Assembly (NCBI GenBank): GCA_025617745.1
Contig: CM046853.1
Location: 61,270,616-61,334,615 of the forward strand
Direction: 5' to 3'
Length of the DNA stretch: 64,000 nt
Source of the DNA: Heliocidaris erythrogramma
Taxonomy: Eukaryota; Echinodermata; Echinoidea; Camarodonta; Echinometridae
Of the stretch, positions 1-64,000 are shown in pieces (position 1 is the first letter of the stretch; every line of letters begins with the position of its first letter). Made by a program: the position numbers and the translations under genes. A model generated the notes under the pieces. The model searched no databases and was not told the origin of the DNA. It saw nothing but the letters and a program-made list of their open reading frames with translations.

Positions 1-306
1 GACAAACCCTGTAATGTTTCTGGATTTCAAACTGTGATTTTCAACAATTTATTTAAAACTGCAGCCAAACAAAAATAAATTCGAGGAGAAATGTATTGCC
101 ATGTTATGTTACTTAATATGGAATTATACGTTTTTAATTTTAATTTTTTGTAAATGCCTATTCAAGTTTTGGTCTGTTTTTAGAAAACTATCCTTCTGCA
201 AATGACGAGGGATTTGGGGGCAGAGAACATCGATTGATCGAATGAAGCCGAAGAAAAATTCAGCGACGCATGAAATGTGAGGAGAGAATGTAACAGAATT
301 GTAAAA

Positions 307-348
307 GAGAAGAGAGAGAGAGAGAGAGAGAGATATCGGGGGGGGGGG
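307..348. repeat. (GA)n microsatellite followed by poly(G)
   Basis: A GA dinucleotide run (about 307-332) is followed by an 11-base G homopolymer (338-348). The surrounding 1-900 is AT-rich and shows no convincing coding signal. Confidence 0.9.
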
Positions 349-940
349 CGCAAACAGACAACCAGAAGCGCAGTTCCATATTATAAGCTGTAAACTGACA
401 ACCATTCTGGGGAGGGGGGTTGGTAGTACTTTAAACTGGCATTAAGTTTCAAATAACTGATATCATTGTAAAGGGTGAGACGGTGCAAGTGCTATAACAT
501 AAACATTATGAAATGATAGCTTCTTGTGGATAGAAGGCTAAGACAGCAAAATGATTTCCGCGATGGAAGATAATTCGACATACATTTCTGCCAATAAACT
601 CGTTTAGAATTGAGTTCTTATCTTTGTTTTCTAATCTTTCACATTCTAATATATGGTATTTTATAGCACAAGCAATAAGATTTACACAGGTTAAATCAAC
701 TTTTAAAAATATGTGCGAATTTCCCCCCAAAGTGGCATTGCAAAAAGGAAATACAGACACGAGACAAAGAGAGATAATAAATGATAAGTGCAGAAGCAAG
801 CATAAACTGGGAAGTAGCCAAAAAGAATTGGTCTGTATTAGTGCCAATCCTCTGCTCCACTGCAGTCCAGAATCATATTGATATTGCAGATTTGGTCATT
901 TTAGACCTATACATTTAAAAACACGCACTCCACTGGGGGT

Positions 941-988
941 GGGGGGGGGGGACAGACTGGATGCAACAATGGGGTGCCCCCCCCCCCC
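941..988. repeat. Opposed poly(G) and poly(C) tracts
   Basis: Eleven Gs at 941-951 are followed 25 bases later by twelve Cs at 977-988. The two tracts could pair with each other as a small hairpin, or the region could form G-quadruplex structure. Confidence 0.85.
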
Positions 989-1009
989 ACTTGAATAGAA
1001 TTCCTGTTT

Positions 1010-1181
1010 GGATTTGCGCCCATGGGCTGGAATACTCCCCAGGGCGCGGAGAATGTGCATACATTGTGTGCGGGCATGCCAGAATCCGATGACCAGGGTA
1101 ATAATATATCTGTAAAGCGCTTAGAGACATCTCCGATGTATTAGGCGCTATATAAAAGCTGAATATTATTATTATTATTAC
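1010..1181 (+). repeat. Dispersed retroelement-like tail with (ATT)n end
   Basis: The segment ends in a GCGCTATATAAA-type sequence followed by an ATT trinucleotide run, the kind of tail common at the 3' end of dispersed SINE/LINE copies in marine invertebrates. A diverged copy in reverse orientation is at about 11517-11780: both share blocks around ACATTGTGTRCGGG, AATCCGATG and AAAGCRCTTAGAGA. Being present twice in opposite orientation with a microsatellite tail is direct evidence of a mobile family. Superfamily assignment is inference. Confidence 0.65.
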
Positions 1182-1974
1182 CGGGTAGGCTAGCTACAGC
1201 AACCGACATTAGATCACTAGCAACATAACTTGTTTACCTCATATAGCTGATCAAAGGTATATGATCGGTCACGCGTACATATGATCTCTACTTACACATT
1301 TTACGTCTTGTGCAATAAAACAACTTTGCCTATATATGTCATGTATACGTCCAAAGTACATTCTGCTCATAATTATTTGTAACCCATTTTTAACTTATAT
1401 ATGTATTCTAAGAAATACGAAATATTTAAAACTTCCCCGAATGTTTTTTTATGCATTCATTTTTTTTTAAAATGCCAATCGCATCGGCGTGAGTGTGTTT
1501 ACGTGCCTGTCGGGTGACTAAAGCTAGCTGTTTGAAACACAACATGACACGATTTCACATACTTAAGACTTAGCAAACAGTAAAAACCAATAATGGACCA
1601 AATCGTAGGATCTTCACAAAAAGTGAAGTGCCCCGATGTGGGACTGTTTGTCCAGATAGAGAGGGCAAACATGTCGACTATTGACTAGACTATTGATTTC
1701 TCACTTTACCGCCGCCAGACGCATCCTGTCGACATACAACAATGCTCCACACAACGATTCTGGGTACCAATGTATTTATGTTGGGACATAATACGTCAAC
1801 AAATACTGCCTTCAGTAACATTTTACTCCACGTTAACCCTCTGATTACCACCGATCCAACATTACATTTAGTTTGCACGTCGCATTCCACAATAATATAA
1901 CCCACTGACTCAAAAAGCCAATAACTCTAAGCCTATACTCTGCGTCCCCCCCAAAAAGTTCACAGTGGGGAAAA

Positions 1975-2395
1975 GTTTCCCCAAATAAATATTTCTGCAT
2001 ATTTTCAATAAATTTTAATTATTTTACATGGAGATAGTTTAGGGTTACTCCAATGCCATAACACCCAAAAATCTGACTAGTAAAGGCATGAGTGATTTAA
2101 AACTACTTTTGTGAAAGGGTGCAAAAATTCAGACTTGGTATTTGTTCTGGCTGGTATCACAACAAGGTTGAGAATCGTTAAAAATTGACAGTTTAAAAAA
2201 GTCTCCCCAATTGAATATTTCAAAATATTTTCAGGAAAATTTCATACCTGTGATTAGCTTAGGGTCTCTTGTATTAAATTACACCGAAATATCTGATAAT
2301 ATTTTACGCTTGGGTGAGCAAACGCCAATTTTGTATCCATTCTTGACAAATGCTTGTTTTTGTTTTGGCTGGTATCAGCCAAGTTGAGAGTAATA
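1975..2395. repeat. Diverged tandem duplication (~210 bp unit)
   Basis: Two successive blocks (about 1975-2180 and 2200-2395) share the order: TCCCCAA, AATATTTC...ATATTTTCA, TTAGGGT, ACACC(C/G)AAA, TTTGTTYTGGCTGGTATCA and AAG(G)TTGAGA. They are an old direct duplication of non-coding DNA. Confidence 0.6.
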
Positions 2396-4466
2396 AAAAG
2401 ACTTAGAAATTTTATATTCTGCGACGCACTGTAAAGATTGTTCATAAATCACAATTTAGTTTAACAGTTTTCTTTTTTTTCAGGGAGGGGGTGTCTACCA
2501 GTACCATTACAGGGAAGGTATACGCAATAAGCCTTCCTTGATGGCCCAACATTTTATCAAAATTAAGTGATGCCTCCGAGTAAAAAGCACAGTTTTGTGC
2601 ATATGTGAGAATTTTGGAAATATTTTTGGACTAAATTCGACATTAGATTTATCTTGAGATCCCGGTATAACACCAACGGAGTATGTTTTCAGTATTTCCA
2701 TTTATGAGCCGTTTCCATATCTATGGAATATTTCCCCACCTGTTTTATATTTTAGCTTAGAAGTGTGAAGTACAATGAGAAATACATTATCATCACGTTT
2801 ATCACTCGAATGTGAACACTTGTTACAAACAAATTTAATTCAAATCCACAAAGCTTTCTTGTTGCTGATTTTTAACTGTATAGAAACTTAAAACAACATT
2901 AGAACACGGGGAGTCTGCTAATCATGAAGAGAAAGCAAAGAAAGATGAATATTGGACTCATATTTCCTATACCGATGTGCTCTACATAGGCTGTATCAGG
3001 TGCATACTTATCATATCTGCCATTATCAGTATCATGATTATAGCATTCGCATTTCATTTTCAGCCACTGGAAAATGATATAGGAAATCATCGTATTTGGA
3101 AAACAGCATTTTTAATCAAACAATTAAAGAGGTGTTTATTATCATGATTGTAGCATGTTAGTGGAAAAACTAGAGAAATATTCATTTTCACTGGACGGGA
3201 AATCGATAAGCATGTGTAGAAGAGAAGATTCCATCGAAAATTACAAAGAAAGAAAAAAAAATGAAATGAAACTTTGACTGGAGAGAGGTAAAAGATGGTA
3301 GCCTGTAACCAAGCCGAGATTGGATGTTACCTTCTCCTTTAGCAGGAGTGAGAAGAGATGTTGTCTGATCAACGAATGGAGCAGGTTCATAAATCCTGGG
3401 CCATATTTCCATCAAGTTCAGGAAATATTAGGAATCTGTGTCTGCTCAGTCCAGTGTTGCCATAGTAATGAATAAGACTATACTAGCTCTCTCTCTCACC
3501 CTTCTCAGTTTGAACACATCGCTTCGATCTCTTAAACCGCTACAACCTGTTCCCTCAAAACCACTACAGCGGGTGCCCCCAAAGACAAAGACGGCAAACT
3601 ACCACATTCAAGATCAAGTTGATCGAATTTCTGACTCGTTCGCACCCGCCGAAAACTGCCTTATGAGCTGGTGCAATGTTTACACGACATCAACATAGGC
3701 GGTGAATGTACATGTCATGTTTATTCAGTAAACTTGTGTAAATTGAAAGAAGTATTGATTAAATGGTCGTGTGGTTTTGTCAGACACGCTGTGTCTATCC
3801 CCAAATGTTTTGATGTTCATCTTGTCCTTTGTTTCACCAACATTCGCTCAAACAAAAGCACCCGTATTGAACATCGTCAGTGTCGAGAGACCATGCATGA
3901 GACACGATGTATTGATTTTCAACACTATGTCTCCCCAATGTTGGTCAACAAGATCATCTGACGATCATGTTCTTTCTCATGTTAGTCTAAAGATCATTAA
4001 AGACACTAGTCTTGGCGGTTTGTAAAAAAAAATCGATAAAACATTACTTTGGCGTGATAGAGAACCCCTCTTTGACATTATCTTAACCTTGGCACGTTCA
4101 CTACTATCATTCGGACAGGTCTCAAAGCTACGGCGGCTACTTCTGGAGATACATTTTCCTCAAACCATCTCTAGAAGGTGTGACGTGACGTGACATTGCG
4201 ATGTTGAAGAAGATCTAAAGAGAATTCATGGAATCAATTAAAGCGAAATAAGAGACGGGGGCAATACTATATTGCTACTGGTGGAGGACTAAGTAAGAAA
4301 AGGTACTTCATGCCACGTCAAGTTTTACATGATACTCCCAATAATTTATTTTTTTCTTTTTGAAATTACAATGTAAGTTCGTAATGATCAGATGATAGTG
4401 CTAAATGTTGTTATACAGTCATAAATATGAGAGCACGACAGGCCACACAATGCTGTGACATCGTTA

Positions 4467-4702
4467 AATAGACCTGTTTACTAAGTGATTCAAATTTTAT
4501 GCATACTCTTGAAACAAAGGTTGTTCTTGACAACCTGAAAGCTTGCCAGAGCCTTGTCAGACATAGCAACAAGTAATGTATGCAAACTGGATTCCAAGTA
4601 TTGTAGTTCATTCATTAATAACAGGTTAATGGAATACCTCGTTAATAGGTCCCCAGGAAAGAAACATCCATAAATTTGAATCACTTAGTAAACAGGTCTA
4701 TT
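4467..4702. mobile_element. 236-bp MITE-like element with perfect 31-bp inverted ends
   Basis: 4467-4497 and 4672-4702 are exact reverse complements (AATAGACCTGTTTACTAAGT... and its mirror). The 174-bp interior has no coding capacity. Short length and perfect terminal inverted repeats fit a miniature inverted-repeat transposable element. I could not find a clear target-site duplication, so the superfamily is unassigned. Confidence 0.7.
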
Positions 4703-5196
4703 GAGCAAGTGGCATCTCTTTCTTCCACAGAATAGAACGAATCTTAATCTTATACACGAGGGGAGAAAACAATGGTTGCGTTTTTACACCATCGCTACAC
4801 ATCATCACAATGACATGATTCGAGTTTGGAAGTGGCAACTTTGACGAGGTAACCAATCTCACGTTGAACTCGAACCCGACATCTGTGTGTTGATATGTAT
4901 TCGGCGTCGTGTGTTACCATGACAACATGTATCGCACGTGTTCGAGTCGACGTCAGCTGTCGGTGAGATGTGTTGTGTCGTAGTCTCAGTCACTAAACCC
5001 GACTTTAATGTGGATCATATGAGATTGGACGTTCGTCTACAACTGCAATGTCGAACCGAAAAAGGGCAGATATCCTTCCATGCTTCTAATTCACATGTAT
5101 TGACCTTTAACAATTTGGTATATGAAATTGATTTCCATCGCCGATACTTTTTTAACCGTGCTAATTTACGACTGCCCCTTCAGGCTTTCGATCTGT

Positions 5197-5258
5197 CTGT
5201 CTCTCTCCCCCCCCCCCCCCCTCTCTCTCTCTCTCACACAACACTCACACACCCACAC
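5197..5258. repeat. Compound microsatellite poly(C)-(CT)n-(CA)n
   Basis: Fourteen Cs (5207-5220) are followed by a CT run and then CA-rich repeats. The open frames crossing it owe their length to the low-complexity sequence and are not genes. Confidence 0.9.
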
Positions 5259-5905
5259 TCTAATTTTATCTTTATTTTCCCATCTCTCTCTCTTATTAAT
5301 GCAGTGATTTGAGGTCAGATTACAGTTATGATTCAAACAAAACCAATGCATATATTGCATACAGTGACAGATTTTTTTGAGTAAAGAAATAAATGATCAC
5401 GTTCACTTTCATCTCTGGAATCGAATTACATCTGAAATAATGTAGGTCATGTACAAGCAGGTCAATATCAAGTACAAGTAATAAAAACTAAACTTCCTCC
5501 GAGTGACAAATAGCTTCGCATGTAAAGCAGTTGTAATACATGCATGGCGAAAAATTAAAATGCAGCGCAATTTTTAAGCATGGCGAGCTTCAAGGACAAG
5601 CCTAGACTATCCATTAATGGATTGACCCCTTGAACCCCAGAAAAGAAGAATTAAAAAATAACTCATGGTAAAATTGGTCGATAATCTCATGATGAATCCA
5701 TCGGCCGGGTCCATTAAGTCTTTCCTCTTCATTATTCTCACACGAGTCATGACAGTAACGGATCGGTGTTTATTTTTACACAACACAATAGAAATGCTAG
5801 GTTGTGATCGTGTTTGACAGAACGAGCAGGTGGTCGAGCAACATGAACAAGCTCTTACCTGACACCTACATCAGGGGCATAGTAGGAACATTGATGATTT
5901 GTCAC

Positions 5906-5930
5906 GGGGGGGGGGGGGGGGGGGGGGGGG
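5906..5930. repeat. 25-base poly(G) homopolymer
   Basis: Twenty-five consecutive Gs, the longest homopolymer in the window apart from the N gap. Its exact length in an assembly is unreliable. Confidence 0.95.
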
Positions 5931-6684
5931 TTGTCAGACAAAAATTACCGACAAGCGGACAGGGCAGCATAGTTTTTGCCAATAATGAAATGAGAAAGTC
6001 AAAGAGTTTTCAGACGATAATATCCACGAAACTATTTAATCTTAAAATTTGACAAGAGACAGAAGGACATTTTTGGTAGAAGGTAGCTCATATCATCCTC
6101 CCCTCTTCGAGCGCCTCCCCTGAGCTATTATGATGGCAAACTTGTTTATTACACGGTGTCCACACTGGATCTATATAGCCATGTGTTATCACTTTTGATG
6201 GTCATTAATCAATACGGATTTTAAATTGTGTATGAGTTCTGGAGAACGTGTAAGTGTGTACATCATATCAGCATCATTAGATTTCAGGTGCTGTTGAAAA
6301 TATGAAAAACGTTGTTTGAATATAATTATAATGAGCTATTTCAGTAACCACAAAAACTCTACCCAACTTTAACAACTATCGGGTGAACATGTTCTTCTTC
6401 TCTCACATAAAAAATATATTGTTTTCGTTTAGTTCAAGTAAATAAATCTATGGTGATCATATAAACTCGTACAGAAAGAACCCAGTGAAAGAACAAGATT
6501 CATTACCAACAAGGCGAGCCTGTATATACAGAAGAGTAAAATTGCTATGTGAGTATAAAATACTAGGACATACTTTCGAAATAAATTTCTATAGTGAAGT
6601 TTTATTGAATATCCTACTCAAATATATATTAAAAATCTCCATTATGCAATTCGCAAAACAAGCATCCTTCACTCAAATTCTGTG

Positions 6685-7310
6685 CAAAGTTTGCATTTTT
6701 GATAGACGACCCACTTTAATTTTGAAGATTCATATTCTGTATCTCAAATACTTTTACTCCCTATATAACGTATAAGTACTTCTTTGGTGTGTCTTTGAAG
6801 TTTGCATTTTTAGTAGACGACCCACTTTACTTTTGTAGATTCATACCTTGTGCCCTGTGTTGATCACTTCCGAATGGTCCACTGGGAACTATGACTGGAA
6901 GTATAACTTGGGGCTTGACGAGAGTGAGTATTTTATGATGAAGATTTGGTTCTATCTACTAGGGTTATGCGATTTGGCTCAGTTGTTGGGTTGCAGATTT
7001 GAATACTGTTCTGGATTTAATGTCCACATTCTGTTGGGGTAGATCATTCCAGGGCTTTTCTACTTCAGTGAAGAAGGATTCTGCAAATGGTGTTGATGAG
7101 TACTGAAAGACGGTACATTATTTATCATGTGTCCGTCTACTTACTGAGCCTTTACTCTGGAGGTAATCTTGTTGCGGAATATCCAGCTCTGTCCAGCTCT
7201 GTCTTATCTATACATGTCTTATCTGACAAATCAGTGGACTCTTCTGTATCTTAAATACTTATACTCACTAGAACTTCCTAAGTTCTTTGGTGTGTCTTTG
7301 AAGTAATTTT
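6685..7310. repeat. Local duplicated segments
   Basis: A block containing TTTGCATTTTT..TAGACGACCCACTTTA..TTTTG.AGATTCAT occurs at about 6690-6732 and 6800-6845. A second block (CTTCTGTATCT.AAATACTT...TTCTTTGGTGTGTCTTTGAAG) occurs near 6734-6800 and 7235-7302. Non-coding duplication; no gene seen. Confidence 0.55.
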
Positions 7311-8411
7311 TAATCATCAGATCATGAAGGTTCTATTTTTCTTCATGTCCTATTTTAAGTTATCATCGATGGTGTTACTGATGATGTGCTTGAACTACCG
7401 CACATTCTGTTTGTTTTGTCTGGAGAGGAGATGAATTAATGTTAGTCTTTTAGAAATGATATTGTTAGATAGTAAGCAAGCAGATAGATACTATAACTTG
7501 GCGGAAGGAAAACGAATGCGTAGGTAAAACAAGGATTTCCAGTTCATCTTGTGAATTAGTTAATTAATCTGGTTTTGAAGATCTCAAATTGGGCGGAAAT
7601 GTAAATTTTCAAATTTATTTTTTTTACTTTTACTGTCGAAGTATTTTCATTTCGATACTTATTCAACGGAAATCATTTTTTCAACCATGAGGAGGGGATC
7701 CAATGTATTTGCACTTGTAAACGGAATACAAATGACTGGCTATATAGTTTCAATATAGGCCTGCAAATCACCCGACTTTTAATTTTGAATGATATTTTTC
7801 CCATTTTAACCAGGCATGATCCAGCCAAGTTCAAGTACGACTGCTGCACATTCAGAAGAGATAGATGCGACCTTCAAAATCCATGGTTTTACCCCCAAAT
7901 AACAGAAGAGTCCACTCATTTGTCAGTTAAGGAGCTATAGTACATGTACTATACATTTACACACCAGATAAAATCTTAATGTTACCATGCATGCATGCAG
8001 TTCTATATTTTCGAGAACAACAAAATTTTACACCAAGCGTGTAACCTTACCTTTGTGCCATCCATTTATATGTCATGTTATGTGCCAGCGATGTTTCAGC
8101 AATGCATGGCTTGCTTACTGGCAACAAATCACAACATTTCCAAAAAAAATTCTTGTTAAAACTTCAGGAGAAAAACTTGAATATTACTTTGTTTCACTAA
8201 ACGATATCGGATGAGCATAGATCACACTTGGATAGGACCCGAGATACGCCGTCGGCGTGGAGTCTTGAAGAAGAAATCACGGGCTTCAGTTTCTGAAGAT
8301 CATGGCACGTAACATCAATGTATTCATAAGTTGTGTTTGCTTCGCTACTCTGTGTGTATTAAACAGCCGTATTACAAGCGATTGTCGTTTTTGGTTACCA
8401 TACGGGACGTC

Positions 8412-8663
8412 CTAACTCTGCCAATCCAACAATAGAACTTTTCGAGGCGCCCTATTCATTCCCGCTTGCTTTCGTATGGTTGGCTGGATCTTCTGTTCTC
8501 GCTTAAACCGTAATAATCTTGGGTCAGAATACTCAAAAGCTACTGGTAATTTCGGAGAAACATGCCAAATACTTTGCGTCGCAAAGAATTCGGTTAGGGT
8601 TGAGTCAGTCCCATCCATGCATTTTAGCGAGTATTGCGCCTTTTTAGTAAGAAGTTCAACCAC
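8412..8663 (-). CDS. Small unrecognised protein (83 aa candidate)
   Basis: An uninterrupted 83-codon minus-strand frame, starting ATG-GTT-GAA and ending in DWQS-stop. Unlike neighbouring frames its composition is protein-like and not low complexity: basic overall, with a central aromatic/proline segment (WHVSPKLPVAFEY, about residues 33-45) and a lysine/arginine-rich C-terminal third. There is no signal peptide and no membrane segment. An RFX/X-box-like palindrome lies 63 bp upstream of the ATG, the distance typical of ciliary gene promoters, and the local DNA (8.2-8.9 kb) is GC-richer than its surroundings. That suggests a small ciliary or sperm-flagellar protein, but this is inference from one motif. 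It could also be a fortuitous frame or the first exon of a longer gene. I do not recognise the family. Confidence 0.38.
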   Translation of the reverse strand: MVELLTKKAQYSLKCMDGTDSTLTEFFATQSIWHVSPKLPVAFEYSDPRLLRFKREQKIQPTIRKQAGMNRAPRKVLLLDWQS

Positions 8664-8726
8664 AGCATTTGTCGTTTGCTAGTACTCCGAAACCGCCGGT
8701 AAGTCCGTTGAATTTCATTGACAGTG

Positions 8727-8739
8727 GTTGCTAGGCGAC
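8727..8739 (-). promoter_or_regulatory. RFX/X-box-like site
   Basis: The plus strand reads GTTGCTAGGCGAC, an imperfect palindrome differing by one base in the core from the RFX dimer site GTTGCYAGGCAAC. RFX factors control ciliary genes in animals, usually through sites within about 150 bp of the start codon. The site lies between the 83-aa minus-strand candidate gene and a good splice-donor context (GCCG/GTAAGT, plus, at 8698/8699), so it could serve transcription in either direction. Confidence 0.45.
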
Positions 8740-9132
8740 GGAGATGTGATCTTTGGGGGTGATGATGATGACCCTCCCTGGAGCGGAGGGTGACCTATCT
8801 GGTTGAAGTAGCCCTCCCGCGGCTTCCTCGATGGGGGTAATAATACGAGAGATGAGGGGGTGATGACATCTCTGACTGCTCACGAATAACCCCCACACTC
8901 GAACTTGAGAACATAGCCAAAAGATCCATTAGAACATAGTGACCGGTACGGTACATTTTGTCTTTTTATTTTCCACATATTTCGTTTTTATGACTTTGAT
9001 TTGAAAATGTCACTAGATGGCTAATAATGTCATTATTTAAAAATTGTATCTGTTAAATTAAATACTTTGAATAAATCTTTAAGATTACCGGTATTATAAT
9101 GTCAGTGAAGATTCATGCCTGACTCCAGGACA

Positions 9133-9185
9133 TTCATGCTTCAACTTCCGGTTACGACGAAATCACTGCTCTACCACAGAGCCAT
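9133..9185 (-). repeat. tRNA-derived SINE-like fragment
   Basis: Read on the minus strand, GGCTCTGTGGTAGAGCAGTG matches the D-arm/A-box region of tRNA-derived SINEs and is followed by an anticodon-arm-like stretch. No good B box or full cloverleaf follows, so this is a decayed fragment and not a functional tRNA gene. Confidence 0.35.
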
Positions 9186-9394
9186 TCCTGATTACGCCAG
9201 CTCGCATCTGCTCATGTATAATATAATGCAATTATTGACATCGTATTAAAAAAAGAAACAAGATTCTTGAAATTACTTATTCATAATACCCTGTATGGTT
9301 TATTGCACTTCGAACATTGGTCGTAGCATCATTTGTATCCTGGTGATTGAATTCTACACGGATGCATTTCAAAATGCTAATATCTAAGATGAGT

Positions 9395-9546
9395 TTTGTA
9401 AACAAATTTTTAGGCTTTTACTCCCAGTGTTATAGATCGCATGCTCGATCTGTAATGAAAATCACAAGTCAGAAAAAAAATTTCATTACAGATCGAGCAT
9501 GCGATCTATAACACTGGGAGTAAAAGCCTAAAAATTTGTTTACAAA
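9395..9546. repeat. Perfect 66-bp inverted repeat with 20-bp loop
   Basis: 9395-9460 and 9481-9546 are exact reverse complements over all 66 bases, separated by a 20-base spacer (9461-9480). A transcript would form an uninterrupted 66-bp hairpin. The absence of any mismatch implies a very recent origin, gene conversion or selection. It could be a recent foldback element, a hairpin-RNA locus, or a template-switch event in the genome or during library preparation. Confidence 0.95.
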
Positions 9547-10810
9547 TTAAAATTCCTCCCATTAACCTTCTTCATTTACTAAGATGTATTTTGTTTGATG
9601 GTGTTTGTTCGTTGTTTTTGGTGTATTTTTGCCGCTTTGGTGTTAAGCATTCAGAGTATATGTATTAAACCCTCTACTGTCAGCCCATAATGCGTACGAT
9701 ACTAGTAATACAAAATTATTCCCACAATGGACATTATTATGATCTTTATCAAAACTTTGAAATACTGAGCTCTTTCTGCCGATGAAAATGTCTTTTCTAC
9801 ATTCTGTCAGTGGGTTATCGTCGTTAAAGGGAAATTAACCTCAGCGTATGAATTAGCTTATTTTGAATGGTGTAGTATATGCCTCTTATTTGATACATGC
9901 AATTTCATGTAAAAACACAGGATATAGATATAAATCACTATTTTCCAGCCAAGTTATTGTCTGCTAGCAATAATAAGGGGGCTGCCATTACTTTATGTGT
10001 ACACGAAAATATTTTTCATCCCAAGTAATATTTCCTTCATCGTTAACTTGTAATTGATTTTTAGAGGACAAATATATATTAGATATAGTCACATATTCTG
10101 AAATGTAAGTTTAGTTTTATATATTTTTTAAAAGGTCTTAATTTGTTCATAAAAATATACTTTCTGTACGTGGAGACGGAGAATTGACGTCAAGGACGGA
10201 GACAATCGTAACAATACCAAAACAAAGCGAGGAATCTGCATTACAGGATGGCTATTAGAACTCATGGGTCGTCAATTATCTAGGCCCATGGCCAATAACA
10301 ATCGTAATAAAATCAGAACAAAGCGACGTATCTGTTGTAAAGGTAGGCTATTATCAATGCATATGGTACCTAATGATCCGTGTCATGCACAAAATGGCAG
10401 CCTCCATGGAAAGACGTAGCAGACAATACCGCATCTAGAATATCATGTGGGGTTAATTGTCCTTTAATCACCTCGCAAATCATTTCGACAAATTTCAGCA
10501 AGCGAAGTGTGCCCTCTTTGTCGGCAGATATGTAACATAGAGCCTTTTGCTACATAGCTTATGATGTCTGTTAACGGTGATAAAAATTAAAATATAAATT
10601 AAAAAGCTAGTGCCTTCCGCTCTTTTCTCTTGTTATGGCAATAATTAAAAAGGACACGAAATTCCAACCTAACAATTTGAGAGCAAGTAATGAAAATTCT
10701 ACTACAATGAAGCACCGCCACCGAAAATCTACTCTTAGGACCCCAGTGTATCATTACTAATATATTGTTTACTACATCATAAAACAATTATATTTTTAGT
10801 TTATATGACT

Positions 10811-10886
10811 GATAACAGTGAATTAAACGCGGGCATTGATCTATGCATGATAACAGTGAATTAAACGTGGGCATTGATCTATGCAT
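10811..10886. repeat. 38-bp unit duplicated in tandem
   Basis: 10811-10848 and 10849-10886 (GATAACAGTGAATTAAACGY...) are nearly identical, with one C/T difference. Recent slippage duplication. Confidence 0.9.
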
Positions 10887-11516
10887 CGATTTTTAATACA
10901 CAACGGGAAAATGTATCAGGAACAGATTTGAGCAAACACGTAGTTATGTGGTTCTGCTTGCTTAACATCAGACTAGCGCCCTCTTTAGCTCATAACGGTA
11001 GCGCTATTATTTTATTTTATTTACTTTTCTTTTTGACATGCAATGATCATTTCGTTTTATAGAAAACGTTGAGTTCTGCTTGGAAGGAAAAGTAGAATAT
11101 ATAATTTTTTTCACTCTTTTTATTTTCCCATGGAAGAGTTATCTTAGTATACGTGTCCCATAAAAATACTCTCATTATTTCAATTATGACTTACTCACAG
11201 CTTTATGTATATCTGTGTCCTGCTCTTTTCATTGCTTGTGATTTTCAGCAGTCTTCTTAATTCCTTCAGTTATCATCATTTACTCACACAATAGCTCAAT
11301 ATTGTCGCTATAAAACCTATAGAATTATTTTAATGAAACATTTATCGTTGTATTTTACAGGCCCGAAGGTCCCCCCCCCCCCCATACCCCATATCATTTA
11401 CCACTGTACCTATGGTGTGCTGATTATATCGTGGCTCACGATATTAGACTTACCATATTTTACAGTTTGTTATCTTCATGTAATCTCCTGTTTTATCGGC
11501 GTCTATGATATGTAAA

Positions 11517-11780
11517 TAATAACAACAACAACAATAATAATAATAATAATACCACCAATGATGATGATGATGATGATAATAATAATAATAATAATAATGA
11601 TAATAATAATAATGATTACAACAATAATGTGAACACCATGCATTATTTCTCTAAGTGCTTTAGATTACACCCCAGCCATCGGATTAAGGCTTTCCCGTAC
11701 ACAATGTGTGCACCTTCTTCACTCCCAGGGGAGCGCTCCAGCCAGCCGCCATTTTACAGGCGTGCACAAAGCACTGTGGT
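11517..11780 (-). repeat. Dispersed retroelement-like tail, reverse copy, with ATA/GAT microsatellite
   Basis: A long AAT/ATG trinucleotide tract (11517-11622) leads into a diverged reverse-complement copy of the repeat at 1010-1181. The tail microsatellite sits at the expected 3' end. A 16-base G run follows at 11798-11813. Confidence 0.6.
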
Positions 11781-12538
11781 GTAGATGAAATGCCTGTGGG
11801 GGGGGGGGGGGGGAGGGGGAGCTTTCCAAAACGATACTTGAGTTTTTTAAGGATCTAATGCTCTAACTGACTGGACCTGTCATTTCTTCATCTACAACAA
11901 ATTGATTATCCTCTGAAATCTCTCTTTCCATCTAACGTTAATTGAAATGACAAAACTCTAAAATAGTTTTTCTTTGAAATGAATGTGCTTCTTCTGGATT
12001 AAGCCCCGCAAAATTAACCAAAATCACAAACTATATTCATGACTCTTTCTTTTCTTCTTACAAGAGGAGTATTAGCATGTTGATTGACAATATGCAGAGG
12101 AGTAAAAGATTGATCTGATCTAGTTCACTTTATAGCATAGCCGCAGTGTTTCGTTTGTTTTGACGATTTATCTTCCAGCATCTAACTTTCTATTTTTTCT
12201 ATCATCATGTTCTCTCACGCTCTCTCTCTCTCTCTTGTTGCCTCGTTTAGCAGACTTCTGACATTAGTTAAATTCAACCCATCTAATCCACGAAACCTTG
12301 TCTATAAGGTTATACTTTCCTCCGTATTTACATCAGGAAATGTATTTTTTTAATGGAGCGTGGAGGGTCGAAAGGTTTAACTATTTACATGTATTTTTTG
12401 ATTGCATATTTAATGGGATTATTATTTATCTCTTTCTGTTTACAGTTGTATAATTATTCACCGGCACTCGCTCTGTATTCGCATGTTATATGCGTCCATT
12501 ATTTCTCTCTTTTTATTTTACTCTATCTACTTGATCTA

Positions 12539-12548
<10 letters not shown>

Positions 12549-12579
<31 letters not shown>

Positions 12580-12999
12580 TCTTTTCTGTCCAATACAGTA
12601 TATTGCTCTTTTTCAATTACACCACCTCCTCATCTGTCATGTCTTGCCATCTTATTACTGTCTGGCAATAAATCGTCTTCTTGGGGCCAGAAGGACGTTG
12701 GTGCGAGCTAATGCCCTTCTGGCTCTCAATCAGACGAAATGCGCTTAGAAATCCCATATATTAATGCCAAGATTATTAATTAGAATAAAATTGGCTGATT
12801 CTCACCTTTCGGCACATTAACTAATGTATAGGTAATTCAAAAATGATATTGATTTATACTGTGCCACTATCATAAAGTTTGAAATTCTTTCAAAATGTGA
12901 TAATGCATGACCTCGGTGTAGATTTTGTTCTCTATTATGTTCCTTTGTTTGATTTCAATATTGAAATAAAGCGATGATTACAACTACACGTACTTCCTA

Positions 13000-13053
<54 letters not shown>

Positions 13054-13246
13054 CCTTACTCTCTCTATCTCTCTCTCTCTCCCTGTCTCTCACCATTTTC
13101 CCGCTATAAAATTATTTCCTCCCTTTCTGTCTTTCCCTTCTTAAAATCTCCCGTTATCACTTTCCCTCTCCCTGTCTGTCTGTCTTTCCCTCGTTTATAC
13201 AGTATATTGCTCTTTTCCTGTTCTCACTCTCCCCTCACACCCCCAA

Positions 13247-13275
<29 letters not shown>
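12549..13275. repeat. CT-rich pyrimidine microsatellite region
   Basis: (CT)n tracts at about 12549-12575, 13003-13085 and 13245-13272 are embedded in strongly pyrimidine-rich sequence on the plus strand. Leucine/serine-rich open frames across them are artefacts of the repeat. Confidence 0.9.
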
Positions 13276-13278
<3 letters not shown>

Positions 13279-16200
13279 TTTCTCTTTCTCCACTTTCACT
13301 TCATTTCATTTGTTCATTACAGACATGTTCGTAGGAATCTGTACCAAGCCAGTCAATATGTAAGAGAGACAAGCTTTACATTACACTCGCAGAATCCAAA
13401 ATGATACCTTTATTCAGTGAATGAGTAATTAAATGGACACTATAGATACGAGGGAACATTTACACACTTTTCATACATTGCCAATAATATATGTTTGGTC
13501 ATGTTGCTTAAAGTCATTACAGAGCTAGAGAGAGCGCTCTTCTTTCATATTGGAAGATTGGTCACTTTGTAGTGTACTACCAAAGTATGCCATGACCCAT
13601 AATTTCTACCCCGTATAAGCATGTAATTAGGCCCCAGGAAGAAAAAAAATTGATTGGCAAAATATTAATTTATTGTTGATTAGATGAGATTGATCATGCC
13701 CGAAAGATATTTTACTTTTCAAAGAATTTATTTATCATCAGAAAATGAATTTCTATTAATAATGCAAAGTTTAAAATGTTTTTCCCAAATCGCCCATTAA
13801 GGGTAAAACAACAGTACATCCATCATTAAGTTGTTTTCCTTCCTGACTCTTTGATCCTTTAATTAAATTATTCTGTCTTTATTAATGTTTCTTCATTTCG
13901 TATCATAAAAACAATTAATAGTGGTCAAGATTTACAAAATGACACTATCGGACCTTAACACATTATCACTACAATGACTACTTTACACGTATGTTGTTGC
14001 TGTAACTGTGGTCCTTGGCAATATTTAATTATCATAATTAAAGTAATCATGACGTAATTACTATTATCAATGATGATCCTTCAAAATTTGACAATTACCT
14101 TATCGTGCAAAGTATAAAGAAATTAAAATTCTAAGTTTGTTTCCAATGTTACTTTATTTTCCATTTTACTTTAACATATATATTTGTTCATTTTATTACA
14201 AAAAGATTTTACCGTTGCTTCAGAATAGATAAAGATTTTACCGTTGCAGCAAAATAAATAAAGGGATCAAAAAAAATATAATTATATCTTATCTTCAAAT
14301 TAAAAAAATGTCTTCTTAAGTGATATATTCATTGTTAAATACCTATAATGACATTACTTTCTTCTTTAATATAACGTATCAAGTGACTTTTCGATTCTAA
14401 TTCTAATTACTATTGGTCAACTGATAGATAATTTGAATTTAAATAAAGAAAAATTAAGCTATAATTGAAGTTAGCATTGATTACAGCAAGAATGTCATAA
14501 ATATACTCAATGTGTCAGTATGATCTTATTTTCAAATTACTGGTCATTTGGAAACATTACCCATATTATAAATAATTTTGGAGATTAAACATGGGGTTCT
14601 CTTGCAACGGATAAGGTCTAAAATAATGAGTCAAAATCACAATAAAATTAAAGCAATCAATTCCTGGGCCTTATGGCGATTAACAGAATATTAATGGAAA
14701 TAGCATTTCAAGCTGAATTTCTAGATGTTTGTTTATAACTACTCAATTTCATTCATTTGTACAAATTTGCCATGTGCGATGTCATGTACGGTAAAAGCAT
14801 ACTACATAATACATTTGAAAATATTGAAAAGAAGAAATGACGCACTTTTGTTTCATTTCTTGGCAACATTCACAACTGCCAACGAACATTTTACTTCAAA
14901 AATGAACCACGCATCTTTTGGATATGATAAGTTCATGTTGTCGAAATCTTACATCGAATTTAAAGAATGATTTTATCGTAGGAAAGTGGCATTTAATCTG
15001 ATGAATCAATTTCGATTCATTGACGGTGCTCCTGAATATTATCACACATTTAAATGCCCATGACATAGTTAAAGTCACGTGCTAGAGATACTTTTACCCT
15101 CTCTTTTGGCCTAAACACGTCGTGAGTCCTGATCAAGAACCCAATACATGTATATAGTTGGTCAAAATAATTTTCATATTCAACGCAATGAACAGAAACT
15201 AAACTGAATTTGAGTTGAAAATATATCAAGCATGTCATATTCAAGTGGCATATAATGCAAACTTTTAGACTTGCAAGTTTTTAAAGGTAACTTTTAAGTA
15301 CATTTACCATTGTCGTCGTCTGTTTTCTTGTTTATGATAACACTGAAATCTTATGATTTGCAATATTTTGCAAATATCTTCCCAAGATGCGGTTCCATTA
15401 TTCTCATACACAATGATTAGGGCAGTCAGTGTCTTCCACAGCGTAAGTATTGGTCAAGTCGCACTTCTCCTTTCTCAGACGCAAACCATTCTCTCCTAAT
15501 ACCCATTGCACAAAAAGCTTTATTTTGATTGCGTTATTACCTGATCAAGCCGATGGAGATAATGAATACTTCAGTAATATAACGCAAAATCTGTGCTGTT
15601 CATTTTGCATTCACTTTTTGTCCGATATCAAATGGTGCGTCAAAGACCCCAGAAGTCGCTGACGCAGCCCTACGTCACCAAATGGCGCATCGTGAGCAAC
15701 ACGATTAATGACATTGAACGAGTGGATAATGTTTCAAAAGTAACACAGAGAGGGAGATGGAACTGTGCGTACCCTCCCGTCAAAATTGTTCTCAGTTATT
15801 CATTCAGTCTATGAATAAGGCTAAGCCGACTGCTTCGTTGCTGTAGCTTTGGAAATGGAATAATTGGACTTTTGATTTGGCGAGAGGAAAGCCAACGATA
15901 AAAAGTCAAATTATAAAAAAAATGTGGTACTATTAAACGAAACGGTCACATAAGTCGGACTTTTGATGTACATGCGTTGTTGGTGGCCCCAAATTAAGGG
16001 AGCTTTTCGCTATTCGTTACAGCGACTGATAAAATACCGATAGTTCTACAACATTATCATCCAAGTAGCTAAATTTGGGAGTAGGCCTAATTATCTCAAG
16101 TTAACATGGTTTGGCGAAGGACAGAGACACAATACCATTGAGATTAAGAATATCCAAATCGTGACAAGGTTGACAAAGAATATCATTCTTTTGATCGACA

Positions 16201-17102
16201 GAACATGAAACAATTCGAATGGTAGGACGGATTCTTGTTCTTATAGGGCAGAAATGTGGTTTTTATTATCATCTTCGTTTATTCATTATGAATACAAACG
16301 AGATCTTCCAAAAGACAAACACAATATAAAGTCTTATCAGTATCTTTACACAATTTATGATAACTAACACAACATATAAACAGTGCCTTCTATATATATT
16401 TACAATTAGATATCTGTGCCAAGATGAAGAGAGAGAGAGAGAGAAAAAAATATATATATCAAACGGGAGCTTTTCCCTCCATCACAATACCAGTAAATGG
16501 TTTTTTTTTAAATTTAAACTATCAGTGTATCTTACCACATTTCGTTAGGATTCATTTGCAGGAGGAAAATGGATTCTTTCTCTCTTTTAGGTTTAATTCA
16601 CACAATTATACCTATGATACAAGCATACAAAATTGATTCCAGCATAGGGCGACATGTCTGAGCTAAAAATACAATTTCATAAATTTGCACGCCATCATGT
16701 TCTTTACTAGGCATTGGTAATGTAATTGAATACTTTTCAATAGTTTTCATTTGTCCCTTTTGACTCAAAGGATAATGACAAAAACACTTTTTCTTTTTGC
16801 ACCGTTAGTTGCTTCCCCTAAAGTTTTGATATAATACTTACTCTAGCTACACGGGAAAAGAACCCAAAGCAAACATATACCAATGTACAAGTAAAATTGA
16901 TTTTAGAATTGTATTTGTTTTCTAACCGTTCAATAACAACGCATTCGCAGAAAAGGCATTATGAAGATGAACCATTTGAGAACAGCTAGCCTGTGATTGA
17001 TTCTGTGTAAAGTGTAATCGTTTTTCTCATGATATCTTTTTCGAAAATATTCTGTTAAAAGAATGACAACGAAGCAGAACCCGGCTGGTGTGATCACTGA
17101 TG

Positions 17103-19197
17103 TTACCAGCCGTTGACCGGGTTTCTTTCTCCAAGTAAAGCCGATAAATCTAACGCAAGAGCATCTTCTGGATCAACATTGCCTAGTAACATGTCCCTTG
17201 GGTCTTCCACCTCTGGCCTCGTGTCGACCATGATGTCATCCAGGAGATCTTCTAGAGCTAATTCTCCTTCATCTGTATCTTGGTTATCGTTCGTGTCATA
17301 AAGTTGGGTTAGCCTAAAGAAGTCCATGGTGTCGTCTTCCGGGACGAATCGCTTGTTGATGTTCGATTCCTGTTCGAGTGCTTCCCCGCCGACGAACTGG
17401 CGCTTTCCACCAGGAAACTGTCGTTTTCCACCTGGATATTGCCTCTTGCCTCCGGGATACTGTCGTTTACCACCAGGGTACTGTCGCTTACCTCCAGGGT
17501 ATTGTCGGATTTCCATGGGCAGGAGGTCTTGATCGCCTTCCGAACGTTTTCCACCAGGGTATTGCCTTTTGCCACCAGGGTATTGCCTTTTACCTCCTGG
17601 ATATTGACGCTTCCCACCAGGGTACTGTCGCTTGCCACCGGGCCATTGACGCTTTCCACCCGGGTATTGACGTAGCTCTGGTGATGGTATAAGTTCACCT
17701 CCGACGAACTGCCTTTTGCCTCCTGGATATTGGCGCTTGCCGCCGGGGTATTGTCGTTTGCCCCCAGGATACTGTCGCTTGCCTCCCGGATACTGTCTTT
17801 TGCCACCTGGGTACTGGCGTTTCTCTGAATCGGGGGACAACATGTCAAGTTCTTCTTCCTCTGCTTCCTCTGCTACGTCGTCCCAAAATTGATGCCTTAG
17901 AGGGATTTCTTTTCCCTGCACCCAGTCAGCTATCTCTACATATGGACAGAAAAAAATATGAGAGTATAATAAGTTGATAATTAATGATACATGCATTGTG
18001 CAAGTAGTCATGTTGCTTTTACCTAGGACCTACAAAATATTTACAGAAAATGTTATGGTCCAAGCATCACCACAAAACTGAAAGCATTCGTTTAATGATA
18101 TAATTTCATGATAAAAGCATCATCTAGGACTAACATTATTTGAACACAGTAATCATAATTTCGAAATTTGTAAACGTTGGAACGTTTTTAACGTTCCCTC
18201 AAAGATCCAACTCATATGCTTCGTCACACGCTGAAATAATAACCAAAATTGTGTTTAATTTAATATCTTGATAGTGACCATGCTTTGTTGACAACGACTA
18301 CTACACCCTCGCAGTCAGGTAATTATTGTTAGAGATGATGAAAATCACGGACGAAACGATTTCACGCCTAGTTAATTTTAATCAAATGTGACAAGTTTGA
18401 CAAGTATGTAATTGCAACAATCAACTCATAATCGGGGTGAACAAGACGGCAATACTGAAGCAGACCTTGGGTTCTGTCCTGAAATTTCTGTTAATGAACT
18501 TGCAATTATTTATCGGCAAGGTTGACAGGAGAAATGCGAGAGAAATCACGATTAATTGAATGCGTTCACCGACAATTAGAATTTACAACGTCGAAAATGA
18601 TAGAAAAGAATATTATGCAAATACACACTGGTGTGAATTCATGCATATAGACTGAATGTATATATAACGGTTACATGTCGTTTTTCCGAAGGTTCAGAAT
18701 TCCGAAGTTTCTTTTTTCCGACGGTTCGTTTATCCGCAGGTTCGTTACTCCGACGGTTCGTAATTCCGAATATGAAATAGGGTTCATAATTCCAAAAATG
18801 AAAAATGTATTATTATCATTAAATATTTTACTAAGTGATGGTTTGTCTGTGTAACACTTCGTAATCTATTCAAACGAATATTGACGAAATAAAGTTGATA
18901 ATCACGAATATATCCAGTTAAATTAAAAAAAAAAATCAATAACTTTGAAAATAGTGCTGTTGTGTTGGAACCGGTTATATACTACTAAAAAAAAAACGTT
19001 TCCCAAATGCTTGAAGGCAGTCTCTTTCGCAATGTACTCAACTGTATCTTTAAACTGATAATGATTTGAACTGTACCTGGCCCATCGTTCTCAGTAACTA
19101 CGAGTTCTTTTCCTAGGACGGTTGGTAGTGCAGCTCCACCCCACGTGACGTATCCCAGAATGCAAGCCCACAGATATAATCCCACAGTCACCTTCAT
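17103..19197 (-). CDS. TRH: TRH-type neuropeptide precursor
   Basis: Secreted precursor of thyrotropin-releasing-hormone-type peptides, processed in neurosecretory vesicles. Coding exon 1 is 19077-19197 (40 codons plus 1 nt); coding exon 2 is 17103-17935, joined by GT-AG (donor CAG/GTACAG, acceptor TATGTAG/AG). Product 317 aa. Residues 1 to about 23 form a signal peptide (MKVTVGLYLWACILGYVTWG start). After an acidic spacer come 18 peptide units: QYPG x14, QWPG x1, QFPG x1 and QFVG x2. Sixteen are in the form QXPG-G-KR, giving pyroglutamyl N-terminus, C-terminal amide from the extra Gly and dibasic cleavage. The two QFVGG units are followed by Glu and not KR; two blocks begin after a single Arg (ELR, EIR). 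An acidic C-terminal region ends in NPVNGW. This peptide set is the one known from sea urchin TRH-type precursors. A further 5' UTR exon boundary is likely near 19304. Confidence 0.96.
17936..19076 (-). other. TRH-type gene intron with TTCCGA-type short repeats
   Basis: The only intron within the coding region, with a near-consensus donor and a short pyrimidine-rich acceptor. At about 18685-18795 it contains five to six degenerate repeats of a ~19-21 bp unit built on GGTTCGTNATTCCGA. No coding potential was seen. Confidence 0.8.
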
Positions 19198-19304
19198 GGC
19201 CAGGCCCTCTTGCTAAGTCCCACACGTAAAGATTTGCGTGAGTTCTCCTAGTCGCTCATCTATGGTTCTCTTTCAACTGGCGAGCAAATAAAGTGGGTTT
19301 TGAC
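19198..19304 (-). other. Probable 5' UTR part of the TRH-type gene's first coding exon
   Basis: On the minus strand TTCATTGCAG/GTC ends at 19304/19305, a good 3' splice site 107 bp upstream of the start codon. This implies at least one non-coding exon further upstream (higher coordinate), which I could not locate. Confidence 0.5.
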
Positions 19305-20974
19305 CTGCAATGAAGAATCAGAAATACCGTATTAGTGAAAGACTGGTTTTAAAGAATCATTATATGCCTGCTAATAAAAAGTCAGAATTCTAGATTGTGA
19401 ATTTAAGATGAATAAACATTTTTTTTTTACTCCATGTATTCCTTCAATCCCAATCTTTGAATTCAGATACCACTGTTTTGTGCATTAATGCGCTGGCATT
19501 TTGAAACAGTTATACGATAAAAAAGTACAAGTCGATGTAGTACGTGTACGGTTGTATTCAAACGTATGGGTATTTTGCAATATTCCTAAAGTATGCAAAT
19601 TTCTACGTTCTTTGATTTTCACTCCAAACTTCTCATCCGTCTTTCGGAAAGGGTGAATTTGTGGGGAAGAGTGAATTCGTGGGGATATTATGGGTCAGCA
19701 CGCACGCACGCACGCACGTGAAAAATTAAAACGGTCTTAATGTGGTCTAGTATTCACGTAAAGGTGGGTAAAAAATTGACACAAAATTCAATTTCAATAT
19801 CAGAATCCCATATGATACCCTGGCACTACGTTCTTAGGCGTGAGTTCTTTCTTTTTCTTTTCTTTTTTGCTAGAAAAAGCAAGGACGGTCATACTACAGA
19901 GAAAATTAGCAAAGATAAATTGAGCGTTAAGAGTGAACGATATAATCTTGTCATAAATGTAAACACCAAGTCAGAGAAGAATTGCTCTTATCACGTTTTG
20001 TCAAACGTGTGGACATCACAACGACGAACATTGCAGATAAAAAAAATCGATTGACCCCAAACAGACGACAGAGCAATAAGGCGCCAAAAAGCAAATGTGA
20101 AAGTCAAAAGTACATCCATCGTGTAACATGATTTCTTTTTCTTAAAATATCTGTTTGCAAGATGTCGTCAGTATTCTTCAGAAGAAAGCGTCCACATTCC
20201 ATGCGCAGACGATTTTATTGGAAGTACAAATATGCCGAGGGATATTATTACTACCCTGGTGATCTTATTACACCAATGCCATGAGCAGGGAGGGGATATT
20301 GATAAATTGGGCGATGAAAATGTTCCGGCAAATTTGGCGGATTATCGTCCATTTCAAAATTTGAAACGCCTTGCAATCTGCCGGAGTCAACGGATCACTC
20401 CCTCCAAGATGAGGAAAAACTAAGAAAGCATGTTGCACCGTGAAAGAGTTCAGGCAAACTAATGGGCATATGTGGGATTTGAAAATTGGTCATTGAATCT
20501 GAGACTATTATCGTTACTGGTGTCAGTTAATGCAATATGAATTTTAGAATACATGTGCTTTTAAGTAAACAAGGTTTTCGAAGGCATTCACTTATATGTG
20601 AGGTTTTGAAATTTGATGGATGTCACTGTAATTTTCAAGATTATATCTTCATCCGAATTTTACAGATCTTTCACAGTTCTTGGAACTGAGAAAATAGAGT
20701 TCTCTATATTTGAAGTAAAGTGTGAACAATAAAGGATAAGCGAAAGAGAATCCTTCGTGGCAGATTTCATAATGATTCTGCATGGATGTTAACTAATAAC
20801 GTATAAACCGTGAAAACATACTTTTTCAGTGGTGTCGTTTATATATTATATAGATTTTTTTTTTCTCTCTCTCTCTCTATATATTATTATTATTATTATT
20901 ATTATCAATGCAGGTAACGGGGATTTATATTTTATACTTTTAGATATAATTTTGACATAATTTTCAAGTTTTCT

Positions 20975-21716
20975 TAATTTCAAAAGAAGCTAAATCCATT
21001 TTTGACCGAAATTGAATTTCGGACATGGGAATCGATTGCACTATATCGCATTGACAATTTTTTTTTTTAATTGAAAAGAAATTGGTTACAAATTTAGGTT
21101 TCATTCAAAAAGGGGCTAAATCCAAAACCGTTTCATTCCAAAAGCAGCCAAATCCACTATAGTTCATTTAGGATTTGTTTATTTAACCACATTCCCTAAA
21201 GCTATGTATTAAGATTTTTACGTATATGGTGTGGGTACCAGTCTAGTTCATCAGTGCAAAATTTTGATAATAAGATTAACCGAGTTTTGTTATTTTTATG
21301 AATATTTTTTTTGATTTAGTTCCTTTTGGAAAGAAACATCGAAAAATCCCTGCCTTCCGAAAAAAATTAAAAATTAATTAAAAAAAAAAATTAATAATAT
21401 CAACAAATAAACATCTGAAAAGATGTAAATGTACTCTGCTAGCAATATTAATGTTTCGTGTTGAATTCCGATTGCTAAAGGTGTTTAAATGTGCAGAAAA
21501 AGACTTTGTTTCATTCCAAAAGGGGCTAAATCCATGGAAATAAAAATCATAACAGTTTCTTAAAAATTGAAATTGACTGCTAGATTTTAAAAACATTATA
21601 AAATTAATCTAAGACAATAGCCTTACCATACATATCAAATAAAGTAACAGTGGACAAGGGAAAAAATGGTAAATCAAAAACGCTAAATGTGGATTTAGCT
21701 CCTTTTGGAATGAAAC
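20975..21716. mobile_element. Cluster of inverted repeats, including a 209-bp MITE-like element
   Basis: The motif TTTCATTCCAAAAGGGGCTA (continuing AATCCA) or its complement occurs at about 20977, 21098, 21133, 21313, 21508 and 21690. The last pair (21508 and 21716 ends) forms a clean element with ~27-bp inverted ends and no coding interior. The others suggest nested or tandem copies of the same family with different ages. Confidence 0.6.
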
Positions 21717-21962
21717 TCTTCATTTGTTGATGCAGAGTTTTCCATGACTAAGTGGAAAATACATGCAGCTAATGTACCCAATATTACCTGTCTGTCAAGT
21801 TCAATACTAAGAGCGTTTAATAATGCATAGCGAGATTAACCCAAAACTACCAAAATGCATAATACCAGCTCATCAATGATTCACCATTCTATACAAATAT
21901 ATAAATTAATGAATATACGTATTACCATCTTCTTCTAGCTGCTAGAAAATTCTTTATCAAAA

Positions 21963-22498
21963 GCAAGGGAATCGCTTTTTATCCTGAACCTGAGGAACGG
22001 CATAACATCTTTTTTTTTTCTCACACCGATACCTGTTGATGGATAACTTCTGAATGCTTTCGAATACCTTGAAATACATACCATGATAATATCATCTCTA
22101 TATCTATTTGTGTATTATATATTCTTGTTATATTATCTATGATCTGATGATGGTATTGTTTTGTTTCAGTGTGAATGAATGGATAATCAACATATTATTC
22201 TGATAAGGTTGTTGCATCCAATAATTAAAAAATCATCAAATCTATCAGATGCAAGGGAAGTACACTTTTTATCCTGAACCTGAGAAACGGCATAACATTT
22301 TTTTTTCTAACGCCGATGCCTCGATCATGTTAACGGATAACTTCAGAATGTTTTCGAATACCCTGAAATACATACCATGATAATATTTTTCACCTATTTG
22401 TGTATTATATATTCTTGTTATATCTATGATCTGATGATGGTATTGTTTTGTTTTAGTGTGAATCAACATACTATTCTGATAAGGTTGTTGCATCCCAC
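21963..22498. repeat. Tandem duplication of ~290 bp
   Basis: 21963-22223 and 22252-22498 both contain TTTTTATCCTGAACCTGAG, AACGGCATAACAT, CTTGAAATACATACCATGA-like and GATAAGGTTGTTGCATCC segments in the same order, with moderate divergence and small indels. Confidence 0.75.
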
Positions 22499-24908
22499 AC
22501 ATTAAAATGAATTTAAAAAAAAAATGAACGATATAATGATAATCAACATTAGTATGCGATCTTATTGCTATTTTTGTGAATATGTTAACACGATACTTTT
22601 TTTTAGTATATTCAGTAAAAATTATTTATTAGTTTACTCATTATTAGGAAAAAGTCAAGCAGCTCACATTACGTCAATGTGATGCTCAGTACTATTATCG
22701 CCCACGTTGAACAATGAAACAGAGTGGGTAGGCCTAAAACTTCATATTTTAGTTCATAATCATTGCAACTTATTCTAATTATTGTAAATTCTAAAGTAAT
22801 GGATGCTATCCTTTTGTCGGAAATTAGAGCGAATAACCTTGATGTGTGTTTGTGCAGGACATCATGACGGGGAATAGATATGAGATTAGCGATTTTCATT
22901 TCCATATGGCTTTATGTTTCAAACCTTGACATTAGCTCACGATTAACATCGAATAGCCTGGCGATACAATGCGTAATCTATCTAATTATTTGGCAATTTT
23001 CTCACATTTTACTTCCCCATTTATAACTTGTTCCTTTGTGAAATGCTCCTATATTAGTTGGCGTGGGATGCTGGTATGGCCCGCAATCATTTTTCCTAAT
23101 CACACCTTATATAGGCGATGCTATCGGGGGCGCCAATTCAGTGGTTGGAGGTGTGTGTTGTTTATTGTATAACCGACGATGACGCACATGGGTTTATTCA
23201 TGATTAGGAGAATGGACTGTGATTAATACAAGAATACAGTGGTTGAACCTGTCATTCCCGTGTTACCAATGGTGATGATTATCAAATATTTTGCTTGATT
23301 ATGATTTATCTTCTGTCATAGACTCCACTGAGAGGTAGATAAAAAAAAAATCCCATGTCTAATATTATATCACACGCATGCAGGTACAGAAATAAACTCA
23401 TTCTGAATAGGGCTTTTCAGTCATATGCTTCCTTAGATACTAGTGGCTTTTGATTTTTAAATGGCTGTGGCTTAAACTGGATCTCCAGGGATTACATGAG
23501 TACTGAACCCTGGTTTAATGATGTACGACCCTTTCCTTTCCACGCTCTTTAAATTCAACCAACAAAGTGTTTTGTTTTATATTCCTACCTATATAACATT
23601 GCAATACTCTGCAAATGTATGTATTATGCATTCATTATTTAAATACAATACGCAAGAATGCTCTTTTTTATTTGTAAAATGGCATCGTATAAAATAACCT
23701 TCTCCGAAAAAGTGAGGTTCGTTTTAATGACTGTGATAATTTCTCACGTATTCCACAGGCAGAAATCTTATTAGTATAAAACACAGAATGACGCATAAAG
23801 TCATGCTTACTGAAGATATTACTCTTTCTTCAAATCTCTAAGGCTGTATGATAGTCCCTGTCCTACCATTATAAGTCACTCAAATTGGACTAAAAAAAAG
23901 AAGGGTGGGAGGGAGAAAAAATATAAATGTGAAAAAATGGAATGATAAGGATTTACACACCACTTTGAGAGTGTTATTGGAACACTTTAGCGCTGATCAT
24001 AAATGCGACTGTTCTCTTTGCTTCATCTCCTAACCTATATTTTTGCGATTTGATGCCAAAAGATGCCAAAAGTAAGATTGCGAATCTTGTGTAGTTCCTT
24101 TAGCATATGGTTTTCGCTTTAGAATTCCTCAAATTATCCACAAATTATCAGCTCATCCTCATAAAAACAGTATTAGATTTTGATATTATACAGCCATGAA
24201 AAAAAATTGTTAGACCAAGATGGTTTCAGACAATTCTTTTTTCTGTGGTATGGGTACAAATTGAAGATGGTTCTTTTTGTATGTGTGATGGTGACGTCAC
24301 TCTTTACCTCAAACCTGCCAATTTCTTTCCTGTGGTATTATTGTTTATGGATATACCTGTCGGTATGGCCCCTCGCAATCTTATCTTCAATTCCGTAACA
24401 TACAGTTAGTTGTAATCAACAATTTGCTCCTTCAAAACACCCCTAAAATTACGGAGTTACATATAAATTATTGACATTGCTTCGTGTCCGATTTTATAGA
24501 GCAGAAATTAATGCAGTCAAGATATTCATAAAGTATGGGATTAAGAAGAGCAAAGAATTTAGGGGGAAATAGCAGACCATATATAAAATCAAGTACCGCA
24601 CCCTTTTTTAGACTTAGAGTCCATCAGTCCATGCAACTCTTAGTGTCGTTGTGACAAATGCATGTGTGACCGGTCCGGATAAGACTTCTTAGTGTAGCGT
24701 TTAGCTCAGAAAGAATGCTTCTAAGTCCGTCCATAGTGCCTCAGATCTTCACTTGTATTAGCACCGGCAGCCTTAATTATTGCAGAGTACATTTTAATGA
24801 CGATAAGCTACCAGGTATAATTTTATTATACCGGGGTCGAGAGAAACAGTTGTTGCTCTCTTTCCTAGTATGTTCCCTGATTCGAACCTTCAATCTTTTG
24901 GTTGAAAA

Positions 24909-25408
24909 NNNNNNNNNNNNNNNNNNNNNNNNNNNNNNNNNNNNNNNNNNNNNNNNNNNNNNNNNNNNNNNNNNNNNNNNNNNNNNNNNNNNNNNNNNNN
25001 NNNNNNNNNNNNNNNNNNNNNNNNNNNNNNNNNNNNNNNNNNNNNNNNNNNNNNNNNNNNNNNNNNNNNNNNNNNNNNNNNNNNNNNNNNNNNNNNNNNN
25101 NNNNNNNNNNNNNNNNNNNNNNNNNNNNNNNNNNNNNNNNNNNNNNNNNNNNNNNNNNNNNNNNNNNNNNNNNNNNNNNNNNNNNNNNNNNNNNNNNNNN
25201 NNNNNNNNNNNNNNNNNNNNNNNNNNNNNNNNNNNNNNNNNNNNNNNNNNNNNNNNNNNNNNNNNNNNNNNNNNNNNNNNNNNNNNNNNNNNNNNNNNNN
25301 NNNNNNNNNNNNNNNNNNNNNNNNNNNNNNNNNNNNNNNNNNNNNNNNNNNNNNNNNNNNNNNNNNNNNNNNNNNNNNNNNNNNNNNNNNNNNNNNNNNN
25401 NNNNNNNN
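24909..25408. other. Assembly gap (500 Ns)
   Basis: Exactly 500 Ns. The round length suggests a placeholder for unknown size. Open frames called across it are meaningless. It lies where the last exons of HSPA14 are expected. Confidence 0.99.
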
Positions 25409-25714
25409 AAGAAACATAGGCAAGCAACTCTCACTAAATAGTTTCAAATTTTAATATCGTCTTAAACAAGAAATCACAAAATCCCCCTAAAAAAGATAAA
25501 TAATATTAATCCAAAATAAAGTGTCTGAGAATGCCTGCAGGATAAATAAACATGAATAACTCACTAATAACTATTTATTAATTAATGTTGTCTTGTATTT
25601 CTAGTCACAGAAACCAAAATTATCACACTTTCAGAAACGAATATACATTGTATATATTTTAGTTAATTTGTCTAGTTCTAGATATGATTTATCTAGTATA
25701 CTTGTGACACCTAC

Positions 25715-28700
25715 CTTAATGAATATAGACTTTGCTGTGCAGGGTGTCTGTAAATCAGCTGGACTACATGCTATATTGTCCTCTCTACTTGAGAGCAGAG
25801 CAGCCTAGAAATATGAAACACACAAACCAGAATTCACTACAGCCATATCACAATAAAGCAATTCTAATTTACAACAGAATGTTCAGACCTTTGTACTAGT
25901 CCAGACCAAAAGAGTCCTGCAATGACAGACAATACTTCTTAGCACTAAACATGTAAATTACTACTAACTGTGTACAGACCAATCAAAAGCATCAGATAGA
26001 AGAATCTGCATCGTAAATTTGTAACTTGTGTCACATGACTATGATGTCATTCAAATTAGGTCTTTTCTTCAATTTATTTCAAGAAAATATCCTAGTTGAA
26101 TAAATGGGGCATGCAGGAGTATTGTTACAAATATATCTTGGCAATGGCATTAGGATAAGTGTTGTGCTTGAAAGAAATGAAAATTCTTGACATTTCATAT
26201 TAGCACATGGGAAGAAGCACCGATGCGCATTGTTTTTTCTGCTTTCTATCCCATACCTGAACTGCAGCACCAATCGCTACCACCTCATCCGGTGAGATGG
26301 TCGACAGCAGCTCTGATTCTGGGAATCGTTCTTTCAGTTGATTTTGAAGCTTTGGAATGCGAGTTGATCCACCTATAACTATCACCTGAAATTTTCACAA
26401 AATGTATAGTCATCATAAGTCATAATTCAGTTCATAATTCATTCAATTCAATTTAATTTGATCTGATGTAACTCATTCAAGTTCAGGTCTGTGCATTTAT
26501 TCATTTGACACCCAATATATTCTCAAGCTGTTTTTAAATGTTGAACATATACTAATGTAATCTAGATATTTATTGTCTTTGTTGCTGGTACTACTTTTAT
26601 CATCACTATCATAAATAAAACAATCTTTATACACAGCATAGCATATAATAACTAACATGGAAGGAGAGATTTACAAAAACATATTCCCCATCACACAATA
26701 GGGAAAAATAATAAGACTTAAACATTTCAATCTTCATAAAAATATCAATTTTCATTAAAAAAAACCTCCATCTTGTACAAAATACACCTTAAAACTGCTA
26801 TATAATTAAATCATCATTATGCAAAGGAGTATATACCTTTTGTATATCAGCTGCAGTCATACCATTTTCTTGGAGAGTTGTTCCTATTACCTGTAAACAT
26901 CTCTGGAGTGGTATATTTATTACAGATTCAAACTTGGCCCTGAAAATAGGGGGAATAAAAAGTACAGAAATATATATATACAGTCAAACCTGTATAGAGA
27001 GACTGCTCAAGGGAGACAAGAAAAGCGGTCTTTATGAGCAGGTGGTCTTCATGTACTGGTTCCTTTAATACACATTTCAATGAGAAACACTGTTCAAGGG
27101 AAACAAAAATTACGGTCTTTATAGACAGGTGGTCTTTCTATACAAGTGGTTGCTAAAGCAGCTTTTGACAGTTGCTCCACATCAATTCTGTACCCTAACC
27201 AAATTCTGAACTTAACCCTTGACCTAACCCTAACCATAACCCCAAAGCTAACTCTCTATTGCAACCCTCTCCCTAACCCTATCTCTTTGACAAAATAAAG
27301 CCCGGAGCAATTGTCGCTGGAGCATATGTTGGAGCACCTGTAATACACCAGTTCACTAATGTCTTCAAACTATATGCATATGGGTGCGTTTTTGCTTACT
27401 TTACGAAGGCAGAATAAGCATTTTGAAACCAAAACGCTCATCTAAAACGCAGTTTCACGGGGTACTGTTTATGCTTGTATTCTCCAGGCAAATTCGGGCT
27501 CTGCAGCTGGAATCGCAAACCTGCATTGTGCATGCTACGTTGACCCCAGGAGGGCAGGTCAAGTTGGGGCGTGTGCTTTTTCGAAGGTTTTGAGTTACCA
27601 CGCTATACTATACTATCCTACTTGCGCATGCATGCGATATGCATGCACAAGTGGTGTGCAGATTTTCACGTGATCCGGAAACACGTTTATAATGATGTCA
27701 TTATAAACGCATTTACAAGTGATTGTGCGTTTATGCTTCCCCAGAAACCATCTTTTTGGAGAAACGCTGATTCAAACGCACCTTCATGTGAGTTTACGAT
27801 CGCAATTTAAATCAGCGATTATATGCAAAGGAGTAAAGACACAACCATGTTTTGAACTAAAATGTCTTTCAAAACGCTCATTCTGGCCTGAAAAATGTGA
27901 GCATAAATGCAATCTTTAACAACAAAAGGCTTGTTTGGGGCTTATATGACATAGCAACAGCTAAAGCTTGCCAGATACGTTTTATCTGTGGACAAGCTAC
28001 ATACCATGTAAATTAGACATTTCATTAACAACGGCTTGGGGAAAAAACATCTCTATATTTTATTCATACATACATACTGGTAAACTAATCTACTATACCT
28101 ACATGTATCTGTGGGTCACAAAAAAGCAATTTTCTCACCTGGTTACACTACTGTGAAAGTCTACTCCTTCATAGAGTGAATCTACGGATATGCTAGCAGA
28201 GTTGATGGTTGATAGTACGTGCTTGCCCGTCTCACAGGCATTGTACAGTTTCCCCATTGCCCGTTTGTTGTCAGTGATATCCATACGCCATTGCCTGTAT
28301 TAAAGAATGACATCAAAGATACACCTCCTCAAGGCTTTACCAGGAGCAATGTTGGCAATAAAGGGAAATATATTCATTTTTTACCTAGTAGGGGAAGTAA
28401 AGTATTTTTTGCTGTATTTATTATCTTTCAAACCTAGGCAAACAAAGTTACATTATGAGTAAGCTGGACCAATGCAAAACATAGACAACTGTTACAGTGG
28501 AGAGACTTATCAATCTGAGCATCTTTTTTTAATGAAGAGTTACCCGGTATGAGCAGAAATGAACTTGCATTTTAAAACAAGCAAAAGATACGACTGCGTC
28601 TTCAATATGCCTCCGCTTGTATTCAGATAATCACCTACAAGTATAATATAGTTGATGCGCATTCATCAAATGGTTATTGCGGAATTGTGATTTAAAACAC

Positions 28701-31700
28701 TAAAATCCTATATTACTAATTGACCTCTGACTATAAAGCAATATAATCAGTTGTTCTTGAGATATCGTGGAAATGTAGCCAAAAACTGTATTAATATCAA
28801 GTAAATTGGCCGCTGAGACCTCTGACCTTTGACCTACTTACCCCAAAATCTAATCAGTTCATCTTTCTATGGGGATACATACTGGTACCAAGTTTGAAGT
28901 TCTCACCTCAGATAGTTCTTGAGATATCGCGGTAACGGTGCTAAAAACCAGTAATTTCATGTAATAAGCCAGTTCGGGGTTGCAATCTGAGCATGAGCAG
29001 ATAAAGGTCATCTGTACCAAATTCTAAAACCCACTGACACTAACATTCGATATGTGCTCATGAATGTCATGTAATCATTATTCAATTATGCACTAATGGT
29101 GCATTCCATGATATCCAGGTGGAAGTATTCTTTTTAAAGGGGGAAACAAAAGCTATTCATGAGGCACCTCTATCACTCCCAGAGTTATTTTTCTGAAGTG
29201 CACATAAAGGGACCCTCCATGTCTAAAATATCTGTGGATATTTGGGGTCATTTGTACAATCTCAGTACCATCGCTAACCCCGAACTGGCTTATTTCATGT
29301 AAATTGACCTCTGTGACCTCTGACCTTTGACCTACTTACCCCAAAATCTAATCAGTTCATCTTTCTATGGGGATACATACTGGTACCAAGTTTGAAGTTC
29401 TCACCTCAGATAGTTTTTGAGATATCGCGTTAACGGTGCTAAAAACCAGTAATTCCATGTAATTTCATGTAAATTTACCTCTGTGACCTCTGAACTTTGA
29501 CCTACCTACCCCAAAATCTAATCAGTTCCTCTTTCTATGGGGATACATACTGGTACCAAGTTTGAAGTTCTTACCTCAAACAGTTCTTCAAAAATTGGGG
29601 TAACGGTTCTAAAAACCAAGAATTTCATGTAATTTCATGTAAATTGACCTCTGTGACCTGTGACCTTTGACCTCCTTACCCCAAAATCTAATCAGTTCAT
29701 CTTCGTATAGGGATACATACTAGTACCAAGTTTGAAGTTCTTACCTCAAACAGTTCTTGAGATATCAAGGTAACGGTGCTAAAAACCAGTAATTTCATAT
29801 AATTTCATGTAAATTGACCTCTGTGACCTTTGACCATTGACCTACTTACCCCAAAATCTTATCAGTTCATCTTCGTATGGGGATACATACTAGTACCAAG
29901 TTTGAGGTTCCTACCTCAAATGATTCTTCAGATATCGCGGTAACGAGAAGTGGGACGGACGGACGGACGCACAGACGGACGGACGGACGGACAACCCGTA
30001 AACATAATGCCTCCGGCACCCACCTTTGGTGGGCGGAGGCATAAAAATAGTAATGAATCTCATACACATTATACACTTAAAATGCAACTACTACTCCTGC
30101 TCCATTTCACTGGTTGGAGACTGCTTCAAGAATATGTAGCAAATCTTTCACAGACATTTTGAACATAAGCATTGAAAAGAGAATATGTATGCTTTGGTAT
30201 GGACAATTTCTCCAATAAATATCTTCATTTTCATATATGTACACAAGCATTACCTTTTGAAATCACCAGCACATGAAACAGCTAGAGCCTTAGTGAAGTC
30301 ATCACCAGCACACTCTCGACTGGTCTTGGAAGCTATGACCCGCTGCAGACCATTGGTGACATTGACCACAGACACACTGACTGATGACCCACCTAACCTG
30401 TACACTAAAACATTGCTGTAAGGTAAAAGCCAAAAAAAAAAAAAAAAAATGTGTTGGTAACGATATATCAGCATCAATTAATTCTGCGATTAGTAAAGTG
30501 ATACAACTCATCATCAATTAATTCCACAGTCCATCTCTCGTGGCACAATATCTTCCAACGATATACATTTTGTGAGTGTATGTGTTTGGTCCCTTTCAAT
30601 ACTTTTGCAAAGAATGGTGAATATTGCCCAGTAATAAAGGCAACATCTTGTGAATCTTTCTATTTCCCTAACCACAAACTCCAGCAAACATAATTTGTTG
30701 CTTATATCCCTGTAACATCAACAAGACCAACCAAAAATTTACATTGCACCAAATGGCCAAGATTTTGTCCATTATCAGTCAGTGTGGCAGGGTGACTGGG
30801 ATACTAGCATCCAAGTTAATCTACACATCAACAAACAAAAGTTAGAATTTTAGCACTCTTCTCACCGGGGTTTGCTCGCTATTTATAAAGGACCACTATT
30901 CATTTAGTCACGAGTTATGGATAGCGTCCCTTATGAATAGCGGTCATTATGACTAGCGGTCCTTATGACTAGCATGGTAATTTGTCTATGGTTCACTCGC
31001 TATTTATAAGGGCTGCTATATATAAAGGACCGCTATTCACTTAGTGACGCGTTATGGATAGCGGTCCTTATGAATAGTGGTCCTTATGACTAGCGAGGTT
31101 ACCCCTTCTCACCATGGATCATGTGGTTTTGTCACTCCAATTTCATAAGCTAATACAGCTGCTGACGGATCGCTGATGAGACGAAGTATATTGAAACCTG
31201 CTGCTTCTGCTGCTTTCCTGTATCGGAAAAAGAAATAATACGATTAAAAATATGAGCAGCTTAGCAATCTAAAACAACTGCATCGATAACACCCGGGCAT
31301 TCAAAGGTGACTGCTCTGGTGGGAATTGAACCTGGGGAGCGTTTCATCAAGCGTTTTGTCAGTGATTTTTACTGACAAAGTTGCTCTCAGCCATCAGATG
31401 CAAGAATTTCAGTAGCTTATAACAGTTGTCAGTAAAAATCACTGACAAAAATGCTTGATGAAACACTCCCCTGAGCCACAGTCCATCTGCTGAACTTAAA
31501 GTGTACCAATCACAAACAAATATTTTGCTTTGTATATTAATGGTTCAATGTCTCTATACTATATTCGAAATATGAGCTCCAAATGTTTCTTCTATAAAGA
31601 GATATTACAAGTTGAAATACACTCCCAATAAACAAAACAGCGACTTGTGAGGAGACTAGTGGACACACCCGTACACACTTGCATAGAATAATGGCCAGAG

Positions 31701-34700
31701 CGGAACCCAACTAGGAGTTGGGTTTTATGTTTTCCTTCATTTTCTTCATACTCCTTAACCGTTAACCCATAGAAGGCCAGGTAAAGTGTCTTGAGGTTGA
31801 TTTTATGCATTCTAGCTATTCACAAATTATCTTTTAAGGTGACTGGTACACTGTAAATCTACAAGTATTGTTCGAATAACAAGAAGCACTTACTTAATTG
31901 CTGCCCTCTGGTTGTCAGAGAAGTCGACAGGAAACGTCAGTACTGTGTCCTTCATGTCTTTTCCACCTTGATGCTCTGCAATTTCTGTCAAAAATTAGGG
32001 GGGGGGGAATGAAGAAAATCAATACTCAACCATATGTTTATTTGTTAAATGTAATCTGTGATGCTTTGATAGTAGTCAGTGATGACACAAACAGGTGATC
32101 TGTCTCTTGATAAGAGCTCCTTGTAAAAAGGATAGAGCCAATCTTTCTATAATACACACAGTTTATCAAATTCATAAAAGATGCAACAGACTGTTTTAAA
32201 TACTAGTACATGTATTGTTATATATCAAATATATTAACAATTCAGTGGTTGCTATTTTTTATCAGTTTCATGCTCTGTATTCAGAATCACCGCACAATTT
32301 CACAGCAACTTACTACAAGCAAGGAAGAAAGCTTATTAAAATTCACAACAGAAATCAGCTTGAAATTCCAACCACATGAAAATGATAAGTTTACAGCCGT
32401 TTTTGCTGTTCCTTGCAAATGCTATTTTGATATCACTCTATAACCTTTCAGAAACAATATAAATTCAATGCTCTACACACTTTTTCTCTTCCCATCCCCA
32501 CCCCCTCGCAAGAAAAATCTGAACTATTTATTACCTGCTTCAAACCTGAAGAGGAACATAAAAGAAAGAGAGCTTCAAACCTTTCAGCTTCTTGAAGACC
32601 AGCCCAGCCACTTCTAGGGAAGATACAATGTTCTTCTTATTGTTGATTTCAATTTCAAATCCAGCGAGTCCCTTGCTCTCCACGACCCTGAATGGAGACT
32701 GTCTTTTCAAGTCCTGGATGACCTGGTCTTCAAACTTCCTGCCGACAACATGCTTCACTTGCATCACTGTGTTGACTGGATTACGCATTCTCCCTTGCTT
32801 GGCAGCCAAACCAACAATCTGACAAAGACAATTGACATCATACTACACTGACATGTTGTTCGTCAAAAGAGGTTACAATACAATGGTCATCCAAGGGACT
32901 GGGTTCTCCCGGAAAGTTCCAAGTATGATTTTGTGGAACTGTACTGATTGTAAAGGACATGGCCATGGTCATGATCATGATGAAATTACAGTTATTGAAT
33001 TCTAAACTTAATCGATGACATACAAACTGACATTGATATCAGTAAAACTGCAATTTACAGAAAAGGCTAAATATTTACTGACATGTACTATATCTACCCG
33101 AGAAATTTCATATGCAAACTTAGTAGGCAACATGACTTAAAATCCAGTTACTGCTTTTAGATTAATATAATAAATAATGCAAAAATAATGTTTTTGTCAC
33201 AGGACCTTTTGGGAGGTTTTGTCAATTAATAATGAATTTTGAAATGCTCTTGCTAACAATACACTCCACAACTACCCAACAAGACAACCAAACTTTTCCA
33301 TCTTCCCCACAAGAGAACACTCTTAGGTCACAAAACTTTTATCTTTGGGCAATTCCATGAAAAATGTTCACTTTAGTAAAAAAATGAAGTTTGCAATTGC
33401 ACTTAAACTCTCAAATATTCTTGAAAAGTAATGTATAAATGTTCATTTTCCAATAGACAAATCATTAAACCGACAAATTTTCGTATTTTTTTCCACCAGT
33501 GAAAATTTAATATGATGTATCGCAATAACACAAAAATGTGGCTATTTTTGAAGAGTTTATTCTTCCTGTCTCTAATGAAGGCCTAAAATCTACTGGAGGT
33601 CTCCTTCAACTTTTAAACAGTAGTTCAGTGTACATATTAACAGAAAATCACAATGAATGTTTATATCATTCATCAATTTTCGAGGCATTGATCCTCAAAA
33701 TTGTGTGATTTCTTTATCATTAGAAGTGTCATGTCCGTTACGTTTTTCACTTAAAGTTTTCATAGCCAACAGGAAATTTGTATTTGGTTACTGTAAATTC
33801 AGTTTCTATGTTAGAACTAAATCCCCTTACATGTGTAGCAACCATTTTTCCTTACCACTGTCAGTTTTCAAGCAAATGGCGTAACGGACATGACACTTTG
33901 CGTAACGGACATGACACTTTATATACGACAAGTGGCAGAAACCACATTGTGGGCTCCATTTAATAGATTGATTATTATTTTCAATTGCTTGAGGATAGTG
34001 GGATGTTTCTAGATACTAGTGACTCATAAATATAAATCTGCTTGTTATATTTAAGAGACAACAACAAGCAGATTTTCCAATTTCCCCATGAAAGTCTGTA
34101 GATTTCAGATGATCTTGCTAGCCCTGTTATGTAATCCCATTCCAACATCTTGATCATGATTGATGACCAACATGCAGCAGCAGGTATGTCCCTGTTTATT
34201 TACATAGTGGATTACTGAAGCCAAGACAATGCAGTTCCACTATTGGCCATCTCCCTAGCACTTTTCCATGATAACTTAGACCTCATTTCATAATGACACT
34301 GGTTTTGTGGAACTGCTTTAGTGCATGTTGCAGATACATGTAGTTAACTTTCTTTCTTTAAAACTGATGTGAATCATTCAGGACATTTTCATGATATGTT
34401 CAAACTTTTGATCAGGTCTGGTTCATTAAGTTTTCTTTGCCTCAAAGCTTGAGACGTGCTCTACTTTGTTGTATGTTGTTGTGGTACTAAGCATTATATT
34501 CCATGCATTGTAGTATAGTTGTTAGATCACTAAAACCTGCAAAAAAGAACTTAGATGTGTTACTATTTAACATTTGGTAGTAGTACTGAGCTGTTAGTTT
34601 TGTCTTTTTTATGCCAAATGTTTTTTTGAAAGAAAGAAGTGAAGATATGGTTCACTTCACAAGGGTGTCATGTCCGTTACGCTAGCATATTAATACTATC

Positions 34701-37700
34701 TGAGAAATATTAGCCTATAAAGGAGAAAACACCATAGCATCAACTAATAATTTGTTCTGTTTTGGTATGGAGGGTAGTATTAACTAAAATGTATCATAAA
34801 TTGTAGCTAGCTGGTGCAGAAGCAAGTTTGCTTTATTTTTTATATCTTGTGTAAACATTGAAAAACCAACCCTTCTAAAATTACAGAAATATATGAGATA
34901 GTACAGAATACCAGTTATGATGTGTGTCCCTATCTTTCAACCTTACTATATGAACAATAAAATATCTGCTATATCTCGTAATAAAACAAATATGTCCGCT
35001 CACAAAAAGTGGACAAAACTGTCATGTCCGTTACGCTCAATGCGTCATGTCCGTTACGCTACATTCTGAGCTATAAAAAAAGAATGCAATGTAAAACTAA
35101 TCTCAAACATGAATTTATGATTACAGCATGACTTTAAGTTTTAATTAATACCCAAACCAGGTTCATTCTATCCCAAAACTCACAGGAATTTTCATAATAA
35201 AAAGTAGGTTAAAAAGCCTTGTCCATTTTGTGTCATGTCTGTTACGCTCACAACGAGTGTATTTTCTCCACAACCGTTCAATAAAATAATGTGAAATTTC
35301 ATGAGTATATCCCTGATAGTCAAATGTGTCTGATAAACTCAATAAAAATTGTTTGGAGACTGCCAATTCTATTGTGTGATGTTTTGAATTACAAAAAACT
35401 GTCTGAATGTCATGTCCGTTACGCTGGAATTGACCCTTTACAGGTCCCAAATTTTGGAATAGTCTTGATCCAAACATTAAGGAAGAAGAGACGGCACCGG
35501 TTTAAAAAAGAACTGATATCTCTTTTGCTGAACCCTTATCATACAAATAAATATCCCTCCCCTGTCCATCTTCAACACAATACAAAATGCCCTTGTTTTC
35601 TCATGACAGACTGCTGCATGGTTGCAGATCTCGATCTCCACTTCGCTCCTCTCATTTCTCTCTCTCTCTCTCTCTCTCTCCTTCTCTACAATAATTTAGT
35701 CTTTTCATGTTCTGTTCTGTTTTCATTTGCTGATTTTCATACTTTCTTTGTTTCTTCTCATCTTGATCTCACCAATTATACTTTCCAGCTCCTTTTCTTT
35801 TCTAAATGGGAACCCAACTCGACATGCCCCGCTTTAATAGGCTCCCCACATATATACTGTGTATGCGTTTACTATAACTACTGGAAAATATTTACTATAA
35901 TGAGCTGTTGTGATATATGTATTACTCTTTGTATTATGTCATCTGATTTTTATGCTTAAAAAATATAGTTTGCTTCTCATTGTCATTCATTATGTAAACT
36001 GAACATGGAAACAAATCAAATCAAATCAAGTTAGCTTTCGCTACAGTGTTTATCGAGTGTGTAAGTCTAATATAAGTTGTTTTTTCAACTAGACATCTTT
36101 TAAAATTTTTGTTTCCCCCAGAACTCTTTTGGACTTTGCCATTGCTAAATCATTCTCTAAATCTTTATATCTTTACATTGCCAACAAATCAATATGTCTG
36201 AAACTGTGTTGTGTTTGCTTAGAAGAGAAATTGCACAGAGCAGAGTGTAATAAACACTGAGCACATTTCGAGGGAAATATACCTTTTCATTTTCCCTGTA
36301 CGCAACAGCAGTAGGTGTTGTTCTGTCTCCAGCATCATTGGCGACTACTTCTGTTTTACCATCCTGCAAAAGAAAAAGGAAAATAATAAGAAAGAAAGGA
36401 AAAAAATTATGGTGCCAAGTGACAGTGATTGTTATCTTCCTGGAATTACACTGGCACTGATCGGACATTAGTCTGTGAGATATGAATACAGGGAAATCCG
36501 ACCTTAATGGCAAGTTGTTCAAAAAGAAAGCAGAAAAATCATGTAAGCAGAACAAAATTGGACAAGCAATAAGAAAGTTAAGAATTTTTAAAAGTTGTAA
36601 TCACTATACTAAAGTTGATTTGAATAAAAGAAGAAAAATGAGAGAAACAGATTAGTGAAATTTTGAGCAAAATCCAGTAAAAAATAAGACAATTTTGATT
36701 TTTTTAAATTTGTAATCGATCAAACACGAATTGGTAACTCAGTGACATATCTTGCAAGCTCCTCTTCCATTTGCTCAGTACAGAAAATCTCATAAATGTT
36801 CATTTTCTTAGTTTTTGATGAAGGGATAGATTTGTTTCATACAGGTTTTGTGCAAAAACACACCAGTAATGATTATATCTAAGGTGCTCTTATGATTGCA
36901 TATTTCATTTAGAGAAAATGGAAATTAATGATTATTGGGGTACAGGGCACATGCGAGAGGAGCTCACAACACTTTATGCAGTTGCTAATTTGTGTTTGAT
37001 TGATTACAACTTCAACAAGAGCCCCAGGGGGCACAACGCTCACCTGAGGTGGATCAATTCACATCTGGTGCATGTTCTCTTTAGCACCACCGGGAGATAT
37101 GTTAGAAATTGAAACAACTAGGAGTATGTACATGAGATGATGATAGAAATTAACATAATTCCCCCCCCCCCCACCCCTCCAGTATGTTACCCCCACAGAC
37201 CCCCTATAGGGCCACCCAGAAAAAATTCATGAACAACTTTCATTTTTTGTCTATAGAGATATCCCCATACACAATACCAAGTCTGAGCTATTCCTGGTTC
37301 TGGAGAAGAAGATGTTTGAAATTTACATAGCTTTTACACTTGGGGCCCTTCCCCTGGGCCCCCCTGGGGGCCACATGTACCATTTTAGCAACTTTGGATC
37401 CCCTACCCCTAAGGATGATTCCTACCAAGTTTGGTTGAATTCCAATCATGTGTTTTGGAGAAGATCAGAATGTACATTTTACCTGGCAGCGCCCCCCCCC
37501 CCCCCTCCAGTATGTTACCCCCACAGACCCCCTATAGGGCCACCCAGAAAAAATTCATGAACAACTTTCATTTTTTGTCTATAGAGGTATCCCCATACAC
37601 AATACCAAGTCTGAGCTATGCCTGGTTCTGGAGAAGAAGATGTTTGAAATTTACATAGCTTTTACAATTGGGGGCCCTCCCCCTGGGCCCCCCTGGGGGC

Positions 37701-40700
37701 CACACGACGGACAAATTTCCATCGCAGTAGCTCACTCGAGCCTTAGGCTCTGGTGAGCTAAAAATGCATAACTTTCTTATTTCTCATCCTTATCATATTT
37801 TGCTTTTCTGCTTCTTTTAAAACCAACTTGTATCAGCGTGGACTTCCCCTTTAATTTTTCTCCTTTTTTAAAAACCAACTTAAGTTGATGATATCAGGGC
37901 ACTCATGAATCATCACTTTGTGGGGCTGTCAATTTCAGTGGCGGTCGCAACCTTTAAGTTAAAGAGGTGAAAACATCAATACAATAGGCAAAATACTGAG
38001 AAAATACTTCCTTCTAACATTTTAGGATGATAGAAAAGCTAATTTCATGCCGAATTCTTCAATAGGATCTTTATCATCTTGATCAAATGAAATTTTCAGA
38101 TCGTTTTTTTGGCCAGCGATCTTGCTCTTTATACAGTGTAATGTGCTAATATGGGAGGCAATTCTCTGGTATAAAGGTATGACACCCAAATTTGATGACA
38201 AAAAATGCATTTACAAATACCGACACCAGCATGTCCATGAATTACAATAAACTCAACTCAGCATTGTTGGAAAAGATAATTTCAAAAATAAAACCCGTAA
38301 TTTACTGTCAGTTCTGGCGAAGCGTTGTATCGGAGTCATGGTGTATATTTCTTAGGCCCCGCAAGTGCTAAATCTCAGAAAATAAATCTGGTCATCAAAA
38401 ATTTGGTCCCTATCGCACACACATAAAAGGTCTTGATTTCAGTGTGTGCAATCGTAGAGGTCGATGTGCGTGCGCGATACAGAGTTTCTTTGAGGACAAA
38501 AATTTATTGGCCGAGTTTAGTCTAATTATCGGCTGAATAAAAACAACATGCGAATGATGCGATGCCGTAACAAATAGACGGGGATCTCTTCAGTTTTGGA
38601 ATGATTTTGACTTTGGATTTTGCTGGAAATATTGAAAGTTATTCCTACAGTAGAGGCGCATGGCCGATATTGGAGACTGTTTCCTATTTGGGAGACCATC
38701 TCTATTATCAGACTTGTGTCAACATTTTTGATAGCCTATTTGGGAGACAGTCTCCCATTTACGAGACCAATTTTCTTTGTTTACACTTGCGGCAAAGGAA
38801 TTACCTTGGCTCAAAATGAAAATGTGATGAGCAGATTCCTCATGAAAAAGTACCCCTTTTGACCTTCTATTTTAAAAATCCACTTTTGTTTTCATAACAT
38901 TTTTTGTTATGATCCACACAAAAAACAATTGCCAATGGGCTTCAGGGCCCCGTCTCATAAAGATGTCCTTTGTGGGATGGTCCCGATCGGCATAGCTTTA
39001 GGTACCTAACCGTTTCTCAAAGACGTCCTTTCGGAAAAAATGCGCAAGGTCCCGCCAGGGACACCTCTGGATATGTCCTTCCTCCGTCACATAGAGGGCG
39101 CCACCATCGGCAGGGAAGAAATAGACAATTTACGGAACGCTAGTTGTTTAAATTTAATTAAGTGTATTATGTCGGATCGGTACGAACTGTATGGGTAAGA
39201 TCGCTTATCAATATCACGTTTTGTTCTCATGTTATGGCTTCTAGAAAAATAGCAATACTATCCACAAATCTCTGTTATGTCTCTCATGTGTCCGGTCTGA
39301 GCCGTAATACCTCCAATCTACTATCATTAGGAGATTTATGTCGACCCCGTTTGTCGCTCAAACTTAACTGCAAGCAGCGAGCGCGATAGCTAGCCGCACT
39401 GGGAAGGCTCGGGAAATAAGGATTGTTAATTACTTTCAGAGAGAAAAAACGGGAGAATGTGAGAAAAAAGGGACAGGAGAGACAATGAAATAGATTTGTA
39501 GATAACATCTTGTTGTTTGGTGCCATTGAGAACAAATGTGATGGTGATGACCGGTCCCACTCACGCCTATACTAAGTAATAATACTACACTAAAACGTGC
39601 GTATCTAATTAGTACTAGTATAATTATAATGTCAAAGACGAAGCAACATGTACATGCCATCCACTTAATTTTACTTTCAAGCTTCAGAAGTTATTTTATG
39701 TTTTTTGTATGAAGAGGGGGTGATGAAATACAATAAGGTTATAAATTTTATGAAACTAATTCTCAAATTATGCTAATATAATTACGTATGTGATTAATGA
39801 TTTTTCCATATAAAAGCGATACCATAGATAAGAAAATTATAACACAACATATTTACGCCAACACGTACATCGGAGCTAGGGTATATGTATGTGTGTGTGA
39901 TGGTATGTGTGTGTGTGTGCGCGCATGCGCGTATATGTACATGACGGTGCGTAAGACTGATCTGTTTAATAAATAACAATCATTACTTTTATAATCTCAT
40001 ACTCCTGACAAACACTTATAAACAGATATGCATATATCGCCATGTACACATGCACACACGCACGCACACACGCAACGGGTGTCATTTCATACTTATATAC
40101 CTACCGATCGACGTGTGCACGTACACACATACATAATGCGTCAACTAATAGGATACAAAAACTGATAAAAAATTAAATAATTTTGTTAACAATGGTTTTT
40201 CATACTTTCGGGACTATTCTAGTATACCCAGACTTTAAACACTCCGTAACATTTGTTTTCTTCACACTTATGGCATAAATTGTTATATTGTGGTAGATTT
40301 ACATTTTCTTATGATACAAATTTCAATTCTAGTTCAAATTATTCACATGAATTCATGAAAATCTGCTATTTTAACATTTATTTGTAAGGTCTTCTAGAAA
40401 TACTGTCTGAATGCTATAAATAGCATTCTATGGTGTCGTTCGAAACATAATCATGCCTCTGGAGGAAAAAGAAATGAAACTAAGTTTTACTAATCGTTAT
40501 CTTTATTGCGTGGAGCCTTTTACTCCGTGTTTCTTCCAAACCAAGCTTCATGTGAACGAGGATACGTATGTGGTAGAGAAACAAAAATACGCCCACCATT
40601 TCAGCGGGGAATTAGCCTTTTTACATCCCAACGTTTAATGATTAAATGTGAAGCTCATGATCAAGGCTACAAGATATGACCGATATTATCGATAGTGCAC

Positions 40701-42927
40701 GTTGTCGTTATAGTCGATGCCAATCACATCTTCGTGAGACGGTTTGGTCCCTGAAGGGACTGGCAGTCCTTCCGCCGTGGGATGGTCCCGATCGGGATGG
40801 TCCCTGAAAGGACCCTTTTGTGGGATCCTACCCTGATTTCTGAGAGGAAAAAATTTGGGCGAGAAAAAGTGCCTTGTTGTTGTTTCTATTGTCCTCTTGT
40901 TAGCAAAGTCTCCAATATCAGAGACTGTCTCCCAAGTGGGAGCGAGTCTCCCAAATCGGCCATGCGCCTCTACTGTCCAATGGCCATTTAAAATTTTAAT
41001 TTGTGTGAGATTTTTAAGAGCTGAATTTGAAAGAAAGTACTCAAAATATTTAGATTTATCTTATTTCCCCCCTAACTATACACAGCGCTGTCGCGCTTTT
41101 TTATTAAATTACATCCTTTCTTGAAGTAAATATAGTACCAAATCAAGCTTAGACTATTAGTTTATTGCGCTCCCTAACTTAAATTTAATTAACTAACTTA
41201 AAACTTACCAAAAAACGATGATTTATTGCGTCTGCCATGTCTGCCCACAGTAGCTGTACTATCGCCTCTGCCGTTTGCGAGACGAGATTTATCATTTAGT
41301 GCAGCTACTGTGGGCAGACATGGCAGACGCAATAAATCATCGTTTTTGGGTAAGACCGTAAGTTTTAAGTTAGTTATTAAATTTAAACTTAGGGAGCGCA
41401 ATAAAGTAATAGTTTAAGCTTCATTTGGTACTATAATTACTTCAAGAAAGGATGTAATTTAATCAAAAAGCATGTAGTCGCAATTTTGTAGTCGCAGTTC
41501 GCAACTCTTTTGAATGGCCAGCTTGTACAGCGCTGTCGCGAAGCGCTGTCGCGAAGCGCTGTCAATTTTTCATGGCTGTCAGGACTCAACATGCTCAAGC
41601 TCACATCAGCAAGCAATGGTCATATTGACCATTAGGAAATATACATGTGTGTATACTGGGTATTGGGGATACAGACGTAATTTTGTTTCAAATGGAAGTT
41701 TTTGTGGGCAAACTGATACTTAGGTTTCATTCTATATATATTAATTTATAAGTTCGTTAAGATACAAAATGTAGAAAGTTATAAAAACTTACATTTACAG
41801 CCTTCTTTTTCGTAGTTGTTACAGAGACATCCATACTTATGACGACTGCTCTCAATATGTTGCGCACTAGTGAGGCCGCTCTATATGGTTACGCACCATA
41901 GATACGTACACAGAATGTTACGCACACAAGCTATACGGACAAGGTCGATATTACAACGACGGGTGGCCGTTCTCTCCCAAAGACTTTTTCAATTATTGCT
42001 CCTCGCTGTAAAGCACTTTGCACCAGAAGGAATACAGAATGTAGAGAATGCACGATGAGAAGCCTTATCGCTAGACTAAACTCATTAACAACCCCCATGC
42101 TGTCTTAACAACAGGTAAACAACGAGGTGGAGTTCGATGATCCGATCGCGCCGGTACCACTACGAGCGCTGAGGGCTCCCTTCATCATAATCGTGTAAAA
42201 TACAAAATGGATGCTCTGACCGGATCTCGATAGGTGATTTCGCAAGAAATTCCCCAAAATTTCAGGAAACCCTCTTCAAAAGTGACAAAACAAACTGGTA
42301 AGTTGTAATCATCTATTATTCACCATAATTAGCTATCTTACAGTACATTTCAACCGAAGGTTTTCACTTAAATATAGCCAAAAATGCACAGTGATACATA
42401 TTAGTACCGTACTGACTATTGCCTGCGTTCCTACACAGTCGGCAATGGCGTGTGCCTATGAGTGCTCAAGCTGTGCATTATTTCCCCCCCCCCCCCCCCA
42501 TACATTTAGTATGTGCGATAGAAAATAGGTAGTATTATTGGCATTAGTCGCTTACAAGTCAATACGACCACTAGTTGGTGTGCTTTTCTCTCCCCCCCCC
42601 CCCCCCTTCTTTTCCTTTTTTTTTTTTAATTTCTCTTTCCTCAATCAATGCTCCTTTTGCAGTAGGAGAGCGAGGCACGTCAGGGAGGAAGAAGACTACG
42701 CAAAAATAGACGCGCGGGACTGTATCATTAAATCACACGTGCATTCATAACTGAACTATCTTAGTCTTTTCAATCCTAATTACACCGGAATCCCATTACA
42801 TAAATAATAATTGAATTCAACTATTGATTTTGACTGATTGAGGTTAGTCAATTAAATAAAACCATACCTTGTGAATGGCCACACAAGAAGTTGTTCCGCC
42901 AAAGTAAATTCCTATGGAGGCTGCCAT
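25715..42927 (-). CDS. HSPA14: HSPA14, atypical Hsp70 (3' end missing in gap)
   Basis: Cytosolic Hsp70-like ATPase; in mammals it pairs with the J-protein DNAJC2 (MPP11) on ribosomes to help nascent chains. Ten coding exons assembled by GT-AG and phase: 42868-42927, 36283-36363, 32581-32818, 31894-31984, 31113-31217, 30254-30415, 28139-28294, 26837-26939, 26257-26385, 25715-25804, giving 405 residues. Landmarks: N-terminal phosphate-1-like loop [13 protein letters not shown] (residues 5-17), then [17 protein letters not shown]; the actin-fold helix [20 protein letters not shown] (exon 5); the second phosphate loop [12 protein letters not shown] (exon 6); the adenosine motif [14 protein letters not shown] and [12 protein letters not shown] (exon 9). 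Human HSPA14 is 509 aa; about 100 C-terminal residues, including the stop, are not found and probably fall in the N gap. Divergent partner of MANF. Confidence in identity is high, in exon borders good. Confidence 0.93.
26979..27140. mobile_element. Tc1/mariner-type MITE relic in HSPA14 intron
   Basis: Starts TACAGTCAAACCTGTATAG and contains internal inverted copies of GGTCTTTATARRCAGGTGGTC. The CAGT...AACC end next to TA is typical of Tc1/mariner-derived MITEs. The right end is decayed. Confidence 0.5.
27186..27290. repeat. Degenerate telomere-like CCCTAA-rich stretch
   Basis: Irregular CCCTAA/CCTAACC hexamers (for example GACCTAACCCTAACCATAAC) interrupted by other sequence, within an HSPA14 intron. 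Resembles a decayed interstitial telomeric repeat or a satellite-like repeat. Confidence 0.55.
28607..30049 (-). mobile_element. Pearl/Tsp-like non-autonomous element with tandem units and (ACGG)n
   Basis: Lies in the HSPA14 intron between exons 7 and 6. It contains one older and four clear direct repeats of about 171-172 bp (starting near 28801, 29297, 29468, 29641 and 29811), then an ACGG-type tetranucleotide run (29953-29992), then a hairpin-forming end with GCCTCCGGCACCCACC and its near-complement (about 30010-30044). The opposite end has ATGCCTCCGC at 28609. This order (tandem core, ACGG microsatellite, hairpin end) matches the pearl elements of bivalves and Tsp elements of sea urchins. 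A copy in opposite orientation is at 61695-62815. Each unit carries nuclear-receptor half-sites (see findings). Confidence 0.75.
30867..31105. mobile_element. 239-bp hAT-like MITE inserted at the HSPA14 exon 5 splice donor
   Basis: Ends are inverted (GGGGTTTGCTCGCTA at left, TAGCGAGGTTACCCC at right) and the interior is two palindromic repeats built on TATAAAGGACCGCTATTC. It is flanked by identical 8-bp direct repeats TTCTCACC at 30859-30866 and 31106-31113; an 8-bp target duplication is characteristic of hAT elements. On the minus strand the duplicated octamer is GGTGAGAA, the last exon base plus the first seven intron bases of exon 5's donor site, so the 5' splice site is now present twice. 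Confidence 0.8.
31334..31471. mobile_element. 138-bp MITE (GGGGAGCGTTTCATCAAGC ends) inside a SINE-like sequence
   Basis: Terminal repeats GGGGAGCGTTTCATCAAGCG and GCTTGATGAAACACTCCCC enclose inner inverted copies of TTGTCAGT.AAAATCACTGACAA. A second family member lies at 46226-46363. On the minus strand, flanking sequence on one side contains GGTTCAATTCCCACC (a tRNA B-box form) and on the other GGACTGTGGCTCA (A-box-like). The MITE therefore seems to have split a tRNA-derived SINE. Confidence 0.7.
33727..35425. repeat. Cluster of eight copies of TGTCATGTCCGTTACGC
   Basis: Copies at 33727-33742 (+, lacks the final C), 33879-33896 (-), 33900-33917 (-), 34665-34682 (+), 35019-35036 (+), 35042-35059 (+), 35230-35247 (+, one mismatch) and 35408-35424 (+). 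The two minus copies form a 21-bp tandem pair; 35019 and 35042 are a 23-bp-spaced pair. Sequence between copies is otherwise AT-rich and not repeated. All lie in the HSPA14 intron between exons 3 and 2. Function unknown; see findings. Confidence 0.9.
35650..35680. repeat. (TC)n microsatellite
   Basis: About 30 bp of TC dinucleotides in the HSPA14 intron. The 222-codon open frame around it (35291-35959) is a low-complexity artefact with no splice or domain support. Confidence 0.85.
37011..37760 (+). mobile_element. Element with ~327-bp tandem units and GAGCCTTAGGCTC hairpin end
   Basis: Two tandem units (CCCCCACAGACCCCCTATAG at 37190 and 37517) are followed by a GACGGAC segment and a terminal palindrome AGCTCACTCGAGCCTTAGGC at about 37731-37756. 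The same units and palindrome occur in reverse orientation from 62821 to the window end. It is non-coding; the recurrent ~75-codon frames in each unit are by-products of the repeat. Located in the HSPA14 intron between exons 2 and 1. Confidence 0.75.
38650..40985. mobile_element. Possible 2.3-kb non-autonomous element with inverted ends
   Basis: The left end (about 38650-38690, CAGTAGAGGCGCATGGCCGA, then TTGGAGACT) recurs inverted at about 40895-40980 (TCGGCCATGCGCCTCTACTG). Both ends have extra GGGAGACAGTCTCC-type palindromes. A GGGATGGTCCCGATCGG motif occurs inside near each end (38974 and 40783), and the interior has a TG/CA microsatellite (39885-39925 and 40045-40075). No transposase-like coding was seen. 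Confidence 0.45.
41083..41562. mobile_element. Foldback element with ~160-bp inverted arms
   Basis: Left arm (about 41096-41255) and right arm (about 41300-41470) are imperfect reverse complements: GGATGTAATTT with ACTTCAAGAAAG at the outside, GCAGCTACTGTGGGCAGACA at the inside, with a ~45-bp loop. CAGCGCTGTCGCG lies outside both arms (41083-41095, and as a 2.5-copy tandem at 41528-41562). Lies in the first HSPA14 intron. Confidence 0.75.
42484..42606. repeat. Two poly(C) tracts near the HSPA14 first exon
   Basis: C runs of about 15 bases at about 42484-42499 and 42592-42606, followed by a T-rich stretch. They are intronic to HSPA14, 260-380 bp from its first coding exon. Confidence 0.85.
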
Positions 42928-43189
42928 TTTGTTGCCTATCAATGACCTATTTCTTACGTCACAGCTGTTCACCAATCAAGCATCGACAAATGTATGAGAA
43001 ATGTACACGTGTACGTGTAAACATGCATCAGCTGCTTGCCGGTGTCTCTCCTCCGTACTCTGACAATCTACGCCGAGCTCACCGGGCCAGAGTTGACTAG
43101 TTCTTTGTTGGTTGCCCATCTAATGTGAACTTTCATAGCAGCTGCATGCTGAAGTCTACTGGAGTTGGAGCAAGTATTCCGAAATCAAC
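42928..43189. promoter_or_regulatory. Bidirectional HSPA14-MANF promoter region
   Basis: 262 bp separate the divergent start codons. I see no TATA box. A TTACGTCA site (42954-42961; TGACGTAA on the minus strand) matches CREB/ATF-family sites, related to the ATF6/XBP1 UPR element core TGACGTG. A CCAAT box is at 42972-42976, and CACGTG occurs in ACACGTGT (43006-43013 region). A complete ER-stress element (CCAAT, nine bases, CCACG) is not present. Shared promoter is inferred from spacing; the transcription start sites are unknown. Confidence 0.7.
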
Positions 43190-46100
43190 ATGAAGTGCTC
43201 GTCACAGGCAATGTGCTCAGCGCTTGTCTTTCTGTCAGTTATTCTAATTCAGTTTTTGACAGAAGCGAAAATTAAGGAAGGAGAGTGTGATGGTGGGTAT
43301 TTTTATAATTTACCATGTTTACATTTTTTTCAAGCATTGCCATTGGTTAAGTTGTCTACTAATTATTATTACTCTAGACTATGGTGTGTGACTGGTGGGT
43401 GGTAAAGTTAGAACAAAACAACAAAAATGAGTAAAATTGATGTGCTATTGATTCATGTGCGTGTAACTAAGTAAATGTGTTAGTGTGTAAGAAAAAAAAT
43501 GGAGGTGGTGTGTGCTGTGGCTAAATAAACCATGATCAAATTGCATAGTTTGGTCAAAAAACTGAATCAACATCGATTTTGAGTTATGCAAGGTTGTAAA
43601 TGTACGACAAGTCAATACACCCAATGGTGGACTGTAGACCTACAGTACATGAGAAGAAGAACGTGAACTTCAACTTCAAGAAGTGCGTCATGAGAAATAT
43701 AATGAATAGGGGAAAGACATATTAAAAGTTACACATTTGTTCTCAGAGGCTGAAGATGGTCATCAAATTCAGTGTCTCAATTGTCTTGATTGTGCAAATT
43801 TGGTTATCTTGCTTCCAGGCTTCTAAGTTCTTGGCAGAAAATTGTTCATACATGGTTCAAATTGACAGAAATATGGCTTTACCGAATCCCATGGGGTGAT
43901 CTGAGAGGACCAAAGCAATTTTGCATGTTGAAACTATGCATTGAGTGATTGACAGATTTATTGGTCGATTTATTGGTCTATATCGAGTGAACTATGGCAT
44001 TATGACATCCAAGGGAGGTGGTTTGGGAGGAGGTAGAAACTAGGCATTGACTAACCCTTGTCTGGGTAGCCTTCTTGGGAGAGTCTACTCATGTTTTTGT
44101 TTTTTTCTGAAATTCCTCACCCTCTATATCAGCACCAAGAGAGTTACTGGCGAGAAGGCTTTTGCTTCTATAAATTTTGTTTCAATGTTCAGAAAATTAG
44201 GATATAAATGTCAGTACTGTATTATTGATGCATGTGTAAAATTATTCCCTTATGGCAACAAATATCTAACAATAGGAATCTTACCTTGCATCTGACTGAT
44301 GTGAATTTCACTTGATTTCTTTTAGATCGTATGACCAGAAATGAGTGAATATTACCCAATTTGAGGAGGGGGGGGGGGGGGGGGAAGGCAAATCTCATTG
44401 CTCAGTCACATGGCGCATCGTACACATTGCATTGCACAATTTTGTGGATGCTAAGTGTACACCATATTGACCCGTTTCGTTTTAATGGGCCCTTGGCTAT
44501 ATGATCTCACCCGTCTTGTGCATGACAAAATCCAGAAATTGATGCCAGCATTCTTACTAGAGGATCTATGCCTTACTGATGTTTTCAGTACAGCTGTGAA
44601 TTCAGTAGGAAAGTAACTGGTCTCTCAAAGAGGATGTTTCCACTATTCCACACCACCAGATCGTTGAGCAATTGTCAAAAATGAACTGTAAGAAGTTAAA
44701 TATTAACTTTCAACAAGTTTTTTCTTCAGAAAACTAGGCAAAGATATATTGCATAGGAATAAACATATTGAAGGCACAGGTTTCTATTTATGAGGAAGAA
44801 TTTTCAAGCCATTTTGGGGCAGGATTTGCTGCCCACGGCATTGCAGGGGGTCGCTTGTAAATGTTTGAAAGTCATCCTGTGCAAATCCGATAGACTCTTA
44901 ATGTGAAGTGTGAACTCAATGTATGCACTGGCGGCTCCCAGAAGTGGTAACATTGAAAGTGTGAAACAACTTCAGTGATCTTCAAGATTGAAGGAAGCAG
45001 TTGACTACATGTACTTGACTTGGTCCAAAATCTTAGAGAACCTTAGAGATTAATGTGAATTAACATATCACAAAAAGGTAATCAAATGTCCCAAGTGTTC
45101 AAGTGATTTTTAAAAAATTTACAGGTAAAGTCTACTGTCACTTCTAGTCGATTGAAAGTAGACAATGACAAAAAAGAAACGGATCATTACAAATTTGTAA
45201 AGAGAAGGTTCTGAATTTTAAAGTCTTAAATGAACGTCTTGGAGATTACTAGAGCAATAGTTAATAAGCAAATGTATATTGCTTTCTGAAAATAGTAGAA
45301 TATGAAGTTTAGAATATATTTGATTTTTTGTTTTCTTCTCAGTGTGTATATCTGTTGTCAAACACCTTGAAAGCCTGTTAACAAGTGAAGACAGAAAAAG
45401 TGAAGAAAAGATAGAAAACAAGATTCGAAAGTACTGCAAGGATGCCAAAGGAAAAGAAAACAGATTTGTAAGTACATAAAGAAAAATATTTTGCCGATCA
45501 TGAACCATATGCTCTGATACATCAAGTTGGTAGCATATGGCTTTCTCTCCATTTCTCCCTTTGTTTCCATGTAGCTTGTGTATTCCATAATTACTTTACT
45601 CTCGTTACCATTGTTATTTTGGGATGAATTCATAAAACATCTTATAAGCTGTGGAAGGCTTTTTATTTTCTTCAATAGAAGATGAAATGTGAATTGAATT
45701 TTTTTATATTTATTTATTTTTTTTCATTTTTAAATTTAGAAATGCATGCACAATTTAGCTCCTTATTAATTTGTGCTAAAAAAGTGATATTTCTTTGTTA
45801 GTTTTTTTTCCAGACTCTTTTTGTTTAATTTAACAGGGCCGAGTCACTCTGTGCTCAAGTGTATTTCGTCCATGGGATAGATTATAGTGCATCAAGATAA
45901 AAGGAAACTGTTAGAGGAAAATGCTATGATGTCAATTTTTTCCTCTTCTTCATTCTTTCTGCCCAGTGCTACTACATGGGTGGAACTGCAGATGCTGCAA
46001 CAGGAATGCTTAATGACCTTATCAAGCCACTAGCAGTACCTCTTCCACCAGATAGAATATGTGATAAACTCAACAAGAAAGACAGTCAGATCTGTGAGCT

Positions 46101-47120
46101 GAAGTATGGTGAGTAGTGGCAAAAATGTCTGGATCTGTAGCTATTGAAATTTCCTGCCACCTCCTCCCTTCCATTGTCAACATGTTTGTGTCTGGAGTTA
46201 AAGACAATACATGAACAATACATCTGGGGAGCGTTTCATCAAGCATTTTGTCAGTGATTTTTACCGACAACTGTTATAAGCTACTGAAATCCTTGCATCT
46301 GATTGGCTGATAGCAAATTTGTCAGTGAAAATCACTGACAAGACACTTGATGAAATGCTCCCTAGATCATTGGAATGGAGGGGGAGGAGAGGAAAGAGAA
46401 GATGATTGGGTTAGTCTACATATTCAATACTATGTACATGTATAACTTATTTTCATCAGGATGGGAAATTTTACTTTGCATAGGCTAAGGTTGATTCAGC
46501 TGTATTTTTTTGTTTTAGTTAGGATGCAAAGGAGATGGATAAGAGATCAACACAACACCTAAAAATTCACAACTCTATCAGTAATTACAGCATTGTCAGT
46601 ATCTAAAAAGCTGTTCAGTACAGGATGAAATTAGATTTTGTGTAATCAGAGAATTTTTGTTTTGATGTTAATAAGAGGAAGTATGATATCATATTGTCAA
46701 TTTTTATGACCACTGCAAGAATGTGAAAGACAAAATATCAAGTTTATGTAGATGCATACATCCAGCAAAATATGAGTTACATGTATTTTTCTTTTTTTTC
46801 CAGTTTTGTAAACAATATCATTTCCTGGTTGAAACAGCTTTTTCTGGGTTTCTCAGTTTGAGTTCATTTTAAGCATGGGGTATCACATTTATATTGCATT
46901 TTTTTTTTAATTGTTCATTTTCTCTCATTTCAAATTTTCAGAGAAACAAATTGACTTGGATGCTGTGGATCTGAAGAAACTCAGAGTGAAGGAACTGAAG
47001 AAAGTTCTGAATGATTGGGGAGAAGACTGCAAATCATGTATAGAAAAAAGTGACTTTGTGAAGCGTATTGAAGAACTCAAACCAAAATATGCTAAAAGGC
47101 AAGGAAGGGAAGATTTATAA
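43190..47120 (+). CDS. MANF: MANF/CDNF-family neurotrophic factor (complete)
   Basis: ER-resident, secretable protein that protects cells from ER stress; in mammals MANF binds the ER Hsp70 BiP. Four coding exons: 43190-43292, 45343-45467, 45967-46108 and 46942-47120, all GT-AG, giving 182 aa, the same size as the vertebrate proteins. Residues 1-26 are a signal peptide (cleavage after TEA). The saposin-like N-terminal domain has the conserved cysteines, beginning with CDVC at 33-36, then KYC, FCYY, RIC and QIC; the C-terminal SAP-like domain contains [19 protein letters not shown]-type sequence (125-144) and the CKSC motif at 153-156. Eight mature cysteines are present. It ends in REDL, a KDEL-like retention signal (RTDL in human MANF). 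Vertebrates have both MANF and CDNF; this copy probably predates that split. A candidate poly(A) signal AATAAA is at 47645-47650, others at 49550 and 49943. Confidence 0.97.
44367..44384. repeat. Poly(G) tract in MANF intron 1
   Basis: About 18 consecutive Gs. Similar G tracts occur near 47296-47315 (3' of MANF) and 56925-56934. Confidence 0.9.
46226..46363. mobile_element. MITE in MANF intron 3, same family as 31334-31471
   Basis: Terminal GGGGAGCGTTTCATCAAGC and CTTGATGAAATGCTCCC with inner inverted GTCAGTGA..TTCACTGACAA copies. About 138 bp, non-coding. Confidence 0.75.
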
Positions 47121-50100
47121 CTTAGGCTGTAAGTGGGTTTAGGTTATTTATTAAAGGAATTTTGTATTGTGTATAGTTTTCAGAATTGTTCATTCCTTTT
47201 GAGTGCCATACAGATGTAGAGAATGTGTCTGTAATACATTCAAGAAATTCTTTACACTCATTCAAGATTTACTCCTTTAGTGACTCTTTATTCCGGGGGG
47301 GGGGGGGGGGGGGGTGATTTTCAATTCAGGTAACAAATATAAATGAGTTTTTATACAAAGATCCATAATATTGTCAAAAATACAATTCGTTGTTTTATTT
47401 ACTGCATCGGAAATGGGCAAGTCTATGTGTCCCATATATAACCAAGTATTTGGGAATTGTGTTATGTAATTTTGAAAATAATGTTGACATTAAAATCATT
47501 GTACATATACTTGATATTTTCTCTTGTCCCAGCTGCGGGAGGGCTATCAGCTTGATACAGTCATCAGATACATGTATACAAGTACTAAAATCTTAGTTGG
47601 CCAGTTACGTACAGAACAAAATAGCTTTGACTTGCCCAAATACAAATAAATGTATATATCATACATGTAGCTCTTTTTCCACACACAATTATTTTAAGCA
47701 GGCTGAAACAGATGTTCATGTATAAAGTTGACAGCTTTGATGCATTCATTTTTCCCGCAGAATAATCATAGATTTCCTTTTGAAGAAAAATACAAAATCA
47801 AATGTAGCCTCACTTTTTCTATAAAGGCCACTTAAGGGAAATGGTCAACTTGACCATTCTAGATGGGTTCTCCAGGGCTGCCAAGTCTCCCTGATTTCAC
47901 AGGAGACTCCCTGAAATCGGACACTTATTAACCAGTTTAAATGTCTCCCATCGAATAGTCTTCCTGATTATGGAAAAATTATTGCCATTAGGTTGTATGC
48001 ATTTAATAGACATCTCTCTGATTTCTAATAAAATTTCCCTAAATCTCCCCGATTGTTGAATTCCAATGTTGGCAGCTCTGGTTCTCATTTGGAAAAGAAG
48101 TGGCTGCGAAATAGAGATGGCCATTTAAATAAAGGTACATGTAGCTTGTAATTTGTATGCCTTGTTTGACTGCATAGATTTGTCTTGCTCTGGTTTAGGC
48201 CTACACGTACAGTGAAGAAAAAGCAATTTGATCTACTCATGTGTGTGAAAATCACTTCAAAAGCAAATCTTGAATTTGTGTATTTTAATACAGTTATGAA
48301 ATTTTGGTTCAAAATCTTGTTCATAAGGTAATGTATGATGGGCTGTGATGGTACATGATTCGTGACTGTAAATTATTTCTATGAGAGTACTTTTTTACTT
48401 TGCCCTTGATATATATTCAAAGTAACTACACCGTAGTCAGAAAACTCAGAATACAAAGAGATCTAATCAAGAATGAATGTATATCTTTATTTAATTTGCA
48501 CTTGGATATGGAGTGCATGACAGAAAAAGAGTTTTCTTAGTAGTTAGTACATTACAAAAAATGATGACTGTATCTAAATATTGACAGATTTTTTTTTCTA
48601 GAGATTTGATTCTAATTTCAAATGTCTGTTGTCAGTTGTCAAGGTAATTTCTTTTCAAAAGGAAGGAATTACAATTGTAGTAATAACCTTGAATTCGAAC
48701 TTATTTTTCCATTTGTCATGGTTTATCTGGATTTATAGATGCTACATGACAAGTACATTCACCCTTCACTAAAGTTCATGTAGTCTATAATGCTTTATTC
48801 TCATAGCTCAGGGCATCAATTTTGTTGGTTCTGTATGTTTTACATCTGTTTAGTTTTTTTTTTGTTTTTTTTTGTTTTGTTTTTTTAATTTCTTATGTGG
48901 AGTTGATGATTCTGTTTTATTCAAAAGCATAGAGGTACGAAATATAGTTCAAGAAAAGACTGGAAAGAAAAACACATGCACTAATACAGTGGAACCTCAT
49001 AATAACAGAGTACCCCCAAAAAAAGAATACATTTTACATGTATATGTATACAGAAAAGAGACTAGCAAACTGGCCTTGTTGTATCAGGTATCTTGTTATA
49101 TAATAGCTCTTTCTAACAAGGTTCCACTGTAAACATTCATGTGGCAGTCTTAAGACTCTACAGTGAAATTGCTACATACATGTAGTTAGCAAATGACAGA
49201 TCAACATTTTAATTCCCCAACTTGTATATATACATGTGTTCTTTTATACTCTACCGGAGGGAATAGTATCTTCAGTTCAGATAGAAATGAGATTTAAATA
49301 ATTGTACTGGTAGTGGGAATAATCTTTATGATTAATGTATAGCACTCATTAAAGTTGTAAAATTGCATTGGAACTTTGTAACTAAGTGTTCAAATTGTGT
49401 AAATGTCAGTAAAAGTAATGTTGGAATTCATGTTTGTTTGTGAAGACAGAATAAGAATTTTTTATTGAGAAATTGTTCTGTGAACACAGTTGCGTATAAA
49501 TTGCCTGTCTCAACAACTGTAAAAAGAAGTCTTTGAAGAATATGTAAAGCCAAATAAACCTGATTCCTTGCTTTGTCATTTCCCAGACCGGTCATACTTT
49601 GAAATGTTCTGGGGACTTGGGGTCAATTGTATCACTGCAGATTTTCAAACAAAGTTTAAAATAACTCTATTACATTACATATCTGAATTAACTTTGTCTG
49701 ACTGTTGTTCTCTATTGCGTTGTTAAAAAAGGGTAGTATCAAAAGGAAGGAGACGGGCAGAAAAAGGGGGAAATTGATGGAGATGAAAACCTAGGAATCA
49801 TTTATACTAGGCCTGATATGAGTTTAATCTTTTCATTGATAAAAAATAATTGTCTGGTACGCACTGTTAATGATGGTATATGTATGTTTTATGTGTAATA
49901 TTTACAAAGTGTCCTTGTACTTTTCCTGAGCAAAGAATGAAAATAAAGGTGTTCATGCAATTTGCATTAATAAAAATTGACAATAAAAAATGATTATTCA
50001 GTATGATGTTATATTTTCTCTTTTGAAACACCAGGACAAATTAATGGGTTGTAATGAATCATTTTAGGGTTAAAATACAAAATAAAATATGGAAATTGAT

Positions 50101-51000
50101 GACAATTCTTTATTTTGTATCTCTGGCAAAAGAATGAATTAAACAAGAATATTCAACAGCTTTGTTCTTTTAATTAACCAAGTTCGCTTGAAAATTTTGA
50201 AGTGCCAACATGATATATTTAACATGTTTCTTTCAAATTTCCTTTTTGCTACCAATACTGTACATTCATGAGCTTTAATAGAGTAATAGATTTATAGCCA
50301 ATTTAACCACATGAGAAAATGTAAAGAACAATGTGCTGTACTACATGTACTTTTGTTCAATAAAATAAGTTAATAATCATCCTCAAGAAATTTCAATTCT
50401 ACTTGAAAATCATGGTTATTACATACATAAAAATAAATATACATTCTACATGTTCGAGTTGTAAAAAGTAAAAAAGTATCTGTTGACAATGTAAATGGGA
50501 CAATTCATGCCACATTATTCTCCATATCCAACATTACACTCCTGTGCTTGAAATGAGATCATGATGTTGCTTTGATTTGAAGTTCATCATCACATATAAA
50601 ATCAAAAGTCTGTATGGAATCAGACTAAAGGAGGAAGATTAAAGTGATTTACCAGTGCAATACATGTAGAATGTATGTAAAAGTAAGTTTCATACACCTT
50701 ACAACAACCAAAAAACGATTTTGAAATTTTGATTTTTCTTGATTGCTAAGTGCTGGATGACAATTTTTTTAATGGAAAATTTGAAATAATAAGCGGCAGA
50801 GTTTTTGCACAAAGATGATACTGGTACATGTATCAATAAATATTATACACTTTCAAGTTGCAGAGGCCAGTGTCCGAGTTCTTCATCAATCTACAAAGTA
50901 CAAATAGGCCTACTTAACTTATCTTTGAGAAAATAAATCGTCAAACATTTGACACATGTATTCTGTGACCTCCCCCACCCCCCCCCCCCCCTTTCTTTTT
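47121..51000. other. MANF 3' region and MANF-C1orf74 intergenic DNA
   Basis: No gene seen. The first part is presumably MANF 3' UTR, with several AATAAA signals at 47645, 49550 and 49943, so its length may vary. It contains a 20-base G run (47296-47315), a mariner-type MITE (48985-49131), many ACATGTA-type palindromes and a C run at about 50982-50993. Confidence 0.6.
48985..49131. mobile_element. 147-bp Tc1/mariner-type MITE
   Basis: Ends TACAGTGGAACCTC and AAGGTTCCACTGTA are inverted, with TA at both borders as for Tc1/mariner target sites. The interior is AT-rich and non-coding. Confidence 0.8.
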
Positions 51001-51006
51001 TTTATT
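51001..51006 (-). terminator. Candidate poly(A) signal of the C1orf74-family gene
   Basis: TTTATT on the plus strand is AATAAA on the minus strand, about 64 bp after the stop codon, followed by a T/G-rich downstream region on the minus strand. Confidence 0.55.
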
Positions 51007-51069
51007 AGTCTACTGAAAATTCCACACTCCTGCACTCCTGCACTCAAAGTCTTGTGTCATTGCAATCAT

Positions 51070-52047
51070 TCACAAAGCAACAACTGGTAAAGTTACAGTG
51101 GAACAGTCAAAAGAAACAAATGTGAAATGTTCACACAGATCTACAGCATGACATATAGACTCTTTCCAATCTGAAATACAATTACTTGCAGTTTCCAGTA
51201 AGCTGGTTGGAATACTGAAAGAATAAATAACATGATTCTTGTTCTCAAACAAGTTGGAAGATCTTCCTACGACATCCAGAGTATCCATCCCCACAGGCTT
51301 TACCATGCAATCACATTTACATTTAATCACATGGAGAGGAGTATGAGCCAGGCAGTTGTCCTGGACATGGAGATCAATCTGATACCAGTAGGATGCTGGA
51401 TATCCAAGCAGAAGGCCGAATATTGTGGAGACATTCCAATCGTCTTTGAGATGAAGATTCAATACCAAATCACAAGAATTCATATCAGCAAATCCAGCTT
51501 CAATCTGTCTCAAAATGTCTTCAGCAATCACCACCATCTGCTCAACAATCTTTCTGTCCGCCCAGGCTGGACTGCGTAATTTCCCACTAACATCAATAAT
51601 GGCACAAAGTCGCTCATCGTAGTGTTCAGATCTTGCAAACCCATCACTGGCATCACCATGATCACTAGATCTAGAGTTTGAAACCAGCTGTGCTAGTTTA
51701 CTTATTAAAATTTGCTTGTTGATGACAAATACATCGTCTTGAATAGTCAATACACCAGTTGATCTGGGGTGCAAAATTTCTCTATTGTCTTGTTTTTCAA
51801 CCTTGCAATTGCCAAACTCGGCTGATGTTAAAGGCTTCGCTTTCTTATCTGTGCGGCAGTTGCAGATGCACATCAATTCAATTTCTGTAGCCAGTTTGTC
51901 CAGGGATTTTGAGTCGCATGATGAATAATCATACAGAAAACTTGGTTTTATCCCTCCAATGACCGCGATGATATCACTTACTATGTTTTTCCATCGTCTA
52001 CCAGCAGTTTTACCCAAGTAATGTGAAACCTTGTTCTGAAAATCCAT
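51070..52047 (-). CDS. C1orf74/UPF0739 family protein
   Basis: 325-aa protein encoded in one exon. From memory of the human protein, it matches the C1orf74 (UPF0739) family: an early VIGGIKPSFLYDYSSC segment (residues 30-45; human VAKGLKPAVLYDC), then DWNVSTIFGLLLGYPASYWY (about 204-223; human DWNLCTVFGILLGYP), DNCLAHTPLHV (about 231-241), YSFSIPTSLLE (about 273-283) and the terminal VTLPVVAL. There is no signal peptide or membrane segment, and the biochemical function is unknown. The insert between residues 50 and 130 is longer and charged compared with the human protein. An acceptor TTTTAG lies one base before the ATG (exon starts 52048), so a 5' UTR exon exists upstream, but the coding region is intronless as in vertebrates. 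Divergent from the EF-hand gene. Confidence 0.88.
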   Translation of the reverse strand: MDFQNKVSHYLGKTAGRRWKNIVSDIIAVIGGIKPSFLYDYSSCDSKSLDKLATEIELMCICNCRTDKKAKPLTSAEFGNCKVEKQDNREILHPRSTGVLTIQDDVFVINKQILISKLAQLVSNSRSSDHGDASDGFARSEHYDERLCAIIDVSGKLRSPAWADRKIVEQMVVIAEDILRQIEAGFADMNSCDLVLNLHLKDDWNVSTIFGLLLGYPASYWYQIDLHVQDNCLAHTPLHVIKCKCDCMVKPVGMDTLDVVGRSSNLFENKNHVIYSFSIPTSLLETASNCISDWKESICHAVDLCEHFTFVSFDCSTVTLPVVAL

Positions 52048-53632
52048 TCTAAAACAGGAAAATAGCTTTTGAAAATGTGTAAGTTAGTGGGACCACACTG
52101 CTAAAATGATGGTCGTAAACTCATGGGCGCAGCCATATTAGGATTTTCTGCTTAAATGTTTTTAAAGAACTTTAAGAATGACAAATTTAATAAATTGTAT
52201 TTTTAAATTTTTTAAAATAATTTAAAACATTTTAAAATTATTTTAAGGCTGCAATAATGGATTTATGGGCTTAAATTTATGTTTACATATTTTACTTCAT
52301 TCTTTGATTGGCAGCATGGGTTGCCTTTGCGACACTGACGTCATACCCTAGCGCTGGCGCTGGCGAGCTCATTGATGGAGGCAATCAAGATATCCGGGAT
52401 GACTATGTATGGACAGCTAATTGATGATGGTAATCAGCTATGCGGAGCTTGTTATTTATCATGACTCAAAGTTCTAACTTGAGCTAGCTTTATACTACAG
52501 TCCTGATTACATCGAGCCCGGCTGAGGTCGCCTTGGCTTTGATTTGACTTTTTTGAGGCTGAGCCTGAGCTTGAGCCTGAGGCTGAGCAATAGACAAGAC
52601 TCAAGAGTTCGACGCCGCCGACCCGGGCGGTAGCGCCAGCGGTCGCGGTCTGGAGCTGAGCTGCAGCCCGCACTGCACTGGCATTACATCGCGAGAGTGT
52701 GACTGTAAGTGTGACTCAGTAAGATGGGGTGTTGCAAGAAAGTTGCAATCAATTGCAAATTGTAAAGCAAATTAGAACAACCATCCTGAATGATTCAGGG
52801 TCTGCCCATTCAAGAAGATGCGCTTGCAACAAAGATTTTGATTGGTCAGTACTGACATGACCGATCAGTTGCAACTTGCAATCAATCGCAACTTTCTTGC
52901 AACACCCCATAAGTAAAACTAATATTAATAAGACTAAATTTTTTAGGCTTAAATATTCAAATATGAATGACGAGTGCCGGTAAACCTAAATAAAACAACA
53001 ACAACAAGAACAGAATGAGAAATTGCAGATTAATTATGGAAATGCTAACCTAATTGAAGAAATATATTTGACATTGCTTGCCTTTGCAAAGCCAAGGTTT
53101 CATTGTGACTCAACTATAATTGCACAATTTGTAGTCAACTTTACTAGTTTTTGTTAGCAGGGTGGGTGATTAGGAAAAAAAGTTTTAGTCTGGACTGGTT
53201 TTGGAAAGAACTAGGCCTAGTCCCCCAAAAGGGTGGTGCTGTACACTTTTTGATTTCATGCTGATGTAATATTGCATTTTTTCAAAATCATTAAAGCTAT
53301 TCCAACAAATGTATCATTTTGAAGAAGATAGATCTATTATTACCATGCCATTCGCCTGCATAGTTTCATTGATATATTATTATATAGACATGATAGAAGT
53401 TATTATTTTTACACAAATCATGTAGACTATATTTAATTCATGGTAAAGAAATGTATGCCAGATGCTTGAACTATAATTATAAATATTGAAAAGGGAAAAT
53501 TATTTTGTTACTAAATTATAAATTTTCTTTTCTTTTTCCTTATCCTAGTTTCATACATAAACAAGGATACAACAATAGCCATGAATAAAAGACTTAATTG
53601 AAAGTGTTCTTATTTCACATTTCATCATCAAG
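52048..53632. promoter_or_regulatory. Shared upstream region of C1orf74-family and EF-hand genes
   Basis: Relatively GC-rich with CpGs around 52310-52700, unlike the AT-rich surroundings, which fits a promoter. A plus-strand donor GACT/GTAAGT at 52704/52705 could end a 5' UTR exon of the EF-hand gene, whose first visible coding exon begins just after an AG at 53631-53632. A MITE (52724-52910) follows immediately. Transcription starts were not determined. Confidence 0.5.
52724..52910. mobile_element. 187-bp MITE with ATGGGGTGTTGCAAGAAAG ends
   Basis: Left end ATGGGGTGTTGCAAGAAAGT and right end CTTTCTTGCAACACCCCAT are near-perfect inverted repeats of about 34 bp, the arms continuing with TTGCAATCAATYGCAA. 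Non-coding. It begins 20 bp downstream of the putative 5' UTR splice donor. Confidence 0.85.
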
Positions 53633-56600
53633 ATGGGGGTGGAATCTGAATTTGATACCATCTTTGACCTCCTGGATGCCCGGCAGAAGGGATGCATTGA
53701 GTATGATGAGATTCTGGACTTCTACCAGGCATTCTATTTCATGCCTGTGGCAAGAGATCAAGTAAGTCTACTTGTGTAGTACTTTTTTTCATACTCTGTA
53801 GGCCTAATTACATTTTGAACGAAAGTAACTGGGCAAGTCCAAGGTATTTTGTCATGAGTTTTCCCATACATTACCTTTTACCTTGTAGAAATAATCCTTG
53901 ATGCAGCTCACATACGAAGCTATACTGGGATGACTGAAATTGTGTGTCAGAAGAAGGTGGCATTGTGTATATACATCACCAAGTATTATGGATTTATGAT
54001 CATTAATTTACACCAGAAGTATTATTTTACTTCTGATCCAAGTTCCAGTAGGACTGTAGACTAAATGTAATCATCGAATATATCAAATTCTGAGATGTCG
54101 TTGATAAAATATTGCACAAAATAGCTTGGACTTTAACAAATTAATTAGTGATAGGGCCTGAGAAATTGTTGAAAGTCTAATTTCTTGTGTGTCTTGATGG
54201 ATAAAGATGTAGTTCAAGACTCCCCAAGCTTATTTGCATTTCAATCCCCTACAATTTATTGTTTTAGATGAATCTTGAAAATACTATTTCAAAAGATGAT
54301 TCAAAATGGTGATCACTGTGAGTGACATCCAAAGATTTTTCATCTGTGCTCTTTACCGATTATTCTTTTCAGGTATGCGAGGCCATAAAGCATGTGTGTG
54401 GAAAAGAAGCTGATGGGAGATGTAGAAAGCATCAGTTTCTAGATCTTGTAGTGGAACTGGAGCGCAGACGTCAGGTTGAGGAGGGGTCATGGTGGGACTT
54501 CAAAGCTCTGGATACAAAGGTTAGCATTGGGTTTATTTATCAGCAATATTTTGATTTTTTTTCTGAAATTGTAGTTTCAACATATAAATCAGAGTAAGCT
54601 CTCTCTCTCTCTCTCTCTGAGTAATCGATTCTTGACAATTGATCATGTGGCGTACTCAGATGCTGCTTGTTAATTGCAACAGTAGTTGAAAAAATAGCCT
54701 CAATTCCTCATTGTTGTATCAGTAAGGGATTCAATTCATTGCTTATGAATTGAGGCAAGTCATTTCGTGTGCACCATTCTGCAGTTTTTCATCAGATTTT
54801 TTATGTTTAATGAAAGAAACTGTATTTTAACATCTGACTTTCATAATGCAGATTGAATACCATTGCAAAAAGTCAATGTTACCCAGGCTTTTAGTACAGT
54901 TAGAGCATTAGTGAAGAAAAACTTGTGCTTCTTAGCATATTACATATCTAATTTTTCCAGGACGCAGACAGAATATCGGTGAAAGAAGGTCTCTTTTTGA
55001 TGAAAGCCACACATCAGGAGCACTTCACCACCATCACATGGCAAAAGTTCCTTGAATCCCGCTCCCATCCACACGAAGACATCAACTATGCAGAGATTCG
55101 TATGTGGCTCTGTAACTGGCCGCTTCACGGGACAAGCTGTGGTTACGATGAGGTCATCGCGATGGGAGAGAAGCTGGATAAGGAGAAGAAGAGACAGGAT
55201 ATGCAGAGGAGAAAGAAAGTCATGAATCTGGAGGTACTGTAGAATTCATTCAGTCCGTTGCAAATCTTGCGCAGCAATGCTCGTGAAATTCGCCACACAC
55301 ATTTGTCTTGGGATGGAGATGTGCAAGACATATTTTTTAATGTGTCAGAAACTGCGTTGCCATGGTAACGGCATATTATGACAATAAATCAGGTTGAAAT
55401 GTTGCTGATCAAACCACTTCCTCATTTTTCAACCAATGCTCAGGAAATTTGGCACATACATTGGGGCGGGGATATTAATGACCTCCAGTTTTGTTTTTTT
55501 CTTATTTCATTGCCGTTTGTGTTCCAAACGCGTCTTTTCTTGCCACCCAGTTTGCGTTAAGCTACCTAATACATGTTTCTTTGCTAGATAACATATAAAA
55601 GCTAAAAAATACATTTGCAGTATAATGTAATTGTCTCTTTTTATTTTCAGGATGATTTTATCAAGGCCATTGAAGCTCAGGAAAAACAGCAGTACAGTAA
55701 CAAATTCAGGAATGAAGCAAAGCGAAAGTTGAATAGGTAAGTATTTTGTTTCCTATTTAATGATAATCAGTTTATTGTATTACCTTTGTAGGTTTGCACT
55801 CACGTACGAAAACCGTTAGGCTAATTAAAATTAATGGAGTATGGGAGATAATTTACTATTAGTTATGATGACGGATAATTAACTTGAGTTTTGACAATGG
55901 ATGATTGACTTGTATTATTTGTATCAAATACAAATACCTGTATCTTATGATCTTTAAATTCATTTGATATTGAGGTTTTAGCATTTCAGAATCATCCATG
56001 GAATATATCCTGCTTTCTGCATTGTATGTTTTTATCTGAGAAAAGGTTATTAGTGATCTGTTATGATCTTGTATCTAAAGTTTTTCTCTGTTACATTTTC
56101 ATAAACAGCATCGTTTTTACACTCCCATGTTTTCTATAGGTGGGTACAGCTCGGAGTTGAATCTCTGCTGTTTGATGATGGATACGATGCCTTTGAAGGA
56201 GATGGTACTCAGAGGAATACAGTCTCAGTCCAGGACCTCATGGAAGCTATGGAAGAGAAATATGATATTCTGAGAGAGAAACTTCTCTGGGAAGCCACTC
56301 AGAAACATGTTGGTAAGATTTAACTGAATATTAGTTTGTTTTGCCATAACCTGCCCCCGAATTGCAATTTTGTCTGGGATGTGATATCCGGTCTTACGTA
56401 GTGATACCAATACATGTTCTGCTAGAAATAATAATTTTTGTATAAGATAGAGAATAAATGTATTTTTCACAGGCAATTGAGAAATACGCTGAAACACAGC
56501 AATTTACAGAGCTTGTTAAGAATATAGCTTTTGCTAAATCCCTGTGAAATATTTTGTGAGATTCTTTGGATGGAAAATAAAGTTCCTTTGAAGACAACAT

Positions 56601-59600
56601 GGTTGTGTACAAATTGTACAAATGGATGCAAGCAAGAATTAGCATGCTTAAAAGCCTTGTACTACATATTTATAGTCCGGATATATACTGTGTATTGTCC
56701 AATGATTACAGAGGTGAACTATTACAGATAGTGCAAGCAACGATGATAGTTTGATTTTTCTCTGAAACAAATGGATGAAAGAGAAATATGGCCTAACTGG
56801 AAGGATAAGAAGAATGATTTGAATGTACCATGAGCTTAATTATTGAAAATTTGATCTTTTGTGTTTGGTTCTTTAACCAAAAGTGAATGATATCATTTAT
56901 GCATGCAGTACTTATTCACTGTTTGGGGGGGGGTGATCATGAGGCAATCATGTTTTTATGATTTATCTAAATTTTCAGGTGAGAGCATCTGGTCATCGAT
57001 GAGGGAAAGTGAGCGTGAGGAACAGGTCTTGAAGGTGAAGACCAAAGAGGCTGACTACAGAGTCAAGGGTAAATAAAGCAACAACATTAACAACAGCAAC
57101 AACAACAAAAACTGTATGACAGGTCTTATTGCATCTCTGTTTGGGAGAGAACCATGGTCTGGTTTCTTATAGAGGCTTATAGATCTGAAATTTTCTTGAT
57201 GAATTTAGCATATATGCATATTAATTATAGTAGCTTGTAAAGGGTCATTCACTCTACTTTTTGAAAATTGTTCTATGGTTATAACCATTTCTCGATGACC
57301 ATTATCCATTTCAGTGATGTTATTCTAAGCATGTAGAGCCTAAATATAACAAGCTGAATTGACCTATGGGTTCATATGATAGTCGTAAAAAGATGTACTA
57401 AACCATTTTTCTGGGCCTAAAGTAGAACTAGAATAGCTATTCTTATAAACACTATTGTCACATTGTTTTAACAGAAAATTTGAATGCTTGAATCCTTCTC
57501 TAATTATATATTCTTTAGGTGACTTTGAGAAGATCACACAGCTGAGTGTCTCCTACCAGCTCTACAATAACACTCTGATCTCCATGATGGGATACGAACG
57601 GTTGGCCCATCTCAAGTACCTCAAGGAACTCCAAGACAAAGTGAAGCAGATGAAAGGTGAAGGGAAGGCACCAGATGAGATGTACCAGGTTTTTGCAGAG
57701 GAACACATGCGGAAGATCCAAGGTTTGAAATAGGAATAAGAATAATAGGAAGTACTGTGAAACCAGAAACTTTCGCGACATAAAAGTTCCGCGAATTGTT
57801 AATGACGGGCAATTTTGCAGCAAGAAACTTTCGCTAATCCTCGCTAATCCTCGAACTAATTTGCGATCTGCAGGTAAATATCTGCTTGAGAGTCCTCGAA
57901 CACGATCTCTTCTAGGTGATCGATCATTTACTGCTTGTGGAACGGTCTTCCTCAAATTCTTCGCTCTTGTGACCAGCTATCCACTTTCAGAACTCAACTC
58001 AAGACATACCTATTTCAGATTGCTTACAACTAGTCATATATTCTTGTCTTTCCCAGGTAGAATCATGAACAGACATTTGGTAGTTTTTCAGTCTCAACAG
58101 CACCTTTGATTAGGCAACTAGATATTGGCGCTATATAATTACCCTGATTGGATTGGCGCTATATAATTACCCTGATTGGATTGGATTGGAATGCAATAAT
58201 TTTATGTTTCAATTGTGATTTTATTATTTCGCGGCATGAAACTTTCGCAAATCTCGACCCTTCAGGAAATTCGAGAAAGTTTCATGCACGCGAAAAATTT
58301 CTGGATTTACAGTAAATGTTCGAAACTTGTTCATATTTGGTAATTGAAGATAATCTTGAGTTTTGTTCATGCCAGAAATTAATTTTTTACAGAACCAAAT
58401 GAAATTAATAATGTGTATTTAAGACTACAGATGAATGACATCTGCCAAATTATTTAGGTAGAAAATGTGTACTAGCTGAGTAACAGGCAAAGGATAATAA
58501 GGACAAGGGACAGTGAGGTAATAGTCCCGATTCATGTGCATAACATGCAGTCTTTTCTATGCATATGTCAGTTGTCCCTGTGATTTTTAAAAATGTTACA
58601 TATTTCCATAGACCTTCACATCAATGTTAGGGAAGCAAATAGTTTTGTGCTTAAACTAAAGACTAAAATGTTCAAAGTTTGAATAATTCCAATTCTGTCC
58701 TTATGAATTATGGTTTTCACTCAAATCTACATTGTTTGGCAATTACATATCCCAATTCCACAATTTGGTTAGATTGCATTGAAGTCTAATTTCCTTGATG
58801 TGTTTAACTTCCTCATTTACAATGTCTACAGGGAGAGCTACAGCAGGTCAGCTTCTTATTGACCTTCACAAACGCCACGTCTCTGAGAGAGACTTCGTTC
58901 TCTCCCTGCTAAAGGGCAGTCAAGGTCGTCCATTGTTTGCTGCCGAGATGGTGACGGAGTATGTCCACTACGTGACGCAGCAGCTCATCGCTGCGTGGGA
59001 GCCGGCCCAGCTGGAATACTCGGCCATGGCTATGGGTATCTCGGAGAGAACTCAAGACCTTAAATCATCCTGGTTAGAATCTCTACCTGTTTATTTGATT
59101 TATTCATTTTCTTTTCATCATCAATAAAGAATTTGATATTGACCATAAATATTTCTCATTATTCATAACATTCAGTGAAATTCGTATGTATCAGGTTGTA
59201 TAGTTACCAAATGAATTGATCTACAGAGGGACTGTCCTTTAAAATGTCATGAAGGTTAAGATGTTTTAAAGCTATTTTGGAATATTTTCCATAAACTATT
59301 AAGTATGCGTTCACGAGAATCTTAGGTCTTCTTTCTCCCATACTTTCCTTTTCTTTATTTTCCAAATCCACAGCTATGACTACGACCGTGACTTGCATGA
59401 GCTACTTGGTCTACACCGACTTCATCAGAATGGTGCGTCCAAACGGCCAGACAAGCCGTCAGGGGAGCACTTTCCCATGGAGGGCAGGAACCGTGGTATT
59501 GTAGACCTGCAGGTGGAGATCATGAGGGCAGTACTCCGGAAACACATCCATGAAAGGATGGTGAGTTAATATAATCACCATTGCTACACGAGCAGGAGTC

Positions 59601-61671
59601 ATTTTTTTTTTTATTAGGTGTGATTGATGGTATTTTTTTAGGGGAATGAATATGAGATTTCTGGCTAAACATGCTTTTCTAAGTTTTATTATGAAAAATG
59701 CTCTTTTTCATGAAATGCAAAAATAGATAAAAATGTCTTCCTGTGATATTTGTTTTTAAGGATCATTGTTACATTGTTAGCTTTTGATTTTCATAATCAA
59801 TTATGATTTTCATAATCTGGCTAAACATGCTTTTCTAAGGTTTATTATGAAAAACATTGTTTTCCATGATATGTAAGAATAAATAAAAATGTCTTCCTTT
59901 GATATTTGTTTTTAATGATCATTGTTACGTTGTTAGCTTTTCATTTTCATAATCAATGTATCATTTTGAAGACAAAAAAAATATTATTAACCTATGCTTT
60001 AATTGTTGTTGTATGATTGCTAGATGATGAGCTACATGCTGCAGGGCAAGGAGAGCACTGCCTGGAGAGCAGCGGCCAACAGGAGACGGACCAGAGAAGC
60101 CAGGGAGCAACGCATCAACGAGCTGAGGGCATTGTGCTCAAACTGGCGACAGAGCCCTATAGAGTACATAAGATCCAAACAGAATGCCCACGTCAAGATG
60201 CTACTGGAAGGGACGTGGTTGTACCATTCCAACAAGTAAACTAATGTGCTTACAAAGATCAGTAGTCACCATGATAATGAAGATGATGATGATGATGATG
60301 ATACTGATAATAGTGAAAATGGGGATAGTGGCGCTGATGGTGATGACGATGTTGGTGATGGGGATGATGTTGACGATGTTGATAAAGATAATGAAGATGA
60401 TGATGATGATGGTGATGGTAGTGGTGGTGACGATGAAGATGGCAACTTCATTAACTAAATCGCATATATCTCAAATTATTTGCATATCCTCTATAAACTA
60501 CAGTATATACCACCATGGAACATGTTAAATTTTCTTTCAAAAATACCATTTTAATCTGTAGCCTTTAATTATCACTTATAATATTATTAAAGCTGTCTCT
60601 AATTAGTTGCTATGCAAACTACTCTAGATTTATACATGTACATGTCCTCTGCTTTTTTAAAGCATGGGGAAAATTCAACAAAAATATTTTTATCTTGCTT
60701 TTTATTCAGAAAAAGACAGTTGCCGTGATAATAATTGATCATTTTAATTCTCTTCCCCAGACAACTTGATATTCGTGGAGGTCACAACCTAAGCTTGACC
60801 CAGGTATCTGCCCACGTCATGGCTGATCTTCAGCAGCATCACTCCAGAGAGCTAGAGAGAATCCTACTCGAGATGCAGCACAAGGTGAGCACTCCATTCC
60901 AACCTAGGGTGTCGCTAGACTATTTTATGGAGGGGGGATGTTGAACCAAATTTTCTCACGAGGGCTAAAGGAGGTCATCAGGGTTTTTTATTTTACCAGC
61001 GCAGGCTCCAAACTTGTTTCCAATAAGCAAAAAAATGTTAAATTGTTTTAATTTGCAAACAAGGCTAAAAAGAAATTCAAAAATTTGCTGTATGCCAAGT
61101 TGTAATAAGGGATGTCACAATACTCATAACCAATTCTATCAGCCAAACTTTCCCACCTCACATTCTTATAAATCAGCCTTGCGATATCCTTCAAAAGTGT
61201 AAACTCTTGCAGAAAATTAAGTTTATTGTAAAGATCTGCTATTTCATCTTAGTCTATTGATACACAAATTAAGGCAACACATATAAGTGTTTTCTTTTTA
61301 ATGTCTTTCATCCAGCATAAACAAAATGCTCAGCATGTTTTTTAAAGACTAAAAAAAATGTACATATTTTTGCTACCACATATACACTTTCGCAAATAAT
61401 TAGATTACTCATTAGAATGCAATTTCATAAAATTGGAATGTTTGTAAATGCCATTGTTTCATTTCCAAGAGATATTCCTATACTTTGTATATTGTATTTA
61501 TAAACTTCTGCAGAGCTCCAAAGATCTGATGGTTATCTGGCGTCGGGAGTATGGTGCCTTGAATGAAGAGTTTCTGGATGGCATCTCTGCTGTAGTCCTC
61601 GGCACCTTTGAACTCTCCTTTGAAGAACTAGAAATTGTGGCAGCTCTGGAAGCCAAATATGATGTTCTCAG
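53633..61671 (+). CDS. EF-hand and coiled-coil protein, unrecognised (3' end outside window)
   Basis: Twelve coding exons join in phase: 53633-53761, 54373-54519, 54961-55233, 55651-55736, 56140-56312, 56979-57068, 57519-57722, 58832-59072, 59374-59560, 60024-60235, 60761-60884 and 61514-61671, giving 674 residues; the last donor (AG/GTAATT) shows the gene continues. Two degenerate EF-hand-like loops lie at residues 15-26 (D..R.K.G.I.E..E) and 90-101 (D.K.A.D.I.S..E); several calcium ligands are replaced, so calcium binding is doubtful. The rest is predicted highly charged alpha-helix/coiled coil, with a repeated EEKYDILREKL-type segment (exon 5; EAKYDVLR in exon 12) and a basic RAAANRRRTREAREQR segment (exon 10). 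No signal peptide or membrane segment. ATG chosen because it directly follows an acceptor AG; an upstream coding start is possible. Gene identity unknown to me. Confidence 0.85.
57753..58314. mobile_element. Tc1/mariner-type MITE disrupted by a LINE 3' fragment
   Basis: Outer ends TACTGTGAAACCAGAAACTT and its diverged mirror (CTGGATTTACAGTA) are bounded by TA; inner TTTCGCG motifs repeat. The element is interrupted at about 57870-58190 by a separate retroelement fragment. In the EF-hand gene intron between exons 7 and 8. Confidence 0.7.
57870..58190 (+). mobile_element. Non-LTR retrotransposon (CR1/L2-like) 3' relic
   Basis: The plus-strand translation (PRTRSLLGDRSFTACGT... to RHTYFRLL) resembles the conserved extreme C-terminus of LINE reverse transcriptases (R.YGDRSF..A.P.LWN.LP...FK..LK.YLF pattern), with decay. 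It is followed by a 3' tail with GGCGCTATATAATTACCCTG duplicated and a GATTG repeat. Truncated at the 5' side; not functional. Confidence 0.6.
60272..60452. repeat. Imperfect (GAT)n microsatellite in EF-hand gene intron
   Basis: GAT/GAC/GGT triplets over about 180 bp between exons 10 and 11. The aspartate-rich 70-codon frame it creates is separated from exon 10 by an in-frame TAA, so it is probably not coding. Confidence 0.85.
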
Positions 61672-61694
61672 GTAATTCAATTCTTTCATTGTTT

Positions 61695-62815
61695 CAGGAG
61701 TTTTTATGCCTCCGCCCACCGTAGGTGGTGCCGGAGGCATTATGTTTTCGGGTCGTCCGTCCATCCGTACGTCCGTCCCCTTTTCGTTCTCACGATAACT
61801 TCAAAACCGTTTGGAGGATCAGTTTGTAACTTGGCCCATGTATGCATATGGGAGGGACGAGGAACTGATTAGATTTTGGGGTCTCAAGGTCAAAGGTCAA
61901 AGGTCATAGAGGTCATTATATACATAAAAATGGTTCGTTCTCGCGATAACTTCAAAACCGTTTGGCGGATCAGTTTGTAACTTGGCCCATGTATGCATAT
62001 GGGAGGGACAATGAACTGATTAGATTTTGGGGTCTCAAGGTCAAAGGTCAAAGGTCATAGAGGTCATTATATACATAAAAATGGTTCGTTCTCGCGATAA
62101 CTTCAAAACCGTTTGGCGGATCAGTTTGTAACTTGGCCCATGTATGCATATGGGAGGGACGATGAACTGATTAGATTTTGGGGTCTCAAGGTCAAAGGTC
62201 ACAGAGGTAATTATGTACATAAAAATGGTTAGTTCTCGCAATAACTGAAGAACTGTTTGACAGATCAGCTTCTAGCCTGGCCCATGTTTGCATATGGGAG
62301 GGACGATGAACTGATTAGATTTTAGGGTCTCAAGGTCAAAGGTCAATACATAAAAATGGTTCGTTCTTGCAATAACTTCAGTTGTTTGACAGATCAACCT
62401 CTAACTTGGCCCACGTATGCATATGTGAGGGACGATGAACTGATTAGATTTTAGGGGATCTCAAGGTCAAAGTTCAAAGGTCATAGAGGTCATTATATAC
62501 ATAAAAATGGTTCGTGATGTTTGGAGTCTAGGCCTACCTATTTTAGAAATTTCAAGGGGACAGTGGTCTATTTGCTATAAAATATCTACCGTATTTCCTT
62601 GGTGTATTTGATGATTGTAAGTCATCAGTGGTAATTAAGTTTTTTATTTGAAAATAAAATAAAATAAACTTTCTGTCTCCTGTGCTTTTGAAGTGAAAAG
62701 ATTTGTAATTTTGATGGACCAATCCTTTTTAAAGTGTACATGTATGCTATACATTGCCAATCTGATGATGGCGGAGGCATAAATTCCGACCACGCGTGGT
62801 CGGAGATTCATCTAG
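61695..62815 (+). mobile_element. Pearl/Tsp-like element, second copy, with Helitron-like 3' end
   Basis: Begins TTTTTATGCCTCCGCCCACC, forms a hairpin with GGTGGTGCCGGAGGC, then a GTCC-rich (complement ACGG) run (61755-61782), then about five direct repeats of ~150 bp (AGGTCA clusters near 61887, 62038, 62189, 62333 and 62463). It ends with GGCGGAGGCATAAATT, the perfect palindrome CCGACCACGCGTGGTCGG (62786-62803) and CTAG at 62812-62815 followed by T. A hairpin shortly before a terminal CTRR fits the Helitron 3' end rule. In the EF-hand gene intron after exon 12. Confidence 0.75.
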
Positions 62816-62820
62816 TTTTT

Positions 62821-64000
62821 GAGCTCACCTGAGCCTAAGGCTCGAGTGAGCTATTGCGATGGAAATTTGTCCGCCGTGCGTCGTCCGTCGTGCGTCGTCC
62901 GTTAACTTTTTACATTTTCATCTTCTTCTCCAAAACCCATGATCGGAATTCAACCAAACTTGGTAGGAATCAACCTTAGGGGTAGGGGACCCAAAGTTGC
63001 TAAAATGGTACATGTGGCCCCCAGGGGGGCCCAGGGGGAGGGCCCCCAATTGTAAAAGCTATGTAAATTTCAAACATCTTCTTCTCCAGAACCAGGCATA
63101 GCTCTGACTTGGTATTGTGTATAGAGATACCTCTATAGATGAAGAATGAATGTTGTTCATGAAATTTCTCTGAGTGGCCCTATAGGGGCCCTGTGGGGGT
63201 AACATACTGGAGTGGGGGGGGGGGGGGAGGCGCTGCCAGGCAAAATGTACATTCTGATCTTCTTCTCCAAAACACATGATCGGAATTCAACCAAACTTGG
63301 TAGAAATCATCCTTAGGGGTAGGGGACCCAAAGTTGCTAAAATGGTACATGTGGCCCCCAGGGGGCCCAGGGGGAAGGCCCCCAATTGTAAAAGCTATGT
63401 AAATTTCAAACATCTTTTTCTCCAGAACCAGGCATAGCTCAGACTTGGTATTCTGTATGGAGATACCTCTATAGATGAAGAATGAATGTTGTTCATGAAA
63501 TTTCTCTGAGTGGCCCTATAGGGGCCCTGTGGGGGGTAACATACTGGAGGGGGGGCGCGCTGCCAGGCAAAAATGTACATTCTGATCATCTTCTCCACAT
63601 CACATGATCGGAATTCAACCAAACTTGGTAGGAATCATCCTTAGGGGTAGGGGACCCAAAGTTGCTAAAATGGTACATGTGGCCCCCAGGGGGGCCCAGG
63701 GGGAGGGCCCCCAATTGTAAAAGCTATGTAAATTTCAAACATCTTCTTCTCCAGAACCAGGCATAGCTCAGACTTGGTATTGTGTATGGAGATACCTTTA
63801 TAGATGAAGAATGAATGTTGTTCATGAAAGTTTCACTGAGTGGCCCTATAGGGGCCCTTTGGGGGTAACATACTGGAGGGGGGGGGGCGCTGCCAGGCAA
63901 AATGTACATTCTGATCTTCTTCTCCAAAACACATGATCGGAATTCAACCAAACTTGGTAGGAATCATCCTTAGGGGTAGGGGACCCAAAGTTGCTAAAAT
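62821..64000 (-). mobile_element. Element with ~330-bp tandem units (continues beyond window)
   Basis: Begins with the palindromic GAGCTCACCTGAGCCTAAGG segment (62821-62853) and a CGTCGTCCGTCGTGCGTCG stretch, then at least 3.5 direct repeats of 326-337 bp (GGAATTCAACCAAACTTGGT at 62947, 63283, 63609 and 63942). Each contains a GGGGCCCAGGGGGAGGGCCCCC block and a poly(G) tract. Reverse-orientation relative of 37011-37760. The ~75-aa minus-strand frames recur once per unit and have no independent support as genes. Confidence 0.8.

Follow-up and report, generated by a model that had tools for sequence, protein, structure and literature searches.

The eight near-identical short motifs described here lie inside a mobile element: positions 33347-35435 of the window, the 64-kb stretch of DNA that was analysed, are one copy of a cut-and-paste DNA transposon that is both non-coding and non-autonomous, and the motifs belong to its interior. 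Taking all of the evidence below together, we think it probable that this is a recently active element whose motifs are most likely bound by a transposase supplied in trans, with its insertion into an intron being incidental. The pattern is striking and real, and its cause is ordinary, namely, a new or uncatalogued transposon family of a known sort.

The motif cluster and the element that carries it

The window was searched for the 17-bp motif TGTCATGTCCGTTACGC with 3 mismatches permitted. Eight matches were found, all within 33727-35424 (1.7 kb), six on the plus strand and two on the minus strand, and none departed from the motif by more than one base; five are exact across 17 bp, and the remaining three carry a single change each. 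Shuffled sequence gave a mean expected count of 0.03, with 0/100 shuffles reaching 8, and beyond these eight the window held nothing closer to the 15-bp core than two sites with 3 mismatches. Both the original prediction of eight near-invariant copies in 1.7 kb and its claim that they recur beyond chance are therefore confirmed. The motif copies are as follows.

33727..33743, plus strand: motif copy 1, last base T
33879..33895, minus strand: motif copy 2, from the window search
33900..33916, minus strand: motif copy 3, forming a 21-bp tandem pair with copy 2
34666..34682, plus strand: motif copy 4, from the window search
35020..35036, plus strand: motif copy 5, from the window search
35043..35059, plus strand: motif copy 6, first base C, 23 bp after copy 5
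35231..35247, plus strand: motif copy 7, one C to T change relative to the family consensus
35408..35424, plus strand: motif copy 8, abutting the 3' inverted repeat

Past the motif itself the flanks have little in common, except in the tandem pair at 33879/33900. The DNA between copies had been described as unrelated and AT-rich, and this stands insofar as the flanks share little; however, the intervening DNA is not peculiar to this site, as the other clusters that were examined contain it along with their motifs. A search of prokaryotic and viral contigs with a 16-mer returned 75 and 2 stretches with a single, unclustered match each, a number of the order given by chance in collections of that size by our own estimate, made without a control run. 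Comparison with phage DNA gave one 28-base match (E 0.6), and Rfam gave nothing over 32000-37000 at E values up to 1.

An exact 17-mer search of the genome (1.06 Gb, 26 contigs) detected 1,445 motifs, split 708 to 737 between the two strands, with the reversed motif used as a control yielding 0. The first 100 motif places were listed, 96 on contig C1 and 4 on contig C2, and these form regularly spaced groups. We fetched 19 loci (L086-L104), comprising all 18 listed groups or single sites on C1, among them the window's own locus (L096), and the first group on C2. The full stretch 33347-35435 was found in 18/19 of these loci, as segments sharing 96-99% identity with the window copy, the 19th (L102) being a diverged relative. 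Among the 96 exact motifs listed on C1, 95 lie inside 17 element copies and one in L102, leaving 0 outside these elements; motif spacing is nearly constant between the C1 copies, nested inserts aside. Extrapolating from 95 motifs per 17 copies to 1,445 motifs gives roughly 260 element copies genome-wide. A genome-wide count had been proposed in the original prediction, together with the question of clustering and common flanks: the listed C1 copies do cluster, and the clusters share body and ends.

Alignment of the copies defined the element and its ends, which are listed below.

33343..33346: left target-site duplication CTTT, from the flanks of aligned copies
33347..35435, plus strand: complete non-autonomous DNA transposon, 2089 bp, with ends set by alignment of 17 other full copies
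33347..33357, plus strand: 5' terminal inverted repeat GGGCAATTCCA, from comparison of the ends
35425..35435, minus strand: 3' terminal inverted repeat, GGTCAATTCCA on the minus strand, with 1/11 mismatch to the 5' repeat
35436..35439: right target-site duplication CTTT, from the flanks of aligned copies

The element starts with GGGCAATTCCATG and ends with GCTGGAATTGACC; its tips, whose terminal bases are GGGCA and GGTCA, make up an imperfect inverted repeat of 11 bp (one mismatch). End positions are common to 18/18 full copies examined, the first few 5' bases being altered in L103. The 4-bp flanks are identical on both sides in 17/18 copies and differ at one base in L089. These target duplications consist of A/T alone in 11/18 copies and match AWWT in 7/18, with others such as CTTT, ACCT, and CTAT; their first base is A in 13/18 and their last base T in 16/18. 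The majority consensus of the 18 copies is 2,091 bp long, and individual copies are 0.10-1.49% away from it, which indicates that the element moved recently.

The longest open frame per copy measures 75-96 codons (18 copies, nested inserts removed, tip-open frames counted), and in the window copy the longest stop-closed frame wholly inside the element is 75 codons. Neither a transposase nor an autonomous copy was found among the 19 loci. Nested inserts of other DNA lengthen 4/18 copies (L088, 621 bp; L089, 3,569 bp; L097, 813 bp; L099, 930 bp); the L089 and L097 inserts are themselves bounded by clear inverted ends, while those in L088 and L099 have none that are plain. A frame of 130 codons is the longest that overlaps the L089 insert. 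None of the four inserts carries a motif, and none is taken as the autonomous version. An exact empty site, sought through a tandem repeat beside L101, was not found and is left out of the evidence.

The window copy lies between two exons of a minus-strand HSP70-family gene, putatively HSPA14 by likeness to the human protein. The two exons were recognized in the following reading frames.

32540..32842, minus strand: reading frame with an HSP70-family exon downstream of the element-bearing intron (Pfam PF00012, E 3.2e-12, profile 45-122)
36157..36600, minus strand: reading frame with an HSP70-family exon upstream of the intron (Pfam PF00012, 19.3 bits, below the cutoff of 20.6, profile 16-44)

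The proposed location in an HSPA14 intron thus stands as an HSP70-family intron, with PF00012 matches on either side, the upstream one below the cutoff. That intronic position is what favors reading the motifs as an enhancer conserved in the HSP70-family gene, but the block recurs, carrying seven or eight of the sites, at 17 other examined places, 16 of them with identical 4-bp flanks of their own, making this reading extremely improbable. As an ancestral feature, a locus-specific conserved intronic enhancer is ruled out by the presence of the same cluster at those 17 places. The homotypic Myb-type HSPA14 enhancer originally favored is accordingly abandoned, the whole block having proved to be a multi-copy transposon, the finding that the original prediction had itself set against it. 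The insertion into this intron is inferred to be incidental.

Conservation of the motif within the family and in a diverged relative

Searching the full copies with the 15-bp core and up to 3 mismatches recovered all eight motifs in 14/18 and seven in 4/18; in the latter (L088, L092, L098, and L103), one unit of the 35020/35043 pair is missing. Within this young family, the motif is not significantly better conserved than the remainder, with 6/2100 positions changed versus 154/35323 elsewhere (Fisher p = 0.39), and the difference at CpG positions, 3/578 changed in the motif versus 6/336, is likewise not significant (p = 0.08). CpG content is distributed otherwise. Each motif core holds two CpGs, so that the motifs account for 16 of the 26 CpGs of the consensus, while the consensus outside the motifs (with a margin) has 9, an observed/expected ratio of 0.18. 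Retention of CpGs in the motifs of a CpG-poor element suggests that the motif may be under constraint.

The diverged relative occupies 2751-3575 of L102. It is 825 bp long and is flanked by TAAT at each end; its tips, GGGCAATTCC and GGGCAGTTCC, resemble those of the element, from which they differ at 1/11 positions at the 5' end and 3/11 at the 3' end; its 3' body aligns with that of the element. The Repbase rule places two non-autonomous elements in the same superfamily if their duplications are equal in length and their 11 terminal bases align with no more than one mismatch (PMC4455052), and L102 falls within this rule at its 5' tip and outside it at its 3' tip. The 3' array of four motifs is retained in L102, with a little-changed spacing of 23, 199, and 201 bp compared to 23, 188, and 177 bp in the element. 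In the aligned 3' part, 55/60 motif positions are identical versus 279/391 others (Fisher p = 0.0003), and 40/45 when the exact copy that led to L102 is left out (p = 0.007), these being figures for a single element pair in which L102 was picked up through its one exact motif and in which non-motif stretches are also up to 13/15 identical, e.g., consensus 1961-1993.

At the other end of the element, the first 380 bp contain no motif, which leaves binding at two ends a candidate model at most, and the 5' motif trio is absent from L102. Both observations tell against the transposase role proposed below.

These comparisons bear on whether the motif copies might be passive repeats without function, generated by local duplication or template switching. 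There are two tandem pairs, and the loss of one unit of the second pair in 4/18 copies implies that units can be gained and lost; the lack of significant motif conservation within the family agrees with such an origin. On the other hand, the tandem pairs aside, the sequences next to the eight copies bear no relation to one another, and L102, whose aligned part is about 71% alike apart from the motifs, has preserved the 3' array. Altogether, we regard passive duplication as quite unlikely.

Proposed role of the motif

We propose that the motif is most likely the binding site of the element's transposase, a role argued from the arrangement and composition of the sites. An autonomous relative would supply the transposase in trans, and its DNA-binding domain would occupy the eight motifs. 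The sites would load the enzyme onto the element, chiefly at the 3' end, and catalysis would then take place at both tips. A putative transposase-binding role, mainly on the 3' side, is put forward because the last motif abuts the 3' repeat, L102 keeps the 3' array, and the CpG-bearing motifs stand in a CpG-poor body. The original prediction had offered, as an alternative, subterminal transposase-binding sites of a degraded DNA transposon; such sites fit well, but the element is not degraded, its 18 copies being only 0.1-1.5% from the consensus.

The motifs may instead be recognized by a DNA-binding protein of the host, such as a Myb-type factor acting on TAACGG, that serves the transposon's expression, opening, or replication, in which case the element may spread the site as a regulatory module. 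TAACGG, presumably a Myb-type site, does lie within the motif core, the consensus keeps the motif CpGs while the remaining element is CpG-poor, and a host factor could tolerate both the 1.7-kb spread and the two orientations. Against this, transcription would bring little benefit to an element with no long open frame, one site lies directly beside the 3' inverted repeat, it is the 3' array that L102 shares, and none of the listed exact motifs on C1 lies outside these elements. A host-factor role is therefore judged unlikely, though less so than passive duplication.

Returning to transposase binding, a more specific version can be offered tentatively: the element might represent a transposon of unassigned superfamily that needs, in order to move, a long array of 15-17 bp CpG-bearing sites, placed mostly on one side and spread over 1.7 kb. 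If this is true, the transposase would be loaded far from the cleaved 5' tip, perhaps in a manner sensitive to CpG methylation, and the copies, perhaps about 260 by extrapolation, would scatter near-identical arrays through the host genome.

What had been a puzzling intronic "enhancer" is now a transposon, and for its family the exact ends, the duplication, and a rough age are established. The array of motifs provides a handle for finding the autonomous partner and for testing what binds to it. The case also advises caution, as motif clusters called at one locus alone can be parts of transposons.

Comparison with known transposons

At their target sites, hAT elements generate 8-bp duplications, piggyBac elements duplicate TTAA, and Tc1/mariner elements duplicate TA. 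The 4-bp duplication of the present element excludes hAT, the occurrence of TTAA flanks in 0/18 copies excludes piggyBac, and duplications of 4 bp with varied sequence exclude Tc1/mariner. Academ and Chapaev are further superfamilies with 4-bp duplications.

The open-licence PMC literature was searched with the element's terminal sequences as word starts and with sub-strings of the motif; the matches listed for the former are all unrelated judging by title, and the latter gave one 12-mer match, in a vaccine paper that is likewise unrelated judging by title. The family may already be catalogued in Repbase or Dfam.

Ginger1 and Ginger2 have a 4-bp target duplication and TGTNR termini, and their inverted repeats measure about 40-270 bp in Ginger1 and 50-180 bp in Ginger2 (PMC2836005). 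The element shares the 4-bp duplication with both. Its tips, GGGCA and GGTCA, are not TGTNR and its inverted repeat is 11 bp rather than 40-270 bp, and Ginger is excluded on these features.

Sola2 elements are described as having imperfect inverted repeats of 12-21 bp and AT-rich 4-bp target duplications such as AWWT, ATAT, and AAAT (PMC3627910). Like these, the element has a duplication of 4 bp and short imperfect inverted repeats (11 bp, 1 mismatch). In the base composition of the duplications the likeness is partial, with 11/18 being A/T alone and only 7/18 matching AWWT. Sola2 fits the element by duplication length and short repeats and is a candidate; as long as its autonomous partner is missing, the element is not assigned to any superfamily.

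The hAT transposon Hermes offers a parallel for the internal sites. It carries several short subterminal sites arranged differently at its two ends, namely, AAGT motifs close to the tips, five of them in the first 55 bp; the BED domains of its transposase bind the left-end sites and engage the subterminal repeats unequally at the two ends (PMC10368747). Unlike the sites so described, those of the present element are 15-17 bp long and spread across 1.7 kb, and its duplication is 4 bp. As in Hermes, several copies of a short internal site are present and are unequal between the ends.

Target sites and an insertion within one transposon copy

When the insertion sites of the 18 full copies of the transposon (L086-L101, L103 and L104) were compared, the base directly 5' of the 4-bp target-site duplication was Y in 15 of them, and the base directly 3' was R in 14 of 18. 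From these flanking bases, the target around the duplication looks palindromic. One full copy, at locus L089, is itself interrupted:

L089:3288-6856, a 3.6-kb insert inside the transposon copy, with inverted ends ACCCCGTTTACACAGAG / GACCGCGTTTACACAGAG

ATAG is present as a repeat at both borders of this insert, and the longest frame overlapping it spans 130 codons.

Inverted and tandem repeats in the window

9395-9546, perfect inverted repeat of 66 nt, arms separated by 20 nt
41095-41471, long fold-back with nested inverted arms of 114 nt and 58 nt
37162-37764 and 62817-64000, tandem units of ~330 bp in mutually opposite orientation
61783-62515 and 28753-29931, a 151-bp and a 170-bp tandem array

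Arm complementarity in the fold-back is 91% (114-nt arms) and 97% (58-nt arms). Comparison of repeats within the window showed that the ~330-bp units, with 25 kb between them, are 88-98% alike among the matches listed; the 151-bp and 170-bp arrays have one part in common, in inverted orientation.

Reading frames

51070-52083, minus strand, 337-aa frame matching Pfam DUF4504 (E 8.2e-32)
17103-18029, minus strand, frame for a neuropeptide precursor in which QYPGG/QFPGG/QWPGG units, flanked by KR, are numerous

The precursor frame matches Pfam TRH weakly, at 19.5 bits, under the cutoff of 27.8, and resembles a TRH-type precursor of the kind known in sea urchins.
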